DNA of 64,000 bases, taken from Streptomyces roseoverticillatus. Lineage in GTDB: Bacteria; Actinomycetota; Actinomycetes; Streptomycetales; Streptomycetaceae. The stretch's first letter is position 1. The number at the start of each line of letters is the position of its first letter. Shown piece after piece: positions 1 to 64,000 of the stretch. The position numbers and the translations under genes were made by a program. Location of the stretch: positions 62,001 to 126,000 of the forward strand of contig NZ_JOFL01000017.1 in NCBI RefSeq assembly GCF_000719265.1, in the 5' to 3' direction. The notes under the pieces were generated by a model, which saw only the letters and a list, made by a program, of their open reading frames with translations, was not told the DNA's origin and ran no database searches.

Positions 1-167
1 GCATCCTCGCCGAGGCCGGGGTCGACGCGCGTAGCCAGGAGCTCCACGCCATCAAGGCGCTGCGCAAGGCGGAGCGCGGGCTGAGCCTCGCGACGGCGGT
101 GCGGCTGGTGCGCGAGGCCGCCGCCGTGGCCGCGGAGCCGGGCCGTTCCGCGGCGTCCGGGATCTGA
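1..167 (+). CDS. C-terminal fragment of an unrecognised protein (5' end outside the window)
   Basis: Only the last 54 codons are visible. They are read in the frame starting at base 3 and end at TGA 165-167. The tail is Ala/Arg/Leu-rich and should be helical (for example HAIKALRKAERGLSLA). It has no motif that lets me name a family. It runs in the same direction as the MarR gene, which starts 37 bp downstream, so the two could be co-transcribed, but the function is unknown. Confidence 0.6.
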   Translation, partial: ILAEAGVDARSQELHAIKALRKAERGLSLATAVRLVREAAAVAAEPGRSAASGI

Positions 168-204
168 GATACGCCCGTCCGCGCAGTGACCGAACTGTAG
201 GCTC

Positions 205-765
205 GTGACCGTGCCCAAGCCGCTCAGCCTCCCCTTCGACCCCATCGCCCGAGCCGATGAGCTCTGGAAGCAGCGCTGGGGTTCCGTGCCGTCGATGGCC
301 GCGATCACGTCGATCATGCGGGCGCATCAGATCCTGCTGGGCCAGGTCGACGCGGTGGTCAAGCCGTACGGGCTGACGTTCGCGCGCTACGAGGCGCTGG
401 TGCTGCTCACGTTCAGCAAGGCCGGGGAGCTGCCGATGTCGAAGATCGGCGAGCGGCTCATGGTGCATCCGACGTCGGTGACCAACACCGTCGACCGGCT
501 GGTGGCGTCCGGGCTCGTCGCCAAGCGGCCCAATCCCAAGGACGGCCGCGGCACGCTCGCGTCGATCACGGAGAAGGGGCGCGAGGCGGTCGACGCAGCC
601 ACGCGCGACCTGATGGCGATGGACTTCGGCCTCGGGACGTACGGGGCGGACGAGTGCGGGGAGATCTTCGACATGCTGCGGCCCCTGCGGGTGGCGGCGG
701 GTGATTTCGAGGACGACGAGAAGGACGGAGAGAAGGGCGGCGAGAGGGACGGCGGAGGCGCTTAG
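205..765 (+). CDS. MarR-family winged-helix transcriptional regulator
   Basis: This 186-residue protein starts at GTG 205. A second in-frame GTG at 211 is possible and would sit about 7 nt after a TAGGCT sequence (198-203), which would make a leaderless message. The middle part (about residues 55-125) has the MarR winged helix: LPMSKIGERLMVHPTSVTN followed by DRLVASGLVAKR and the wing residues DGRG. The last 25 residues are a charged Glu/Asp/Lys/Gly tail that probably does not fold. MarR proteins bind palindromes as dimers and usually control nearby genes. Candidate targets here are the DUF3817 gene 57 bp downstream and icmA, which has a large palindrome at 1216-1258. The ligand is unknown. 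Confidence 0.9.
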   Translation: MTVPKPLSLPFDPIARADELWKQRWGSVPSMAAITSIMRAHQILLGQVDAVVKPYGLTFARYEALVLLTFSKAGELPMSKIGERLMVHPTSVTNTVDRLVASGLVAKRPNPKDGRGTLASITEKGREAVDAATRDLMAMDFGLGTYGADECGEIFDMLRPLRVAAGDFEDDEKDGEKGGERDGGGA

Positions 766-822
766 CCCCACGCGGGCGGGGCGGCGAAGATCGCCCCGGA
801 TCGGCCGGTTACGCTCGTTGCC

Positions 823-1152
823 ATGAAGAAGAGCGTCCTGACCCGATACCGCGTGATGGCCTACGCCACTGCCGTGATGCTGCTGGTGCTCTGCGCGAGC
901 ATGGTCCTCAAGTACGGCTTCGACACCGGCGCGAACGCCACCCTCGTGATCTCGCAGATCCACGGCGTGCTCTTCATCATCTATCTGGTCTTCGCCTTCG
1001 ACCTCGGCTCGAAGGCGCGCTGGAAGTTCGGCAAGCTGCTGTGGGTGCTGGTCTCCGGCACCATCCCGACCGCCGCGTTCTTCGTCGAGCGGCAGGTCGT
1101 GCGCGAGGTCGAGCCCCTGCTGGAGGGTGCGCCCGCGCAGGCGACCGCCTGA
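823..1152 (+). CDS. DUF3817 small integral membrane protein
   Basis: This 109-residue membrane protein has about three hydrophobic segments, near residues 10-30, 42-62 and 70-88, including HGVLFIIYLVFAFDLGSKA and the pattern GTIPTAAFFVE. These are typical of the DUF3817 family of actinobacterial inner-membrane proteins, whose function is not established. The ATG at 823 lies 7 nt after TACGCT (810-815), so the message may be leaderless; no Shine-Dalgarno sequence is seen. It lies downstream of the MarR gene in the same direction and may be its target. Confidence 0.85.
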   Translation: MKKSVLTRYRVMAYATAVMLLVLCASMVLKYGFDTGANATLVISQIHGVLFIIYLVFAFDLGSKARWKFGKLLWVLVSGTIPTAAFFVERQVVREVEPLLEGAPAQATA

Positions 1153-1215
1153 CGCCACCCCGGCGAACGCCGGAACCGCGCCGCGCCCCGGACACCCCTT
1201 GTGTTCGGGGCGCTC

Positions 1216-1258
1216 TTGCGCGAAAATTTACTAGGACGTCCTACTAAATTTCGCGCAA
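1216..1258. promoter_or_regulatory. Large imperfect palindrome upstream of icmA (candidate operator)
   Basis: The 43-bp element reads the same on both strands apart from a few positions. Its ends are TTGCGCGAAA and TTTCGCGCAA, and its centre is the perfect 10-mer AGGACGTCCT (1233-1242) inside TTTACTAGGACG / CGTCCTACTAAA. It is strikingly AT-rich for this genome. It ends 29 bp before the icmA start, so a bound repressor would block transcription. The binding protein is not known; the MarR at 205 or the TetR at 3063 are the nearest candidates. Confidence 0.6.
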
Positions 1259-1287
1259 CGGGGCACGGAGAGGCAGACGAGACCACC

Positions 1288-2988
1288 ATGGACGCAAGCG
1301 CAATCGAGGCGGGGCGCAGCCGCTGGCAGGCCCGGTTCGACGCCGCGCGCAAGCGCGAGGCCGACTTCACCACCCTCTCCGGCGACGAGGTCGCCCCCGT
1401 CTACGGCCCCCGCCCCGGCGACGCCTACGAGGGCTTCGAGCGCATCGGCTGGCCGGGGGAGTACCCCTTCACCCGCGGCCTGTACGCCACGGGCTACCGC
1501 GGCCGCACCTGGACCATCCGCCAGTTCGCGGGCTTCGGCAACGCCGAGCAGACCAACGAGCGCTACAAGATGATCCTCGCCAACGGCGGCGGCGGGCTCA
1601 GCGTGGCCTTCGACATGCCCACCCTCATGGGCCGCGACTCCGACGACCCGCGCTCGCTCGGCGAGGTCGGCCACTGCGGCGTCGCCATCGACTCCGCCGC
1701 CGACATGGAGGTCCTCTTCAAGGACATCCCCCTCGGCGGCGTCACGACGTCGATGACCATCAGCGGGCCCGCCGTGCCCGTCTTCTGCATGTACCTCGTG
1801 GCCGCCGAGCGGCAGGGCGTCGACCCCGCCGTGCTCAACGGCACGCTCCAGACGGACATCTTCAAGGAGTACATCGCGCAGAAGGAGTGGCTCTTCCCGC
1901 CCGAGCCCCACCTGCGCCTCATCGGCGACCTGATGGAGCACTGCAGCCGCACCATCCCCGCCTACAAGCCCCTGTCCGTCTCCGGCTATCACATCCGGGA
2001 GGCCGGGGCCACGGCCGCGCAGGAGCTCGCGTACACCCTCGCCGACGGCTTCGGGTACGTGGAGCTGGGCCTCAGCCGCGGCCTCGACGTGGACACCTTC
2101 GCGCCCGGCCTGTCCTTCTTCTTCGACGCCCACGTCGACTTCTTCGAGGAGATCGCCAAGTTCCGCGCGGCCCGCCGCATCTGGGCCCGCTGGATGAAGG
2201 AGGTCTACGGCGCGACGTCGGAGAAGGCGCAGTGGCTGCGCTTCCACACCCAGACCGCGGGCGTCTCCCTGACCGCCCAGCAGCCGTACAACAACGTCGT
2301 GCGGACGGCCGTGGAGGCCCTCGCCGCCGTCCTCGGCGGTACGAACTCCCTGCACACCAACGCCCTCGACGAGACCCTCGCCCTGCCCAGCGAGCAGGCC
2401 GCGGAGATCGCGCTGCGCACCCAGCAGGTGCTGATGGAGGAGACCGGCGTCGCCAACGTCGCCGACCCGCTCGGCGGCGCCTGGTACGTCGAGCAGCTCA
2501 CCGACCGGATCGAGGCCGACGCCGAGAAGATCTTCGAGCAGATAAGGGAGCGGGGCACACGGGCCCACCCCGACGGCAAGCACCCCATCGGTCCCATCAC
2601 CTCCGGCATCCTGCGCGGCATCGAGGACGGCTGGTTCACCGGCGAGATCGCCGAGAGCGCCTTCCGCTACCAGCAGGCCCTGGAGAAGGGCGACAAGCGG
2701 GTCGTCGGCGTCAACTGCCACCACGGTTCGGTGACGGGCGACCTGGAGATCCTGCGCGTCAGCCACGAGGTGGAGCGCGAGCAGGTCCGCGTCCTCGCCG
2801 GCCGCAAGTCCGGCCGGGACGACGCCCGCGTACGGGCCTGCCTGGAGGCCATGCTGGCCGCCGCGCGGGACGGCTCGAACATGATCGGGCCGATGCTGGA
2901 GGCGGTCCGGGCCGAGGCCACGCTCGGCGAGATCTGCGACGCCCTGCGGGACGAGTGGGGGATCTACGTGGAGCCGGCGGGCTTCTGA
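1288..2988 (+). CDS. icmA: Isobutyryl-CoA mutase, large subunit IcmA
   Basis: This 566-residue protein is the catalytic subunit of coenzyme-B12-dependent isobutyryl-CoA mutase, which interconverts isobutyryl-CoA and n-butyryl-CoA and links valine catabolism to butyryl-CoA supply for polyketides. The start at ATG 1288 gives exactly the usual IcmA length. The open frame continues upstream to 1201, but that part runs through the palindrome. The acyl-CoA mutase barrel is evident (NAEQTNERYK, SMTISGPAVP, ISGYH-type motif SVSGYHIREAGA, HTQTAGVSLT). The two residues that separate Icm from methylmalonyl-CoA mutase are in the Icm state: Phe80 (IRQF) and Gln198 (YIAQKE), where the methylmalonyl enzyme has Tyr and Arg. 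It lacks a B12-binding domain, as expected, because the small subunit IcmB is separate. No icmB lies in this window. Confidence 0.95.
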   Translation: MDASAIEAGRSRWQARFDAARKREADFTTLSGDEVAPVYGPRPGDAYEGFERIGWPGEYPFTRGLYATGYRGRTWTIRQFAGFGNAEQTNERYKMILANGGGGLSVAFDMPTLMGRDSDDPRSLGEVGHCGVAIDSAADMEVLFKDIPLGGVTTSMTISGPAVPVFCMYLVAAERQGVDPAVLNGTLQTDIFKEYIAQKEWLFPPEPHLRLIGDLMEHCSRTIPAYKPLSVSGYHIREAGATAAQELAYTLADGFGYVELGLSRGLDVDTFAPGLSFFFDAHVDFFEEIAKFRAARRIWARWMKEVYGATSEKAQWLRFHTQTAGVSLTAQQPYNNVVRTAVEALAAVLGGTNSLHTNALDETLALPSEQAAEIALRTQQVLMEETGVANVADPLGGAWYVEQLTDRIEADAEKIFEQIRERGTRAHPDGKHPIGPITSGILRGIEDGWFTGEIAESAFRYQQALEKGDKRVVGVNCHHGSVTGDLEILRVSHEVEREQVRVLAGRKSGRDDARVRACLEAMLAAARDGSNMIGPMLEAVRAEATLGEICDALRDEWGIYVEPAGF

Positions 2989-3025
2989 GCGTCCCGGGGC
3001 CCCGCCCCGGACCCCGGTCCCCAAT

Positions 3026-3047
3026 CTCCCCCAGCTACCGCTGGGAG
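3026..3047. repeat. Intergenic hairpin element of the common Streptomyces type
   Basis: Between the convergent icmA and tetR genes lies CCCAGC-tacc-GCTGGG (3030-3045), flanked by CTCCC and GAGGTGCCCCC. I recognise this hairpin from memory as one of the most frequent dispersed intergenic repeats in Streptomyces chromosomes. Here it could also act as the terminator for both genes, though it lacks a U-tract. Confidence 0.55.
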
Positions 3048-3062
3048 GTGCCCCCGGACGGG

Positions 3063-3701
3063 CTAAAGATTTTTCAGGCCCGCCACCAGCAGTGCCGCGA
3101 ACTCTCGCGCCCACGCCGTGTCCACCGGTTCCGCGCTGACCAGCGTGCGGTGCACGACCGCACCCGCGATCACATCGAAGATCAGGTCCGCGTTGCGGGC
3201 TGCCGCGGCAGAATCCTCCTCGCCCGGCAGCTCGCCGCGGGCCTGCGCCCGTTCGCGGCCCAGCAGAACCAACCGCTTCTGGCGGTCCACGATCGCTGAG
3301 CGGATGCGCTGCCTCAGCGCTTCATCCCGCGTCGACTCCGCCACCACCGCCATCAGCGCCGTCTTCGTCTCCGGCCGCTCCAGCAGCGCGGCGAACTGCA
3401 GCACCACGCCCTCGATGTCGGCTTGGAGGCTGCCCCGGTCCGGGAGTTCGAGGTGCTCGTCGAAGAGCGCCGCCACCGCGTCCACGACGAGCTCGCTCTT
3501 GCCCGCCCAGCGCCGGTAGAGCGTGGTCTTGGCGACGCCCGCGCGGGCGGCCACGTCGCCCATCGTCAGCTTTCCCCAGCCCAGCTCGACCAGCGCGGCG
3601 CGCGTCGCGTCGAGGATCGCGCGGTCGGCCTCGGGGCTGCGCGGGCGGCCGGTGCGGCCACCGCTCGTGGCGCGGCGCCCGACTGATGGGGCGGGAGTCA
3701 C
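3063..3701 (-). CDS. TetR/AcrR-family transcriptional regulator
   Basis: This 212-residue regulator starts at GTG 3701. The N-terminal helix-turn-helix is clear at about residues 25-70 (ILDATRAALVELGWGKLTMG, then VAARAGVAKTTLYRRWAGKS), followed by a C-terminal ligand-binding domain of the type with DAVAALFDEHL. The minus-strand sequence TAAGGT (3713-3708) lies 6 nt before the GTG, so the message may be leaderless. It is convergent with icmA. A perfect 10-bp inverted repeat at 3862-3884 in the divergent space before the thioredoxin gene is a plausible TetR operator. The ligand is unknown. Confidence 0.9.
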   Translation of the reverse strand: MTPAPSVGRRATSGGRTGRPRSPEADRAILDATRAALVELGWGKLTMGDVAARAGVAKTTLYRRWAGKSELVVDAVAALFDEHLELPDRGSLQADIEGVVLQFAALLERPETKTALMAVVAESTRDEALRQRIRSAIVDRQKRLVLLGRERAQARGELPGEEDSAAAARNADLIFDVIAGAVVHRTLVSAEPVDTAWAREFAALLVAGLKNL

Positions 3702-3861
3702 CCCCCGACCTTACCGCTGAGTAGCCGGGCGGCGAGGAAGCCGCGGGGCGCCGTCCGCCCGTGGCGAGGAAGTCCCGCGCGTATGAGGCAGATCACGGAC
3801 GCATATGAGGCAGATCGCCGAAAAGATCGGCGCGGGCCTCCCGTCGGCCGGGCGGATCGAG

Positions 3862-3884
3862 TTACGCTACGGCTCGTAGCGTAA
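3862..3884. promoter_or_regulatory. Perfect 10-bp inverted repeat (candidate TetR operator)
   Basis: The arms are TTACGCTACG (3862-3871) and CGTAGCGTAA (3875-3884) around a 3-bp spacer, with no mismatch. The repeat lies in the 273-bp gap between the tetR gene (start 3701) and the thioredoxin-like gene (start 3975). Size, symmetry and place fit a TetR-type operator controlling one or both genes. No other gene lies in this gap. Confidence 0.6.
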
Positions 3885-3974
3885 GAGCGACAACCACGGA
3901 CGCCGGGTGGGGACCCGGTGTCGCACGCCACCGCTATTTTTCCGGTTCGCGCGCGGAGGGGGGAGGATAGGCCC

Positions 3975-4943
3975 ATGCAGCCACGGAACATGTCCATGAG
4001 TGGAGTGGTCGACCTCGCCGCGGTGAAGGCGGCCGGGGAAGCCAAGCAGAAGGCGGAGCAGGCGCGCGCCGAGGCCGCCCGCAGGGGTGCGCCGCCCGCC
4101 GCCGCGGGGCGCCTCGTCTTCGACGTCGACGAGGCCGGCTTCGAGACGCAGGTCCTGCAGCGCTCCGCCGAGGTGCCCGTCGTCATCGACTTCTGGGCCG
4201 ACTGGTGCGAGCCGTGCAAGCAGCTCGGCCCGCTGCTGGAGCGGCTGGCGGCCGAGTACGCGGGCCGTGTCGTGCTCGCCAAGGTCGACGTCGAAGCCAA
4301 TCAGATGCTCTTCCAGCAGTTCGGCGTGCAGTCGATCCCCGCGGTCTTCGCGGTGGTGGCGGGCCAGGCCCTGCCGCTGTTCCAGGGCGCCGCGCCGGAG
4401 GCGCAGATCCGTCAGGTGCTGGACCAGCTCGTGCAGGTGGCCGAGGAGCGCTTCGGCATCATCGGCGCGCCCGTCTCCGCCGGGGCCGCCGAGGAGGGCG
4501 CTCCGGAGCCGGAGCAGCCCGTCGGCCCGTACGACGGCGTGCTGAGCCTCGCGCACGAGGCGCTGGACAAGGGCGATCTGAGCGGCGCCGTCCAGGCGTA
4601 CAAGAACGTGCTGGCCGAGGACCCGGCCCACCCGGAGGCGAAGCTGGGCCTCGCGCAGGCCGAGCTCCTCCAGCGTGTCCAGGGCGTCGACCCGCAGGCG
4701 GTCCGCAGGGCCGCGGCGGACGCCCCCGGTGATGTGCGGGCGCAGATCGCCGCGGCCGATCTGGACCTGGTCGGCGGCCATGTCGAGGACGCCTTCGGCC
4801 GGCTGATCGATACGGTCCGGCGCACGGCGGGCGAGGACCGGAACGCGGCCCGCGTGCGGCTGCTGGAGCTCTTCGAGGTGATCGGGGCGGACGACCCGCG
4901 GGTGAGTGCCGCGCGGACCGCGCTCTCTCGCGCGCTGTTCTGA
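3975..4943 (+). CDS. Thioredoxin-TPR protein (CnoX/YbbN-like co-chaperone)
   Basis: This 322-residue cytoplasmic protein starts at ATG 3975, after GGAGGGGGGAGGAT. An Ala/Glu/Lys-rich helical leader (residues 1-45) precedes a thioredoxin domain (about 48-155) with active site FWADWCEPCKQLGP (Cys78 and Cys81) and the cis-Pro loop SIPAVF. The C-terminal part (about 175-320) is a set of TPR-like helices (LSLAHEALDKGDLSGAVQAY, AKLGLAQAELL). This is the architecture of E. coli CnoX/YbbN, which protects clients from oxidative damage and hands them to chaperones. The active site is WCEPC rather than the classical WCGPC, which usually shifts the redox potential. Confidence 0.88.
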   Translation: MQPRNMSMSGVVDLAAVKAAGEAKQKAEQARAEAARRGAPPAAAGRLVFDVDEAGFETQVLQRSAEVPVVIDFWADWCEPCKQLGPLLERLAAEYAGRVVLAKVDVEANQMLFQQFGVQSIPAVFAVVAGQALPLFQGAAPEAQIRQVLDQLVQVAEERFGIIGAPVSAGAAEEGAPEPEQPVGPYDGVLSLAHEALDKGDLSGAVQAYKNVLAEDPAHPEAKLGLAQAELLQRVQGVDPQAVRRAAADAPGDVRAQIAAADLDLVGGHVEDAFGRLIDTVRRTAGEDRNAARVRLLELFEVIGADDPRVSAARTALSRALF

Positions 4944-4996
4944 CCCACATGACTCAACGGCATCGCTTTACCAAAACTTGGTGAAAGCGGCCTCCG

Positions 4997-5009
4997 TTAC
5001 TGCGAGTAA
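4997..5009. promoter_or_regulatory. TTACT-N3-AGTAA palindrome, copy 1
   Basis: TTACT (4997-5001), GCG, AGTAA (5005-5009). The arms match perfectly. A second copy with a 4-bp spacer lies 116 bp downstream at 5126-5139. Both precede the DUF6230 gene, so I treat them as paired operator half-sites for one regulator. The regulator is not identifiable here. Confidence 0.45.
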
Positions 5010-5010
5010 G

Positions 5011-5038
5011 AAAAGCCCGGGCTTTCGCCCGGGTTTTT
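5011..5038 (+). terminator. Rho-independent terminator of the thioredoxin-TPR gene
   Basis: AAAAGCCCGGGC, loop TTTC, GCCCGGGTTTTT. The GC stem of 7 bp is extended by a G-T pair and four A-T pairs and is followed by a T run, so it is nearly symmetrical. It lies 68 bp after the stop at 4943. Confidence 0.85.
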
Positions 5039-5125
5039 CGCGTATCTCCCCTTCTCTCCGGACACGGTGGGGCGACCTCGCCCCGCCCGCCGATGCACAC
5101 CGGACGCCCCGCGGTTATCGGCTCG

Positions 5126-5139
5126 TTACTCGCTAGTAA
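5126..5139. promoter_or_regulatory. TTACT-N4-AGTAA palindrome, copy 2
   Basis: TTACT (5126-5130), CGCT, AGTAA (5135-5139), with perfect arms. It sits 360 bp before the DUF6230 start, in an otherwise empty 556-bp gap (4944-5499) that holds only the terminator at 5011-5038, the two palindromes and presumably the operon promoter. Confidence 0.45.
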
Positions 5140-5499
5140 TGAACCTCTTGTGCGGCAGCCGCGAATGCACCACGATCGGCCACGCTCGGTCCATTTCCCC
5201 AACCTGACAGCCGGTCGGTGTCGGGGGAGCGGGTCCCCGCCGGGCGGACCGGCCCCGTGCGGGCCGGTTCAGGGGCAGGGGGGTCCCCGCCGCACTCCGG
5301 CAGGGCCTGTCCCGGAGGTTGCGCGAAAGGCGTGGCCAAGTGGTTGTCGCTCGGGGGTGATCGCCGGTGTTCCCGGAGGCGTTCGGCGTCGCCGGACGGC
5401 GCTCTCCTTCCCGAGGACGTAGCACGTCTCCCATCCCCGGGCGCGGATCCGCGACGCGGAGCCCGAGCCGGAGATGTACGTCCGAGAAGGAGGCAAGTC

Positions 5500-6141
5500 A
5501 TGGAGTCTTTGACTCGCGGTGGGACCAGATGGCGGCGGTTCGCCGTCGTCATGGTGCCGAGCGTCGCGGCGACGGCCGCGATCGGGGTCGCCATCGCACA
5601 GGGTGCGCTGGCGGCGTCGTTCAGCGTGTCGGGCCAGCAGTTCCAGGTGACCGCAGGGAAGCTGCACGGCACCGGGTTCGTCCAGTACGGCGCCTTGGAC
5701 CAGACGAAGGCCGGCGCCAAGCCCGTCGCCGTCGTCGGCATCGAAGAGGCGCAGATCAACAACCTCTGCCAGGCCGTCACCGTCCCCATCCCGCTCATCG
5801 GCAAAGAGGTGACGATGAAGCTGGAGGCGGGCGGCGACAAGCAGGTCACGGCGTCGAAGCTGTACATCGACGCCGAGGACATGAAGGCCAACGCCACGTT
5901 CAAGAACGTCGACATCGGCGTGTCCGTGGACAACACGACCAAGGGCCCGGGCCCGGCCGGTGCGGGCAAGAACGGCGAGGGCGCGCACGTGCCCGGCTCG
6001 TTCGCCCAGCAGGCGGACGAGGTCTGGTTCGACAGCGTCGACCAGAAGGCCTGGGCCACCTCGGCCGGAACGTTCACGCTCCCCGGTCTGCACATGGGCA
6101 TCAACTGGGGCAAGGCCCAGTGCAACGTGCCCAAGGGTTGA
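5500..6141 (+). CDS. DUF6230 exported protein (often labelled 'cholesterol esterase')
   Basis: This 213-residue protein starts at ATG 5500 behind AGAAGGAGG (5485-5493). The longer frame back to 5218 has no ribosome site. Residues about 13-38 form a single hydrophobic signal or anchor (VVMVPSVAATAAIGVAIAQG) after a basic start, followed by a beta-rich domain (ASFSVSGQQFQVTAGKLHGT, ASKLYIDAEDMKANATFKN, FTLPGLHMGINWG). The family is DUF6230. Database 'cholesterol esterase' labels have no visible basis, since there is no serine-hydrolase GxSxG nucleophile motif. It is the first gene of a three-gene operon with the DUF6114 membrane protein and a related exported protein, so a role in the cell surface or an exported complex is likely. 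Confidence 0.85.
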   Translation: MESLTRGGTRWRRFAVVMVPSVAATAAIGVAIAQGALAASFSVSGQQFQVTAGKLHGTGFVQYGALDQTKAGAKPVAVVGIEEAQINNLCQAVTVPIPLIGKEVTMKLEAGGDKQVTASKLYIDAEDMKANATFKNVDIGVSVDNTTKGPGPAGAGKNGEGAHVPGSFAQQADEVWFDSVDQKAWATSAGTFTLPGLHMGINWGKAQCNVPKG

Positions 6142-6233
6142 CACGCTGAACGGGCCGGTACGGGACGGGAGTTCCCGCACCCGTACCGCGTCCGCGCCGT
6201 ACCGAAGAACATGCCCCCGAGGAGCTGTACGAC

Positions 6234-6761
6234 ATGAGCGTCGACACGCGACCCCAGCAGATCAGTCCAGTCGGCCGCGCCCGCCGTTCGTTCCGGGAAT
6301 GGCGCTGGCAACGCCCCTTCTGGGGCGGTCTGTGGACCCTGCTGGCCGGATTCCCGATCATGTACATCCCCTACCAGACCATGACGCTGGGCGATCTGCA
6401 CATCCGCATGGCCACCACGGCGGGCGCCGGCTCGCTGATCATAGGGGTGCTGCTGGTCGTCCTCGGCCTGACGCTCTGGTTCCAGCAGCAGTCGCGGATC
6501 TTCGCCGGGGTCGCGGCCATCCTGCTCGCGCTGGTCTCGCTCGTGGTCTCCAACTTCGGCGCGTTCCTCGTCGGCTTCCTGCTCGCTCTCATCGGCGGAG
6601 CCCTCGGCGTCTCCTGGGCGCCCGGCAGGCCGGCCGCCGCCGCGGCACGGCCGCAGCCGGAGCCGGCCGTCTCGCTCAGCAAGCACGATGACGGGGCGGC
6701 TGGGGCGGCCGGGGACGCCGGGGACGCCGGCGCAACGGACGGAGGTCACCGTGCCGACTGA
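6234..6761 (+). CDS. DUF6114 integral membrane protein
   Basis: This 175-residue membrane protein starts at ATG 6234 after GAGGAGCTGTACGAC. Hydrophobic segments cover about residues 34-50 (FWGGLWTLLAGFPIMYIPY), 62-82 (AGAGSLIIGVLLVVLGLTLW), 88-105 and 108-128 (GAFLVGFLLALIGGALGVSW), followed by an Ala/Gly/Asp-rich cytoplasmic tail. This pattern matches DUF6114. The family occurs next to DUF6230 genes in Streptomyces; function unknown. Its 3' end overlaps the next gene by 11 bp, which points to translational coupling. Confidence 0.85.
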   Translation: MSVDTRPQQISPVGRARRSFREWRWQRPFWGGLWTLLAGFPIMYIPYQTMTLGDLHIRMATTAGAGSLIIGVLLVVLGLTLWFQQQSRIFAGVAAILLALVSLVVSNFGAFLVGFLLALIGGALGVSWAPGRPAAAAARPQPEPAVSLSKHDDGAAGAAGDAGDAGATDGGHRAD

Positions 6762-8001
6762 CGGGCCGCGCCACGCCGCGCCGAGAAAGCCGCTGCTCGC
6801 CCGGCTGCACATGCCGGCGGGCAAGGCCGTCGCCCTCGTGGCGATGCCGAGCGCCGTGCTCATGGGCATGGGGCTCACCCCGACGCTGGCCGCCGCCAAG
6901 CCCGCGCCCAAGAAGCTGTTCGACGGCGCCTGCGCCACGGCGCCGGACACGGTGGCGGAGAGCGGGAGCCCGGACGCGGGGAAGCCGGCCGACCCGAGCG
7001 GCAGGCCGAGCGAGAAGCCGAGCGGAAAGCCCGGCAGCGGCCCGAGCACGGCGCCGAGCGCGGGTGCCTCCGCGCCTGCCGAGAAGCAGAAGAAGCCCGA
7101 GAAGCCGGCGGCTCCTGAGAAGTCCGCTTCTCCGAAGCCCGCCGCACCGTCCGGCTCGCCGTCCCCGGCTCCCTCCCCTTCCCCCTCCGCGTCGAAGGCC
7201 GCCAACCCCCTCGACCCGCTGGGCCTCGGGGACAAGCTGCACGACATCCTGACCGGCGGCGGAAAGCCGGCTCCTCCGGCGGCTTCCCCCGGCCCGGCGT
7301 CCTCGGCGCCCGCGCCCAAGCCCTCGGCGGATCCCGGCAAGGCAGGGAAGGACCCGGCGGAGAAGCCCTCCGGGAAGGACGGGGACAAGGGCGCGGCCAA
7401 GGCCGGGGACGAGGGCAAGGACGCCCCGTCCGCGGGGCCGTCCACGTCGCCGAGCCCGGACCCCTCCGGCTCCACCTCGCCCTCGGCGGTGCCGGAAGCA
7501 GGGGACGGCTCGCTGCCGCCCTGCCCCAAAGGCACCGTCGTGGACGAGAACGAGCACCGCGCCTTCCCCAACCAGCCCTGGTACCTGGAGGCGAGCAAGC
7601 TCACCCTCACCGGGCTGACCTACGAGGGCGTAAAGAAGATCACCATGGTGAACGGGCAGAAGAAGGACGTCCTCAAGTTCACCGCCGACTCCCTGGCGAT
7701 CAAGGACCTGCACCAGATCGTCAACAGCCAGGGCAAGCAGTACCACGTGGCGGGCATCGGCACCGAGTCCACCGTCACCGGCGGGAAGATCACCATGTAC
7801 ACCGAGGAGCTGAAGGGCAACCTCCTCGGGATCATCCCGGCGACCCACTCGCCGGGCATCCCGCCGCCGCTGATACCCGGGCTGAAGCTGCCGATCCCGG
7901 TCTTCTACACCAACGTCAAGATCCGTCAGGCCGGGCAGTTCGGCGGCACGCTGCACATCCCGAACCTGCACCAGTACATGACCGACGGCACGTACCCGTA
8001 G
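6751..8001 (+). CDS. Exported protein with Pro/Ser/Lys-rich stalk and DUF6230-like head
   Basis: The start at GTG 6751 directly follows GGAGG (6741-6745) and overlaps the DUF6114 stop; it gives 416 residues. The layout is a basic N-terminus, a hydrophobic segment at about 24-45 (AVALVAMPSAVLMGMGLTP), a long low-complexity region of Pro, Ser, Lys and Ala (about 65-250) that looks like a wall-spanning stalk, then a C-terminal domain (about 255-416). That domain repeats features of the DUF6230 protein, such as LKFTADSLAIKDLHQI and LHIPNLHQYM compared with FTLPGLHMGI. Two cysteines (DGACAT, LPPCPK) bracket the stalk. I infer a surface-exposed partner of the DUF6230 protein. The similarity is by eye only. 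Confidence 0.8.
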   Translation: MPTDGPRHAAPRKPLLARLHMPAGKAVALVAMPSAVLMGMGLTPTLAAAKPAPKKLFDGACATAPDTVAESGSPDAGKPADPSGRPSEKPSGKPGSGPSTAPSAGASAPAEKQKKPEKPAAPEKSASPKPAAPSGSPSPAPSPSPSASKAANPLDPLGLGDKLHDILTGGGKPAPPAASPGPASSAPAPKPSADPGKAGKDPAEKPSGKDGDKGAAKAGDEGKDAPSAGPSTSPSPDPSGSTSPSAVPEAGDGSLPPCPKGTVVDENEHRAFPNQPWYLEASKLTLTGLTYEGVKKITMVNGQKKDVLKFTADSLAIKDLHQIVNSQGKQYHVAGIGTESTVTGGKITMYTEELKGNLLGIIPATHSPGIPPPLIPGLKLPIPVFYTNVKIRQAGQFGGTLHIPNLHQYMTDGTYP

Positions 8002-8018
8002 AGCCGGCACACGCAGAC

Positions 8019-8064
8019 ACGGCCGTGGCCGCCGCCCCCGCGAGGGGACGGCGGCCACGGCCGT
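8019..8064. terminator. Bidirectional terminator hairpin
   Basis: A perfect 16-bp stem pairs ACGGCCGTGGCCGCCG (8019-8034) with its complement at 8049-8064 around a 14-nt loop. It lies between the stop of the exported stalk protein (8001) and the pyk stop (8081), which converge, so it can end both transcripts. Confidence 0.8.
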
Positions 8065-8080
8065 CGGGGAAGCGGGGAAC

Positions 8081-9508
8081 CTAGCGGCTCTCGCCGCCCA
8101 GGTGGTGCACCCGCACCATGTTCGTCGTGCCGGGGACGCCGGGCGGGGAACCCGCCGTGATGATCATGGTGTCGCCGTCGTTGTAGCGCTTGAGCTTCAG
8201 CAGCTCCGCGTCGACCAGGTCGACCATCGCGTCCGTGTTCTCCACGTGCGGGACGACGAACGTCTCGACGCCCCAGCTCAGCGTGAGCTGGTTGCAGGTG
8301 GAGGCGTCCGTGGTGAAGGCCAGGATCGGCTGCTTCGCGCGGTAGCGGGACAGGCGGCGGGCCGTGTCACCGGACTTGGTGAAGGCGACCAGCGACTTCG
8401 CATCGAGGAAGTCGGCGATCTCGCAGGCGGCGCGGGCGACCGAGCCGCCCTGGGTGCGCGGCTTCTTGCCCGGGACCAGCGGCTGCAGGCCCTTGGAGAG
8501 CAGCTCCTCCTCGGCCGCCTCGACGATGCGGGACATCGTCTTGACGGTCTCGATCGGGTACGCGCCGACGCTGGACTCGGCGGAGAGCATGACCGCGTCG
8601 GCGCCGTCGAGGATGGCGTTGGCGACGTCGGAGGCCTCGGCGCGGGTCGGCCGCGAGTTGGTGATCATCGATTCCATCATCTGGGTCGCGACGATCACCG
8701 GCTTGGCGTTGCGGCGGCACATCTCGATGAGGCGCTTCTGCACCATCGGGACCTTCTCCAGCGGGTACTCCACCGCCAGGTCGCCACGGGCCACCATCAC
8801 GCCGTCGAACGCCATGACGACGTCCTGCATGTTGGCGACGGCCTGCGGCTTCTCGACCTTGGCGATGACCGGGACCCGGCGGCCGACCTCGTCCATGACG
8901 CGGTGGACGTCGAGGACGTCCTTGGCGTCGCGGACGAAGGACAGGGCGACCATGTCGCAGCCCATGGCGAGGGCGAACTTCAGGTCCTCGACGTCCTTCT
9001 CGGACAGCGCCGGGACGTTCACCGCCGCGCCGGGCAGGTTGATGCCCTTGTGGTCGGAGATGACGCCGCCCTCGATGACGATGGTCCGCACGCGCGGGCC
9101 CTCGACCTCGGTGACGCGCAGCTCGACGTTGCCGTCGTTGATCAGGACCTGGTCGCCCTTGGAGACGTCGCCGGGCAGGCCCTTGTAGGTCGTGCCGCAG
9201 ATCGTCTTGTCGCCGGGGACGTCCTCGGTGGTGATGGTGAACTCGTCACCGCGCACCAGCTCCACCGGGCCGTCCGCGAAGGTCTCCAGACGGATCTTCG
9301 GGCCCTGCAGGTCGGCGAGGACGCCGACCGCCCGGCCGGTCTCCGCGGCGGCCTTGCGGAGACGGTGGTACCGCTCCTCGTGCTCCGCGTGGGTCCCGTG
9401 GCTCATGTTGAAGCGGGCCACGTTCATGCCGGCCTCGATCAGCGTCTTCAGCTGCTCGAAGGAGTCGACGGCGGGGCCCAGGGTGCAGACGATTTTGGAA
9501 CGGCGCAT
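8081..9508 (-). CDS. pyk: Pyruvate kinase
   Basis: This 475-residue glycolytic enzyme converts phosphoenolpyruvate and ADP to pyruvate and ATP. The N-terminus MRRSKIVCTLGPA and the motifs GMNVARFNMSHG, DLQGPKIRLE, VARGDLAVEYPLEKVP and ASDVANAILDGADAVMLSAE are all intact. The active-site lysine is in VIAKVEKPQAV. It is the last gene of the pta-ackA-pyk run on the minus strand, 72 bp after ackA, so ATP-forming steps around pyruvate and acetyl-phosphate are grouped. Streptomyces usually have two pyruvate kinases; from its position this corresponds to the Pyk2 type. Confidence 0.97.
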   Translation of the reverse strand: MRRSKIVCTLGPAVDSFEQLKTLIEAGMNVARFNMSHGTHAEHEERYHRLRKAAAETGRAVGVLADLQGPKIRLETFADGPVELVRGDEFTITTEDVPGDKTICGTTYKGLPGDVSKGDQVLINDGNVELRVTEVEGPRVRTIVIEGGVISDHKGINLPGAAVNVPALSEKDVEDLKFALAMGCDMVALSFVRDAKDVLDVHRVMDEVGRRVPVIAKVEKPQAVANMQDVVMAFDGVMVARGDLAVEYPLEKVPMVQKRLIEMCRRNAKPVIVATQMMESMITNSRPTRAEASDVANAILDGADAVMLSAESSVGAYPIETVKTMSRIVEAAEEELLSKGLQPLVPGKKPRTQGGSVARAACEIADFLDAKSLVAFTKSGDTARRLSRYRAKQPILAFTTDASTCNQLTLSWGVETFVVPHVENTDAMVDLVDAELLKLKRYNDGDTMIITAGSPPGVPGTTNMVRVHHLGGESR

Positions 9509-9580
9509 GGGGCAGATCCTATCGGTTTGTTTCGGAGCGGAATATTCGAGCTGTGGGAACGACCTAGTAACGGCCGACGA

Positions 9581-10792
9581 TCAAGCGCTGACCAGGTCGT
9601 ACGTCTGGGTGGCGATCTCCAGCTCCTCGTCGGTGGGCACGACGGCGACCGCGACCCGGGCGTACTCGGGGGAGATCAGGCGCGGCTCGCCGGAGCGCAC
9701 GGCGTTCAGGCCGGCGTCCACGGCCAGGCCGAGCTCCGCAAGGCCCGCCACGGCGGCCTCGCGGACCGGGGCCGCGTTCTCGCCGACGCCGGCGGTGAAG
9801 GCCACGGCGTCGACCTTGCCGAGGACGGCGTAGTAGGCGCCTATGTACTTCTTCAGCCGGTGCACGTAGATGTCGAACGCGAGCTTCGCCTGCTCGTCGC
9901 CCTCGTCGATGCGGCGGCGGATCTCGCGCATGTCGTTGTCGCCGCACAGGCCGATCAGGCCGCTCTTCTTGTTGAGCAGCGCGTCGATCTCGTCGGTGGA
10001 CATCCCGGCGTTGCGGGACAGGTGGAGCAGGACCGCCGGGTCCAGGTCACCGGAGCGGGTGCCCATGACCAGCCCCTCCAGCGGGGTCAGGCCCATGGAG
10101 GTGTCGACGCACCGGCCGCGCTCGACCGCGGAGGCCGAGGCGCCGTTGCCCAGGTGCAGCACGATCACGTTGACCTCGGACGGGTCCTTGCCGAGCAGCT
10201 TCGCGGTCTCGCGCGAGACGTAGGCGTGCGAGGTGCCGTGGAAGCCGTAGCGGCGCACCATGTGGGCGTCGGCCGTGGCCGTGTCGATGGCGTAGCGGGC
10301 CGCGGCCTCCGGCATCGTGGTGTGGAAGGCGGTGTCGAAGACGGCGACCTGCGGCAGGTCGGGGCGGAGCGCCTGCGCGGTGCGGATGCCGGTGATGTTG
10401 GCCGGGTTGTGCAGCGGGGCGACCGGCACGAGCCGCTCGATCTCGGCGAGCACCTCGTCGGTGATCACGGTGGGGGCGGTGAACTTCTGGCCGCCGTGCA
10501 CCACCCGGTGGCCGATCGCGGCGAGCTCCGGCGAGTCGAGGCCCAGCCCGTCCGCGGCCAGCTCCGCGGCGACCGCCTGCAGCGCGGCCTCGTGGTCGGC
10601 GATCGGCGCCTCCGTCTCGCGCTTGTCGCCGCCCGTGGCGAGCGGGGAGTGCACGAGGCGGGAGGTCTCCTCGCCGATGCGCTCGACCAGGCCCGCGGCC
10701 AGCCGGGCGCCGTCGGCCATGTCGAGCAGCTGGTACTTGACCGAGGAGGAGCCGGAGTTGAGGACGAGGACTCGGGTGGGGTTGGCAGTCAT
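9581..10792 (-). CDS. ackA: Acetate kinase
   Basis: This 403-residue enzyme of the ASKHA fold interconverts acetyl-phosphate plus ADP with acetate plus ATP. The motifs VLVLNSGSSSVKYQLLD, GHRVVHGG, FDTAFHTTMPE, GTSHAYVSRE, GTRSGDLDPA and FTAGVGENA are all present. The ATG start at 10792 has GGAAAG upstream. It lies 98 bp downstream of pta; that gap contains a 13-bp stem-loop (10848-10880) that may adjust the ackA:pta expression ratio. Confidence 0.97.
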   Translation of the reverse strand: MTANPTRVLVLNSGSSSVKYQLLDMADGARLAAGLVERIGEETSRLVHSPLATGGDKRETEAPIADHEAALQAVAAELAADGLGLDSPELAAIGHRVVHGGQKFTAPTVITDEVLAEIERLVPVAPLHNPANITGIRTAQALRPDLPQVAVFDTAFHTTMPEAAARYAIDTATADAHMVRRYGFHGTSHAYVSRETAKLLGKDPSEVNVIVLHLGNGASASAVERGRCVDTSMGLTPLEGLVMGTRSGDLDPAVLLHLSRNAGMSTDEIDALLNKKSGLIGLCGDNDMREIRRRIDEGDEQAKLAFDIYVHRLKKYIGAYYAVLGKVDAVAFTAGVGENAAPVREAAVAGLAELGLAVDAGLNAVRSGEPRLISPEYARVAVAVVPTDEELEIATQTYDLVSA

Positions 10793-10847
10793 GAACGCTT
10801 TCCGGTGTGTGGGGGTCTCGACGTCGGGGGTGGGGGGCGGTGGGCCG

Positions 10848-10880
10848 GCCGTACGGGACCGGGCGGTGGTCCCGTACGGC
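10848..10880 (-). promoter_or_regulatory. Intercistronic stem-loop between pta and ackA
   Basis: A perfect 13-bp stem, GCCGTACGGGACC (10848-10860) with its complement at 10868-10880, encloses a 7-nt loop. It starts 10 bp after the pta stop. There is no U-tract, so it may be an mRNA-stability or partial-termination element rather than a full terminator. Confidence 0.55.
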
Positions 10881-10890
10881 CGTACGGGCG

Positions 10891-12999
10891 TCAGACGGCG
10901 GGCACGTCCGGCGCGGTTCCGTCGCGGCGCTCGCCCTGGGCCTGGATCGCGGAGATCGCGACCGTGGTCACGATGTCCTGCACCAGGGCGCCGCGGGAGA
11001 GGTCGTTGACGGGCTTGCGCAGGCCCTGCAGGACCGGGCCGACGGCCACGGCGCCGGCCGAGCGCTGGACGGCCTTGTAGGTGTTGTTGCCGGTGTTGAG
11101 GTCGGGGAAGATCAGCACGGTGGCCTTGCCCGCCACCTCCGAGCCGGGCAGCTTGGTCTTGGCGACCGCGGCGTCCACGGCGGCGTCGTACTGGATCGGG
11201 CCCTCGACCTTGAGGTCGGGGCGGCGCTCACGGACGATCTCGGTGGCCTTGCGGACCTTGTCGACGTCCGCGCCGGAGCCGGAGGTGCCGGTGGAGTACG
11301 ACAGCATCGCGATCCGCGGCTCCACGCCGAACTGCGCGGCGGTCGTGGCGGACTGGATGGCGATGTCCGCGAGCTGCTCGGCGTTCGGGTCGGGGTTGAC
11401 CGCGCAGTCGCCGTAGACCAGCACCCGGTCGGCCAGGCACATGAAGAAGACGGACGAGACGATCTGGGCGCCCGGCGCCGTCTTGATGATCTCGAAGGCG
11501 GGGCGGATGGTGGCGGCGGTGGAGTGCACCGCGCCGGACACCATGCCGTCGGCCAGGCCCTCCTGGACCATCAGCGTGCCGAAGTAGGAGACGTCGGTGA
11601 CCACGTCGTGCGCGAGCTCGACGGTCATGCCCTTGTGGGCGCGGGCCTTGGCGTAGATCTCGGCGAAGCGCTCGCGCAGCGGGGAGGTCTGCGGGTCGAT
11701 GATCTGCGCCGCGGCCAGGTCGATGCCCAGCTCGCCGGCGCGCTTGCGGATCGCGCCCTCCTCGCCGAGCAGCGTGAGGTCGCAGATGTCGCGGCGCAGC
11801 ACCACGTCGGCGGCGCGCAGCACGCGCTCCTCGGTGCCCTCGGGCAGGACGATGCGGCGGCGGGCCGAGCGGGAGCGCTCGATCAGCTCGTGCTCGAACA
11901 TCATCGGGGTGACGCGGCTGGAGCGGGCCACGGCGATGCGGTTGGTGAGCTCGGCGGTGTCGACGTGCCGCTCGAACAGGCCGAGGGCGGTCTCCGCCTT
12001 GCGCGGCGAGAACGCGTCCAGCTTGCCCTCGACCGCGAACAGCTCGGCCGCGGTCGGGAAGGAGCCGCCCGGCACCGAGACGACCGGGGTGCCCGGGGCC
12101 AGCCGGTCCGCGAGGGCCAGGATGTCCGGGCCCGGCTTCTCGTCCAGGGTCAGCAGCACGCCGGCTATCGGCGGGGCGCCGGCGCTGTGCGCGGCGAGGG
12201 CGCCGACGATCAGGTCCACGCGGTCGCCCGGGGTCACGACCAGGCAGCCCTCGGTCAGGGCGGGCAGGAAGGCCGGCAGCATGGCACCGCCGAAGACGAA
12301 GTCCTTGGCGTCGCGGGCGAGCCCGGCGTCGTCGCCGAGCAGCACCTCGGCGCCCAGCTTGCGGACGATCTGCGCCACGGTCGGCGCGGAGAGCCCGGCC
12401 TCCTCGGGGAGCGTGTAGCAGGGGACGGGAAGGCTCGCCGAGAGGCGCTCGCCGACGGCCTCGCGGTCGGCGGGGGCCACCCGGTTCACGACCAGGGCGA
12501 CGACGTCGCAGCCCAGGGCCTCGTAGGCGCGGTAGGCGTTGCGGGCCTCGGCCCGTACGGACTCGGCCGTCTGGTCCTGACCGCCGACGACCGTGATCAC
12601 CGAGGCGCCGAACTCGTTGGCGAGGCGGGCGTTGAGGGCCAGCTCGTCGGGGAGCGTCGAGCCGACGTAGTCGGTGCCGAGCACCAGCACGTACTCGTAA
12701 TCGCGGGCGACCGCGTGGAAGCGCTCGACCAGCCGCGAGACCAGCTCGTCCGTGCCGCGCTCGGCCTGCAGCGCGGAGGCCTCGCCGTAGCTCATGCCGT
12801 ACACCGACTCGGCGGACTGGCCGAGCCGGTAGCGGGACCGCAGCAGGTCGAAGAGGCGGTCGGGTCCGTCGCCGTGCACGAGCGGGCGGAAGACGCCCAC
12901 CCGGTCCACCTGCCGGGTGAGGAGCTCCATGACTCCCAGCTCGATGACCTGGCGGCCGTCGCCCCGGTCGGTACCGGTCACGTACACGCTGCGCGTCAC
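10891..12999 (-). CDS. pta: Phosphate acetyltransferase
   Basis: This 702-residue enzyme makes acetyl-phosphate from acetyl-CoA and supplies acetate kinase. It is the long two-domain form. The N-terminal P-loop-like/DRTGG region (about 1-360) begins SVYVTGTDRGDGRQ, with a degenerate nucleotide loop. The C-terminal catalytic PTA domain (about 375-700) has VLPEGTEERVLRAADV, YGDCAVNPDPNAEQLADIA, MLSYSTGTSGSG and FPDLNTGNNTYKAVQRS. The GTG start at 12999 follows AAGGAGAG. It is first in the pta-ackA-pyk run and divergent from pfkA. Confidence 0.96.
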   Translation of the reverse strand: MTRSVYVTGTDRGDGRQVIELGVMELLTRQVDRVGVFRPLVHGDGPDRLFDLLRSRYRLGQSAESVYGMSYGEASALQAERGTDELVSRLVERFHAVARDYEYVLVLGTDYVGSTLPDELALNARLANEFGASVITVVGGQDQTAESVRAEARNAYRAYEALGCDVVALVVNRVAPADREAVGERLSASLPVPCYTLPEEAGLSAPTVAQIVRKLGAEVLLGDDAGLARDAKDFVFGGAMLPAFLPALTEGCLVVTPGDRVDLIVGALAAHSAGAPPIAGVLLTLDEKPGPDILALADRLAPGTPVVSVPGGSFPTAAELFAVEGKLDAFSPRKAETALGLFERHVDTAELTNRIAVARSSRVTPMMFEHELIERSRSARRRIVLPEGTEERVLRAADVVLRRDICDLTLLGEEGAIRKRAGELGIDLAAAQIIDPQTSPLRERFAEIYAKARAHKGMTVELAHDVVTDVSYFGTLMVQEGLADGMVSGAVHSTAATIRPAFEIIKTAPGAQIVSSVFFMCLADRVLVYGDCAVNPDPNAEQLADIAIQSATTAAQFGVEPRIAMLSYSTGTSGSGADVDKVRKATEIVRERRPDLKVEGPIQYDAAVDAAVAKTKLPGSEVAGKATVLIFPDLNTGNNTYKAVQRSAGAVAVGPVLQGLRKPVNDLSRGALVQDIVTTVAISAIQAQGERRDGTAPDVPAV

Positions 13000-13080
13000 G
13001 CGTGCTCTCCTTGCTCCATCGCCGTGTTCTTCGGTGTGCTCCGGCGTGTTCCACGCCGTGTTCTACGCCTTAAAAATTAC

Positions 13081-13131
13081 CCGTTATGGTGGGCTTGACC
13101 TCTTGACAATACCTGCGCCCCTGGATAAGGC
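13081..13131. promoter_or_regulatory. Overlapping divergent promoters for pta and pfkA
   Basis: On the plus strand TTGACA (13103-13108) is followed after 17 bp by TAAGGC (13126-13131). On the minus strand TTGTCA (13109-13104) is followed after 17 bp by TAACGG (13086-13081). The two -35 boxes overlap almost completely, so polymerase could occupy only one direction at a time. The region around 13070-13090 is unusually AT-rich. This fits the 296-bp gap between pta and pfkA, but the -10 boxes are imperfect. Confidence 0.4.
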
Positions 13132-13295
13132 GCGCGTCAGCAGGCGGGAGCGCACCGCAGGGGCGGAGGTCGGGGCCCGGCGCCACCCAGGGGTGTGCCG
13201 GTACCCATCGGGCCGTGAAACAATCGGCCCGGCTCACATGTACCATCCCCTTACCCTCGGTAGGGGGGACCCCAGAGCAGGAGACACAGCACGCG

Positions 13296-14321
13296 ATGCG
13301 CATCGGAGTTCTCACCGCAGGCGGCGACTGCCCCGGCCTGAACGCTGTCATCCGCTCGGTGGTGCACCGCGCGGTCGTCGGCCACGGCGACGAGGTCATC
13401 GGCTTCGAAGACGGCTTCAAGGGCCTGCTCGACGGCCGGCACCGCAAGCTCGACCTGGAGGCGGTCAGCGGCATCCTGGCCCGCGGCGGCACCATCCTCG
13501 GCTCCTCCCGCCTGGAGCGCGCCCGCCTCCGCGAGGCCTGCGAGAGCTCCAAGGAGCTCGCCCGCGAGTACGGCATCGACGTGCTCATCCCGATCGGCGG
13601 CGAGGGCACGCTGACCGCGGCCCGGATGCTGTCGGACGCGGGCCTGCCCGTCGTCGGCGTCCCCAAGACCATCGACAACGACATCTCCTCCACGGACCGC
13701 ACCTTCGGCTTCGACACCGCCGTCGGCGTCGCGACGGAGGCCATCGACCGGCTGAAGACCACCGCCGAGTCCCACCAGCGGGTGATGGTCGTCGAGGTCA
13801 TGGGCCGGCACGCCGGCTGGATCGCCCTGGAGTCCGGCATGGCCGGCGGCGCCCACGGCATCTGCCTCCCCGAGCGCTCCTTCGAGGTCGACGACCTCGT
13901 GAAGATGGTCGAGGAGCGCTTCGCCCGCGGCAAGAAGTTCGCCGTCATCTGCGTCGCCGAGGGCGCCCACCCCGCCGAGGGGTCGATGGAGTACGCCAAG
14001 GGCGCCATAGACCAGTTCGGCCACGAGCGCTTCGCCGGCATCGGCACCAAGCTCGCCACCGAGCTGGAGCGGCGCCTGGGCAAGGAGGCCCGCCCGGTCA
14101 TCCTCGGCCACGTCCAGCGCGGCGGCACGCCCACCGCGTACGACCGCGTCCTCGCCACCCGCTTCGGCTGGCACGCGGTCGAGGCCGCCCACCGCGGCGA
14201 CTTCGGCAAGATGACCGCGCTGAAGGGCACGGACATCAAGATGGTGCCGATCGCCGACGCGGTCACGGAGCTCAAGCGGGTGCCGGAGAGCCGGATGGAC
14301 GAGGCGGAGTCGGTCTTCTAG
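13296..14321 (+). CDS. pfkA: 6-phosphofructokinase (ATP-dependent)
   Basis: This 341-residue enzyme phosphorylates fructose-6-phosphate to the 1,6-bisphosphate, the committed step of glycolysis. The start ATG 13296 gives the family motif at once (MRIGVLTAGGDCPGLN). Other motifs are PKTIDNDI, MGRHAGWIAL and VQRGGTPTAYDR. The position that separates ATP from pyrophosphate users is Gly in IGGEGTL, as in ATP-dependent enzymes. It is divergent from pta. The open frame upstream of 13296 is not supported because the conserved N-terminus begins at this ATG. Confidence 0.96.
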   Translation: MRIGVLTAGGDCPGLNAVIRSVVHRAVVGHGDEVIGFEDGFKGLLDGRHRKLDLEAVSGILARGGTILGSSRLERARLREACESSKELAREYGIDVLIPIGGEGTLTAARMLSDAGLPVVGVPKTIDNDISSTDRTFGFDTAVGVATEAIDRLKTTAESHQRVMVVEVMGRHAGWIALESGMAGGAHGICLPERSFEVDDLVKMVEERFARGKKFAVICVAEGAHPAEGSMEYAKGAIDQFGHERFAGIGTKLATELERRLGKEARPVILGHVQRGGTPTAYDRVLATRFGWHAVEAAHRGDFGKMTALKGTDIKMVPIADAVTELKRVPESRMDEAESVF

Positions 14322-14349
14322 GCCCTGGCTTTTCTCTTACGAGGCTTAC

Positions 14350-14383
14350 GAGGCCCCCGCCGACTGTGGTCGGCGGGGGCCTC
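14350..14383 (+). terminator. Terminator after pfkA
   Basis: A perfect 15-bp stem, GAGGCCCCCGCCGAC (14350-14364) with its complement at 14369-14383, has a TGTG loop and lies 28 bp after the pfkA stop. No U-tract follows, which is usual for Streptomyces. Confidence 0.8.
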
Positions 14384-14513
14384 GCCGTGTCCGCCGGGGT
14401 GGCTGGTGCCGCGCCGGGCGGGGCGCGTGGCTGCCGGAGCCGGCATGGCGGCACCACCGGTCTGCGGCTTCGCCCGGTGAAGGCCTCACGGGCACTCCCT
14501 CACGGGCACTCCC

Positions 14514-15392
14514 TCACGCGCTTTTCCGCAGCAGCTCCACGATGCCCGTGACGTCCTCGTGGCCGTGGCCCCCGGCCACCCGGCGGGCCATCAGCGACTG
14601 CAGCGGGGCGATCAGCTCCGGGCTGAGGCCCTGGTCCTCCGCGGCCTGCAGGAGGTTGCCGAAGGCGGCGGACTGCATCGCCAGGTTGGACACCACGCCG
14701 TCCGCGTACTCGCGGGACCCGATCTGCCGGGCGTAGTGCGGGATGCCCGCCGCCATCGCCCCGATCCAGGCGCTCAGCATCGGCGCGAACTCCTCCGCCG
14801 GCACCTCCTCCGTGCCCACCAGCGCCAGCGCGTGGAAGACGCCCGCGAACATCCCGTACATCGCGCTCAGCAACGCGATGTCGAGCAGCGCCGCCAGCCC
14901 CGGGTCGGCGCCGGCGAAGTGCGCCGCGCCCAGGCGCTCCAGCACCGGCCGGTGCGCGTCGAACGCCTCCCTCGGCCCGCTGTAGAGGACGAACGCCTGC
15001 TCCGTGCCGATGCCCGGGGGCACGGCCATGATGCCGCCGTCCAGATACGTGATCCCGTGCCCGGCCGCCCACGCGGCCGTCTCGCGGGCCTGCGCCGGCG
15101 TGCCGTTGGTGAGGTTGACCAGGGTGCGGCCCTTCAGCCGGCCGGCCACGGGGGCCAGGACCTCGCGCACGGAGGCGTGGTCGAGCAGGCACACGACCAC
15201 CAGCTCGCTCGCCTCCACCGCCTCCGCGACGCCGCCGGCACGCACCGCGCCGAGGGGGATCAGGGCGTCGGCCCGGGAGGGGGTGCGGTTCCATACGGTG
15301 GTCCGGTGGCCGGCGGTCAGGAACGCGGTGGCCAGTGCCGAGCCCATGGCACCCAGACCGAGAACGGCGACGGGGGAGGGGGTGCTGTTCAT
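14514..15392 (-). CDS. NADPH-dependent imine reductase / beta-hydroxyacid-dehydrogenase-like protein
   Basis: This 292-residue enzyme starts at ATG 15392 after GGAGCACGT; the frame continues upstream without a ribosome site. The N-terminal Rossmann domain opens with VAVLGLGAMGSALATAFLTA. It then has VWNRTPSRADAL, where the Asn-Arg-Thr after the second strand favours NADPH over NADH. The C-terminal helical domain (about 165-290) includes AYDxxLL-like LLDIALLSAMYGMFAG and DQGLSPELIAPLQSLM. These features fit the imine reductase/reductive aminase branch, which shares the fold with 3-hydroxyisobutyrate dehydrogenase. The true substrate cannot be told. It is convergent with pfkA. Confidence 0.8.
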   Translation of the reverse strand: MNSTPSPVAVLGLGAMGSALATAFLTAGHRTTVWNRTPSRADALIPLGAVRAGGVAEAVEASELVVVCLLDHASVREVLAPVAGRLKGRTLVNLTNGTPAQARETAAWAAGHGITYLDGGIMAVPPGIGTEQAFVLYSGPREAFDAHRPVLERLGAAHFAGADPGLAALLDIALLSAMYGMFAGVFHALALVGTEEVPAEEFAPMLSAWIGAMAAGIPHYARQIGSREYADGVVSNLAMQSAAFGNLLQAAEDQGLSPELIAPLQSLMARRVAGGHGHEDVTGIVELLRKSA

Positions 15393-15866
15393 ACGTGCTC
15401 CAGATGTGCAGTGATCGTCTTCTCGGGTCCGGCGCGCCCTGATCAGACTGCGGGACGGACGCCGGCGCCTCAAGAACGCACAAAAAAGTGGCTACTTACC
15501 CGGAGGTGAGTGCCCCCGTTGCGCACCGAGGACGGCTGATCGTCCGGCTCGCGCATCCGCGCGGCCGCCGCGGCCCGGACACTGTTGTCCGCCGCCGGCG
15601 TACCCCCGAAACTTTTGGGCCACATTGCAGACCCGGGCCTGCTGAAAACGGAACCTGCCCCCGGGCCGTGACCCCAGGGGCGTGAGCTGTGCGGCGCGCA
15701 ACTCCCGTGGTGCACATGGTGGTTGCTGTCGACGCCAATAATGGCTGGCCGATTCGCCCCTGCAGGGGTCGACGCGTCACGCGTGGTCTCCCTAGCTTGC
15801 TGGTGGCCGGATCGCACCGTGAGGGTCCGGCAACGGAAGTTCACGGCAGTCACCTCAAGGGGGACC
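15393..15866. other. 474-bp intergenic region with no gene recognised
   Basis: This gap separates the imine-reductase-like gene (minus) from the exported protein at 15867 (plus), so it should contain two divergent promoters. I see no open frame with a ribosome site, no strong inverted repeat and no RNA gene. Weak GC-rich dyads lie around 15650-15690. Confidence 0.5.
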
Positions 15867-16574
15867 ATGCGTAAGGTGAATGCACGTCGGTACGCCGTCA
15901 CCTCGGCGGCCCTCGGCCTCGCGGCCGGGCTGTTCGCGGCGGCGCCGGCGTCCGCAATGGCAGCAACGCCCACGGCCCAGCGCTCGTCCGGAGACGTGGA
16001 GTTCTCCGTCTTCGACAACGGATCCGGAATTCCGAGAGATTCGTCGTTCCGGCTGGCCGACCTCGGCCGGCACGGGATACCGGATTCCGCAGTGAATCAG
16101 CTCGGCGCCGGGAAGGCGCCCCGTACCGCCGGGACGGAGAGCGCGACGCTCAGCGGCCCCGACGACCTGGTGGGGCAGTGGAAGGACCGTGACGGCTGGA
16201 CCGTCTACATGCGGCGCGGGTACTACGACCCCGTCAGGGACAAGGGCTTCGGGCTCACCAAGATAGAGCAGAAGCACAACCTCACCATGAAGGCCGTACA
16301 GGCCACCACGCAGTACCCGCGCCCGGGAGCCGCGGGGAAACAGAGGTTCGCCGGGTATCCGGACACCTGGAACTACTTCACCGATGTGCTGCACGTGAAG
16401 TGCAGCGGCTGGTGGATCTTCAGGACCTGCCGCGTCGACAAGGTCCAGGCCGTCCGTGCGGGAGTAGACTTCAGCGTCAAAATCCCGCAGCTGCCCAAGG
16501 GCGTCATCACCGCCTACTGCGAGGGCGTTCAGGGGCGTTGCCCCGACTGGGTCAAGAACGCCATCAACATCTGA
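15867..16574 (+). CDS. Secreted protein of unknown function
   Basis: This 235-residue protein starts at ATG 15867 after AAGGGGG. A classical Sec signal peptide is visible: RKVNARRYAV, a hydrophobic core (about 11-28), and the cleavage pattern APASAMA near residue 32. The mature part is acidic to neutral, with many aromatic residues (WKDRDGWTVYMRRGYYD) and four cysteines near the C-terminus in two close pairs (KCSGWWIFRTC and YCEGVQGRC), likely disulfides. I do not recognise the family. The next gene begins 27 bp downstream and is probably co-transcribed. Confidence 0.75.
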   Translation: MRKVNARRYAVTSAALGLAAGLFAAAPASAMAATPTAQRSSGDVEFSVFDNGSGIPRDSSFRLADLGRHGIPDSAVNQLGAGKAPRTAGTESATLSGPDDLVGQWKDRDGWTVYMRRGYYDPVRDKGFGLTKIEQKHNLTMKAVQATTQYPRPGAAGKQRFAGYPDTWNYFTDVLHVKCSGWWIFRTCRVDKVQAVRAGVDFSVKIPQLPKGVITAYCEGVQGRCPDWVKNAINI

Positions 16575-16601
16575 TCCGCCCGCGCCAGGAGGGTCCACTC
16601 G

Positions 16602-17225
16602 ATGAGCCGACATCCGGTCCGGCCGTCCCGCACACTGCCTGCGGCCGAGTGGTGGGCGCCGTTGCTCGTCGATCTGGGTGCCGTTCAGTGCGGGAGTGCC
16701 GAACTGGGCCTGTGCGTCCGGAATGCTGACCTCACCTCCGGCCGCGCGCGGGTGACCGTGCAATGGCCCGGCATCCCCGCCACGACTCTCCTGCCCGACC
16801 CCGAGGCCGGCCGCGACGCGCTCCTGCGGTTGATCGCCGCGGCCGGCCCCGCTCGGCTCGCCGACGACGAGCCGGTGGACTCCACGTCCTCACCGCTCAC
16901 CAGCCACGGCTGGCTGCTCGACGAACTCGGGCGGCGAAGCGACGCCTGGTACGCGTATCTCGCCGAACCGGTCGAGCTGCTCCGGGTGGAGACCGACGGC
17001 CGCCGGACCACGGACGTCGCCGTGGGGCGCACCTCGCGCGGCGACGTGGTGGAGGTCCGTGTCCCCCTGGCCGGGCTGGGGGCCGGTGGCATGGACGTCG
17101 GTCTCACCTACACCATCGTCGAGCGCGCCGTGACCGTCGCGGCGCACGGCCTCCGGCCGGCCGGCTCGGTGCAGGGCCGGCCCGCCTTCGTCACCGGCCT
17201 TCCGGGCGAGGACCTCGAAACCTGA
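16602..17225 (+). CDS. Hypothetical cytoplasmic protein
   Basis: This 207-residue protein starts at ATG 16602 after AGGAGG. It has no signal peptide or membrane segment. The sequence is a mix of beta-type stretches (ARVTVQWPGIPATTLL, GDVVEVRVPLAGLGAG, DVGLTYTIVERAVTVA) and an Asp/Glu-rich centre. I do not recognise a family. It follows the secreted protein at 15867 in an apparent two-gene operon, so it may serve the same process, but no function can be assigned. Confidence 0.65.
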   Translation: MSRHPVRPSRTLPAAEWWAPLLVDLGAVQCGSAELGLCVRNADLTSGRARVTVQWPGIPATTLLPDPEAGRDALLRLIAAAGPARLADDEPVDSTSSPLTSHGWLLDELGRRSDAWYAYLAEPVELLRVETDGRRTTDVAVGRTSRGDVVEVRVPLAGLGAGGMDVGLTYTIVERAVTVAAHGLRPAGSVQGRPAFVTGLPGEDLET

Positions 17226-17287
17226 CCCGGCCCGCCAGGGGCGGGACGGGTGCGGGTTCCGCCCCACGGCGGAGGCGGCCCGGCGCG

Positions 17288-19825
17288 CTACTGCGCCCCG
17301 ATCGACTCCAGCATGTTGAGCTTCGCCGCCCGGCGGGCCGGCCAGACCGCGGCCAGCACGCCGACCGCCAGGGCCAGCAGCAGGAAGACCCCGATCCGTG
17401 CCCACGGCACGACCATCTCGTACTGCGGGAAGGCCGACCGCAGCAGGTGGCCCCCGGACCAGGCGACGAAGATGCCGGTGCCGACGCCCAGCACCGCGCC
17501 GAACATCGCGATCATCACAGACTCCAGCCGGACCATCAGCTTGACCTCGCGGCGGGCCAGGCCGATCGCGCGCAGCATCCCGATCTCGCGGGTCCGCTCG
17601 AATACGGACATGGCGAGCGTGTTGACGACGCCGAGGACCGCGATGACGACGGCCATGCCGAGCAGGCCGTAGGCGAGGTTGAGGATCGGGTCGATGTTCC
17701 CGGACTCGGCGCGGCGCAGGTCCTCCGGGGACTCCACCTTGATGAGCGGGTTGCCGCCGAACGCGTCCTTGATCTTCTCGCGGAGGCCGGCGGCCTCGCC
17801 GCGCTCCGCCTTCACCAGCACCGAGTCGTCGCGCACCTTCTCCATGTGCGGATCGACGAGGGCGGGCGCGGTGAGGACGTCGCCGAGCACGTCGTTGTCG
17901 GCGTGGACGGCCACGACCTTCGGCGCGGCCCGCTTGCCGTCGTAGAACTCCATGGGCAGCGTGGAGCCGGCCTTCAGGCCCCGCTTCTTCGCGTACGACT
18001 CGGACACGGCGACGGCCCCGGTGCCGCGCACGTCGGCGAGCGAGCCGGAAGTGACGCGCAGGTAGGTCACCTTGGTGATCGACGACAGGTCGGTGGCGAC
18101 GGCCAGGGACGGCTGCCCGTCCGACTGGAAGCCGGACGTCCGCAGCGGGACGGCCGCGGCGATGCCGGGCCGGCCGGCGAGCTTCTTGCCGACCTCCGGC
18201 GCGAGGCCCAGGTAGCTGGCGGACTTGACCTGGTAGTCGGCGGTCAGGTCCTGCTTGCCCATCCGGCCCACGCCCTCGTTCGCCGAGACCGCGCCCACCG
18301 TCAGGCCGGTGATCAGCGTCAGGCCGATCATCAGCGCGGACGCCGTGGCGGCCGTACGGCGCGGGTTGCGCAGGGCGTTCTCCTTGGCGAGCTTGCCGCT
18401 GACGCCGGAGACGCGGGCGGCGAGCTTGCCGAAGAGCCGGACGAACGGCCGCGAGAGCAGCGGGGCCAGGACGATGACGCCCGTGAGCGTGAGGGCCGAG
18501 CCCGCCATGGCATAGGTCAGGCCGCTGCGGTCGCGGAACGTGGTCGTGTAGAGCAGGGCGGCCACGCCCAGCGCCGTGAGCACGCCGCCGATGGAGTTGC
18601 GGACGACCAGGCTGCGCGGCGCCGGAGGCGCTTCCCCGGAGGACAGCGCCTCGACCGGGGCGATCCGCGCGGCCTTGCGGGAGGGCAACCAGGCGGCGAG
18701 CACGGTCACGACGACGCCGACCGCGAGGGCGCTCAGCACGGCCGGAGCCTTGATCACGAGCGGCCCGTCGGGCAGGTTCGCCCCGTTGGCGTTGAGGAAC
18801 TCCGGCAGGAGGACGGCGACCCCGAGACCCAGCCCCAGGCCCAGCGCCGAGGCGATCAGCCCCAGCAGCCCGGCCTCGACGAGCACCGAGCGCACCACCT
18901 GGCGGCGGGAGGCGCCCACGGCCCGCAGCAGCGCGATCTCACGGGTGCGCTGGGCGATGAGCATGGTGAAGGTGTTGGCGATGATGAAGACGCCGACGAA
19001 GAGGGAGATGCCGGCGAAGACCAGGAAGGTGGTGCGGATCGACCGGGTCTGCTCGTCGATCATCTCGGACTGGTCGGCCGCCAGCTTGGCGCCGCTCTGC
19101 GCCTCGAAGCTCTCCGGCAGGGCCTTGCGGACCTCCGCGGTCAGCTTGTCCTTGTCGGTGCCGGGCGTCGCGGACACCACGAGCTCGCTGAACTCGCCCG
19201 GCTTGCCGAAGAGCTTCTGCGCCGTCGCGGTGTCGAAGACGGCGAGGCTGCCGCCGGCGCTCACGCGCGGGTTGTCCGTCCGGACGACGCCGACGAGCTT
19301 CTTCTTCAGGACGGGGCCGTCGACGGCCATGCGGACGGTGCCGCCGATCTTCGTGCCGGTCTTCTCCGCCGTGCTCTCGTCGAGCGCGATCTCGCCCTCG
19401 GCGGCGGGCGCACGGCCCTTGACCAGCGGGTAGCGGCTGTCCTTGCCGTCCTTGCCGGGCGCGTAGTTGACGCCGGCGCTGCCCCACTCGCCGCCGGTGG
19501 GGTTGTTGTGCCTGTCGGCGATCATGGCGACGCCCTCGACGGAGGGGCGCACGGTGGCCACGCCGGGCAGGGCGCGCACGGTCTCGACGGCGCGGTCGTC
19601 GAGTTTCCTCTGCTCCGCGGGGTCGGTGCTGGGGCGGCCGCCCGCGGTCACGGAGACGGCGACGTCGTCCAGGCTCCGGGACATCTTGTTGCGGAAGGCG
19701 CTGCCGACGGAGTCGCTGAAGATCAGGGTGCCGGAGACGAAGGCGGTGCCGAGGAGGACCGCGAGGGCGGTCATCATCAGCCTGGTTTTATGCGCGAGGA
19801 GGTTGCGCAGAGCGGTACGGAACAT
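17288..19825 (-). CDS. MacB/FtsX-type ABC transporter permease
   Basis: This 845-residue permease has the double-FtsX layout. The first membrane helix (about 17-38) is followed by a large extracellular MacB-like core (about 40-245). Then come three helices with the FtsX motif QRTREIALLRAVGASRRQ (about 265-385), a helical stretch near 420-470, a second external domain, and a second FtsX block with FERTREIGMLRAIGLARREV (about 720-835). Such proteins work with a LolD/MacB-like ATPase to move lipids, lipoproteins or peptides outward by mechanotransmission. The ATPase gene lies just upstream at 19984-20814. Substrate unknown. Confidence 0.93.
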   Translation of the reverse strand: MFRTALRNLLAHKTRLMMTALAVLLGTAFVSGTLIFSDSVGSAFRNKMSRSLDDVAVSVTAGGRPSTDPAEQRKLDDRAVETVRALPGVATVRPSVEGVAMIADRHNNPTGGEWGSAGVNYAPGKDGKDSRYPLVKGRAPAAEGEIALDESTAEKTGTKIGGTVRMAVDGPVLKKKLVGVVRTDNPRVSAGGSLAVFDTATAQKLFGKPGEFSELVVSATPGTDKDKLTAEVRKALPESFEAQSGAKLAADQSEMIDEQTRSIRTTFLVFAGISLFVGVFIIANTFTMLIAQRTREIALLRAVGASRRQVVRSVLVEAGLLGLIASALGLGLGLGVAVLLPEFLNANGANLPDGPLVIKAPAVLSALAVGVVVTVLAAWLPSRKAARIAPVEALSSGEAPPAPRSLVVRNSIGGVLTALGVAALLYTTTFRDRSGLTYAMAGSALTLTGVIVLAPLLSRPFVRLFGKLAARVSGVSGKLAKENALRNPRRTAATASALMIGLTLITGLTVGAVSANEGVGRMGKQDLTADYQVKSASYLGLAPEVGKKLAGRPGIAAAVPLRTSGFQSDGQPSLAVATDLSSITKVTYLRVTSGSLADVRGTGAVAVSESYAKKRGLKAGSTLPMEFYDGKRAAPKVVAVHADNDVLGDVLTAPALVDPHMEKVRDDSVLVKAERGEAAGLREKIKDAFGGNPLIKVESPEDLRRAESGNIDPILNLAYGLLGMAVVIAVLGVVNTLAMSVFERTREIGMLRAIGLARREVKLMVRLESVMIAMFGAVLGVGTGIFVAWSGGHLLRSAFPQYEMVVPWARIGVFLLLALAVGVLAAVWPARRAAKLNMLESIGAQ

Positions 19826-19866
19826 GGTGGTGGCGTCAGTCCTGGAGGTCGTCGTGTCCGGCGGTC

Positions 19867-19983
19867 GTCAGCTCGTAGGGCCGTGGCTGTCAGCTCGTGG
19901 GGGCCGGGCGTCGGCTCGTGGGGCCGCGTGGCGTGAGCTCGCGGGGGCGTGGCGTCAGCCCGTACGGCCCTCGGGCCTTGCCG

Positions 19984-20004
<21 letters not shown>
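19867..20004. repeat. Six degenerate ~22-bp direct repeats
   Basis: Units begin GTCAGCTCGT followed by an A/G/C-rich GGGCC block: 19867-19888, 19889-19909, 19910-19932, 19933-19953, 19954-19982 and 19983-20004. The last unit contains the stop codon of the ABC ATPase (TCA on the plus strand at 19984-19986). The array fills most of the 158-bp gap between the ATPase and its permease. It may be an mRNA-processing or stability element, or simple slippage expansion. Confidence 0.7.
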
Positions 20005-20814
<810 letters not shown>

Positions 20815-20996
20815 GGGTCTCCTCCGGGAGGTAGCGGGAAGGGGCGTCCGGCCCTCGCTCCGCGCCGGGAACACCCGGGGACGCAATGGCCGGAATCAAC
20901 TCCTCCAATTCTCGGCGCGCGGCCTGCGCCGAGCGTCAGCCGTACGGCCGGAAAGTCCGTACACCCGGAGGGCCGTCGAGAGGGAGTCCGCGTAGT

Positions 20997-21025
20997 CCCT
21001 GAGACGGACACCGTCCGTCTCAGGG
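20997..21025. terminator. Terminator hairpin downstream of the AraC-family gene
   Basis: A perfect 13-bp stem, CCCTGAGACGGAC (20997-21009) with its complement at 21013-21025, has a 3-nt loop. An outer arm, CGTAGTCCC (20991-20999) with GGGACTACG (21042-21050), could form a competing structure that includes the araC stop. It lies 21 bp after the stop of the minus-strand AraC gene. Confidence 0.7.
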
Positions 21026-21045
21026 CCCACACGTCCCTCTCGGGA

Positions 21046-22044
21046 CTACGAGCGCAGGGTGCGGGACGGCGGGCGCCCGTAGCGCTGCTGGTAGTACCCG
21101 GCGAAGCGGCCGAGGTTGTTGAAACCCCAGCGGTAGGCGACTTCGGCCACGGTGACGTCGCCGTCCCCGCGGGCCGTCGCCAGCTCCTGGTGCGCCCGGC
21201 CCAGCCGGACCTCCCGCAGGTAGCCCAGCGGCGTGGTGTCCACGTGCCGGCGGAACGCCTCCTGCAGCGCGCGCGGGCTCACCCGGGCAGCAGCGGCGAG
21301 GTCGGCCAGCGTCAGCGGCTGGTCCGCGCGCTCCTCGGCCAGCGCCATCGCCCGCCGCACGGCGGGGTGCGCGACCTCGCCCGGCCGCTGCGCGTCCACG
21401 CCCCGGGTGACCAGCTCGTGGGTCTGCATGAGGATCGCCGCCGTCGACTGCGTCAGGTGCCCGGCCACGAGGGGGCTGCTGCGGGCCACGCCCTCGCCGA
21501 GCACCTCCCGGTGCACCGCGGCCGAGATCCCGGCCCAGCTACGGGCAGCAGCAGCGGAGACGGTCCCGTTGAGCGAGAAGCGGGCCCGTAACGGCTCCTC
21601 AAGGCCGAGTGCGTCGGCCGCCGCCTGCTCCACGGTCTCCCGGTCGAGCCGGAGCGTCGTCATACGGGCGCCGGGCGACCAGTGCACCTGGAAGGAGCGG
21701 TACGGGTCGAGCACGTACGTCTGCCCCGGCCCGACGACCCGCTCCTCCCGCCCGGGCGACATCACCCGCACCCGGCCCCGTACCAGCTGGCACACCAGCA
21801 GGTACGAGTCGAGGGGCTGCGGCGCGACGAGCGTCTCCGCCCCGTACTGCAGCCCCGACACCGTGATCCCCGGAAAGCCGCCCTCCGCGTACCACGCGGA
21901 GAACTCCTTGGGGTCGCCGAGCACGCTGAGTTGATAGGGGCTGTAGGCAGAGCTGATGATCTCCCTGGTCTCGTCGAGATCATTGCTGAGGACGAGCGTG
22001 CGCATGTTGCCGGGGGCCTCGGGGCCCACCCGTGGTTCGGTCAT
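21046..22044 (-). CDS. AraC-family transcriptional regulator
   Basis: This 332-residue regulator has an N-terminal cupin-like sensing domain (about 20-175; YLLVCQLVRGRVRV, YVLDPYRSFQVHW). The C-terminal double helix-turn-helix (about 225-330) has LTLADLAAAARVSPRALQEA and VAEVAYRWGFNNLGRFAGYY followed by YGRPPSRTLR. This is the AraC_binding_2 type common in Actinobacteria. A strong sigma-70-like promoter lies upstream on the minus strand (see 22116-22144). The target is unknown; the ABC exporter genes next to it run in the same direction but beyond a terminator. Confidence 0.92.
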   Translation of the reverse strand: MTEPRVGPEAPGNMRTLVLSNDLDETREIISSAYSPYQLSVLGDPKEFSAWYAEGGFPGITVSGLQYGAETLVAPQPLDSYLLVCQLVRGRVRVMSPGREERVVGPGQTYVLDPYRSFQVHWSPGARMTTLRLDRETVEQAAADALGLEEPLRARFSLNGTVSAAAARSWAGISAAVHREVLGEGVARSSPLVAGHLTQSTAAILMQTHELVTRGVDAQRPGEVAHPAVRRAMALAEERADQPLTLADLAAAARVSPRALQEAFRRHVDTTPLGYLREVRLGRAHQELATARGDGDVTVAEVAYRWGFNNLGRFAGYYQQRYGRPPSRTLRS

Positions 22045-22115
22045 CAGGCTTCCCTCGGATGTCCGCGTATCGGGGACAGGAGCCGCGTTCGGCGAGTAGC
22101 CGGTGGATGGCCCCG

Positions 22116-22144
22116 TTAGTACCGTTGCCCCTGTCCGCAGTCAA
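22116..22144 (-). promoter_or_regulatory. Canonical promoter of the AraC-family gene
   Basis: On the minus strand TTGACT (22144-22139) is separated by exactly 17 bp from TACTAA (22121-22116), close to the HrdB consensus. The predicted transcript would start about 65 bp before the ATG at 22044. The rest of the 260-bp gap (22045-22304) shows GC-rich dyads but no gene. Confidence 0.6.
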
Positions 22145-22304
22145 GGCGAGGGCCGGTCCCCACAGCTGTTTCGGGACAGGACCCCGCCGGGGGGAGAGCG
22201 GGTAAGGCCCTGGGTTCACGGGGGACATCCAGGGCCGGTCCCGTCGCGGGGGCGCCCCGCCGTCTCGCGGACGGACGGCGGGGTCTTCGCGTGTGCCGTT
22301 TGGC

Positions 22305-22559
22305 CTACGGGCCGGGTGCCGGCCGCGCGCCGGGTGCGCCGAGCCGGGGGCAGCCCCAGTCCCATGCCGGGCCGGGCGCCCTGCCGGGCGTCGGCATCCT
22401 CAGCGTCGCGTAGTCCGTGTGGCGCTCTGTGCCGCACCGGTGGCACCGCTCGACACCTCGGGAGCGGCTCCAGCCCGCGGGGTGAGTGCACCGCCGGGGG
22501 ATGAGGCGGCCGGCCGCCGTACGGGTCGCCGCGGCGGCATCGCGCAAGAGCGTGGTCAC
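22305..22559 (-). CDS. Small Cys/His-containing protein
   Basis: This 84-residue protein starts at GTG 22559, whose GTGA overlaps the stop of the upstream small gene, so translation is coupled. It has three cysteines spaced as RRCTHP and ERCHRCG, with several histidines, which could bind zinc, and an Arg/Pro/Gly-rich tail. I do not recognise the family. It forms a minus-strand pair with the 73-residue gene and is divergent from the XRE-TPR regulator. Confidence 0.5.
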   Translation of the reverse strand: MTTLLRDAAAATRTAAGRLIPRRCTHPAGWSRSRGVERCHRCGTERHTDYATLRMPTPGRAPGPAWDWGCPRLGAPGARPAPGP

Positions 22560-22777
22560 GAGTGCACCACCTGCTGATGCCGCACGAACTCGGCGTTCAA
22601 GGCCTGGGCCTCCGTGATGCGGCCCAGCCGCACGGCACCGTGGAAGCGGACCCGCAGTTGGGCACAGCGGAGGCACCACTGCGACAGCTCATCGTGCTGC
22701 CCCGCCTCGGCTTCCGGGGCGGCATTCTGAGGGGCGTCGGCGAGCTGTGCTTGAGCACACTCTTGGCTGCTGGTCAT
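22556..22777 (-). CDS. Small CxxC protein
   Basis: This 73-residue protein starts at ATG 22777 after GAGGAG. The N-terminal third is acidic and Gln/Ala-rich. The rest is a helix-turn-helix-sized segment with SQWCLRCAQLRVRFHGAVR and LGRITEAQALNAEFVRHQQV. The CxxC pair suggests metal binding or a thiol pair. It is not a named family to me. It lies divergent from the XRE-TPR gene, sharing the 159-bp gap as promoter region. Confidence 0.55.
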   Translation of the reverse strand: MTSSQECAQAQLADAPQNAAPEAEAGQHDELSQWCLRCAQLRVRFHGAVRLGRITEAQALNAEFVRHQQVVHS

Positions 22778-22936
22778 GTTCTGCTCCTCGGTTCCATCAG
22801 TACGTGGGATGAGGGAACCGCTCTCGCAGCGGGGTCTCCAGCGTTCATGCACACTGCGCATGCGGGTATGCGATCAGCGGGTACGCAGGCTCGTTTGCCC
22901 GTCATCCGGCACCTACTGTGAGAGGAACGGGCGGAA

Positions 22937-24202
22937 ATGAGCTGGTCCGACAGCGCCTTACGGGCGGCCGCGGCGCAGGGCGATTACGGGCGGGTGATCC
23001 GGCTCGTGCGCGAGTCGGTTCGTATGACTCAGGGGCAGCTCGGCGTTGCCTGCGGTCTGTCCCAGTCCGCGGTCTCCCGCATGGAGCAGCGCGGCGCAGG
23101 CGAGTACCACATGACCACCCTTGCCCGGATCTCTCATCATCTCGGCATCCCGCCCCAGTTGGTTGGACTCGCCGAGAAGGGGACAGTGCCGGGCAGGTAC
23201 AAAGACGGAAGCGAAGAAGTGGAGCGGCGCGAATTCTTAGCCGGCGTTGCTGCAGTCGCAGCAGCGCCAGTGATCGGCGCAGATTCGGCCCCACGCGCAG
23301 AGTGGGACGGGGGACAAGCGGCCGTACTCCGGATGGCGACGACCGCGTACCGGCGGATGGACGCGACTGTACCGGCGCGGCAACTTGCCGATACCGTAGC
23401 GGGTCACATGCGCCTTGTTCAGACAGTGGCCAATCAGACGAACGATCAGTCTGTGCGTACCCGCTTGGCGGCTGTAGGGAGCGAGGTGGCAAGCCTCGCC
23501 GGCTGGTTGAGCTGGGACATGGCCGATCAAGGATCAGCGCGCACCTGGTACGGCGCGGCGATCAAGGCAGCCCGGCGCGCCGCGGAACCGCTGTTGATCT
23601 CCTACCAGCAAGGAAGTCTCGCCCAGTTCGAGGTCGAGTACGGCAACTGTGCTCAGGGGCTTTCCCTGATTCGATCAGCAAGACGTCAGCTCGGAGACGC
23701 ATGCCCGCCCATTGCTGCTGCTTGGCTTTCCTCCCTTGAAGCGGTTGCGCACGCGACAGCTGGTGACGAGCGGGCTGCGGATCGCGCGCTCTCGGCAAGC
23801 GGTGTTGAAGCAGCCCGGTTGGCTACGACGGATGCACCACCCTGGCCTTGGGTCTTCTCCTTCGACGAGAGGAAAGTGGCTGCGGCTCGAGTGACCTGCG
23901 GTGCTCGGCTGGGACGCCCCCGGTGGGTGCTCTCCTCGTTGTCCGACGCGACGGCTGCTTTGTCGTCCTGTCATGAGAAGCAGCGCGCGCTGCTGATGCT
24001 GGACGTGGCAAGCGGCCACTTGGCTTCTGGCCAACTGGAAGCGGCTTTCGCTCTCGCTTCGCAGGCGCTGCGGACCGGTTTGCGACTACGCTCCGGGCGT
24101 GTGGCTGAGCGGGCCCGCGCCTTCCGGCGAAACTACTCGTCTGCGACGCCGCCAGCCGTCGTCCGCGAGTTCGATGGACTGCTACGTGACGCTTACCTGT
24201 GA
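22937..24202 (+). CDS. XRE-family regulator with TPR-like C-terminal domain (two TTA codons)
   Basis: This 421-residue protein has an N-terminal Cro/XRE helix-turn-helix (about 18-75; MTQGQLGVACGLSQSAVSRM), the twin-Arg-like link ERREFLAGVAAVAAAPVIG, and a long helical-repeat domain (about 125-415; TWYGAAIKAARRAAEPLLIS, LASGQLEAAFALASQALRTG) resembling TPR/peptide-sensor regulators. The gene contains TTA leucine codons at residue 8 (22958-22960) and residue 101 (23237-23239), so translation should depend on the bldA tRNA and be tied to development. Codon use is less GC-extreme than in its neighbours, suggesting horizontal origin. The SLOG-like gene follows after 12 bp. Confidence 0.85.
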   Translation: MSWSDSALRAAAAQGDYGRVIRLVRESVRMTQGQLGVACGLSQSAVSRMEQRGAGEYHMTTLARISHHLGIPPQLVGLAEKGTVPGRYKDGSEEVERREFLAGVAAVAAAPVIGADSAPRAEWDGGQAAVLRMATTAYRRMDATVPARQLADTVAGHMRLVQTVANQTNDQSVRTRLAAVGSEVASLAGWLSWDMADQGSARTWYGAAIKAARRAAEPLLISYQQGSLAQFEVEYGNCAQGLSLIRSARRQLGDACPPIAAAWLSSLEAVAHATAGDERAADRALSASGVEAARLATTDAPPWPWVFSFDERKVAAARVTCGARLGRPRWVLSSLSDATAALSSCHEKQRALLMLDVASGHLASGQLEAAFALASQALRTGLRLRSGRVAERARAFRRNYSSATPPAVVREFDGLLRDAYL

Positions 24203-24214
24203 GCGAGGGGAACC

Positions 24215-24691
24215 ATGCGGATCGGGATCACTGGACACAGGGGTTTGCCCGACCACGTCGAAGGGCGCGTACGGCTGGCGCTCGCCGAGGCCGTGAAGGG
24301 CTGCAGGCCCAGTGACCTCGTCGGGGTGAGCTGCATCGCCGACGGCCCTGACGCCTGGTTCGCCCAGACCGTGCTCGACCACGGTGGCCGGCTCGAAGTC
24401 GTCGTGCCTGCGGAGGCGTACCGGGACGGCCTGCCCGACTGGCACCACGAGGTCTACGACCACCTTTTCCACCGGGCCTCCGATATTCACCGCACCGGCC
24501 TTGCCGAGTCCGATGCGCAGGCGCACATGGTGGGCAGTGAACTGCTCGTAGGCCTGGTCGATGAGGTGTTCGCCGTGTGGGACGGCCAGCCCGCACGTGG
24601 GTACGGGGGCACCGCTGACGTCGTCGCGTATGCCCGGCGTACGGGCGTGCCGGTGCGGGTTCTCTGGCCGGAGGGCGCGACCAGGGGCTGA
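24215..24691 (+). CDS. SLOG-like nucleotide-binding protein
   Basis: This 158-residue protein starts at ATG 24215 after GAGGGGAA. It has the Rossmann-like pattern of the SLOG/DprA-LOG superfamily: an opening strand and loop MRIGITGHRGLP, a second strand with SCIADGPDAWFAQTVLDHGG followed by LEVVVPAEAYRDG, and a late strand EVFAVWDGQPARGYGGTAD with the Gly-rich segment before VVAYARRTGVPVRVLWP. SLOG proteins bind or process nucleotides or nucleotide-derived signals, and some sense or make second messengers in conflict systems. It is probably co-transcribed with the XRE-TPR gene. Exact activity unknown. Confidence 0.7.
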   Translation: MRIGITGHRGLPDHVEGRVRLALAEAVKGCRPSDLVGVSCIADGPDAWFAQTVLDHGGRLEVVVPAEAYRDGLPDWHHEVYDHLFHRASDIHRTGLAESDAQAHMVGSELLVGLVDEVFAVWDGQPARGYGGTADVVAYARRTGVPVRVLWPEGATRG

Positions 24692-24703
24692 TGAGGCCGC
24701 CCC

Positions 24704-25627
24704 TCAGTTGGGGTAGCGGACGGGGACTGCCCGGCCGTCCGCGAGAATGTCGATTCCGCCGGAATACTCAAGCCGGGAATCGCTTGGTTTTCCGCCCTCC
24801 TCCGACACCCCCGCACGGGCCTGGACGCGGTGCGCTCCCTTGATGGTCTCGATGCACTTCGTCAGTTGGCTGGACCAGGTCTGCCCCGGATCGATCACGA
24901 CATGGTCCTGAAGGAACGGCGGCGAACAGTCATGTTCCTGTTCGGTCATCCGGTACCTGGCCAACGCGGCAACAGCCACTTGGCGGTTGCTGGTGTTGCG
25001 CACTTTGACGCCGAACAGTGCCTTACCGGAGTAGCTCTTCGCGTAGGTGCAGGCCTGGAATTCGATGCCCGTCATCCCGGGCACTGGCGTCCAGAGGTCC
25101 TTGACGGCGCATACCGTGCCGTCCGGCCAGGACTCGTCGCTCCACGACTTCTGGCGCACTGCGGTACGGGGCTGGGGAGCCGCCTCCTCCTTCAGATTCG
25201 GGTCAGGGCGGCCCGGGGCCTCGATCACGCTCGGCGCAACCCCGGATTCAGGCCGTTCCGGCGCGGAAGAGGCCACGCTGTCCGCCGACGCCTTGGGGGA
25301 CGCAGCCGGTACAGGCGGCGCGGAATGCGCGGGCGCCCCCGCGGCGGCACGCGTGGAGCCCCCGGCCGCGCTCGTCCGGGCCGGCGATGACGGCAGCAGA
25401 GCCAGAGTGATCGCCGTGGCCGCGGCCGTGACGACCGCGGCGGCCGAGAGAAGGACCGGCCGTTTCGCGAACCGCCCTTTGCCGCGCTGTTCGGCCGTCT
25501 CCTGTTCGCCGGATTCCTGCGCCGGTCCGCCGGGCGGATAGACATTGATGTCGCCGCTCTGCGTGATGTATTGAACCCCGCTCTCGCGAGCGGTGTTGTC
25601 TTGCGCACCAGGAGGTTTGTCGCTCAT
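24704..25627 (-). CDS. Single-pass membrane protein with N-terminal amyloid-like motif
   Basis: This 307-residue protein starts at ATG 25627. Residues 11-30 carry a motif ending QYITQSGDINVY. The same motif sits at the C-terminus of the protein encoded 8 bp upstream (QYITQGGDINVG). A charged stretch then leads to one transmembrane helix (about 57-80; VLLSAAAVVTAAATAITLAL), an Ala/Ser/Pro-rich spacer (about 82-150), and an external beta-type domain (about 160-307) with paired cysteines (DGTVCAVKD, FQACTYAK, EHDCSPP, TKCIET). The N-terminus should be cytoplasmic, so the motif is where the soluble partner can reach it. I infer a signal-receiving membrane effector or adaptor. No enzyme domain is recognised. 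Confidence 0.75.
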   Translation of the reverse strand: MSDKPPGAQDNTARESGVQYITQSGDINVYPPGGPAQESGEQETAEQRGKGRFAKRPVLLSAAAVVTAAATAITLALLPSSPARTSAAGGSTRAAAGAPAHSAPPVPAASPKASADSVASSAPERPESGVAPSVIEAPGRPDPNLKEEAAPQPRTAVRQKSWSDESWPDGTVCAVKDLWTPVPGMTGIEFQACTYAKSYSGKALFGVKVRNTSNRQVAVAALARYRMTEQEHDCSPPFLQDHVVIDPGQTWSSQLTKCIETIKGAHRVQARAGVSEEGGKPSDSRLEYSGGIDILADGRAVPVRYPN

Positions 25628-25635
25628 CCCGGCCC

Positions 25636-26067
25636 TCAGTTACCACTCCGGCCGTGGCCGACATTGATGTCGCCGCCTTGGGTGATGTACTGGATCGCGC
25701 CCGCCTGCGCGGTGTTGTTCTGCACCCACGATTGCTGCGCCGCAGGCAACTCCGCCCGTACGCGTTCGATCAGTTCGCGGAGCTCGTGCGCTGCCTCGGG
25801 ATTTTCTTCGAGGAGGATTTCCAGCCGGCCCGTCCAGCGGTTCTGCAGCTTGTCACGCAGTTGCTGCCGGGTGCCGTCGGCGGCCTGTTCGAGCTCGGCG
25901 GCGGTGCGGTCGAGCCGCTCGGCCGCGTACCGCTCCTGGTGGTCGTCCCCGCGGCCGAGCAGGCGTGCGACGCCCGCCCGTGCCGTGTGCCAGGCGTCCG
26001 TCGCCGCCGCCCCCACCACCGCGGAGCCGCCCGCGGCCGCCAGACTCTCCAGCGCTTCCGATAACAC
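25636..26067 (-). CDS. Helical soluble protein with C-terminal amyloid-like motif (TTA codon 2)
   Basis: This 143-residue protein starts at GTG 26067 with GGAGG five bases before it. Residues 1-112 are helical, with an Ala/Gly-rich start (LAAAGGSAVVGAAATDAWHT) and long amphipathic helices (AAERLDRTAAELEQAADGTR, AHELRELIERVRAELPAAQQ). Residues 117-136 form a Gly/Gln/Asn-rich tail ending QYITQGGDINV that matches the head of the next gene's product. The layout (about 110-residue helical domain plus terminal motif) resembles the Bell-domain proteins linked to bacterial amyloid signalling sequences. The second codon is TTA (26062-26064), so the product needs the bldA leucyl-tRNA from the very start of translation. 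Confidence 0.75.
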   Translation of the reverse strand: MLSEALESLAAAGGSAVVGAAATDAWHTARAGVARLLGRGDDHQERYAAERLDRTAAELEQAADGTRQQLRDKLQNRWTGRLEILLEENPEAAHELRELIERVRAELPAAQQSWVQNNTAQAGAIQYITQGGDINVGHGRSGN

Positions 26068-26156
26068 CGGTACCTCCCTGCTGCCTGACCAACACATTCC
26101 CAGGGAACAACTCCCGTCGAATGGTGAGGTAACGGCCCGCCGCGGGAATCCGGCGG

Positions 26157-26993
26157 TCAGCCCTTGACGGCTGCACCGAGGGCGAAGCCGCCGCCGAGGC
26201 GGCGGGCGATCAGGGCGTACATCAGGACCACCGGCGTCGAATACAGGATCGAGAACGCCGCGAGCTGCCCGTACGCCACCTGCCCGAAGTTGCCGAAGAA
26301 CGTGAAGATGCTGACGGACGCCGGGAGCCGCTCGGGGGAGAGCAGCAGCATGAAGGGGACGAAGAAGTTGCCCCACGACAGGGCGAAGCAGTAGATCGCG
26401 ACGACCCCGACGCCCGGCCCCATCAGCGGCAGGATCACCCGCACCAGCGCCTGCATCCGGCTCGCGCCGTCCGTCCAGGCCGCCTCCTCCAGTACGGCCG
26501 GGATGTCGTCCATGAAGTTCTTCATGAGCCAGATGGCAAAGGGGAGTTGGGCGGCGGCCATGAAGAGGGCCGTGCCGTACAGGGTGTCGACGAGCTCGAC
26601 GCGTACGAAGAGCCCGTAGACCGGCACCATGACGGCCGTCACGGGCAGGCAGGTCGTGAACAGCACCCCCAGCAGATACGGCCGGTTCAGCCGGGACCGG
26701 AACCGCGACAGCGGGTACGCCGCGAACGCCGCGCACACGATCGTCACGGCCGTCGCGCCCCCGCAGAGCAGCAGGCTGTTGAGCATGGGCGTGAAGGTGA
26801 TCTCGTCCGTCAGCACCGCGGAGAAGTTCTCCGTCGTCGCCCTCTCAGGTACCTGCACGGCGAGCCCCGCCCCCTCGTCCACGGACGCGAGCAGCAGCCA
26901 GACGAGCGGCACGGCGAAGGCCGCGAGGACGGCGAGCAGCGCGGCGTCGGCGGCCAGCCGCCGGCGGGTGCGGCGGGCGAGGAGCGGGCGCAT
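26157..26993 (-). CDS. Sugar ABC transporter permease (MalG type), apart from its partners
   Basis: This 278-residue inner-membrane permease starts at ATG 26993 with GGAGG upstream; the frame beyond that is not coding. About six membrane helices are visible, plus the EAA loop (EEAAWTDGASRMQALVRVIL-P) that docks on the ATPase. The C-terminal helix pattern is typical of MalG. It has no solute-binding protein, second permease or ATPase next to it. The binding lipoprotein (36791) and a MalF-type permease (38158) lie 10 kb away on the other strand, with no MalG partner there. They probably form one transporter split by rearrangement. Confidence 0.88.
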   Translation of the reverse strand: MRPLLARRTRRRLAADAALLAVLAAFAVPLVWLLLASVDEGAGLAVQVPERATTENFSAVLTDEITFTPMLNSLLLCGGATAVTIVCAAFAAYPLSRFRSRLNRPYLLGVLFTTCLPVTAVMVPVYGLFVRVELVDTLYGTALFMAAAQLPFAIWLMKNFMDDIPAVLEEAAWTDGASRMQALVRVILPLMGPGVGVVAIYCFALSWGNFFVPFMLLLSPERLPASVSIFTFFGNFGQVAYGQLAAFSILYSTPVVLMYALIARRLGGGFALGAAVKG

Positions 26994-27245
26994 GGCACCT
27001 CCGGGCGGGGCGGGGGAGTGCTGGGTTGCGCAGCGAGCGGGCAGGGAAACGGGCCCCTCATTTCGTGAATTCCCGCCCGGGCCCCATCGGACCCCTGTCG
27101 ATCCCTGAAAGCCGGGATTTTCCCGGTTACGCGGTAGGGACCGTTCCGGGACGGATCCGTCGAGGACCGTCGGGCAGAGTTCTCCTGCGTCAAGATCATT
27201 TGGATTCGGTGCGGACCGCGTACCCAAATATTTCGGGGGAAACCT

Positions 27246-27614
27246 ATGAAGATGCGCAGGAAGATCGCCACTGCCGCCGTGACGATGGCCGTGGCCGGGG
27301 CCGGCCTCGTCGCCGGGACCGGGTCGGCGTGGGCCGGGACCAACGGCCAGCAGCTGCAGCTCGACGACGCCTCGGGCATCGCCCGCTCGGTGATGGTCAG
27401 CGGCGAGAACCAGAACGGCCAGTGGACGGACCATTGCTTCAACGTCACCCCGGGCTCGTCCACCCCGCTCAGCGGCTGGTGGTGGAAGGGGAACACGTAC
27501 ATCTCCGTGTCCTCCGGGTCCAACTGCAACGCCGGCTACTTCTACAGCCGGTCGGTCTGGGTGAACCAGAACCAGAGCTGGAGCGACTACCAGGTCGTCT
27601 CGGCCCACCGGTAA
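27246..27614 (+). CDS. Small secreted protein of unknown function
   Basis: This 122-residue precursor starts at ATG 27246 after GGGGGAAA. It has a Sec signal peptide (MKMRRKIATAAVTMAVAGAG, cleavage near SAWA-GT at about residue 30) and a 92-residue mature domain with two cysteines (DHCFNV, SNCNAG) and many Trp, Tyr, Ser and Asn residues (SGWWWKGNTYISVSSGS). The composition suggests a compact beta-sandwich. I do not recognise the family. A 16-bp tandem repeat begins inside its last codons and a terminator follows at 27689-27715. Confidence 0.8.
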   Translation: MKMRRKIATAAVTMAVAGAGLVAGTGSAWAGTNGQQLQLDDASGIARSVMVSGENQNGQWTDHCFNVTPGSSTPLSGWWWKGNTYISVSSGSNCNAGYFYSRSVWVNQNQSWSDYQVVSAHR

Positions 27615-27686
27615 GACGCACGATCGGTAAAACGCGCCACCGGTAGGACGCGTCACCGGTAGGACGCGTCACCGGCAGGACGCGCG
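27607..27686. repeat. Five tandem 16-bp repeats across a stop codon
   Basis: Units at 27607, 27623, 27639, 27655 and 27671 follow the consensus ACCGGTAGGACGCGTC. Units 3 and 4 are identical, and the others differ at 2-4 positions. The first unit includes the stop codon of the secreted protein. The array ends three bases before the terminator stem at 27689. Confidence 0.9.
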
Positions 27687-27688
27687 AC

Positions 27689-27715
27689 GCGGGCCCGGCA
27701 TCCGGCCGGGCCCGC
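27689..27715. terminator. Terminator hairpin
   Basis: An 11-bp perfect stem, GCGGGCCCGGC (27689-27699) with its complement at 27705-27715, has a 5-nt loop. It lies between the secreted protein (plus) and the DUF1737 gene (minus), so it can serve both. Confidence 0.75.
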
Positions 27716-27745
27716 CGTCGTTCCGAGCGAGCGGGGCAGCACCGG

Positions 27746-27931
27746 CTACGGCTGCTCGCCCCAGACGACGGCCTGGGCGACGATGACGCGTTCCCCGTTG
27801 AACGTCACCGAAGGGCCCCCGTGGAGCCGGTAGCCCATGGCCAGCGCCTCGCTCACGCGGTGGCAGAACGCGGCATCGTCCGGGCCGGTCAGGACGCGGT
27901 AGACGGGCAGGCCGTCGGGCGGTGTGATCAT
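27746..27931 (-). CDS. DUF1737 domain protein
   Basis: This 61-residue protein has the DUF1737 pattern YRVLTGPDDAAFCHRVSEAL followed by GYRLHGGPSVTFNGE and VIVAQAVVW. The family has no known function. Its ATG lies only 6 bp from the left copy of the 113-bp direct repeat, which contains the 3' end of a VOC-family gene. The simplest history is that the VOC gene once lay immediately upstream in the same operon, before the island at 28051-31201 came in between. It may now lack its original promoter. Confidence 0.85.
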   Translation of the reverse strand: MITPPDGLPVYRVLTGPDDAAFCHRVSEALAMGYRLHGGPSVTFNGERVIVAQAVVWGEQP

Positions 27932-27937
27932 GCTGCG

Positions 27938-28050
27938 AGCATGTCACGTCACGACCGCGCTCATGCCACGCAGAATTCGTTGCCCTCCGGGTCCTGCAGG
28001 ACCACCGCGTAGTGGTCCGTTCCCGGCTCGTCCAGCACGCGGATCACCGA
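27938..28050. repeat. Left flanking direct repeat of the island (113 bp)
   Basis: This copy is identical to 31202-31331 apart from a 17-bp insertion in the right copy. It contains the last 28 codons of a VOC-family protein on the minus strand (TVIRVLDEPGTDHYAVVLQD type, stop at 27962-27964) plus the 24 bp after that stop. Both copies break off at the same base, just after GGATCACCG. This is the left edge of a 3.2-kb insertion. Confidence 0.9.
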
Positions 28051-28116
28051 CGCTGATCACGCGTGGGCATGAGGCTCGTGCACGTCGGCGCAACGGACTC
28101 GGTAGAGGAGTGCGCA

Positions 28117-28383
28117 ATGGCTCTCAAGTTCCTGGGGATCTGGCCGAACACCCCGGACGACGGCTCGCCCACGATCTGGCTGGACGACACGACGGGAGAC
28201 TTGATCATCCAGTCATGGAAGGCCGACGAGGCGACCGTCCGTGAGGCCCAGGAGGCCGGGTCGGTGCCCGGTCACTCCACGGAGATCCCGGAGCACGAGA
28301 CCGTGATCCGGTTGCCCGCCAATATGCTCCGGTTCATTCCCCGCCCGGACAGTGAGGTCAACGGTGGCAACAGCGGTACGTGA
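28117..28383 (+). CDS. Small hypothetical protein of an XRE/DUF6879 control module
   Basis: This 88-residue protein starts at ATG 28117 after GAGGAG; upstream start codons at 28063 lack a ribosome site. The sequence has MALKFLGIWPNT, TIWLDDTTGDLIIQSWKADE and HETVIRLPANM, a compact alpha/beta protein that recurs beside DUF6879 genes in Streptomyces. I know this from memory and cannot name the family. Its stop overlaps the DUF6879 start, so the genes are coupled. Confidence 0.75.
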   Translation: MALKFLGIWPNTPDDGSPTIWLDDTTGDLIIQSWKADEATVREAQEAGSVPGHSTEIPEHETVIRLPANMLRFIPRPDSEVNGGNSGT

Positions 28384-28882
28384 AGCCCTCGCGAAGGCGC
28401 AGCGATCAGCGATTCACCTGGAGATGCGAGACGGCTACATGCGGGATGACCCGGAGTTCATCCGCTGGCAGGAGGGGCACCGGTACGACCCGGCCGACCG
28501 CGAGTCGTGGTGGCGTCCTTGGCTCGACGTCGTGGCCGAGGCGACCGGCCGGGGCGTGGTCATGCGGCGGTTGCGGGTGGTTTCCGAGCCGCTCAGCGAC
28601 TACATCCGGTATGAGTACGACGGCACGTTCACGAACGTCGCGGCGGGCGAGGACGTGCGGTGGTTGCCTCGATCGCTGGCACGTGACTTGCTGCTGCCCG
28701 CGCTGGACGGGTGGGTCATGGACGAGGAAACCGTGATCCTGCACCACTTCAGTGGCGAGGGGCAGTGGACCGGCCCCCGCATGGAGCTGTGCCACGAACC
28801 CGCTTTGGCCGCGCAATACGTCAGGGTGTACGAGGCAGCGTGGGAACGGGCCGTTCCCCACGCAGAATACCGGCCTGCCTGA
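28364..28882 (+). CDS. DUF6879 family protein
   Basis: This 172-residue protein is best started at GTG 28364, with TGAGG seven bases upstream; GTG 28352 is possible. The family features are clear: AQRSAIHLEMRDGYM, WWRPWLDVVAEATGRGVVMR, RVVSEPLSDYIRYEYDGTF, GEDVRWLPRSLARDLLLPAL and a C-terminal FSGEGQW. DUF6879 proteins are partners of XRE-DUF5753 regulators in actinomycetes, similar in setting to the DUF397/WhiJ modules. The XRE-DUF5753 gene follows after 10 bp. The biochemical role is unknown. Confidence 0.85.
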   Translation: MATAVREALAKAQRSAIHLEMRDGYMRDDPEFIRWQEGHRYDPADRESWWRPWLDVVAEATGRGVVMRRLRVVSEPLSDYIRYEYDGTFTNVAAGEDVRWLPRSLARDLLLPALDGWVMDEETVILHHFSGEGQWTGPRMELCHEPALAAQYVRVYEAAWERAVPHAEYRPA

Positions 28883-28892
28883 CGGTCGAGCC

Positions 28893-29741
28893 ATGGCTGT
28901 TTCTCCGTCTTCCAGTGCTCAGCAGGCCCGGCAGGCTCTTGCGGATCGTCTCGCGGAGATCTGCCGGGACGCCGGCCTGACCGGTGCCGATATCGCCGAG
29001 CGCTGTGGGTGGAGCCGTTCAAAGTCGTCACGGATCATGAACGCCCGTACGCCCCCGTCCGCTGATGACATTCGGGCGTGGTGCGGGGCGTGCGGGGCCG
29101 AGGACCAGATCGGGGATCTGATTGCCTCGTTGCGCACGGCCGAGGGCATGTGGGTGGGCTGGCGGCGCATGGAGCGGGCCGGACTCAAACAGGCGCAGGA
29201 GGCCCGCCTGCCGTTGTACCAGCGGACCCGTCGTTTCCGGTCGTACTCCTCGTGGCTCGTGCCCGGTCTGATCCAGACGCAGCCGTACACAGCGGCAGCG
29301 CTGCAAGCGATCCAGCGGCGGCGTGGTCTGGTGGACGACGTGGCCGCAGCGGTGGCCGCCCGCATGGAACGTCAGCGAGTGCTGCACGAGGGCGACCGGA
29401 GGTTCGCGTTCCTCGTTGAGGAATCCGTGATCAGGACCGGCATCGGCGGTGCTGAGGTCATGATCGGGCAGCTCGGCCACCTCGTGGCCGTCGCCTCTCT
29501 TCCCCATGTCAGCGTGGGGGTTGTGCCCATGCGGCCGGATCGGGAGCGCTGGCCGGTCGAAGGGTTCTGGATCTACGACACGGCACAGGTCAACATCGAG
29601 TTGGTCTCCGGCTACCTCACGATCACGCAGCCCAGTGAGGTGGCCATGTACGCCGAGACGTTCGCGGAACTGGCCGCTCTGGCCGTCTACGGGGCGAGAG
29701 CCCGCGCGCTGATCACCGACGCCATGGACCGGCTCGGGTGA
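28893..29741 (+). CDS. XRE-DUF5753 (WhiJ-like) transcriptional regulator
   Basis: This 282-residue protein starts at ATG 28893, 10 bp after the DUF6879 stop. The N-terminal helix-turn-helix (about 15-75) has LTGADIAERCGWSRSKSSRI. The C-terminal DUF5753 domain (about 100-280) has the usual YSSWLVPGLIQTQPYTAAAL, RMERQRVLHEGDRRFAFLVE, ASLPHVSVGVVPM and a final VYGARARALI. These regulators act with DUF397 or DUF6879 partners in development and in switching small gene sets. The nearest targets are the peptide and methyltransferase genes downstream. Confidence 0.92.
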   Translation: MAVSPSSSAQQARQALADRLAEICRDAGLTGADIAERCGWSRSKSSRIMNARTPPSADDIRAWCGACGAEDQIGDLIASLRTAEGMWVGWRRMERAGLKQAQEARLPLYQRTRRFRSYSSWLVPGLIQTQPYTAAALQAIQRRRGLVDDVAAAVAARMERQRVLHEGDRRFAFLVEESVIRTGIGGAEVMIGQLGHLVAVASLPHVSVGVVPMRPDRERWPVEGFWIYDTAQVNIELVSGYLTITQPSEVAMYAETFAELAALAVYGARARALITDAMDRLG

Positions 29742-29906
29742 TTGCCGTGCAATCTCGCGCAATCGGCTGGGTTTCGGGATTCCGCTGTCCCTAGCGTGGT
29801 TGCCGTCGGACCGCCGGCGCCGGCGCCTGAACGGCGAGGTGGAGCGGAGACGGGCGCCGGGCGGGTCATACGTGCTGGTCGCAGTGGAACGGGAAGCGAG
29901 GAGACC
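29742..29906 (+). promoter_or_regulatory. Likely promoter/operator region of the RiPP-like pair
   Basis: The 165-bp gap between the XRE-DUF5753 stop and the peptide gene opens with two direct copies of G(T/C)GCAATC (29748-29763) and has a TAGCGT box (29792-29797 region) with ATTCCG upstream. This arrangement resembles promoters placed after XRE-DUF5753 genes. I infer that the regulator binds here; the boxes are weak. Confidence 0.35.
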
Positions 29907-30029
29907 ATGGGCATGGGCATGGGCAAGGGTGGCGATCACTCGGGGAAGCCGGACACCGCACCGCATGACGGGCACCGGGAGAAGCCGCCGCAGGTGCCGC
30001 CGATCATCTCCGACCCCAAGAAGAAGTAG
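29907..30029 (+). CDS. 40-residue peptide, candidate RiPP precursor (imiditide type)
   Basis: The start at ATG 29907 follows AGCGAGGAG. The peptide begins MGMGMGKGGDHSGKP, carries PHDGHREK in the middle, and ends VPPIISDPKKK. It is rich in Lys, His, Pro and Gly, with no Cys, no hydrophobic signal and no lanthipeptide-like Ser/Thr/Cys pattern. It contains one Asp-Gly step (Asp21-Gly22), the sequence most prone to aspartimide formation. A PIMT-like methyltransferase begins 9 bp downstream. A short basic precursor plus a stand-alone PIMT-like enzyme is the definition of imiditide clusters. The assignment is inference. Confidence 0.65.
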   Translation: MGMGMGKGGDHSGKPDTAPHDGHREKPPQVPPIISDPKKK

Positions 30030-30037
30030 AGGCGCGC

Positions 30038-31135
30038 ATGGCCTGGAGCGATCTCGTGGCGTCCTTGGTCAAAGACGGCTATCTGACGGCAAGTTGGGAG
30101 CCCTCATTTGCCGCAGTGCCGCGCCATCCGTTCATCCCGGCCCGGTGCTGGGCGCATGGGGAGGACGGCACCGTGGTGGAAGTGGATCGAGAGACCGGAC
30201 CGCGCGAGTGGGAGGACGCCGTCACCTCCGACGTGGCGTTGGTCCTTGCCAAGGAGGACGGCAAGCCCACCACGTCAGCGTCCATGCCGCGCATGGTGGC
30301 CATGATGCTGCGCGAACTCGACGTGCAGGACGGAGACACGCTGCTGGAGATCGGGACCGGCACGGGCTGGAACTTCGCTCTGGCATCGCACCGGCTCGGT
30401 TCCGGCAGCGTGACGACCATCGAGGTGAACGCCCGCTTCGCAGAGCGCGCGGCAACACGCCTCAAGGCGGCCGGCTTCACTCCGCGCGTCGTTTGGGGCG
30501 ACGGAGCCAAGGGGTGGGAGGCCGATGCCCCCTATCAGCGGCTCATTGCCACGTGCGCCGTACAGCACGTGCCCTACCCCTGGGTGGCGCAGACCGAAGG
30601 CGTGATCGTCGTCCCCTGGGGCAACGGCATGTGCAACGGTGCGTTGCTCCGGCTCGAATCCGACGGACGCACAGCGACGGGCAAGGTCGTCGAAGAGTCG
30701 TCGTTCATGTGGATGAGCGGCCACGCGCCGGCCGAATGGCCCGAATGGCCCGAGGAGCCCGAGGACGAGAAGTCTTCGACGGGTACGGATCCACGAGTGT
30801 TCACCCCGAACGAAGCGCGATTCGCGGTCGGGCTGGGTGTCTCCGGATGCCGGTACAGCGTGGACTGGGGAGACGACCCGGACGGGGCCGACTGCACGCT
30901 GTGGCTCACGGACGGGGAATCCGTCGCCTCGGTCCGGTACATGCCGGAGGGAGCGGCGTTCCCTGTTCAGCAGTCCGGGCCGCGCCGGCTCTGGCACGAA
31001 GCGGAAGCCGCGTACCGCTGGTGGGAGGAGAACGGCCGCCCCGGCTTCGACCGCTTCGGGCTCACCGTGGACGGCGACGGCGAACGGGTCTGGCTCGACT
31101 CCCCGGACAACCCGGTACCGCACCGGAGCGCGTAG
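30038..31135 (+). CDS. PIMT-like protein O-methyltransferase (RiPP aspartimide type)
   Basis: This 365-residue protein has a protein-L-isoaspartate-methyltransferase core (about 20-205): PRHPFIPARCW, the SAM-binding loop LLEIGTGTGWNFALAS, VTTIEVNARFAERAATRLKA, and VVWGDGAKGWEADAPYQRLI. A C-terminal extension of about 160 residues follows and is absent from housekeeping PIMT (about 210-240 residues). Long-tailed PIMT homologues occur in RiPP clusters (fuscimiditide, lanthipeptide OlvS types, imiditides), where they methylate an Asp that then closes to aspartimide. It follows the 40-residue peptide after 9 bp. There is no ATP-grasp or lanthionine synthetase nearby, which favours the imiditide type. 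A terminator follows at 31153-31186. Confidence 0.8.
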   Translation: MAWSDLVASLVKDGYLTASWEPSFAAVPRHPFIPARCWAHGEDGTVVEVDRETGPREWEDAVTSDVALVLAKEDGKPTTSASMPRMVAMMLRELDVQDGDTLLEIGTGTGWNFALASHRLGSGSVTTIEVNARFAERAATRLKAAGFTPRVVWGDGAKGWEADAPYQRLIATCAVQHVPYPWVAQTEGVIVVPWGNGMCNGALLRLESDGRTATGKVVEESSFMWMSGHAPAEWPEWPEEPEDEKSSTGTDPRVFTPNEARFAVGLGVSGCRYSVDWGDDPDGADCTLWLTDGESVASVRYMPEGAAFPVQQSGPRRLWHEAEAAYRWWEENGRPGFDRFGLTVDGDGERVWLDSPDNPVPHRSA

Positions 31136-31152
31136 CCGCGTCCTCCGTCAGT

Positions 31153-31186
31153 CCCGGTCGGCGCTTTCCTCCGAGCGCCGACCGGG
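31153..31186 (+). terminator. Terminator after the PIMT-like gene
   Basis: A perfect 13-bp stem, CCCGGTCGGCGCT (31153-31165) with its complement at 31174-31186, has an 8-nt loop and is followed by GGCTTT. It ends the island operon 17 bp after the methyltransferase stop. Confidence 0.8.
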
Positions 31187-31201
31187 GCTTTGCCGCGCGG
31201 T

Positions 31202-31331
31202 GAGCATGTCACGTCACGACCGCGCTCAAGCCACGACCGCGCTCATGCCACGCAGAATTCGTTGCCCTCCGGGTCCTGCAGGACCACCGCGTAGTGGTCC
31301 GTTCCCGGCTCGTCCAGCACGCGGATCACCG
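31202..31331. repeat. Right flanking direct repeat of the island (130 bp)
   Basis: This copy matches 27938-28050 but carries a 17-bp near-perfect tandem duplication (CACGACCGCGCTCAAGC next to CACGACCGCGCTCATGC, about 31216-31249). It is continuous with the body of the VOC-family gene, so this is the resident side of the junction. Confidence 0.9.
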
Positions 31332-31544
31332 TCCGCGCCCCGCGGGGTCGACGATCGACTCCGGGGTCTCCCCGGCGCCGTCCGCCGGCTCGGCCTCCGG
31401 CACGCCCATGGCCGACCAGTACTCCCGCCACGTGGCGTGGCCCTCCGGCGGGGGCTCGGGGACGTAACCCAGCGCCTGCGTCCAGAAGTCCACCATCCTG
31501 CGCGGGTCCGCGCAGTCGATCGTCAGCTGCAGTGTCGGCTCCAT
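31243..31544 (-). pseudogene. Broken VOC/glyoxalase-family gene
   Basis: The N-terminal part (from ATG 31544) reads MEPTLQLTIDCADPRRMVDF, WTQALGYV and ESIVDPAGRG, then meets a TGA in frame at about 31328. The family's usual C-terminus (TVIRVLDEPGTDHYAVVLQD, then PEGNEFCVA) continues at once in another frame to the stop at 31243-31245. Compared with intact relatives, about 40-45 residues between the two parts are missing. The gene therefore has an internal deletion with frameshift exactly at the edge of the direct repeat (31331/31332). VOC proteins bind a metal and act on small molecules; this copy should be inactive. Confidence 0.85.
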
Positions 31545-31726
31545 GCCCCGCAGCCTGACAGAGGCCTGCGGCCTGACTGGGAGGGGCCTCCGGGACACGG
31601 GGGTCCGGGCTGCTCAGAGGGGTTCGCGCCGGGGCGCTGCCCGGTGCGCGAGGCGGGTAGGCATAGCGCGTGGCGGCGTCCGGGCAAGCCCGTCGGGGGC
31701 TCACGACCGCCGTACGGGGGGCAACC

Positions 31727-32329
31727 GTGCACATACGCAAGCTGATACGAACGGCCGCCGCTGCCCTGCTGGCGGGCGGGATCGCCGTGGGCGGCGCGGC
31801 CACAGCCCGCGCGGAGCAGCCGGCGGGGGCCGGGACGGCGCCGGGCGCGGACGTCCAGTGCCCCGACCTGGCGTACGGGTCGGCCGGGGTCTGCGCGGCC
31901 GTCCTGCAGAAGCAGCTGAACGACCACGGCGCGGGCCTGGTCGTCGACGGCATCGTCGGCCCGAAGACCAAGGCGGCGATCCAGGACTACCAGCGGGCCC
32001 ACGGACTCGCCGTCGACGGGATCGCGGGCCCCAGGACCCGGGCGTCGCTGGTCGCCGAGGCCCCGCCGCCCGTCGTGCAGCAGCGGGTGTGGGTCATCGA
32101 GCCGCCGGCGAAGGAGAACCGGGCGCCGAACCTCTACGACAAGGTCAAGAACGGCGCCTGCGACACCACCGGCAAGGGCGCGGGGGCTCTTGCCGGGGCG
32201 GCGGTCACCCTGCTCCTGTCGGAGACGGGCCCCGGGGCGGTCGCGGGCGGCGCGGTCGCGGGGTTCGGCACGGAGTCCTTCCTCACCTCGGCGTGCAAGG
32301 CGGCTCTCGCCATCGACCCGGCGGGGTAG
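31727..32329 (+). CDS. Exported peptidoglycan-binding (PGB_1) protein
   Basis: This 200-residue protein starts at GTG 31727 after GGGGGG. It has a signal peptide (HIRKLIRTAAAALLAGGIAV, cleavage near ATARA-EQ). A peptidoglycan-binding type 1 domain (about 45-105) has VLQKQLNDHGAGLVVDGIVG, TKAAIQDYQRAHGL and VDGIAGPRTRASL. The C-terminal part (about 125-200) is Gly/Ala-rich with a hydrophobic stretch (GALAGAAVTLLLSETGPGAV) and two cysteines. The anchor domain is clear. The C-terminal domain could be membrane-active or structural and is not recognised. Confidence 0.82.
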   Translation: MHIRKLIRTAAAALLAGGIAVGGAATARAEQPAGAGTAPGADVQCPDLAYGSAGVCAAVLQKQLNDHGAGLVVDGIVGPKTKAAIQDYQRAHGLAVDGIAGPRTRASLVAEAPPPVVQQRVWVIEPPAKENRAPNLYDKVKNGACDTTGKGAGALAGAAVTLLLSETGPGAVAGGAVAGFGTESFLTSACKAALAIDPAG

Positions 32330-32426
32330 GGCCCCACCGGGCCCACCGGGCCCGGCCCTGCCTGGGGCCTCCCCGGCCCGCCGGGTGGGGCCGCACCGGC
32401 CGAGCGGGAGGCGGACCGGCCGGTCT

Positions 32427-32483
32427 CCCTCAGGCCGGGCCGTTTCCCTCAGGCCGGCCGGTTTCCCTCAGGCCGGGCCGGCT
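32427..32483. repeat. Three tandem 19-bp repeats
   Basis: Units CCCTCAGGCCGGGCCGTTT (32427-32445), CCCTCAGGCCGGCCGGTTT (32446-32464) and CCCTCAGGCCGGGCCGGCT (32465-32483) lie in the 278-bp gap (32330-32607) between the convergent peptidoglycan-binding and dctA genes. The rest of the gap holds GC-rich dyads (32335-32390) that may act as terminators. Confidence 0.85.
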
Positions 32484-32607
32484 CCCGTAGAGGGAGCGCC
32501 CGCGTGCCCGGGGCCGCAGCCGGCTCCGGGCACCGCCACGGGGCCGGGCTGCCGGGCGCCGGACGGACGGGGATCCGCCCCGGCCCTGTCCCGCGCCCGC
32601 ACCGCCC

Positions 32608-34005
32608 TCAGGCCGCCACCCCCGCCGCCTCCTTCGGCGGCTCCGGCAGAGAACTGTCCCCGTCTCCGTCCGCGCCCCCGTGCCCGTCCGCCGTCAGCGT
32701 CGTCTCGTCGAACGGTGCCCGCCCGGCAAGGACTTCGCTCACCCGCTCCTTGTCGATCTCCTTCGTCCACGTGCCGACGAGGACGGTCGCGACCGCGTTG
32801 CCCGCGAAGTTCGTCAGCGCCCGCGCCTCGCTCATGAAGCGGTCGATGCCGACGATCAGGCCGACGCCGTCGACGAGTTCGGGGCGGTGGGACTGCAGGC
32901 CGCCCGCGAGCGTGGCGAGGCCCGCGCCGGTGACGCCGGCCGCGCCCTTGGAGGCGACGATCATGAACAGGAGCAGGGAGATCTGCTGGCCCAGGGCGAG
33001 CGGCTCGCCCATCGCCTCGGCGATGAACAGCGACGACATCGTCAGGTAGATCGCCGTGCCGTCGAGGTTGAAGGAGTAGCCGGTGGGCACGGTGATGCCG
33101 ACGACCGGCTTGCTGACCCCCAGGTGCTCCATCTTGGCGATCAGCCGCGGCAGGGCCGACTCCGACGACGACGTCGAGAGGATCAGCAGGAACTCCCGGC
33201 CCAGGTACTTCAGCAGCGCGAAGATGCTGACCCCGGCCACCAGCCGCAGCAGCGTGCCCAGCACCACGATCACGAACAGCAGGCACGTCACGTAGAAGCC
33301 GATCATGATGACGGCGAGGGACTTCAGGGCGTCGGTGCCCGTCGCGCCGACGACCGCCGCCATGGCGCCGAACGCGCCCACCGGCGCCGCCCACATGATC
33401 ATGGCGAGGATGCGGAAGACCAGCTTCTGGATGTGCCCGATGCCGCGCAGCACCGGCTCGCCCGCCGTGCCCATCGCCTGCAGCGCGAAGCCCGCGAGCA
33501 GGGCGACCAGCAGGGTCTGCAGCACCTGGCCGCCGGTGAAGGCGGAGATCATCGTGGTGGGGATGATGCCGAGCAGGAACTGGGTCGTGGACTCGCTGCC
33601 GCCCTTCGCCTGCGCCTCCCCCGCGTGGCGCACCGCGTCCGTCAGGTGCAGCCCGCTGCCGGGCTCCAGGATGTTGCCCACGACGAGGCCGATGGCCAGC
33701 GCGACGGTCGACATGACCAGGAAGTAGCCGAGCGCCAGGCCACCGACCGCGCCGACCTTCGCGGCCTTCCGCACGGAGCCGATGCCGAGCACGATCGTGC
33801 AGAAGATGACCGGCGAGATCATCATCTTGATCAGGTTGACGAAGCCGGTGCCGAGCGGCTTGAGCTCGACCGCGACGCCCGGCGCCGCGAGGCCGACGAC
33901 GATGCCGACGATGACGGCCGCGATCACGGCCAGGTAGAGGTAGTGGGTCCGGTCCGGTCGCCGGGGCGCCCGCCGGGCCGGTGGTGGTGCTGCCTGTGCC
34001 GTCAC
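32608..34005 (-). CDS. dctA: C4-dicarboxylate/proton (sodium) symporter DctA
   Basis: This 465-residue membrane transporter of the DAACS (glutamate/dicarboxylate) family imports succinate, fumarate, malate and perhaps orotate or aspartate. The GTG start at 34005 has GAGGAG upstream. Hallmarks are the serine-rich re-entrant loop LILSTSSSESALPRLIAKME, the NLDGTAIYLTMS motif and ASKGAAGVTGAG. The N-terminal 20 residues and C-terminal 40 residues are charged tails. It is divergent from a CitA/CitB-type two-component system, the class that senses di- and tricarboxylates, which very likely controls it. Confidence 0.93.
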   Translation of the reverse strand: MTAQAAPPPARRAPRRPDRTHYLYLAVIAAVIVGIVVGLAAPGVAVELKPLGTGFVNLIKMMISPVIFCTIVLGIGSVRKAAKVGAVGGLALGYFLVMSTVALAIGLVVGNILEPGSGLHLTDAVRHAGEAQAKGGSESTTQFLLGIIPTTMISAFTGGQVLQTLLVALLAGFALQAMGTAGEPVLRGIGHIQKLVFRILAMIMWAAPVGAFGAMAAVVGATGTDALKSLAVIMIGFYVTCLLFVIVVLGTLLRLVAGVSIFALLKYLGREFLLILSTSSSESALPRLIAKMEHLGVSKPVVGITVPTGYSFNLDGTAIYLTMSSLFIAEAMGEPLALGQQISLLLFMIVASKGAAGVTGAGLATLAGGLQSHRPELVDGVGLIVGIDRFMSEARALTNFAGNAVATVLVGTWTKEIDKERVSEVLAGRAPFDETTLTADGHGGADGDGDSSLPEPPKEAAGVAA

Positions 34006-34249
34006 GGGGGTCTCCTCGTCGTCGCGGCTCTGGGTACGGCTGGGTACGCCTGAGTGCGCCTGCTCAGGTCTGAACAGGCCTGGATGGTTTGTCCACATAG
34101 GTCCGGAGAGGTCTGGATGCGTCCAGGTGTGTTCCGGGTGCCCCGCTCTCCCGACGAGTGGGGCTCCGGCGACTATGCACGGCTCTGTGACCGTGGTCAC
34201 CCTTATGTGCATTACGTTCACGGGAGCGGCCCGGTGCACACTGTCCGCC

Positions 34250-35953
34250 ATGCGCAGACCCCGCCTCCGCCGCCCCCGCAGTCTGGCCGGCCAGCTCTTC
34301 GCGATGCAGATCGTGCTGGTCACCGTCGTGGTGGCCGGCTGCGCGGCCTTCGCGTACGTCGCCGACCGCGGCCAGGCCGAGGAGGCCGCGCGCCGCGAGG
34401 TGACCACGGCGGCCGTCGCCGTGGCCGCGTCCTCCTCCGTCCGGGACGCGGTCCGCTCGCCCGACCCGGCCGCCGGCCTCCAGCCGTACGCCGAGCGCGT
34501 CCGCCGCGACACCGGCGTCGACTTCGTGACGATCATGAATCCGGACGGCATCCGCTGGACCCACCCGGACCCCGCCCGCATAGGCGAGCGCTACCTCGGC
34601 CACACCGGTCCGGCCCTGCGCGGCGAGACGTTCTCCGAGACGTACACGGGCACCCTCGGCCCGTCGGTCCGGGTGGTCGTGCCGGTCATGGACGGCGGCC
34701 GGAGCGTCGCTCTCGTCAGCGCGGGCATCACCGTCGACGCGATCAGCGCCGAGATACGCCGCCAGCTGCTCGGTCTGCTGCTCGTCGCCCTGGGCGCGCT
34801 CGGCCTCGGCGGCGCGGGCACGTACCTCCTCAACGCCCGGCTGCGCCGCCACACCCACGGCATGAACGCCACCGAGCTGAGCCGGATGCACGATTACCAC
34901 GAGGCGACGCTCCATGCCGTCCGTGAGGGCCTGCTGATGCTCGACGGGCAGCACCGTATCGCCCTCATCAACGACGGAGGACGCGAACTCCTCGGCCTCA
35001 CCGAGGAGGTGATGGGCCGTCGGATCGACGCCCTGGGTCTGCCGCCCACCCTCACGGACGCCCTGCTGGCCGCCGAGCCGCGCGTCGACGAGGTCCACGC
35101 GACCGCCGACCGCATCGTCGTCCTCAACACCTCGCCCGTCTCCGGCGGCGAGCGCCACGGCACCGTCGTCACCTTGCGCGACCACACCGAACTCCAGGCG
35201 CTCTCCGGCGAGCTGGACTCCGTGCGCGGCTTCGCCGAGGCGCTGCGCTCGCAGGCGCACGAGGCGGCGAACCGGCTGCACGCCGTGGTGTCCCTGATCG
35301 AGCTGGGGCGCGCGGACGAGGCCGTCGAGTTCGTCACCGCCGAGCTCGAACTCGCCCAGGCCCTCACCGACGAGGTGGTCGGCGCCGTCGCGGAACCCGT
35401 CCTCGCGGCCCTGCTGCTCGGCAAGGCCGCCCAGGCCAACGAGCGCGGCGTCGAGCTCGTCCTCGCGCCCGACACGCACGTGGACGACGGCCTGCTGCCG
35501 CCCCGCCTGCCCGCCCGCGACCTCGTCACCATCCTCGGCAACCTCGTCGACAACGCCGTCGACGCCGCCGCCGAGGAGGCCAACCGCAGCGCGGCGGAGA
35601 TCCGGCACGCGCAGGTCACCGTCACCCTGCGCACGGACGACGCACCCGGCGGCCGCGGCGAGCTGCTGCTGCGTGTCACGGACACCGGGGCGGGCGTGGC
35701 GCCCGAGGCCATGGAGGAGGTGTTCCGGCGCGGCTGGTCGACCAAGTCGCCCGGCAGCGCGCCCCACGGCCGCGGGCTCGGGCTCGCGCTCGTCCGGCAG
35801 GCCGTGCGCCGCAACGGCGGTACGGTCTCCGTCACCGGCTCGCAGGGCGGCGGCGCGGAGTTCACCGTACGGCTCCCCCTGCACGCCACCCACCCCGCCC
35901 ATTCCGCGGACCCGCCGCCGACCCCCGCCGTACGGACCGGAGCGCCCTCATGA
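34250..35953 (+). CDS. CitA/DcuS-type sensor histidine kinase
   Basis: This 567-residue kinase starts at ATG 34250. It has a first membrane helix (about 13-35; LFAMQIVLVTVVVAGCAAFA) and an extracellular single-Cache/PASC domain (about 40-170) with FVTIMNPDGIRWTHPDP and RIGERYLGHTG, the usual dicarboxylate/citrate fold. A second helix (about 176-198), a PAS domain (about 215-320), a DcuS-like phosphoacceptor helix (ALRSQAHEAANRLHAVVSLI) and HATPase_c (NILGNLVDNAVDAA-type N box, DTGAGV, GRGLGLALVRQAV) complete the protein. It overlaps the response regulator by 4 bp. Partner transporter: dctA on the other side of the promoter region. Confidence 0.92.
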   Translation: MRRPRLRRPRSLAGQLFAMQIVLVTVVVAGCAAFAYVADRGQAEEAARREVTTAAVAVAASSSVRDAVRSPDPAAGLQPYAERVRRDTGVDFVTIMNPDGIRWTHPDPARIGERYLGHTGPALRGETFSETYTGTLGPSVRVVVPVMDGGRSVALVSAGITVDAISAEIRRQLLGLLLVALGALGLGGAGTYLLNARLRRHTHGMNATELSRMHDYHEATLHAVREGLLMLDGQHRIALINDGGRELLGLTEEVMGRRIDALGLPPTLTDALLAAEPRVDEVHATADRIVVLNTSPVSGGERHGTVVTLRDHTELQALSGELDSVRGFAEALRSQAHEAANRLHAVVSLIELGRADEAVEFVTAELELAQALTDEVVGAVAEPVLAALLLGKAAQANERGVELVLAPDTHVDDGLLPPRLPARDLVTILGNLVDNAVDAAAEEANRSAAEIRHAQVTVTLRTDDAPGGRGELLLRVTDTGAGVAPEAMEEVFRRGWSTKSPGSAPHGRGLGLALVRQAVRRNGGTVSVTGSQGGGAEFTVRLPLHATHPAHSADPPPTPAVRTGAPS

Positions 35954-36651
35954 GCAGACCCGACACCGCCCCGCGGCCCATCCGCGTCCTCGTCGTCGAG
36001 GACGACCCCGTCGCCGCCGACGCGCACGCCCTCTACGTCGGCCGCGTGCCCGGCTTCGCCGTGGCCGGGATCGCGCACTCCCTGGGCGACGCCTCGCACT
36101 TCCTCAAGCGCACGCCCGTCGACCTGCTGCTGCTCGACCTCTTCCTCCCCGACGGGCACGGCCTGCAGCTGCTGCGCTCCCTGCGCACGGCCGGGCACAC
36201 CGCCGACGTCATAGCCGTGACCTCGGCGCGCGACCTCACGGTCGTACGGGAAGGGGTGTCGCTGGGCGTCGTGCAGTACGTCCTGAAGCCGTTCACGTTC
36301 GCCACCCTGCGGGACCGGCTCACGCGCTACGCCGAGTTCCGCTCGGTCGCGGGCGAGGCCAGCGGGCAGGAGGAGGTGGACCGCGCGTTCGCCGCCCTGC
36401 GCGCCCCCCAGCCGGCCGCGCTCCCCAAGGGGCTGAGCCAGGCCACCCTCCAGTCGATCACCGAGGCCCTGCGGGGCGCCGGGGACGACGGCCTGTCGTC
36501 CGGCTCGGCGGCCGGCGCCGTCGGCATCTCCCGCATCACCGCCCGCCGCTACCTCGAGCACCTGGTGACGACGGGGCGCGCGGCCCGTTCGCCCCGCTAC
36601 GGCCAGATCGGCCGCCCCGAACTGCGCTACCACTGGCAGCGCAGGGCCTGA
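35950..36651 (+). CDS. CitB/DcuR-type response regulator
   Basis: This 233-residue protein starts at ATG 35950, overlapping the kinase stop (ATGA). The receiver domain (1-125) has the acidic pair in VLVVEDDPVAAD, the phosphorylated Asp in LLLLDLFLPDGHG and the Lys in YVLKPFTFATL. The C-terminal helix-turn-helix (about 165-230) has SSGSAAGAVGISRITARRYL and LEHLVTTGRAARSPRYGQIG, the CitB family arrangement. It should activate dctA and perhaps the sugar-transporter genes that begin 139 bp downstream. Confidence 0.93.
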   Translation: MSRPDTAPRPIRVLVVEDDPVAADAHALYVGRVPGFAVAGIAHSLGDASHFLKRTPVDLLLLDLFLPDGHGLQLLRSLRTAGHTADVIAVTSARDLTVVREGVSLGVVQYVLKPFTFATLRDRLTRYAEFRSVAGEASGQEEVDRAFAALRAPQPAALPKGLSQATLQSITEALRGAGDDGLSSGSAAGAVGISRITARRYLEHLVTTGRAARSPRYGQIGRPELRYHWQRRA

Positions 36652-36790
36652 CCCGGCCCCCGCGGCCGCCGCCCGCAGGCGGCACGACGCGTGCGGTCCG
36701 CACGGAACGGGAACGTACGACTGCAGGAAGGCGCAGCACCCGCCGAAGCGCCGGCCACGGCGCTTAAGGCCCGCCCCCAGGAGGTCGTCC

Positions 36791-38161
36791 GTGCGCCCTG
36801 CCACGCCTGCTGCTCTGCTCGCCGTCGCCGCCCTCGCGGCGGCCTCCCTCACCGCCTGCGGCGAGGGCTCCGGCGGCGGTGATCCGGACACCGTCCGGAT
36901 CGCCTACCAGCGCAACACCGACAACAAGAACCGGATCGTGGACGACTACCTGGCCGGGATCAAGAGACAGTTCGAGCGCGCGCACGAGGGCAAGAAGCTG
37001 GAATTGGTGCCGATCCAGGCCGCCCAGGCGGACTACTACGCCAAGCTGCAGCAGATGATGCGGTCGACGAAGACCGCGCCGGACGTCGTCCGCGAGGACA
37101 CCTTCCTCATCAAGTCCGACATCAAGGCGGGCTACCTGCGCCCGCTGGACGACGAACTGGCGGGCTGGAAGGACTGGGCGCGGTTCGCGCCGGCCGCGAA
37201 GGCGTCGGCGCAGGGCGAGGACGGGAAGACGTACGGGGTGCCGGACGGCACCGACACCCGCGCCCTGTGGTTCAACAAGGAGGTCTTCGCGCGGGCCGGG
37301 CTGCCCGCCGACTGGCACCCGCGCACCTGGAACGACGTCCTGGACGCCGCCCGCACGGTCAGGAAGAAGGTCCCCGGCGTCACGCCGCTCAACGTCTACA
37401 CCGGCAAGGCGCCCGGCGAGGCCGCCGCCATGCAGGGCTTCGAGATGCTGCTGTACGGCACGGGGAAGGACCCGCTGTACGACCCGGCGGCGCGCAAGTG
37501 GGTGACGTCGAGCCGCGGCTTCCGCGACGCGCTGGAGTTCGTGCGGACCGTCTACGCGGAGAAGCTCGGCCCGGATCCGGCGGACGCCCTCGCCCCCAAC
37601 GTGGACGGCCGCGTCGCCACGGACTGGCTGCCGTCCGGCAAGCTCGCGATCGACCTCGACGGCTCCTGGATGGGCAAGTACTGGCAGCCGGACGGCACGA
37701 GGCCCTGGCCGCGGTGGACGTCCGTGATGGGCCGGGTGCCCTTCCCCACGCAGAGCGGCGCGGCGCCCGGAGCGGTCAGCATGTCCGGCGGCTGGGCGTG
37801 GGCGGTGAGCGCCCGGTCCGGGAAGGCCGGCCTGGCGTGGCAGGTGATCGAGACGCTGCAGACGACGGAGAACGCCACCCGGTGGACGGTGAGCGACGGG
37901 CAGATCGCGGTACGGGACGACGTGGTGGCCTCGCACAAGTACTTGTCGTCGATGCCCGGCGTCGACTTCTTCACCGGGCTCGTCCCGTACACCCACTACC
38001 GGCCGGCCCTGCCGCTCTACCCGCAGGTCTCCAGCGCCATCAGGGACGCGATGGAGGCGGTGACGACGGGTGACGCGACCGTGGTGCAGGCGGCGAAGCG
38101 CTACGACGAGGAGCTCAAGTCCGTGGCCGGGGCTTCGGGTGTGACGGCGCGGGAGCGGTGA
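36791..38161 (+). CDS. Extracellular sugar-binding lipoprotein of an ABC importer
   Basis: This 456-residue protein starts at GTG 36791 after CAGGAGG. It has a lipoprotein signal with lipobox SLTAC (Cys23). The mature part is a cluster-B solute-binding protein (SBP_bac_1): VRIAYQRNTDNKN, YYAKLQQMMRSTKTAPDVV, DTRALWFNKEVFARAGLP, GKLAIDLDGSWMGKYWQ and SGGWAWAVSARS. Trp residues in the cleft suggest a carbohydrate ligand. The permease begins in the overlapping GTGA at 38158. No ATPase is encoded nearby; Streptomyces sugar importers usually share the MsiK ATPase from elsewhere. Confidence 0.92.
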   Translation: MRPATPAALLAVAALAAASLTACGEGSGGGDPDTVRIAYQRNTDNKNRIVDDYLAGIKRQFERAHEGKKLELVPIQAAQADYYAKLQQMMRSTKTAPDVVREDTFLIKSDIKAGYLRPLDDELAGWKDWARFAPAAKASAQGEDGKTYGVPDGTDTRALWFNKEVFARAGLPADWHPRTWNDVLDAARTVRKKVPGVTPLNVYTGKAPGEAAAMQGFEMLLYGTGKDPLYDPAARKWVTSSRGFRDALEFVRTVYAEKLGPDPADALAPNVDGRVATDWLPSGKLAIDLDGSWMGKYWQPDGTRPWPRWTSVMGRVPFPTQSGAAPGAVSMSGGWAWAVSARSGKAGLAWQVIETLQTTENATRWTVSDGQIAVRDDVVASHKYLSSMPGVDFFTGLVPYTHYRPALPLYPQVSSAIRDAMEAVTTGDATVVQAAKRYDEELKSVAGASGVTARER

Positions 38162-39057
38162 CGGTGGCCGGCCGGCACGCGGCCCGGCGCCGGCGGCGGC
38201 CCGAGGGGAAGGCCGTGCGCCTGCTGCCCCTCGCGCCCGCGACCGCCCTCCTGCTGCTCTTCCTCGCGGGGCCGGTCGCGTACTGCGTGGCGATCGCCTT
38301 CACCGACACGCAGCTGACCGGCCAGGCGTCCGCCTCGTTCGTCGGCCTCGCCAACTTCCGCCGCGCCTTCGCCGACGACGGCTTCCGCAACGCGGTGGTG
38401 CTGACGCTCGTCTTCACGGTGCTGTCGTCGCTCGTCGGCCAGAACACCCTCGGCCTGGCCCTCGCCGGCCTCATGCGGCGCGCCTCCCGGCCCGTACGGA
38501 CGCTCACGGGCGCGGTCGTGATCGCCGCGTGGGTCTTGCCGGAGATCGTGGCGGGCTTTCTGCTCTACACGTTCTTCAACCGGCGCGGCACGCTGAACGC
38601 CGTCCTGGAGTGGCTCCACCTGCCCACCCAGAACTGGCTGTTCAGCCTGCCGATCCTGGCCGTCTCCTTCGCCAACGTGTGGCGCGGCACGGCCTTCTCC
38701 ATGCTCGTCTACTCCGCGGCGCTCGCCGGGATCCCGCAGGAGATCACCGAGGCGGCGGAGGTGGACGGCGTGAGCGGGCCGCGCCGCCTGTGGCACGTCA
38801 CCCTGCCCATGATCCGCCGCTCGATCGCCACCAACCTCATGCTCAACACCCTGCAAACACTGTCGGTGTTCGGCCTGATCTGGGCGATGACGCGCGGTGG
38901 ACCGGGAGACCGGAGCACGACGCTCCCGGTGTTCATGTACGACCAGGCGTTCCAGAAGTCGCTGATCGGCTACGGGACGGCCGTCGCGCTGCTTCTGCTG
39001 CTGGTGGGGGCGTTGTTCTCGGTGGTGTACCTGCGGCTGATGAGGGAGGAGGTGTGA
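38158..39057 (+). CDS. Sugar ABC transporter permease (MalF type)
   Basis: This 299-residue permease starts at GTG 38158, overlapping the binding-protein stop. Six membrane helices are visible, with the first at about 25-48 (PATALLLLFLAGPVAYCVAI). The cytoplasmic EAA loop is EITEAAEVDGVSGPRRLWHV. In this family a MalG-type permease should follow within the operon. Instead, the gene is followed after 45 bp by an unrelated minus-strand lipoprotein. The missing partner is probably the orphan at 26157-26993. Confidence 0.92.
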   Translation: MTVAGRHAARRRRRPEGKAVRLLPLAPATALLLLFLAGPVAYCVAIAFTDTQLTGQASASFVGLANFRRAFADDGFRNAVVLTLVFTVLSSLVGQNTLGLALAGLMRRASRPVRTLTGAVVIAAWVLPEIVAGFLLYTFFNRRGTLNAVLEWLHLPTQNWLFSLPILAVSFANVWRGTAFSMLVYSAALAGIPQEITEAAEVDGVSGPRRLWHVTLPMIRRSIATNLMLNTLQTLSVFGLIWAMTRGGPGDRSTTLPVFMYDQAFQKSLIGYGTAVALLLLLVGALFSVVYLRLMREEV

Positions 39058-39102
39058 GGCTGTCGCCCGTCTCCTCCCGCACCGGAAGCCGGTGCCGGCT
39101 CG

Positions 39103-39894
39103 TCAGCCGAGCTTCTTCACCTGGGCGTCGGCGATCGCCTTCGGCTGCTCGCTCTGACCCGTGAGGCTGATGGCGTAGAAGCCGGCGACCGTGTTGCCCT
39201 TGCGGACGACCACCAGGTGGGTGGGGTTGTCGCTGCCGCCCTCGACCTCCATGGAGAGGGTGAAGGCGACCGCCTCGTCACCCGCGCTGTACGTGGCCGG
39301 CGCGACCTTCTTGATCTTCGTCTTGTCGCTGCCGCCGCCCATGGCGAAGCCGCCGGCGCAGTCGGCGCCCGCCTTCTTGATCGCGGCGAACGCCTCCGTG
39401 GCGCCCTGGCCGGCGTACGAGGCCAGCGTGTCACTGGTGATCAGGGCACCCAGCCCCTTCATGGCGGCCGCGGTCTTCTCCTCGGGCGAGGCGTCCGCGC
39501 CCACGGCCGGGCCCTTCGGCTTCGCCATGATCTTGCGGGCGGCGGTCGCGGCGGGCGATCCGGCACCCTGCAGCATCATCACGTCGGACAGCGGCTTGCA
39601 CTCGGCCTTGTCGCTGGTCATCGTCTTGGCCATGGCCAGGTCGGACGCGCCGATCTCGGAGACCTTGTGGTCGGCGAGCTCGCCGTCGGCGAGCAGGAGC
39701 TTGGTCAGCTGCTCCTTCGGCAGCGCGCCCGCACCGCCCGCGGCGGACTGCGCCGGAGCGCTGGAGGACGCCTTGTCCTTGGGCTCGTCCTTCTTCGCCT
39801 CGGACTTGCCCGAGCCGCCGCAGGCGCTCATGAGCAGAGCGAGGGAGACCGCGGAGGCGGCGACGGCGGTACGGCGGACGGTGGTGCGGCGCAT
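39103..39894 (-). CDS. Lipoprotein of unknown function
   Basis: This 263-residue protein starts at ATG 39894. A lipoprotein signal is clear: MRRTTVRRTAVAASAVSLAL with lipobox LMSAC. A Lys/Glu/Ala-rich linker (about 25-50) leads to a domain with alternating strands and helices (LLADGELADHKVSEIGASDL, ECKPLSDVMMLQGAGS, TNPTHLVVVRKGNTVAGFYA type). The pattern resembles the sensor-domain-like lipoproteins common in Streptomyces, whose function is not known. It is convergent with the sugar permease and may have its own promoter near 39900-39950. Confidence 0.8.
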   Translation of the reverse strand: MRRTTVRRTAVAASAVSLALLMSACGGSGKSEAKKDEPKDKASSSAPAQSAAGGAGALPKEQLTKLLLADGELADHKVSEIGASDLAMAKTMTSDKAECKPLSDVMMLQGAGSPAATAARKIMAKPKGPAVGADASPEEKTAAAMKGLGALITSDTLASYAGQGATEAFAAIKKAGADCAGGFAMGGGSDKTKIKKVAPATYSAGDEAVAFTLSMEVEGGSDNPTHLVVVRKGNTVAGFYAISLTGQSEQPKAIADAQVKKLG

Positions 39895-40043
39895 GAAACG
39901 TTTTCCTCTGACTGGATCGACAAGCAACCCCACATATAGTCATGAGCAGGTAAAAAGTTCAATATCTTTCCCACCGCCGGACAGCCGGCGCGCATTACGA
40001 TCACATCTCGAACGCATGATCGACTACGGCTGGGGTTCCGGGC

Positions 40044-40484
40044 ATGGAAGGCACGTACCGCGTACGCAACGCCGGCAGCTGTTTGCTGCTGGAGGTCGAG
40101 GGCGGCCGCAAGGGCAGCGGTGCCAACGTCCAGCAGGGCGCGGAGGGCGGCGGCGAGGCCCAGCTGTGGCACGTGAGCCCGGTCCACGAGGGCAGCGGCC
40201 TCCACCACTTCGTGAACGCCGCCAGCGGCAAGCGGCTCGACGTCGCCAACGCCAGCACCGAGAACGGCGCGAACGTCCAGCAGTGGAAGGCCAACAACTT
40301 CGGCGCCCAGGAATGGCTCATCGAGCAGCACCTCGACGCCCCGGGCACCGTCACCCTCGTCGCCCACATCAGCGGCCTCGTGCTGGAGGTCGCCGGCGGG
40401 TCGAAGGAGCCGGGGGGCAACGTCCAGCAGGGCGAGGACACGGACAGTGCCGGGCAGTGGTGGCGGCTGGAGCCCGCCGGGTGA
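40044..40484 (+). CDS. Ricin-type beta-trefoil lectin domain protein
   Basis: This 146-residue protein is a single ricin-B/RICIN trefoil with no signal peptide. It shows three related repeats, each ending in a QxW-like signature: ANVQQGAEGGGEAQLW, ANVQQWKANNFGAQEW and GNVQQGEDTDSAGQWW. Each repeat begins with a hydrophobic/Gly strand such as YRVRNAGSCLLLEVEGG. It would bind a carbohydrate inside the cell, or be exported without a classical signal. It is convergent with the NRPS gene, with 13 bp between stops. Confidence 0.85.
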   Translation: MEGTYRVRNAGSCLLLEVEGGRKGSGANVQQGAEGGGEAQLWHVSPVHEGSGLHHFVNAASGKRLDVANASTENGANVQQWKANNFGAQEWLIEQHLDAPGTVTLVAHISGLVLEVAGGSKEPGGNVQQGEDTDSAGQWWRLEPAG

Positions 40485-40497
40485 CCGTGCCCGGCGC

Positions 40498-43400
40498 CTA
40501 GCAGCCGCCGGCGGGCAGCTCGGCCGCGGGGTTTCCCCGCCAGGCCGTACGGGCCGGTACGTGTTCGCCCTTCATCAGGAAGGAGTCGGCGTCGATGCGG
40601 GCGCCGTCGTCGATGACGACGCCGTAGTGCACGAACGCGCTGGGGCCGATGGTGCAGCCGTTGCCGATGGCGATGGGGCGGGACTTGAAGACCCCGTCCT
40701 CCAGGGAGTGGGCCTGGAGGGTGCTGCCCGCGTTGAGGGCGCAGCCGTCGCCGACCCGGGTGAGGGTGCGTTCGATGATGCCGCAGCCGTCGTCGTAGAC
40801 CCGGCGGCCCATGCGGACGCCGAGGAGCCGCCAGACGGCCGGCTTGAACGGGGTGCCGTTGAAGACGGCGTGGTAGGCCGTGGAGGGCACCTTCCAGTAC
40901 CGCTCGTGTCTCCAGAACGCCTTGTCGTAGAGGGAGCAGAAGCGGGGCCGCAGCCCGTGCGGGCCGACCACGGCCCGTTCGACCAGCGCGAACCAGACGA
41001 CGGTGAAGGCGAGCCCGGCGACGATGGAGCAGGCCGTCTCCAGCCAGTGCAGCGTGGCGTCCTCTCCCAGGGGGAGCATGGCGATCAGCACCAGTCCGAA
41101 GACGTACAGGCAGCGGACGGTCAGGAACAGGGTGACGGTGACCGCGTTGTGGCGGTTCTTGGCCGCGAGCCGCCGCCGGCGTTCGGCCCCCGTGCCCAGG
41201 GCGCCGAAGTCCTGGTCGCGCTCCACCGAGCGGGGGATCTCGAAGGGCGGCGAGCCGAGCAGGCCGGTGGCCTCCTTGAGCGGGCCGCTGACCGGGATCA
41301 TGACCTTGGTCGCCAGCAGGCAGTCGTCGCCGGTCCGGCCCCCGGCCGGGTAGGCGATGTCGTTGCCCAGGAAGTTGCGCCGGCCGATCGTGGCGGGGAC
41401 GGCACGGAAGGACGTGCTGGAGAACTCGGCGTTCATCAGGGACAGCCCGTCCGAGACCATGGTCCCGGTGCCGATGCGGCTGAGCGTGGGGACCTCGTGC
41501 TTGAGGGTCATGCCGAAGTTGGAGCCGGTCTGCTCGACCGGCCTCAGCCGGTAGCCGAGGGCGTGCAGGTAGTGCACGACGGCCGAGGTGTCGCCGAACA
41601 GCGCGTTGCAGAAGACGATGTTGGTGAGCCGGGCGGCGGCGCGCTGCAGCGCGAACTGCACCCCGTACAGCGGATGGACCGCGCCCGGCCGCACGAGGCG
41701 GCACAGCGCCCGCGACAGGCATGTGATCAGGACCGGCCCGGCGATCGCGAGGCCGAACACCGCGGCCGCCGAGATCTGCAGGCCGCCGGCGTAGTACGCC
41801 CAGCTGTCCGGGCCCGTCTCCCCCGTGACCGTACGGGCCAGGAGGGAGGGCCTGGACTCCAGCAGCGCGGCGACGGCCACGTCGGCCGCCCCGACGGTGG
41901 CGACCGCGATCAGCAGCCGGAAGGCGCTGTGGCAGGCGCGGCGCAGGGTGCCGCAGCGGGCCGGCGGGACCGTGAGGTACCGGCAGCCGGCCGGTGCCGG
42001 GACGGCCGGTGAGCCGTGCCAGCACTGCCCGGCCGGTACGGACTGGCCGGAGTGCAGCGAGGAGGCGTGGCCGAGCTCGGCGCCGTCACCGAGGCGCGCG
42101 CCGATGTCGAGGGTGCTGTGCTCCCCGGCGAAGGCGCGGTCGCCGATGGTGACGGCGCCCGTTTCGACGGCTCCGTCGTGGGCCCGGTAGCCGTTGAGGT
42201 AGGTGTCCTTGCGGATCACGCTGTCGGCGCCGATGGCGAGCAGGTCGGTGCACACCGGCACATGGGTGGTCAGGATCAGGGCGCGGGGGCCGACCTTGGC
42301 GCCCAGCGCCCGCAGGTACAGCGGGTACAGCGGCGTACCGACGCACATCCGGACGAGCGGGTTGGCGACGACCAGGGTCTTGACGCACCAGAAGCGGACG
42401 TAGGCCATGCTCCACAGGGGGATGCGCCGCGCCGGCCACCGGCCGACCAGGGCCCACTTCGCGGCGATCGGTACCAGGGCCATCCCGCCCAGCAGGGCGG
42501 CGGCGAAGGCGACCGCGCGCCCGTAGACGGCTTCCCATCCGCTCGCCTGCATCACCCAGGCGGTGCCGGCGTCCAGCGCCACCGATCCGAGGGACACGTA
42601 CACCAGGAACACCAGGAGTTGCATCGCCGCGCACAGGACGTACCGCGGAGTGCTCACCGCCGGCGTTCGCGGCGGTGCCGGGCGCTGTGCGGGTACGCGG
42701 CCCCGTACGCGCTCCGGTGCGGCCGGCGCCGTCCGGTCCAAGGCCGTGGCGAGGTCGCGGACGGTGGGATGCAGGTAGACGTCCTTCATCGACACGCCGG
42801 GCAGGTCGGGGCGGCCGCGGACGGCCGCGTTGAAGTGCGCCATCAGCAGGGAGTTGGCGCCGAGCTCGTCGAAGAAGTGGCTGTCCACGGAGACCCGTTC
42901 GACCTGCAGGACGCCCGCCAGCAGCTCGGCCAGCGCCCGTTCGGTGCCGGTCTCCGGCGCCGCGTAGCCGTGCCGCGCGGCGAGCCGGCGCGGCCCGCCC
43001 GGCGCGGGCAGACGGCTGCGGTCCGCCTTGCCGCTGGGCAGCACCGGTATCGACGCGACGGGTTCGAGATAGGCGGGGACCATGTAGGCGGGCAGCCGCT
43101 CCCGCAGCTGCGCGACGACGCGGTCGGGGTCCACGGCGGCGCCTTCGCGGGTCGTGTAGAAGGCGCACAGTTCCGCGGTGCCCGGGGCGGGCTCGTGCCG
43201 GGTGACCACGGCCTGGGCGATGCCGGGGACGCGGAGCAGCACGGATTCGATTTCGGCCGGTTCCACGCGGTAGCCGCGGATCTTGACCTGGGTGTCGATG
43301 CGGCCGTGGTGCTCGATCTCGCCGCGGGGGTTGACCCTGCCCAGGTCCCCGGTGCGGTAGATCCTGCCGGACGGGTTGCCGGGGACGCCGAGGAAGTCCG

Positions 43401-44643
43401 GGACGAAGGCGCGGTCGGTCAGGTCCGGCCTGTTGACGTAGCCACTGGCGAGCCCCATGCCGGCGATGCCGATCTCGCCCATCGTGCCCGGCGGGAGGGC
43501 CGCGTCCTCCTGGGGATCGAGCAGGACCACCGCGTACGTCGGCAGCGGGACGCCGATTGTCACCGGACGGTCCGGGTCCAGCAGGGTCCAGGTCGCGGTG
43601 ACGGTCGCCTCCGTCGGGCCGTAGACGTTGAGGAACCGCCGGCCCGGCCGGTGCCAGCGGCTGATCAGGTCCTGCGGGCACGACTCCCCGGACACCAGCA
43701 GGAACCGCAGCCCGGACCGCTCCTCGTCCAGCGTGGCCAGCAGCGTGGGAACGCAGCACAGCGCGGTGACCCGCCGCTCCCGCAGGAACGCGTCCAGCTC
43801 CGCCCCGAGCAGGCCCGGCCCGGCCGGCCGGGGCACCAGCGTCGCACCGGCCATCCACGGCACCCACGTCTCCTCGACGGAGAAGTCGAAGGCGAGCGTC
43901 ATCCCCTGGTACACCCGGTCCTCGCCGGTGATGCCGTAGACCTCCGCCGCCACGCGGACGAAGTTGCAGATGGCCGGGTGGCCGATCGCCACTCCCTTGG
44001 GGCGGCCGGTGGTGCCCGAGGTGTAGATGACGTAGCAGAGGTCGTCGGGCTGCTGCCCGGCGGCGGTGCCCGGGCGCCGGCGGGGCTGCACCGCCACCTC
44101 GGCCCGCAGCCGGTCCAGGTACAACAGGTCGGCGCCGGCGGCGAGATGCCCCGCCCGGCCGGCGAGGCGGGAGAGCGACAGGACCGTCCGCACGGAGGCG
44201 TCGGAGACGATGTACGACAACCGGTCCGCCGGGAAACCCGCGTCCAGTGGCACGTACACGGCGTGCGCCTTCAGCACGCCCAGCATGCCGGTGTAGGCGT
44301 CCACCGCGTCGTCGAGGAGCAGCCCTACCCGGTCGCCGGGGCGCGTGCCCCGCGCCAGCAGGAAGCGGGCGAGCTGATTCGCCCTGTCGTCCAGCTGCGC
44401 GTAGGTCAGCGTGACCTCACCGGCGTCCACCGCGAGCCGGTCCTCCCGCCCCTGCGCCCGCAGCCGGTCGCACCGCTCCTCGAACAGGCACTCCAGCCGC
44501 TCGCCGTCCCGCCACCGGGCCGATCCGTCGTCCCCGGCGCACGTCAGCACCCCGTCCGCCCGGCTCGCCGACCGCGGCACCCCGCCCCCCGGCGGATCCC
44601 GCCGGGGCGCCTCTCCCTCTCTCCGCTCGCCGTGTGCCACCAT
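40498..44643 (-). CDS. Pls/PosA-type membrane NRPS (poly-epsilon-lysine synthetase class)
   Basis: This 1381-residue protein combines an adenylation domain (about 50-550; CYVIYTSGTTGRPKG, VYGPTEATVTATW, YRTGDLGR, KIRGYRVEP), a carrier domain (FFDELGANSLLMAHF, pantetheine Ser near 597), and a membrane part. That part has six helices alternating with three soluble domains containing left-handed hexapeptide repeats (for example RVGDGCALNAGSTLQAHSLE). This is the architecture of epsilon-poly-L-lysine synthetase and its relatives, which make free cationic homopolymers by iterative chain extension. There is no condensation or thioesterase domain. A hand alignment to PheA gives pocket residues Asp235, Phe236, Glu239, Cys278, Leu299, Ser301, Val322, Val330, Thr331. 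The acidic Asp and Glu fit a basic amino acid. The start ATG has no clear ribosome site. Confidence 0.85.
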   Translation of the reverse strand: MVAHGERREGEAPRRDPPGGGVPRSASRADGVLTCAGDDGSARWRDGERLECLFEERCDRLRAQGREDRLAVDAGEVTLTYAQLDDRANQLARFLLARGTRPGDRVGLLLDDAVDAYTGMLGVLKAHAVYVPLDAGFPADRLSYIVSDASVRTVLSLSRLAGRAGHLAAGADLLYLDRLRAEVAVQPRRRPGTAAGQQPDDLCYVIYTSGTTGRPKGVAIGHPAICNFVRVAAEVYGITGEDRVYQGMTLAFDFSVEETWVPWMAGATLVPRPAGPGLLGAELDAFLRERRVTALCCVPTLLATLDEERSGLRFLLVSGESCPQDLISRWHRPGRRFLNVYGPTEATVTATWTLLDPDRPVTIGVPLPTYAVVLLDPQEDAALPPGTMGEIGIAGMGLASGYVNRPDLTDRAFVPDFLGVPGNPSGRIYRTGDLGRVNPRGEIEHHGRIDTQVKIRGYRVEPAEIESVLLRVPGIAQAVVTRHEPAPGTAELCAFYTTREGAAVDPDRVVAQLRERLPAYMVPAYLEPVASIPVLPSGKADRSRLPAPGGPRRLAARHGYAAPETGTERALAELLAGVLQVERVSVDSHFFDELGANSLLMAHFNAAVRGRPDLPGVSMKDVYLHPTVRDLATALDRTAPAAPERVRGRVPAQRPAPPRTPAVSTPRYVLCAAMQLLVFLVYVSLGSVALDAGTAWVMQASGWEAVYGRAVAFAAALLGGMALVPIAAKWALVGRWPARRIPLWSMAYVRFWCVKTLVVANPLVRMCVGTPLYPLYLRALGAKVGPRALILTTHVPVCTDLLAIGADSVIRKDTYLNGYRAHDGAVETGAVTIGDRAFAGEHSTLDIGARLGDGAELGHASSLHSGQSVPAGQCWHGSPAVPAPAGCRYLTVPPARCGTLRRACHSAFRLLIAVATVGAADVAVAALLESRPSLLARTVTGETGPDSWAYYAGGLQISAAAVFGLAIAGPVLITCLSRALCRLVRPGAVHPLYGVQFALQRAAARLTNIVFCNALFGDTSAVVHYLHALGYRLRPVEQTGSNFGMTLKHEVPTLSRIGTGTMVSDGLSLMNAEFSSTSFRAVPATIGRRNFLGNDIAYPAGGRTGDDCLLATKVMIPVSGPLKEATGLLGSPPFEIPRSVERDQDFGALGTGAERRRRLAAKNRHNAVTVTLFLTVRCLYVFGLVLIAMLPLGEDATLHWLETACSIVAGLAFTVVWFALVERAVVGPHGLRPRFCSLYDKAFWRHERYWKVPSTAYHAVFNGTPFKPAVWRLLGVRMGRRVYDDGCGIIERTLTRVGDGCALNAGSTLQAHSLEDGVFKSRPIAIGNGCTIGPSAFVHYGVVIDDGARIDADSFLMKGEHVPARTAWRGNPAAELPAGGC

Positions 44644-44940
44644 GACATTCAGGGAAATATTGGGCCATTAAGGCCCCTACATTTTACCGGAGGAGGGCCT
44701 GCGCGGCGCTACTCGGTTGTCTACGCCGCACTGCGGACGCCCCCTCCGGACAGTGCTGCCCCCCAGCGCCCGGAGACGGCCACCGCGCGGTACGCCGGGT
44801 GTACGAGTCCGCGCTCCGTGAGGGCGCGCAGTGCATCCAGGGGGCGCGCGGGTGCATGGGGCGTACCGGGTGCTGGACGAGGGCCCGTGCGAGGCAGACG
44901 CTGCCGTTCGACGGCGCGTCCTTCGTGCCCAGGGGGATAT
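44644..44940. other. 297-bp divergent promoter region between the NRPS and the NTPase genes
   Basis: No gene is seen. It contains a GGGCC-ATTAA-GGCCC dyad (44662-44676), an AT-rich stretch up to 44690, and the ribosome site AGGGGG (44931-44936) of the NTPase gene. Both divergent promoters should lie here. Confidence 0.45.
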
Positions 44941-47043
44941 GTGTACAGCGTTCTCTACGGCAGTTCCCGCATCACCCTCACTTCCCGCAGCGGTACCCGG
45001 CTCCAGCGGTCGGAACTGCTTCTCCGCGATCCCGGGCCGCGGCACCGGTGGACCGCGCCGGCGCCCGTGCTGCTCGGCCGGGAGGAGGTGCTGGCCGGCG
45101 CCTGGCGGGAGATCCTGGACGGGCGGTCGGTGGAATTCCACGGCCCTTGCGGGTTCGGGAAGAGCAGCCTGCTCCGGAACATCGCCTCGGGCGGGAGGCG
45201 CAGCGCGTTCGTGCGCGTGGGCCGGAACCCGCGGGAGGACGTTCTCCAGCTGCTCGTGGACGAGTTGTACGTGTCCGCGGGAGCGGAACCGGTGAAGTAC
45301 TCCGGGCCGGTGTGCCGGCAACTCGTCCGGCACGCCCGCGCGCTGATCGTGCTGGACGAGGTGCCGCCCGGTTCGCGGATCCCGCGTCAACTGGCGGACG
45401 CCCTGCCCGGCTGCGTCCTGCTCGTGGGCGGGGAGCAGCCGGTGCTGGGCGGCGGCGCGGCGGCGTCGCGGTTGCTGACGGGGCTGCCGCAGGACGCGGC
45501 GTTCGAGCTGTTCGTCCAGTCCCTCGGCCGCACCGTGCGGGACGCCGAACTGCCCGTCGTGCGGAGGCTGCTGGAGGTCGTACGGGGGCGGCCGCTGTCC
45601 GTCCGGCAGGCCGCGGCACTGGTGCGGGCCGGATACCCGGTCGAGGCGGTGGCGGAGCGCGCCGCACGGGGCGTGCGCGAGCTGGAACGGATGAGTGCGG
45701 GACGGCTGTCGGGGCAGGAGCGCAAGGCCCTCGCGGTCCTGGCGATCGTGGCCGGGGCCCTGGTGCCGGGGAGCTGGGTGGCGGCCGCCGGCGACATCGC
45801 CTACGCGGCCCAGACCCTGCTGTCCCTGCACGAGCGGGGGCTCGTCGAGCGGCCGGAGGACGACCGCTTCGGGCTGCCGGTGTGCCTGCAGGACAGCGTC
45901 CGGGACCTGCTGCTCGACGCGGTCTCGCTGAGCGCGACCGTCAACGGGCTCGCCGACTGGCTGGACGACGCCCTCGACGGAGGAGCGCACGGCCTCACGG
46001 GCGCGCTCGAAGGCGCGGAGGGCATCGTCGGGCTGCTCGCCTTCGCCGCCGAGCGGGCCGAATGGCGGGCCGTGATCCGGCTGGCGAAGATCGCCGAGGC
46101 CGCGCTGTTCGCCGGACGCCGCTGGCAGCAGTGGAAGGACGTGCTGGAGCAGGGCGAGGACGCGGCCCGGCGGATCGGCGACCGGGCCTCGGAGGCGCTG
46201 TTCTCCCACCAGCTGGGCACCGTGGCCTACACCGAGGACCGGCCCGAGGAGGCCGCCGCCCGGCTGCGGCACGCGCTGCAGCTGCGGGTGGCCCTGGGCG
46301 ACACCGCCGGGGCTGAGCTGACCAGGGCGAACCTCGCCTACGTGGAGGCCTCCGGCCCGGGCCGGGGAGACGGCCCCGATCCGGCCCGGCCGAACCTGCT
46401 CCGGCGCGGGCTGCTCTGGCTCGCCGGGCTGGCGGCCCTCGTCGTGGTGATCGCTGCCGTGCGTGCGGCGGTTGCAGGCAGAGGCGGCGACGATCCGTCC
46501 CCGGGGCCGCAGCCGGTTTCCTCGGGGCCCGTGGCCGGCGGCAGCCCGGCCCCCGACGGCCCTTCGGGCGGGGCGAGCGGCCCTCGGCGCAGTTTCAGCC
46601 CCGGCCCCGGACCCGTCACCAGCCCCAGCGGGGTGACGAGCTCTCGGACCGGTCCGAGCCCCGGCCGCAGCGTCGTGATCATTCCAGGCTCAAGTTCCAG
46701 CTCCAGCTCAAGTTCCAGCTCCAGTCCCTGCTGCAGCAGCAGGAGTCCCAGCGTCAGCAAGAGCCCCAGCGCCAGTAGGAGCCCCAGCGTCAGCAAGAGC
46801 CCCAGCGTCAGCACCAGCCCGAGCCGTAGCAAGGGCCCCATCATCCGCCGCCCAGGCCGGAGCAGCCCCGGTTCCGGCCACGACGGCGACGGCGAGGGCG
46901 TCGACGGTGGACGTGGCGACGGGAAGTCGCCGGAGCCGCACATGGCACCGCCCGGCTCTATGGCACCGCCCGGCTCTATGGCGCTGCTGTCAGGCCGGCC
47001 ACCAGTTCCTCAGCCTCCACCGCAGGGACTCCTGCCGCGGTGA
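44941..47043 (+). CDS. Membrane-anchored P-loop (STAND-like) NTPase with Ser/Pro-rich tail
   Basis: The start at GTG 44941 follows AGGGGG; the frame continues far upstream only as an antisense shadow of the NRPS gene. The 700-residue protein has a P-loop FHGPCGFGKSSLLRN (about 67-80), a Walker B-like ALIVLDEVPPG (about 135) and AAA/NB-ARC-like helical segments (about 180-330). A TPR-like region follows (about 380-470; ALFSHQLGTVAYTEDRPEEA), then one transmembrane helix (about 491-513) and a 190-residue outer tail of Ser, Pro, Arg and Lys with a run of 11 serines. STAND ATPases are switches in signalling and immunity; fusion to a membrane anchor with a stalk-like tail is unusual. Its 3' end overlaps the convergent tetR gene by 68 bp. 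Confidence 0.7.
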   Translation: MYSVLYGSSRITLTSRSGTRLQRSELLLRDPGPRHRWTAPAPVLLGREEVLAGAWREILDGRSVEFHGPCGFGKSSLLRNIASGGRRSAFVRVGRNPREDVLQLLVDELYVSAGAEPVKYSGPVCRQLVRHARALIVLDEVPPGSRIPRQLADALPGCVLLVGGEQPVLGGGAAASRLLTGLPQDAAFELFVQSLGRTVRDAELPVVRRLLEVVRGRPLSVRQAAALVRAGYPVEAVAERAARGVRELERMSAGRLSGQERKALAVLAIVAGALVPGSWVAAAGDIAYAAQTLLSLHERGLVERPEDDRFGLPVCLQDSVRDLLLDAVSLSATVNGLADWLDDALDGGAHGLTGALEGAEGIVGLLAFAAERAEWRAVIRLAKIAEAALFAGRRWQQWKDVLEQGEDAARRIGDRASEALFSHQLGTVAYTEDRPEEAAARLRHALQLRVALGDTAGAELTRANLAYVEASGPGRGDGPDPARPNLLRRGLLWLAGLAALVVVIAAVRAAVAGRGGDDPSPGPQPVSSGPVAGGSPAPDGPSGGASGPRRSFSPGPGPVTSPSGVTSSRTGPSPGRSVVIIPGSSSSSSSSSSSSPCCSSRSPSVSKSPSASRSPSVSKSPSVSTSPSRSKGPIIRRPGRSSPGSGHDGDGEGVDGGRGDGKSPEPHMAPPGSMAPPGSMALLSGRPPVPQPPPQGLLPR

Positions 47044-47578
47044 GCGCGGTCACGGCGGCCGAGCGGCCGGCGTCCGCCGGGGCGAGGACGCCGTCGTTGA
47101 CCGCCTGCATGAGGCCGAAGAGGACCTGTTCCCGGACGTACGCGAGGGCGATCGCGGGCAGCGGCGAGACGAAGCGGCCCTCGTCCAGGCCGCGTTGCAG
47201 CATCGCCGCGCACTCGCGGCGCACCGGCTCCAGGCGGCGGTGGATGCCCTCGACCGTGACGCTGCGCTGGGCCATGGAGATCAGGAGCCGGTAGCCGTCG
47301 GCGATCTCCCAGGCGGCGAGCATGGAGAGGGCGAGCGCCTCGGCGGGGTCGGCGACGTCGCGCAGGGCTTCGGCCTGGGCGACCTCCACCGCGCTCGCGG
47401 CGTCGTCGACGAGGGCGCTCATCAGCGCCTCGCGGCTCGGGAAGTGGCCGTAGACCGTGCGCCGGACGACGCCCGCGGCCCGCGCGATCTGGTCCATGCT
47501 CGCGTCCGCGTCGCGCAGCAGCTCCACGAGCGCGATGTCCATGATGCGGCGGCGATTGGCGTCCGCTCTGCCGGCCAT
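46976..47578 (-). CDS. TetR-family regulator of the adjacent MFS pump
   Basis: This 200-residue regulator starts at ATG 47578. The DNA-binding domain (about 8-55) has ANRRRIMDIALVELLRDADA and QIARAAGVVRRTVYGHFPSR. The ligand domain includes AWEIADGYRLLISMAQRSV and ALAYVREQVLFGLMQA. It is divergent from the MFS pump, and a 36-bp palindrome lies between them (47725-47760), the standard set-up for autoregulated drug efflux. Its last 68 bp overlap the convergent NTPase gene. Confidence 0.93.
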   Translation of the reverse strand: MAGRADANRRRIMDIALVELLRDADASMDQIARAAGVVRRTVYGHFPSREALMSALVDDAASAVEVAQAEALRDVADPAEALALSMLAAWEIADGYRLLISMAQRSVTVEGIHRRLEPVRRECAAMLQRGLDEGRFVSPLPAIALAYVREQVLFGLMQAVNDGVLAPADAGRSAAVTALTAAGVPAVEAEELVAGLTAAP

Positions 47579-47724
47579 TGGTCTCTTCTCTGTCTGTCGG
47601 GTCTGTGGCCCGGGTCCCTGAACGACTCCGGACGGGGACCGTGCTGAGGAGGGGGCTGCGGGCGCGGCCCTCCGTGGCCGACATCCCGCCCCTCATTTTG
47701 CACGCGGCCGCGCCATCCCGTAAT

Positions 47725-47760
47725 TTGCACACTGCTGTGTAATTGCACAACTGTGTGCAA
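47725..47760. promoter_or_regulatory. TetR operator (36-bp palindrome) before the MFS pump
   Basis: The outer arms TTGCACAC (47725-47732) and GTGTGCAA (47753-47760) are perfect. The centre (TGTGTAATTGCACA) is also near-symmetric, so the element looks like two overlapping operator sites. It is AT-rich against the background and lies 20 bp before the pump start at 47781 in the 202-bp divergent gap. Confidence 0.75.
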
Positions 47761-47780
47761 GTGTCTGGAAGGAGTGGCCG

Positions 47781-49454
47781 ATGGGCCTCGCGATGTCGAC
47801 ACCGGTCGACGAGATGGACGGTCCGTACAAGAGGCGCTGGGCCGCGCTGGGCGTGCTCTGCATCAGCCTGCTGATCATCGTCATGGCGAACACGTCCCTG
47901 ACGGTCGCCGCCCCCGACATGGTCAAGGACCTCGGCCTCGGCAGCTCCGACCTGCAGTGGGTCATCGACGGCTACACCGTCCCGTACGCCGCGCTGATGC
48001 TGATCCTCGGCGCCGTCGGCGACAAGTACAGCCGCCGCGGCGCGCTCGTGCTCGGCCTCTTCGTCTTCGGCGCGGCCTCCGTCGCGGGCTCGCTGGTCGA
48101 CAGCTCGGCCGGCGTCATCGCCGCGCGCGCCGTCATGGGCATCGGCGCAGCCATGATCATGCCGGCCACGCTGTCGCTGCTCGCCGCGACCTTCCCGCGC
48201 GAGGAGCGCGCCAAGGCCATCACCATCTGGACGGCCACCGCCGGCCTCGCCATCGCCGTCGGCCCGCTCGTGGCCGGTGCGCTGCTGGAGGACCACGGCT
48301 GGGCCTCCACCTTCCTCATCAACGTGCCGATCGCCGCCCTCGGCATCATCGGCGCGCTGGCGCTCGTCCCGCCGTCCAAGGCCACCGGTGTCGACAAGAT
48401 CGACTACGTGGGCGGCCTGCTGTCCGTCGTCTGGGTCGGCTCCCTCATCTACATGATCATCGAGGGCCCGCACTTCGGCTGGGGCGCCAAGGCGATCGCC
48501 GCCGCCGTCATCGCGGGCGCCGGCCTGGTCCTCTTCGTCTTCTGGGAGCTGCGTCACCCGCACCCGGTCCTGGACGTCCGCCGCTTCGCCAAGCGCGCGT
48601 TCGCCGGCTCGACCATGGCCGTAGCGCTGTTCTTCCTCGCCGTCTTCGGCGCCTTCTACTACCTCACCCAGCACCTGCAGTTCGTCCTCGGCTACTCGCC
48701 GCTGGACACCGGCGTGCGGATGCTGCCGCTGGCCGGCGCGGTGTTCGTGGGCGGTGCCCTGACCGCGATCCTCACCCCCAAGGTGGGCATGAAGGTCACC
48801 GTGGCGTGCGGCATGACCGTCGGCACGGTCGCCATAGCGCTGCTCGCCCGCGTCGACGAGTCCTCCACGTACGACGACTTCGTCCTGCCGCTGATCATCC
48901 TGGGTCTGGCCATCGGCCTGTCCCTGTCGCCGTGCACCAACGCCATCATGGGCTCCTTCCCGGAGGACCAGCTGGGCGTCGGCGGCGCCGTCAACAGCAC
49001 CTCCATCGAGATGGGCGGCTCCCTGGGCATCGCCATCCTCGGCACCGTGCTCGCCAAGACCTACTCGTCCAACCTCGGTGACGCCGCGGCCGAGGCCGCC
49101 GCCGCCGGCGGCCCGAAGCTGCCGGAGAAGGCGCTCGGCGTCGCGCAGGACTCGGTCGGCGCGGGCCTGGCCGTGGCCAAGGAGGTCGGCAAGCAGGTCG
49201 CGGCCGGCGCCGCGCCGAAGGTCGGGCCGGAGAAGGCCGCCGTCCTGGGCGCGCAGCAGGCGCAGTCCGTGGCCGAGGCCGTGCACAAGTCGTTCGCGGA
49301 CGCCGTCGCCCACACCAGCGTCGTCGGCGCGATCGTGCTCGGCGTCGGCACGGTGCTGGTCGCCCTCCTGCTGCCGGGCCGCAAGGCGCAGGCGGCCGCC
49401 GCGTCCGCCCCTGCGGAGGCGGGCTCCCAGGAGCGCGTGGGCGAGAAGGTCTGA
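47781..49454 (+). CDS. DHA2-family MFS drug efflux transporter (14 TM)
   Basis: This 557-residue transporter starts at ATG 47781 after GGAAGGAG. It has the 14-helix EmrB/QacA layout, with the first-helix motif ANTSLTVAAPDMVKDLGLGS, LQWVIDGYTVPYAALMLILG followed by GDKYSRRGALVLGLFVFG (motif A), and motif C-like TAGLAIAVGPLVAGALLED. Between the last two helices is an unusual 90-residue Ala/Lys/Glu-rich insertion (DAAAEAAAAGGPKLPEKALG and LAVAKEVGKQVAAGAAPKVG), probably an external or cytoplasmic helical hairpin. Exports drugs or a metabolite by proton exchange; substrate unknown. Confidence 0.93.
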   Translation: MGLAMSTPVDEMDGPYKRRWAALGVLCISLLIIVMANTSLTVAAPDMVKDLGLGSSDLQWVIDGYTVPYAALMLILGAVGDKYSRRGALVLGLFVFGAASVAGSLVDSSAGVIAARAVMGIGAAMIMPATLSLLAATFPREERAKAITIWTATAGLAIAVGPLVAGALLEDHGWASTFLINVPIAALGIIGALALVPPSKATGVDKIDYVGGLLSVVWVGSLIYMIIEGPHFGWGAKAIAAAVIAGAGLVLFVFWELRHPHPVLDVRRFAKRAFAGSTMAVALFFLAVFGAFYYLTQHLQFVLGYSPLDTGVRMLPLAGAVFVGGALTAILTPKVGMKVTVACGMTVGTVAIALLARVDESSTYDDFVLPLIILGLAIGLSLSPCTNAIMGSFPEDQLGVGGAVNSTSIEMGGSLGIAILGTVLAKTYSSNLGDAAAEAAAAGGPKLPEKALGVAQDSVGAGLAVAKEVGKQVAAGAAPKVGPEKAAVLGAQQAQSVAEAVHKSFADAVAHTSVVGAIVLGVGTVLVALLLPGRKAQAAAASAPAEAGSQERVGEKV

Positions 49455-49505
49455 CGCAGCCGCACGGCGCGGGACCTGCCCGCCGCCGCACGGCGCACAC
49501 GCACC

Positions 49506-49541
49506 GGTGCCCCGCACCCTCTCCACGAGGTGCGGGGCACC
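49506..49541. terminator. Bidirectional terminator hairpin
   Basis: A perfect 13-bp stem, GGTGCCCCGCACC (49506-49518) with its complement at 49529-49541, has a 10-nt loop. It lies between the convergent MFS pump (stop 49454) and glgB (stop 49617). Confidence 0.8.
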
Positions 49542-49616
49542 GTCGTTCCCCGGCGCTCACGCGGCAGCCCGGGGAGCCCCGCCGGCTCCCTCACCCGCGC
49601 CGCCGGGCGCCGCGCC

Positions 49617-52003
<2,387 letters not shown>

Positions 52004-52007
<4 letters not shown>

Positions 52008-53668
52008 GGTGCGGTCCTCCTCGGGAGCTCCCGGCCGGTGGCGCGGGGAGCGGAATCGGTGGTGCCGGCGGAAACCTCCGGCGCGGGCGGGGCCGCGTTC
52101 ACCGGCTCGGCCGCCTCGGACGCCTCGGCCGCCTCGGCAGAGGCGGCCGGTTCCGCCAGGCGGCGGATGGCCGCCATCGGGACCACCAGCCAGTCCGGCC
52201 GGTGGCGGGCCTCGTAGAGGACCTCGTAGACGGCCTTGTCCGTCTCGTGGGCGCGCAGCAGCTGCGGCTCCTCGCGCGGGTCGCCGTGCACCGCGCCGTA
52301 GCCCTCGCAGAACGCGGCGCGGGCGCGCTCCGGCCAGCTGGTGCCGGCCGCCCGGCCGACCGCCGCCGCGTAGTCGAAGGAGCGCAGCATCCCGGCGACA
52401 TCGCGGGCGGTCGGCTGCGGGCGGGTGCGCTCGGCCAGCGGGCGGGCGGGCTCGCCCTCGAAGTCGATGAGCGCCCAGCGCCCGTCCTCGGCCGTGCGCA
52501 GGGCCTGCCCGAGGTGGAGGTCGCCGTGGATGCGCTGGGCGCGCCACGTGCGCCCGGCCCGGCCGAGCGCGGCCAGGTCGTCGTAGGCGCCGCGCAGCGC
52601 GGCCCGGTAGGGGCGCAGCGCGGGGACGGCGTCGGCGGCGATGTCGAGGCGGCGGGTCATGGCGGCGGCGAGGTGTTCGAGCTGGGGGCGGCGCAGCACG
52701 ACCGTGGGCAGCGCCTCGGCCAGCGCCCCGTGCACCTCGGCGGTGGCGTGGCCGAGGGCGCGGGCGGAGGCCGTGAAGTCGGCGCGGACGGCGAGGGCGC
52801 TGAGGGCGAGCTGCCAGCCGTCGGCGGAGCCGGGCAGGTAGGGCTGGAGGACGCCGAGCGTCATGGGCTCGGCGCCCGCGCCGGGCACGACGGCCTCGAA
52901 CCAGGCGGCGGGCGCGGGCACCCGGGCGCAGCCGGTGCCGGCGAGGGCGCGGGGGAGTTCGAGGTCGGGGTTGGTGCCGGGGCAGACGCGGCGGAAGAGC
53001 TTGAGGATGTACGTTTCGCCGTAGACGACGGAGGAGTTGGACTGCTCGGCGCCGATGAGCCGGGGCGCGAGCCCGGCGCCGATGACGACGCCCTCCTCGC
53101 GCGTGAAGCGCAGGGGGCCGAGCCGGCCGGGCAGCCGCAGCCGCTCCAGGAGCAGGGTGGCGAGCCGGGGGTCGGTCAGGCCCTCGTAGACGGCGCGGCC
53201 GTGCAGCGGGCCGCCGGCGGGGCGGCCGATGAGGGCGGGCGCCAGGTGCGGCGGCAGGACGTCCTGCACGCCGAGCAGGAGTTGGTAGCAGTCGTCGGTG
53301 CCGGCGTGGATGGCGGGCCCCGGGGCGGCGCCTTCGGACCGGGCGGCGCCGGGCGAGCCGGGCTGCTGGGCCCGCACGAGCAGGTGGAGCAGGCCCGGAG
53401 TGGTCGTGCCGGCGAGGTGCGGCAGCAGCTCCGTGGCCGCGACGAGCGTGAAGCCGGTGATGGGGCGGCCCTTGCCGGCGAACCAGCGCTGACGGGGCAG
53501 CCACTCGGAGAGCAGCGGCACCAGCGACCCCAGCAGCCCCGCGTCGGCGGTCTCCGCCTCGGGCGCGTGGGCCGCGGGGGCGGCGCGGACCGAGGACAGC
53601 AGCGGGCCGGGAGAGCCGGAGGCCCCCCGGCGTCCGGTGCCCCGGCGGGACGGTGCAGCGTCCGACAT
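52004..53668 (-). CDS. mak: Maltokinase (Pep2/Mak)
   Basis: This 554-residue kinase phosphorylates maltose from TreS to maltose-1-phosphate, the GlgE substrate. It has the actinobacterial maltokinase N-terminal cap (about 45-120; [20 protein letters not shown]) and an aminoglycoside-phosphotransferase-like kinase domain with the catalytic loop [13 protein letters not shown] and [13 protein letters not shown] (metal-binding Asp). The first 40 residues and last 35 residues are low-complexity and probably disordered. It overlaps glgB by 4 bp and is separated from treS by 324 bp, so it may have an extra promoter. Confidence 0.94.
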
Positions 53669-53992
53669 GGCGTCGCGTCCTTTCCCCGGGGCGTGGCATA
53701 TGGGGCAAAGTGTCCCGGATCGTGGTCCCGGATTGCGGCATTGACCTGTACGCGGTGCTGGGGTCCCCGGCCGGAGCCGGGGTGTCGGGCGGGGTGATCG
53801 TCCGTTGCGGTCAGCGCCTGCGGCCCCTGGATCGGCGCGCGGCGGCCGGGGTGCGGCCCCTGCGGCGGTCCCCGAAGCGGAAGCGATCCGTTCGGCCCGG
53901 CTCGTGCGTAGTAGTACGAGTTCCCAGGGTTTCCGGGGGAAAACCGCCCGTGCGCGGCCGGCCGGCGGGCGCCGGCGCGCACGGGAGCGCCC
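53669..53992. other. 324-bp gap between treS and mak
   Basis: No gene is seen. A small hairpin CCCCGGC-cgga-GCCGGGG (53765-53782) and GC-rich dyads around 53800-53870 may attenuate treS read-through. The minus-strand segment near 53900-53930 (GGAACTCGTACTACTACG) is AT-richer and could hold a promoter for mak-glgB. In many actinomycetes treS and mak are adjacent or fused, so a gap of this size is notable. Confidence 0.45.
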
Positions 53993-55722
<1,730 letters not shown>

Positions 55723-55726
<4 letters not shown>

Positions 55727-57720
55727 GGTGTGGGTGACCCTCCGATCGGTGAGGACGGTCGCAGCGAGAACACGTGCGCGGGCGCGATGGAACGGCCCGG
55801 CTCGAGGCGCACATAGTTGTCCCTGCCCCAGTGATAGGTCTCTCCGGTGAGCTCGTCGCGCACCGGGACGGACTCATGCCATGCGAGGCCGAGTTCCGGC
55901 ATGTCCAACGAGACCGTGGCCTCGTGGGTGTGGTGGGGGTCGAGGTTGACAACGGTGAGGACGCACGAGCTGCCCGCACGCTTGGAATAGGCGATGACGG
56001 CGTCATTGTCGGCGTGATGGAAACGCAGGTTGCGCAACTGCCGCAGGGCGGGCTGGCGCCGTCGCAGCCGGTTGAGCGCGGTGATCAGCGGGGCCAGGCT
56101 GCGCCCCTCGCGCTCGGCCGCCGCCCAGTCGCGCGGCCGCAGCTGGTATTTCTCCGAGTCCAGGTATTCCTCGCTCCCGGGGTGCACCGGAGTGTTCTCG
56201 CACAGTTCGTAACCGGCGTAGACGCCCCAGGAGGGGGAGAGCGTCGCGGCGAGGACGGCGCGCGCCTCGAAGGCGGCCCGCCCGCCGTGCTGCAGAAAGG
56301 CGTGCAGGATGTCCGGGGTGTTCACGAAGAGGTTGGGGCGCATGAGCGCGGCCGACTCCCCGGACAGCTCCGTGAGGTAGCCGGTGAGCTCCTGCTTGGT
56401 GTTGCGCCAGGTGAAGTAGGTGTACGACTGCTGGAATCCGATCGCGCCGAGCGTGCGCATCATCGCGGGCCGGGTGAAGGCCTCGGCGAGGAAGACCACG
56501 TCCGGATCGGTGCGGCCGATCTCGGCGATCACCTTCTCCCAGAAGACCACCGGCTTGGTGTGCGGATTGTCGACCCGGAAGATCCGCACGCCGCGCTCCA
56601 TCCAGAACCGCAGCACGCGCAGGCTCTCGCGGAGCAGCCCGTCGAAGTCCTCGTCGAAGGCCAGCGGATAGATGTCCTGGTACTTCTTCGGCGGGTTTTC
56701 GGCGTAGGCGATCGTGCCGTCGGCGCGGTGGTGGAACCACTCGGGGTGCTTGGCTACCCAAGGGTGGTCCGGCGAGCACTGCAGCGCGAAGTCGAGGGCC
56801 ACCTCCATGCGCAGCTCGCGGGCGCGCGCGACGAAGTGGTCGAAGTCCTCGAAGGTGCCGAGGTCCGGGTGGAGGGCGTCGTGCCCGCCGTCGGCCGAGC
56901 CGATCGCCCACGGGCTGCCGACGTCGTACGGGCCCGCGGTGAGGGCATTGTTGGGGCCCTTGCGGTACGCGGTGCCGATGGGGTGCACCGGCGGCAGGTA
57001 GACGACGTCGAAACCCATGGCGGCGACGGCCGGCAGCCGCCGCGCCGCGGTCCGGAACGTGCCGCTGCGGGCGGGCCGCCGCCCCTCCGCGGGCGTCGCC
57101 CCCTCGGAGCGCGGGAACATCTCGTACCAGGACCCGAACAGCGCCCGCTCGCGCTCCACCAGCACCGGCACCGGCCGGCTCGCGGACACCAGCTCGCGCA
57201 GGGGGTGCTCGGCCAGGGCCGCCGTGACCGGGGGCGCGAGGGCGGCCGCGAGCCGGGCGGTGGCCGGCCGGCCCGGGTCGCGCAGCGCGTCGACGGCGGT
57301 CAGCACCGCCTCGCGGCCCTCCTTCTTCGGCACCCCGGCGGCGGCCCGCTCGTACAGCAGCGCGCCCTCCTCCAGCACGAGTTGGACGTCCATCCCGGCC
57401 GGGATCTTCACCGAGGCCGTCCGGCGCCACGACGTCACCGGATCGCTCCACGCCTCCACCGCGTACGTCCAGCGCCCCTCGCTGTCCGGGGTCACGTCCG
57501 CGCCCCAGCGGTCGGTGCCGGGGGTCAGCTCGCGCATGGGGGTCCAGGGGCCGCAGCGGCCCGCCGGGTCGCGCAGCACCACATTCGCGCCCAGCGCGTC
57601 GTGGCCCTCGCGGAAGACGGTGGCGGTGACCTGGAAGGTCTCGCCGACGACCGCCTTGACCGGCCGGCGGCCGCAGTCCACGAGCGGCCCGAGGTCCAGG
57701 ACGGGGATACGACCGATCAT
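55723..57720 (-). CDS. glgE: Alpha-1,4-glucan:maltose-1-phosphate maltosyltransferase GlgE
   Basis: This 665-residue GH13_3 enzyme adds maltosyl units from maltose-1-phosphate to alpha-glucan. ATG 57720 starts the usual [16 protein letters not shown]-terminus. The domains are an N-terminal beta sandwich with helical bundle (about 1-190), the barrel (about 195-560) and a C-terminal sandwich. Catalytic residues are visible in [17 protein letters not shown] (nucleophile Asp near 384), [11 protein letters not shown] (acid/base Glu) and [12 protein letters not shown] (Asp). It is first in the glgE-treS-mak-glgB run. The phosphate-pocket region [14 protein letters not shown] [14 protein letters not shown] is intact. 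Confidence 0.97.
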
Positions 57721-58405
57721 GGGATCACCTGAGGAGGGAGAAGGGGGCGGGAAGAAAGGAACGGAGCGGCGGTACTGGCGGGTTCTGCTCTTTCTATCTG
57801 CTCCGCCGGCCGTCGGCTGGGTGCGGGCATGACTGCTCCTGACCGCGTTCACTCGGGTGGGTGCGGAAGAAATGCGGAAGAGCCGGGGACGGGCATTCGG
57901 GGCGGCGGACTACTACGGCCTGCATACCGGTTGAGCTTTCCCACCGGTCCCGGGCGGGCATGCCCGCACCGTGGGACCTACCGGTGCGTAGTTCCCGTGG
58001 CACCGGCTGGGGAGGATGGTCGGCACTCCGTCACCCGTACGAAGTCTCCTCGCTGGGCCGATCGTGTGCAATGCGCGAAAACCGGGTAACCGGCGGCCAG
58101 ACGGGGGAATGGCGCGCGCCGACGGCCGTAGCGGTAACCGGCCGCCGCCGTTCCTGCTGTACGCGCGGCGTATTCACACCTCGTACGGATGCCGTACCCG
58201 CCGCAGTGACGCGTACGGTCCGCTTCCACGCGCGGTCCACCATGCGGACGCCTTTCCCGGCCGGGCGGATGAGCCCCGGCTGCGCAGGACGGCCCGTCCC
58301 CGCGCGCCGCAGCAGGGGGCGCACTTCCCGCCTGCACCTGCCAGGAGCAGGCAGTTGCCGCGAAGCGCCACGAAGCCCCCCGGCCTCCCCGCTACCGTCG
58401 TGGGG
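57721..58405. other. 685-bp divergent control region between glgE and glgP
   Basis: This is the longest gene-free stretch of the window. Open frames exist but have no ribosome site and the base pattern of non-coding DNA. The region near 57780-57800 (TTCTGCTCTTTCTATCTGC) is AT-rich and may hold the glgE promoter. Repeated GTACGG/CCGTAC blocks occur at 58036, 58180 and 58215. Because synthesis (glgE) and breakdown (glgP) genes face away from each other here, regulatory sites for both are expected. I cannot define them further. Confidence 0.5.
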
Positions 58406-61033
58406 GTGAAGGCCATTCGTCGATTCAGCGTGCGCCCCGTTCTCCCGGAGCCCCTACGACCGCTCAGCGAGCTGGCGCACAACCTGCGCTGGTCCTGGCA
58501 CCCCGAGACCCGTGAGCTCTTCCAGGCCGTCGACCCCGAGGGCTGGCGGGCCGCCGCCGGCGACCCCATGCGGCTGCTGGGCTCCGTGCCCGCCGCCCGG
58601 CTCGCCGCCCTCGCCGACGACCGCCGCTTCCGGCGCCGGCTCGCCGCCGCCGCCGACGACCTGCAGGACTACCTCACCGGCCGGCGCTGGTACCAGGAGC
58701 AGCCCGAGGGACTGCCCGCCGCCATCGCCTACTTCTCGCCCGAGTTCGGCATCACCGCCGCCCTCCCGCAGTACAGCGGCGGCCTCGGCATCCTCGCCGG
58801 CGACCACCTGAAGTCCGCCAGCGACCTCGGCGTCCCCCTCATCGGCGTCGGGCTGCTCTACCGCCACGGCTACTTCCGCCAGTCCCTCTCCCGCGAGGGC
58901 TGGCAGCAGGAGCACTACCCCCTGCTCGACCCCAACGAGCTGCCCCTCACCATGCTCCGCGAGCCCGACGGCAGCGCCAGCCGGATCTCCCTCGCCCTGC
59001 CCGGCGGCCGCTCCCTGCGCGCCTACATCTGGCAGGCCCGCGTCGGCCGCGTGCCGCTGCTGCTCCTCGACTCCGACGTCGAGGAGAACGGCCCCGGCGA
59101 GCGCGAGGTCACCGACCGGCTCTACGGCGGCGGCGGAGAGCACCGGCTGCTGCAGGAGATGCTCCTCGGCATCGGCGGCGTCCGCGCCGTGCGCACCTAC
59201 TGCCGGCTCACCGGCCACCCCGAGCCCGAGGTCTTCCACACCAACGAGGGCCACGCCGGCTTCCTCGGCCTGGAGCGCATCCGCGAACTCGTCACCACCG
59301 GGCTGGACTTCGACGCCGCCCTGGAGCGCGCCCGCGCCGGAGCCGTCTTCACCACCCACACCCCCGTGCCCGCCGGCATCGACCGCTTCGACCGCGAGCT
59401 CGTCGCCCGCCACTTCGGCCCCGCCGGCGAACTCCCCGGCATCGACGTCGAACGCGTCCTCGAACTGGGCCTGGAGACCTACCCCGGCGGCGAGCCCAAC
59501 CTCTTCAACATGGCCGTCATGGGCCTGCGCCTCGCCCAGCGCGCCAACGGCGTCTCCACCCTCCACGGACAGGTCAGCCGGCAGATGTTCGCCGGCCTGT
59601 GGCCCGGCTTCGACCCCGAGGAGGTGCCCATCGACTCCGTCACCAACGGCGTCCACGCCCCCACCTGGGTCGCCCCCGAGGTGCTGCGCCTGGGCGCCCG
59701 CCGGGTCGGCGCCGGCCGCGCCGAGGACGCCCTGGCCGTCGGCGGCTCGCAGCGCTGGGACGCCCTCGCCGAGATCCCCGACGCCGACATCTGGGAGCTG
59801 CGCCGCACCCTGCGCGAACAGCTGGTCGAGGAGGTGCGCGAGCGGCTGCGCGCCGCCTGGCGCGAGCGCGGCGCCGGCACCGCCGAGCTCGGCTGGATCG
59901 ACGGCGTCCTCGACCCGGACGTCCTCACCATCGGCTTCGCCCGCCGCGTCCCCTCGTACAAGCGCCTCACCCTCATGCTCCGCGACCGCGACCGCCTCAT
60001 GGAGCTCCTCCTGCACCCCGAGCGCCCCGTGCAGATCGTCGTCGCCGGCAAGGCCCACCCCGCCGACGACAGCGGCAAGCGCCTCGTGCAGGAGCTCGTG
60101 CGCTTCGCCGACGACCCGCGCGTGCGCCGCCGCCTGGTCTTCCTGCCCGACTACGGCATGGCCATGGCCCAGCGGCTCTACCCCGGCTGCGACGTCTGGC
60201 TCAACAACCCCCTGCGGCCGCTGGAGGCCTGCGGCACCTCGGGGATGAAGGCCGCCCTCAACGGCTGCCTCAACCTCTCGGTGCTCGACGGCTGGTGGGA
60301 CGAGTGGTACGAGCCCGACTTCGGCTGGGCCATCCCCACCGCCGACGGCGCGGCCATGGAAGAGAACCGCCGCGACGACCTGGAGGCGGCGGCCCTCTAC
60401 GACCTGCTGGAGCGGCGGGTCGCCCCCCGCTTCTACGACCGGGCGCACGGCGGGCTCCCCGGCCGCTGGATCGAGATGGTCCGGCGCACGCTGACCACGC
60501 TCGGCCCGAAGGTCCTCGCCGGGCGCATGGTGCGCGAGTACGTGGAGCGGCTCTACGCCCCCGCCGCCGAGTCCCAGCGGGCCCTCACGCCCGCCGCGGC
60601 GAGCGAGCTGGCCACCTGGAAGGCCCGGGTGCGGGCCGGCTGGCCGGGCGTGGCCGTCGACCACGTGGAGGCCGTCGCGGACACCGCCCTCAACGGCACG
60701 GCGACCCTCGGCTCCACGGTCTCCCTGCGGGTGAGCGTCACGCTCGGCCCGCTGGACCCGGCGGACGTCGAGGTGCAGGCCGTCGCGGGGCGCGTCGACC
60801 CCACCGACCGGCTGAGCCAGACCGCCGTCTTTCCCCTCAAGCCCGCCGGCGGCCCGGCCCTCGACGGCCGCCGCCTCTACGAGGGCCCGCTCACCCTCGA
60901 CCGCACGGGCCCCTTCGGCTACACCGTCCGCATCCTGCCCGCGCACCGGCTGCTGTCCAGCGGCGCGGAGATGGGCCTGGTGACCCTCCCGTCGGAGGCG
61001 ACGGGGGAGGCGGCGGGGGTCCTGCTGCGCTGA
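58406..61033 (+). CDS. glgP: Alpha-glucan (glycogen) phosphorylase GlgP, GT35 with DUF3417
   Basis: This 875-residue enzyme releases glucose-1-phosphate from alpha-glucan. GTG 58406 (VKAIRRFSVRPVLPEPL) begins the conserved N-terminus; GTG 58400 is an alternative. No ribosome site is visible. The DUF3417 domain (about 15-120; ELAHNLRWSWHPETRELFQ) precedes the GT35 catalytic domain: YFSPEFGITAALPQYSGGLG, HTNEGHAGFLGLERI, SVTNGVHAPTWV, FARRVPSYKRLTL and the pyridoxal-phosphate lysine in EACGTSGMKAALNG (Lys615). This is the shorter-active-site type found in actinomycetes. It is divergent from the glgE operon and convergent with the protease gene. Confidence 0.95.
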   Translation: MKAIRRFSVRPVLPEPLRPLSELAHNLRWSWHPETRELFQAVDPEGWRAAAGDPMRLLGSVPAARLAALADDRRFRRRLAAAADDLQDYLTGRRWYQEQPEGLPAAIAYFSPEFGITAALPQYSGGLGILAGDHLKSASDLGVPLIGVGLLYRHGYFRQSLSREGWQQEHYPLLDPNELPLTMLREPDGSASRISLALPGGRSLRAYIWQARVGRVPLLLLDSDVEENGPGEREVTDRLYGGGGEHRLLQEMLLGIGGVRAVRTYCRLTGHPEPEVFHTNEGHAGFLGLERIRELVTTGLDFDAALERARAGAVFTTHTPVPAGIDRFDRELVARHFGPAGELPGIDVERVLELGLETYPGGEPNLFNMAVMGLRLAQRANGVSTLHGQVSRQMFAGLWPGFDPEEVPIDSVTNGVHAPTWVAPEVLRLGARRVGAGRAEDALAVGGSQRWDALAEIPDADIWELRRTLREQLVEEVRERLRAAWRERGAGTAELGWIDGVLDPDVLTIGFARRVPSYKRLTLMLRDRDRLMELLLHPERPVQIVVAGKAHPADDSGKRLVQELVRFADDPRVRRRLVFLPDYGMAMAQRLYPGCDVWLNNPLRPLEACGTSGMKAALNGCLNLSVLDGWWDEWYEPDFGWAIPTADGAAMEENRRDDLEAAALYDLLERRVAPRFYDRAHGGLPGRWIEMVRRTLTTLGPKVLAGRMVREYVERLYAPAAESQRALTPAAASELATWKARVRAGWPGVAVDHVEAVADTALNGTATLGSTVSLRVSVTLGPLDPADVEVQAVAGRVDPTDRLSQTAVFPLKPAGGPALDGRRLYEGPLTLDRTGPFGYTVRILPAHRLLSSGAEMGLVTLPSEATGEAAGVLLR

Positions 61034-61088
61034 GGGTTCCGGCCGCGGCCGCGGTGCTCTTCGGCGTGCCGCGGCCCGCACGTGCGTG

Positions 61089-61131
61089 GGGCGCCGTCCG
61101 GGGGAGTCGGTGCTCACCCCGGACGGCGCCC
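61089..61131. terminator. Bidirectional terminator between glgP and the M4 protease
   Basis: A perfect 15-bp stem, GGGCGCCGTCCGGGG (61089-61103) with its complement at 61117-61131, has a 13-nt loop. It lies 55 bp after the glgP stop, in the 216-bp gap of two convergent genes. Confidence 0.85.
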
Positions 61132-61149
61132 GGTTCAGGGGCCGTCGGC

Positions 61150-61245
61150 CGTTGCAGTACCGCGCCCCGTAAGGGGCGCGGGGCTGTGTCATCTGCGGCT
61201 ACGCCGCGTGGGCGCGACCAGCCACATACGGCCCGCAGGGGCGGG
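61150..61245. repeat. Dispersed Streptomyces intergenic repeat element
   Basis: The hairpin CCGCGCCCC-gtaa-GGGGCGCGG (61160-61181) is followed by GGCTGTGTCATCTGCGGC, then GCGTGGGCGCGACCAGCCAC and GGCCCGCAG. I recognise this series from memory as a high-copy intergenic element of Streptomyces chromosomes. It ends just before the protease stop at 61250. Function unknown. Confidence 0.65.
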
Positions 61246-61249
61246 ACTA

Positions 61250-63559
61250 TCAGAAGCTCAGCTTCCAGCCGTTGATCGTGCCGGTGTCGGACGAGTACAC
61301 GTCCTGCACCGAAAGCTTCCACGTGCCGGGCGCCGAGACCGCCGACGCGTCGACCGTGTAGGTCTCCTTCACGTCCGCCGCGGAGTCCCAGGAGTCCGTG
61401 TCCTTCAGCCGCCACGTCTTGCCGTCGGGCGCGACGAGGTCGATCTGCAGGTCACCGCGGTAGGTGTGCGTGATGTTCACGTCCACCTTCAGGGCGGAGG
61501 AGCCGTTGCCGCTGCGCGTGACGACGATCGGCGAGGTCACGGCGGCACCCGCGTCGGGGATGGCGACGGGGCTGGTGCTCTCGAAGACGCTGCCGCCGCC
61601 CGTGGTGTTCACGGTCCACTTGAAGGACGCGCTGCCGGACTTGCCGGCGGAGTCCTTGACCGTGACGGTCACGTTGCTGGTGCCGGTGGTGGTCGGCGTG
61701 CCGGAGATCAGGCCGGTGGAGGCGTTGATCGACAGGCCGGCGGGCAGGCCGGTGGCCGAGTAGCTCAGGGAGCCGGCGGTGCCGCTGGTGGCCTTGATCT
61801 GCAAGGAGACGGCGGTGTTCACGATGCTCGTCTGGTCACCGGGGGCCGTGACGTTGACCCCGGTCCCGGGGGTGGCCCGGCTGCCGACGTTGATCGCGGC
61901 CCATGCGTTGGCCACGTTGTTGTACGTGTCGCTGCCCACGCCGAAGAGCTCGCCCGCGGCCCACAGCGTCGCCTCGCGCGCCCCGGCGTAGTCGGTGGTG
62001 GACTGCATGCGCCCGGTGAGCGCCTTGAACCAGATCTTCGCGGCGTTGTCGCGGCCGATGCCGGTCACGGGCAGGCCGTCGGAGGTCGGCGAGTCGTACG
62101 AGACGCCGTTGATCACCTTGGCGCCGCTGCCCTCGGAGGCGAGGTAGAACCAGTGGTTGGCGGGGCCGGACGAGTAGTGCACGTCGATGCCGCCGAGGCC
62201 CGAGTACCAGGCGTCCTTGGAACGGCCGTCCTTGCTGGGCTTGTCCATGTAGCGCAGCGGGGTGCCGTTGCCATTGATGTTGATCTTCTCGCCGACGAGG
62301 TAGTCGCCCACGTCGTTGGGGTTGTCGGCCCAGAACTCGACCGCGGCGGCGAAGATGTCCGAGGTGGCCTCGTTGAGGCCGCCGGACTCGCCGGCGTAGT
62401 TGAGGTTGGCGGTGGCCGAGGTGACGCCGTGCGTCATCTCGTGCGCGGCCACGTCGATCGAGGTGAGCGGCTTGGAGTTGCCGGAGCCGTCGCCGTAGGT
62501 CATGCAGAAGCAGTCGTCCGACCAGAAGGCGTTGACGTAGTTGCTGCCGTAGTGGACGCGGCTGTACGCGCCGACGCCGTCACCGCGGATGCCACTGCGC
62601 CCGTGCACGTTCTTGTAGTAGTCCCACGTCAGCTGGGCGCCGTACTGCGCGTCCACGCCGGCGGTGGCCGGGTCGCCGGTGGTGCCGTTGCCCCACACGT
62701 CGTCGGCGTCGGTGAAGAGGGTGCCGGTGCCGGAGGAGCCGCGGTTGAGGTTGTACGTCTTGTGGCCGCCGCGCGAGGCGTCATTGAGCTGGTACGAGCC
62801 GCCCGACTGCGAGGTGCCGATGGTGACGCGGCCGCTGTACTGGCTGTTGCCGGTGCCCTGCTTGACGCCCTGGAACTCGAAGAGCTTCTCGCCCGTCCGC
62901 GCGTCGGTGATGACGTGCAGCTGGTTGGGGGTGCCGTCCTCCTGGAGGCCGCCCACGACGGTCTCGTAGGCGAGGACCGGGGTGCCCTTCGCCGCCCACA
63001 CGATCTTGCGGGGCGCCTTGTCGGCCTTCGTGGCCTTCGAGCCCTGCGCGCCGGCGGCCTTCACGGCCTGCTTCTCGGCGCTGGAGGCGGACAGCGAGGG
63101 CGTGGTCGTCGCGACCGCCAGCCGGGCCTTGGTCGCCTTGGCGACGCTCTTGAGGCTGCCGCCCTTGGCGGTGTCGACGACGAGGTCGCCGCCGAGGACG
63201 GGCAGGCCGTCGTAGGTCCGCTCGTAGCGGGTGTGCACGGTGCCGTTGACGTCCCTGACGACGTCCTTGACGACCAGCTTCTCGTTCGGGCCGAGGCCGA
63301 GGGCCCGGGCGGTCTCCGCCTTCGCCGCCTCGGCCTGCCGTATGAGCTCGGCGCGCTGCGCGGGGGTGAGCTTGGCGGGCAGGGCGCCGGGGTCGGCCTT
63401 GGCGACGACCTGGCGCGGGGCGCTGCCCCGGGCGGCCGGGCCGGCCGTGGCGGTGCCGGTCTGGGTGCCGACGGCGAGCATCGCCGAGACGGCGACCAGC
63501 GCGCCGGCGGCGACGGCTCTCTTCTGGGGGGAGCGTCGGGTCTGGGGGGTGGGTCTCAC
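61250..63559 (-). CDS. Secreted M4 (thermolysin-type) metalloprotease with P domain
   Basis: The 769-residue preproprotein starts at GTG 63559 with GGAG upstream. The order is a signal peptide (about 1-40; RRSPQKRAVAAGALVAVSAM), an FTP/PepSY propeptide (about 45-220), and the M4 catalytic domain with zinc motif HEMTHG (about 372) and the third ligand in GGLNEATSDIF. Also present are SSGPANHWFYLAS, the M4 C-terminal domain with GIGRDNAAKIWFKALT, a putative Ig-like module (SATGLPAGLSINASTGLISG) and a C-terminal proprotein-convertase P domain (VDVNITHTYRGDLQIDLVAP, then KLSVQDVYSSDTGTINGWKL). It degrades extracellular protein and is activated by autocleavage of the propeptide. Confidence 0.95.
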   Translation of the reverse strand: MRPTPQTRRSPQKRAVAAGALVAVSAMLAVGTQTGTATAGPAARGSAPRQVVAKADPGALPAKLTPAQRAELIRQAEAAKAETARALGLGPNEKLVVKDVVRDVNGTVHTRYERTYDGLPVLGGDLVVDTAKGGSLKSVAKATKARLAVATTTPSLSASSAEKQAVKAAGAQGSKATKADKAPRKIVWAAKGTPVLAYETVVGGLQEDGTPNQLHVITDARTGEKLFEFQGVKQGTGNSQYSGRVTIGTSQSGGSYQLNDASRGGHKTYNLNRGSSGTGTLFTDADDVWGNGTTGDPATAGVDAQYGAQLTWDYYKNVHGRSGIRGDGVGAYSRVHYGSNYVNAFWSDDCFCMTYGDGSGNSKPLTSIDVAAHEMTHGVTSATANLNYAGESGGLNEATSDIFAAAVEFWADNPNDVGDYLVGEKININGNGTPLRYMDKPSKDGRSKDAWYSGLGGIDVHYSSGPANHWFYLASEGSGAKVINGVSYDSPTSDGLPVTGIGRDNAAKIWFKALTGRMQSTTDYAGAREATLWAAGELFGVGSDTYNNVANAWAAINVGSRATPGTGVNVTAPGDQTSIVNTAVSLQIKATSGTAGSLSYSATGLPAGLSINASTGLISGTPTTTGTSNVTVTVKDSAGKSGSASFKWTVNTTGGGSVFESTSPVAIPDAGAAVTSPIVVTRSGNGSSALKVDVNITHTYRGDLQIDLVAPDGKTWRLKDTDSWDSAADVKETYTVDASAVSAPGTWKLSVQDVYSSDTGTINGWKLSF

Positions 63560-64000
63560 GCTGACTCCTTCTGCGAGGCAGATCAGGCAGAACAGAACAG
63601 GTGGAGCGGGGCCGATGGATCCCGTCGGGATCCCCTCCGGGGTTCCGGCCGATGAACCGGTGAATCCGGTGAATCCGATGAGTCCGATGAGTCCGGCGGG
63701 TGCGGTGGAGCGGCGGGTGCGGTGAAACGTGGTGGAGCGCTGCGCTTCCCGTGCGCGGTGGCCGCCGGGTGCTGCCGGTCGGTGCCGCGGGACGGGAACG
63801 GGAGGCGTGGGGCCTCGGGGGGAGCGCAGGCGATGCACGTGCCGATGGAGCGATGGACCGCTGCCGGCGCGGCGGCGGTGCCGTGGGGAAGCCGCGCGTC
63901 AGTGGAGGGAAGAGTGCCATCGCGGGCATGTACGTGTCAGGAGCCCGGAGGCAAGTTGGCCGGAATCCGTCCGTTGACGAAAGACCGACGTCCGCATAGC
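63560..64000. other. Upstream region of the M4 protease, no gene recognised
   Basis: The 441 bp before the protease contain no frame with a convincing start or conserved product. A 9-bp tandem repeat lies at 63651-63696 in what should be the protease leader. The promoter is probably beyond that, near 63900-64000, where the base composition becomes more AT-rich. Confidence 0.45.
63651..63696. repeat. Five tandem 9-bp repeats in the protease leader
   Basis: Units read GATGAACCG, GTGAATCCG, GTGAATCCG, ATGAGTCCG and ATGAGTCCG, followed by a diverged sixth. On the protease (minus) strand the unit is CGGATTCAC / CGGACTCAT. The array sits about 95-140 bp before the GTG start, within the likely 5' untranslated region. 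Confidence 0.8.

Follow-up and report, generated by a model that had tools for sequence, protein, structure and literature searches.

Type I pamtides, or imiditides, are the closest described counterparts of the locus considered here. As set out in passages of PMC10787088, the unit consists of two genes, one for a precursor of ~45 aa and one for a methyltransferase, the PAMT, that carries a C-terminal domain; the precursors are rich in Gly (17.3%), Pro (16.8%) and Asp (10.2%), and the published case, SpaA/SpaM, gave mainly unchanged mass. According to part of a later account, 1,414 type I systems have been reported, with precursors that are often unannotated (PMC13001092). Regulators of comparable kinds figure in sections of other papers. 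Those with DUF5753 or DUF397 have been reported in the vicinity of graspetides (PMC13097080, PMC8939145), DUF5753 in groups 11 and 13 of PMC13097080. The XRE protein WhiJ9, which has a BldB-type (DUF397) neighbor, binds direct repeats of 10 bp and mediates the activation of iosA (portions of PMC10294661).

The window, by which we mean the whole 64,000-nt stretch of DNA analysed, sits in a 7.2-Mb assembly and contains a gene pair that probably belongs to this class; it carries every type I sequence feature tested. The precursor gene (29907..30029, +) starts with an ATG immediately 3' of a Shine-Dalgarno-like GAGGAG, and its translation is a 40-aa peptide, MGMGMGKGGDHSGKPDTAPHDGHREKPPQVPPIISDPKKK, with 17.5% Gly, 17.5% Pro, 10.0% Asp and no Cys; it holds a conserved Asp beside a conserved Gly (Asp21-Gly22), the proposed modified Asp21 being codon 29967-29969. 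No Pfam or NCBIfam model matched this peptide at E<=10. Eight nucleotides after its stop begins the gene for the PAMT (30038..31135, +), a PIMT homologue of 365 aa in which about 140 residues (226-365) extend beyond the PIMT domain and which carries a WxxxGxP motif (W329-P335). The two CxxCxGxG motifs of type II pamtides (cysimiditides) are absent from the Cys-free peptide. An original prediction, made from the window alone, had proposed a 40-residue peptide and a PIMT homologue of imiditide type at 29907..31135; its coordinates are correct and its reading is supported, with the gap shortened from 9 bp to 8 nt and the C-terminal extension from 160 residues to about 140. Its statement that it knew of no described family gives way to the type I pamtides/imiditides above, as presented in parts of PMC13001092 on the work of PMC10787088.

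The neighboring ORFs scanned (10, then 8) yielded no ATP-grasp, LanC or other RiPP enzyme, so that the predicted absence of ATP-grasp and lanthionine synthetase holds for those ORFs. The predicted absence of a transporter does not hold literally: the opposite strand carries an ABC permease similar to sugar importers (26160-27656, -) on one side of the locus and a gene of the dicarboxylate symporter family (32611-34581, -) on the other. Neither a protease nor an exporter was recognised.

SpaA-SpaM of Streptomyces sparsogenes and NmaA-NmaM of Nonomuraea maritima have much in common with the pair: two genes; a short, linear, Cys-free precursor rich in Gly, Pro, Asp and Lys; a basic precursor C-terminus; and a PAMT with a C-terminal domain and WxxxGxP. 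The precursor in the window has the core HSGxPDTxxxDGH, whereas in NmaA the modified Asp is followed by His (a passage of PMC13001092). Ten relatives, at 69-76%, of one S. sparsogenes PAMT, P0071, were inspected, a lead that did not identify SpaM: seven have a precursor of another type, with TPDGGPGVPNPPK, upstream, and for the remaining three no ORF of that type was printed upstream.

Is the peptide gene real? A search with the peptide alone in 392 genus-mate genomes gave 11 places at E<1e-3, counting the query locus; each immediately precedes a PIMT homologue, which is broken in one (L039/L097). A profile (A2) built from 11 precursors gave, in the same 392 genomes at E<=1e-3 and with at most 19 candidates scored per genome, 23 places in at least 19 genomes, with the enzyme just downstream in 21; 10 of the 23 are themselves rows of the profile, and among the other 13 the enzyme is present at 11 (two being matching copies in genome G323). 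The two places lacking it, L083 (E 1.3e-5) and L084 (E 5.9e-4), sit in open frames 334 and 253 codons long; both are probably chance matches and are counted here as misses. Co-occurrence of peptide and enzyme, as the original prediction would have it, is thus borne out by both searches.

Streptomyces sp. UNOC14_S4 (L031) has all four genes of the locus, including the two regulatory genes described below, in identical order; its enzyme is 83% identical to that of the window and its peptide 87%. Over 38 shared codons the two peptide genes show 17 base differences, distributed 3/3/11 by codon position, and 8 of the 13 changed codons are synonymous. Judged from these sequence comparisons, the peptide ORF is not a product of chance, and peptide and PAMT form a real two-gene unit. 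At L097 the peptide lacks the usual start codon and the PAMT lies in two frames; the two seem to decay together.

The peptide contains four Asp residues (10, 16, 21 and 36), of which Asp36 is followed by Pro; the translation confirms that the sole Asp-Gly is 21-22. In a profile search of the protein database (E<=10, window included) Asp21-Gly22 is kept in 54 of 54 sequences, a count favored by the search, since Asp-Gly was already invariant in the gathering profile. The conservation that the prediction had looked for at this step is there, and its proposal of Asp21 as the target is strengthened. The column of Asp10 holds Asp in 10/54 and Asn in Streptomyces sp. UNOC14_S4.

Within the same class, the enzyme might act instead on Asp16-Thr17, alone or along with Asp21, which we consider unlikely. 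Asp16 is kept in 53/54 relatives, inside the near-invariant stretch HSGxPDT. Of the two Asp in the lasso-peptide motif DTAD, it is the first that is modified, and Asp16 of the window peptide is likewise followed by Thr. The Asp-Thr step of that motif is described for PAMT-modified lasso peptides in part of PMC10787088. Positions 16-17 across the 54 sequences read DT in 39, DP in 9, DV in 4, and DN and VT in one each. Imide closure requires the backbone N-H of the next residue, and Pro has none. Because Pro follows Asp16 in 9/54, Asp16 cannot be the imide site common to the whole family; it may be a recognition residue instead, and the single relative with Val at position 16 (P0157) retains its Asp-Gly. 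Asp21 is accordingly preferred, with good confidence, as the best candidate for the modified residue; Asp21-Gly22 could serve the whole family.

Two further genes lie upstream on the same strand. The first (28352..28882, +) encodes a DUF6879 protein, 176 aa as read (most of the listed homologues have ~172 aa), with a predicted phospholipase-D/TrmB-like fold, that of the TrmB effector domain, and without the catalytic motif HxKx4D; a full-text search of open-licence literature for DUF6879 found no paper. The second (28893..29741, +) encodes an XRE-family regulator of 282 aa with DUF5753 (PF13560 51.9 bits, PF19054 123.3 bits), its ATG at 28893 having been picked from the sequence in agreement with full-length alignments to relatives. 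The arrangement is not that of an XRE-DUF397 pair, the partner being DUF6879. What is new at this locus is this DUF6879/XRE-DUF5753 module adjoining the peptide-PAMT pair, with a fixed promoter geometry; it is the control element that is newly noticed.

Relatives of the pair were sorted into group A, 12 loci with an HSGxPDT...DGHR peptide (window included), and group B, 9 loci with GKPDxxxxDGHKP. The module adjoins the pair at 10 of the 12 group A loci (in 8 it lies upstream on the same strand, in 1 upstream but on the other strand, and in 1 downstream) and is absent from 2, one of them L097 with its broken enzyme gene. Beside group B loci a DUF6879/XRE pair was found in 0/9; one of these, L100, does have an XRE homologue, a distant one 1.7 kb downstream. 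The notion that the module is exclusive to this peptide was rejected: it also precedes unrelated cargo and other pamtide types. Eight genus-mate loci (L110-L117) carry DUF6879 copies 87-93% identical to that of the window, and in their flanks, up to 1.5 kb, three peptide queries found no match; the DUF6879 of L031, which is linked to a peptide-PAMT pair, is 90% identical. Because each occurs without the other, the peptide-enzyme pair and the module are independent of one another.

Between the XRE gene and the peptide gene lies a tandem direct repeat, TGCAA-N5-CGCAA (29748..29762, +), a putative XRE operator, and beyond it TAGCGT (29792..29797, +), a putative -10 element. All 10 module loci have, upstream of the peptide, a tandem TGCAA-type repeat of 10-bp period that scores 10-11/13 against a consensus set by eye on eight of these sites; the second repeat is followed by a TAG/TAA -10-like hexamer at 34 nt in nine of them and at 33 in one. 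No repeat of that score lies in the 500 nt before the enzyme at the 2 group A loci without the module or at any of the 9 group B loci. In 246 kb of shuffled sequence about 16 sites arise per strand at 10/13 and 1.6 at 11/13; because a score of 10/13 is so common by chance, the score alone is weak, and it is the spacing and the genome-wide pattern that carry the case. The pattern GCAA-N6-GCAA-N29-TARCGT, derived in part from genomes that were afterwards searched with it, has 43 sites in 28 of 101 genomes, and the reversed-pattern control has 0. Its single occurrence in the genome of the window is the site at this locus. Thirty of the 43 sites were inspected: an XRE-DUF5753 homologue stands beside 29, with the XRE alignment ending 9-57 nt before the site in 26 and lying on the other strand in 3; DUF6879 is present at 27/30, and a PAMT lies downstream at 5/30 (window included). 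The repeat is very probably the operator of this XRE family, to judge from that association, and its position just upstream of the promoter suggests that the XRE protein acts here as an activator. That the module controls the pair, as originally predicted, is backed by this conserved arrangement of putative operator and promoter.

Of 40 other DUF6879 loci taken from a longer listing, 22 have a repeat of at least 8/10 together with a -10-like hexamer at 34 nt; the remaining 18 fail the joint criterion, L143 scoring 8 without a hexamer and L177 scoring 7 with the hexamer at 34. A PAMT lies within about 1.2 kb at 5 of the 40, and several others start with small Cys-containing proteins. At L142 the module promoter is separated from a pamtide pair, whose precursor is MGWGTGKGG...SSDTAKP, by a small Cys-rich protein (CPEC...HSKC); L145 shares this type of precursor and has part of a comparable small protein; and small Cys proteins like that of L142 follow the module elsewhere, with no PAMT found nearby. 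At L096 (2160-6128), DUF6879 and XRE come after a group A pair, and after them a second PAMT homologue that no clear precursor precedes.

The nearest described parallel, WhiJ9-BldB9-iosA, also has an XRE-DUF5753-type regulator, a small partner and tandem 10-bp repeats adjoining a small regulated gene (sections of PMC10294661 and PMC10364602). It differs in its partner (DUF397, where the window has DUF6879), in its repeat (CGXXCTCAAC, where the window has a TGCAA type) and in spacing: its repeats lie 113 bp upstream of the start, according to the same sections, whereas the module repeats are 33-34 nt from the -10-like hexamer. Over 29700-31300 a sigma-70 consensus scan reported no promoter and a T-run terminator scan reported nothing; a 13-bp GC-rich inverted repeat after the methyltransferase stop (31153..31186, +), read directly from the sequence and not listed by that scan, is a possible terminator. 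Operator and precursor go unmentioned in the passages of open-licence literature consulted, in a search that did not extend to the repeat sequence itself.

From these arrangements we infer the following course of events. The peptide would be made linear and be bound by the PAMT largely through charge, the enzyme being acidic and the C-terminal tail of the peptide basic. The PAMT would methylate the side chain of Asp21; the methyl ester would close on the backbone nitrogen of Gly22 to give an aspartimide, which would then open, mostly to isoaspartate. The XRE-DUF5753 protein would bind the tandem TGCAA repeats next to the promoter and switch the peptide-PAMT operon, DUF6879 serving as its partner or as a sensor. 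For the role of imiditides/pamtides, a sharp prediction of the modified residue gives one direct handle, a named regulator with a predicted operator offers a possible way to switch on a silent cluster and reveal the effect of the peptide, and the DNA pattern alone flags further small-gene cassettes in the genus.

A second perspective has the peptide stay intracellular, where the XRE-DUF5753/DUF6879 module would read it as a signal, so that the whole would be a self-contained switch. Beyond PAMT, DUF6879 and XRE, no gene family (families clustered, partly annotated) is shared by over 4 of 21 loci; the layout of module, repeat and cargo is that of a single transcription cassette; and DUF6879 has a predicted PLD-like fold, as in the TrmB effector domain, without HxKx4D. 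Against this, the 9 group B loci have peptide and enzyme without the module, and the same module precedes loci with no PAMT found nearby, and we hold such a switch to be improbable. A broader version is just as speculative: module and fixed-geometry promoter would form an exchangeable control cassette that takes in small modified peptides (four precursor types were seen) as well as unrelated small proteins, and an intracellular PAMT-modified peptide, bearing aspartimide or isoaspartate, would be the ligand of DUF6879, as a catalytically dead PLD-like sensor, or of DUF5753, rather than a secreted product.

The enzyme matches PF01135, and its predicted model matches PIMT structures; these fold searches are dominated by the PIMT domain, and for the C-terminal part 1dl5 alone is informative, its match to the model being aligned to residue 356 (rmsd 6.3). 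All scores against PIMT equivalogs are under the cut-offs: 79.5 vs 159.05 bits (TIGR00080), 95.6 vs 188, 90.7 vs 282 and 63.7 vs 359. The match to TIGR04188 (277.4 bits, residues 6-350) is below the cut-off of 380, and the enzyme falls over nearly its full length in the same subfamily as the graspetide methyltransferases of that family (fuscimiditide, amycolimiditide). Unlike the graspimiditides, the locus has no ATP-grasp found near it, its precursor is linear, and the enzyme scores below the family cut-off. The net charge of the C-terminal region (-15) is the lowest of 62 aligned, while that of the whole enzyme (-24) is ordinary, fifth lowest of 62 in a range to -28. The closest named relatives of the enzyme are in Streptomyces, and a scan of the genome contigs with it gave 5 loci. 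PIMT homologues were also present on 49 plasmid records, all below 60% identity.

In a tree of 53 rows from 58 typed loci (left out were L097, under 100 bits; L011, L023 and L098, with a stop in the reading; and L099, a duplicate of L003), precursor type tracks enzyme clade: 10 changes are needed, against a mean of 32.4 in shuffled assignments, and a number as low was reached in 0/200. Membership of the window enzyme in the PYEPPKK group was considered and rejected; window and L031 together form the sister of group B (support 98/95), although the window peptide resembles group A. More distant relatives of the methyltransferase, at 17 of the 58 loci, have no recognised small gene, and several of them come after the apparent end of an ATP-grasp gene. 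The original prediction would have taken any such homologue as a refutation; they exist, and we judge that standard too strict for relatives so distant. A rival in which the enzyme is a protein-repair PIMT of the ordinary sort, with an incidental small ORF beside it, is very hard to credit, for all the PF01135 and PIMT-fold matches, given scores far under the equivalog cut-offs, a RiPP-type C-terminal extension with WxxxGxP, and a conserved peptide that is linked to the enzyme and varies in type with its clade.

Two other features of the surroundings may be recorded. A stretch at 31240-31560 (-), named by its look as glyoxalase/VOC-like, shifts frame near its middle and is either a broken gene or a sequencing slip. 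Farther off, 22937-24202 (+) encodes an NsdA-family regulator (NF053720, 220.8 bits against a cut-off of 75), NsdA being by its NCBIfam name a transcriptional repressor.
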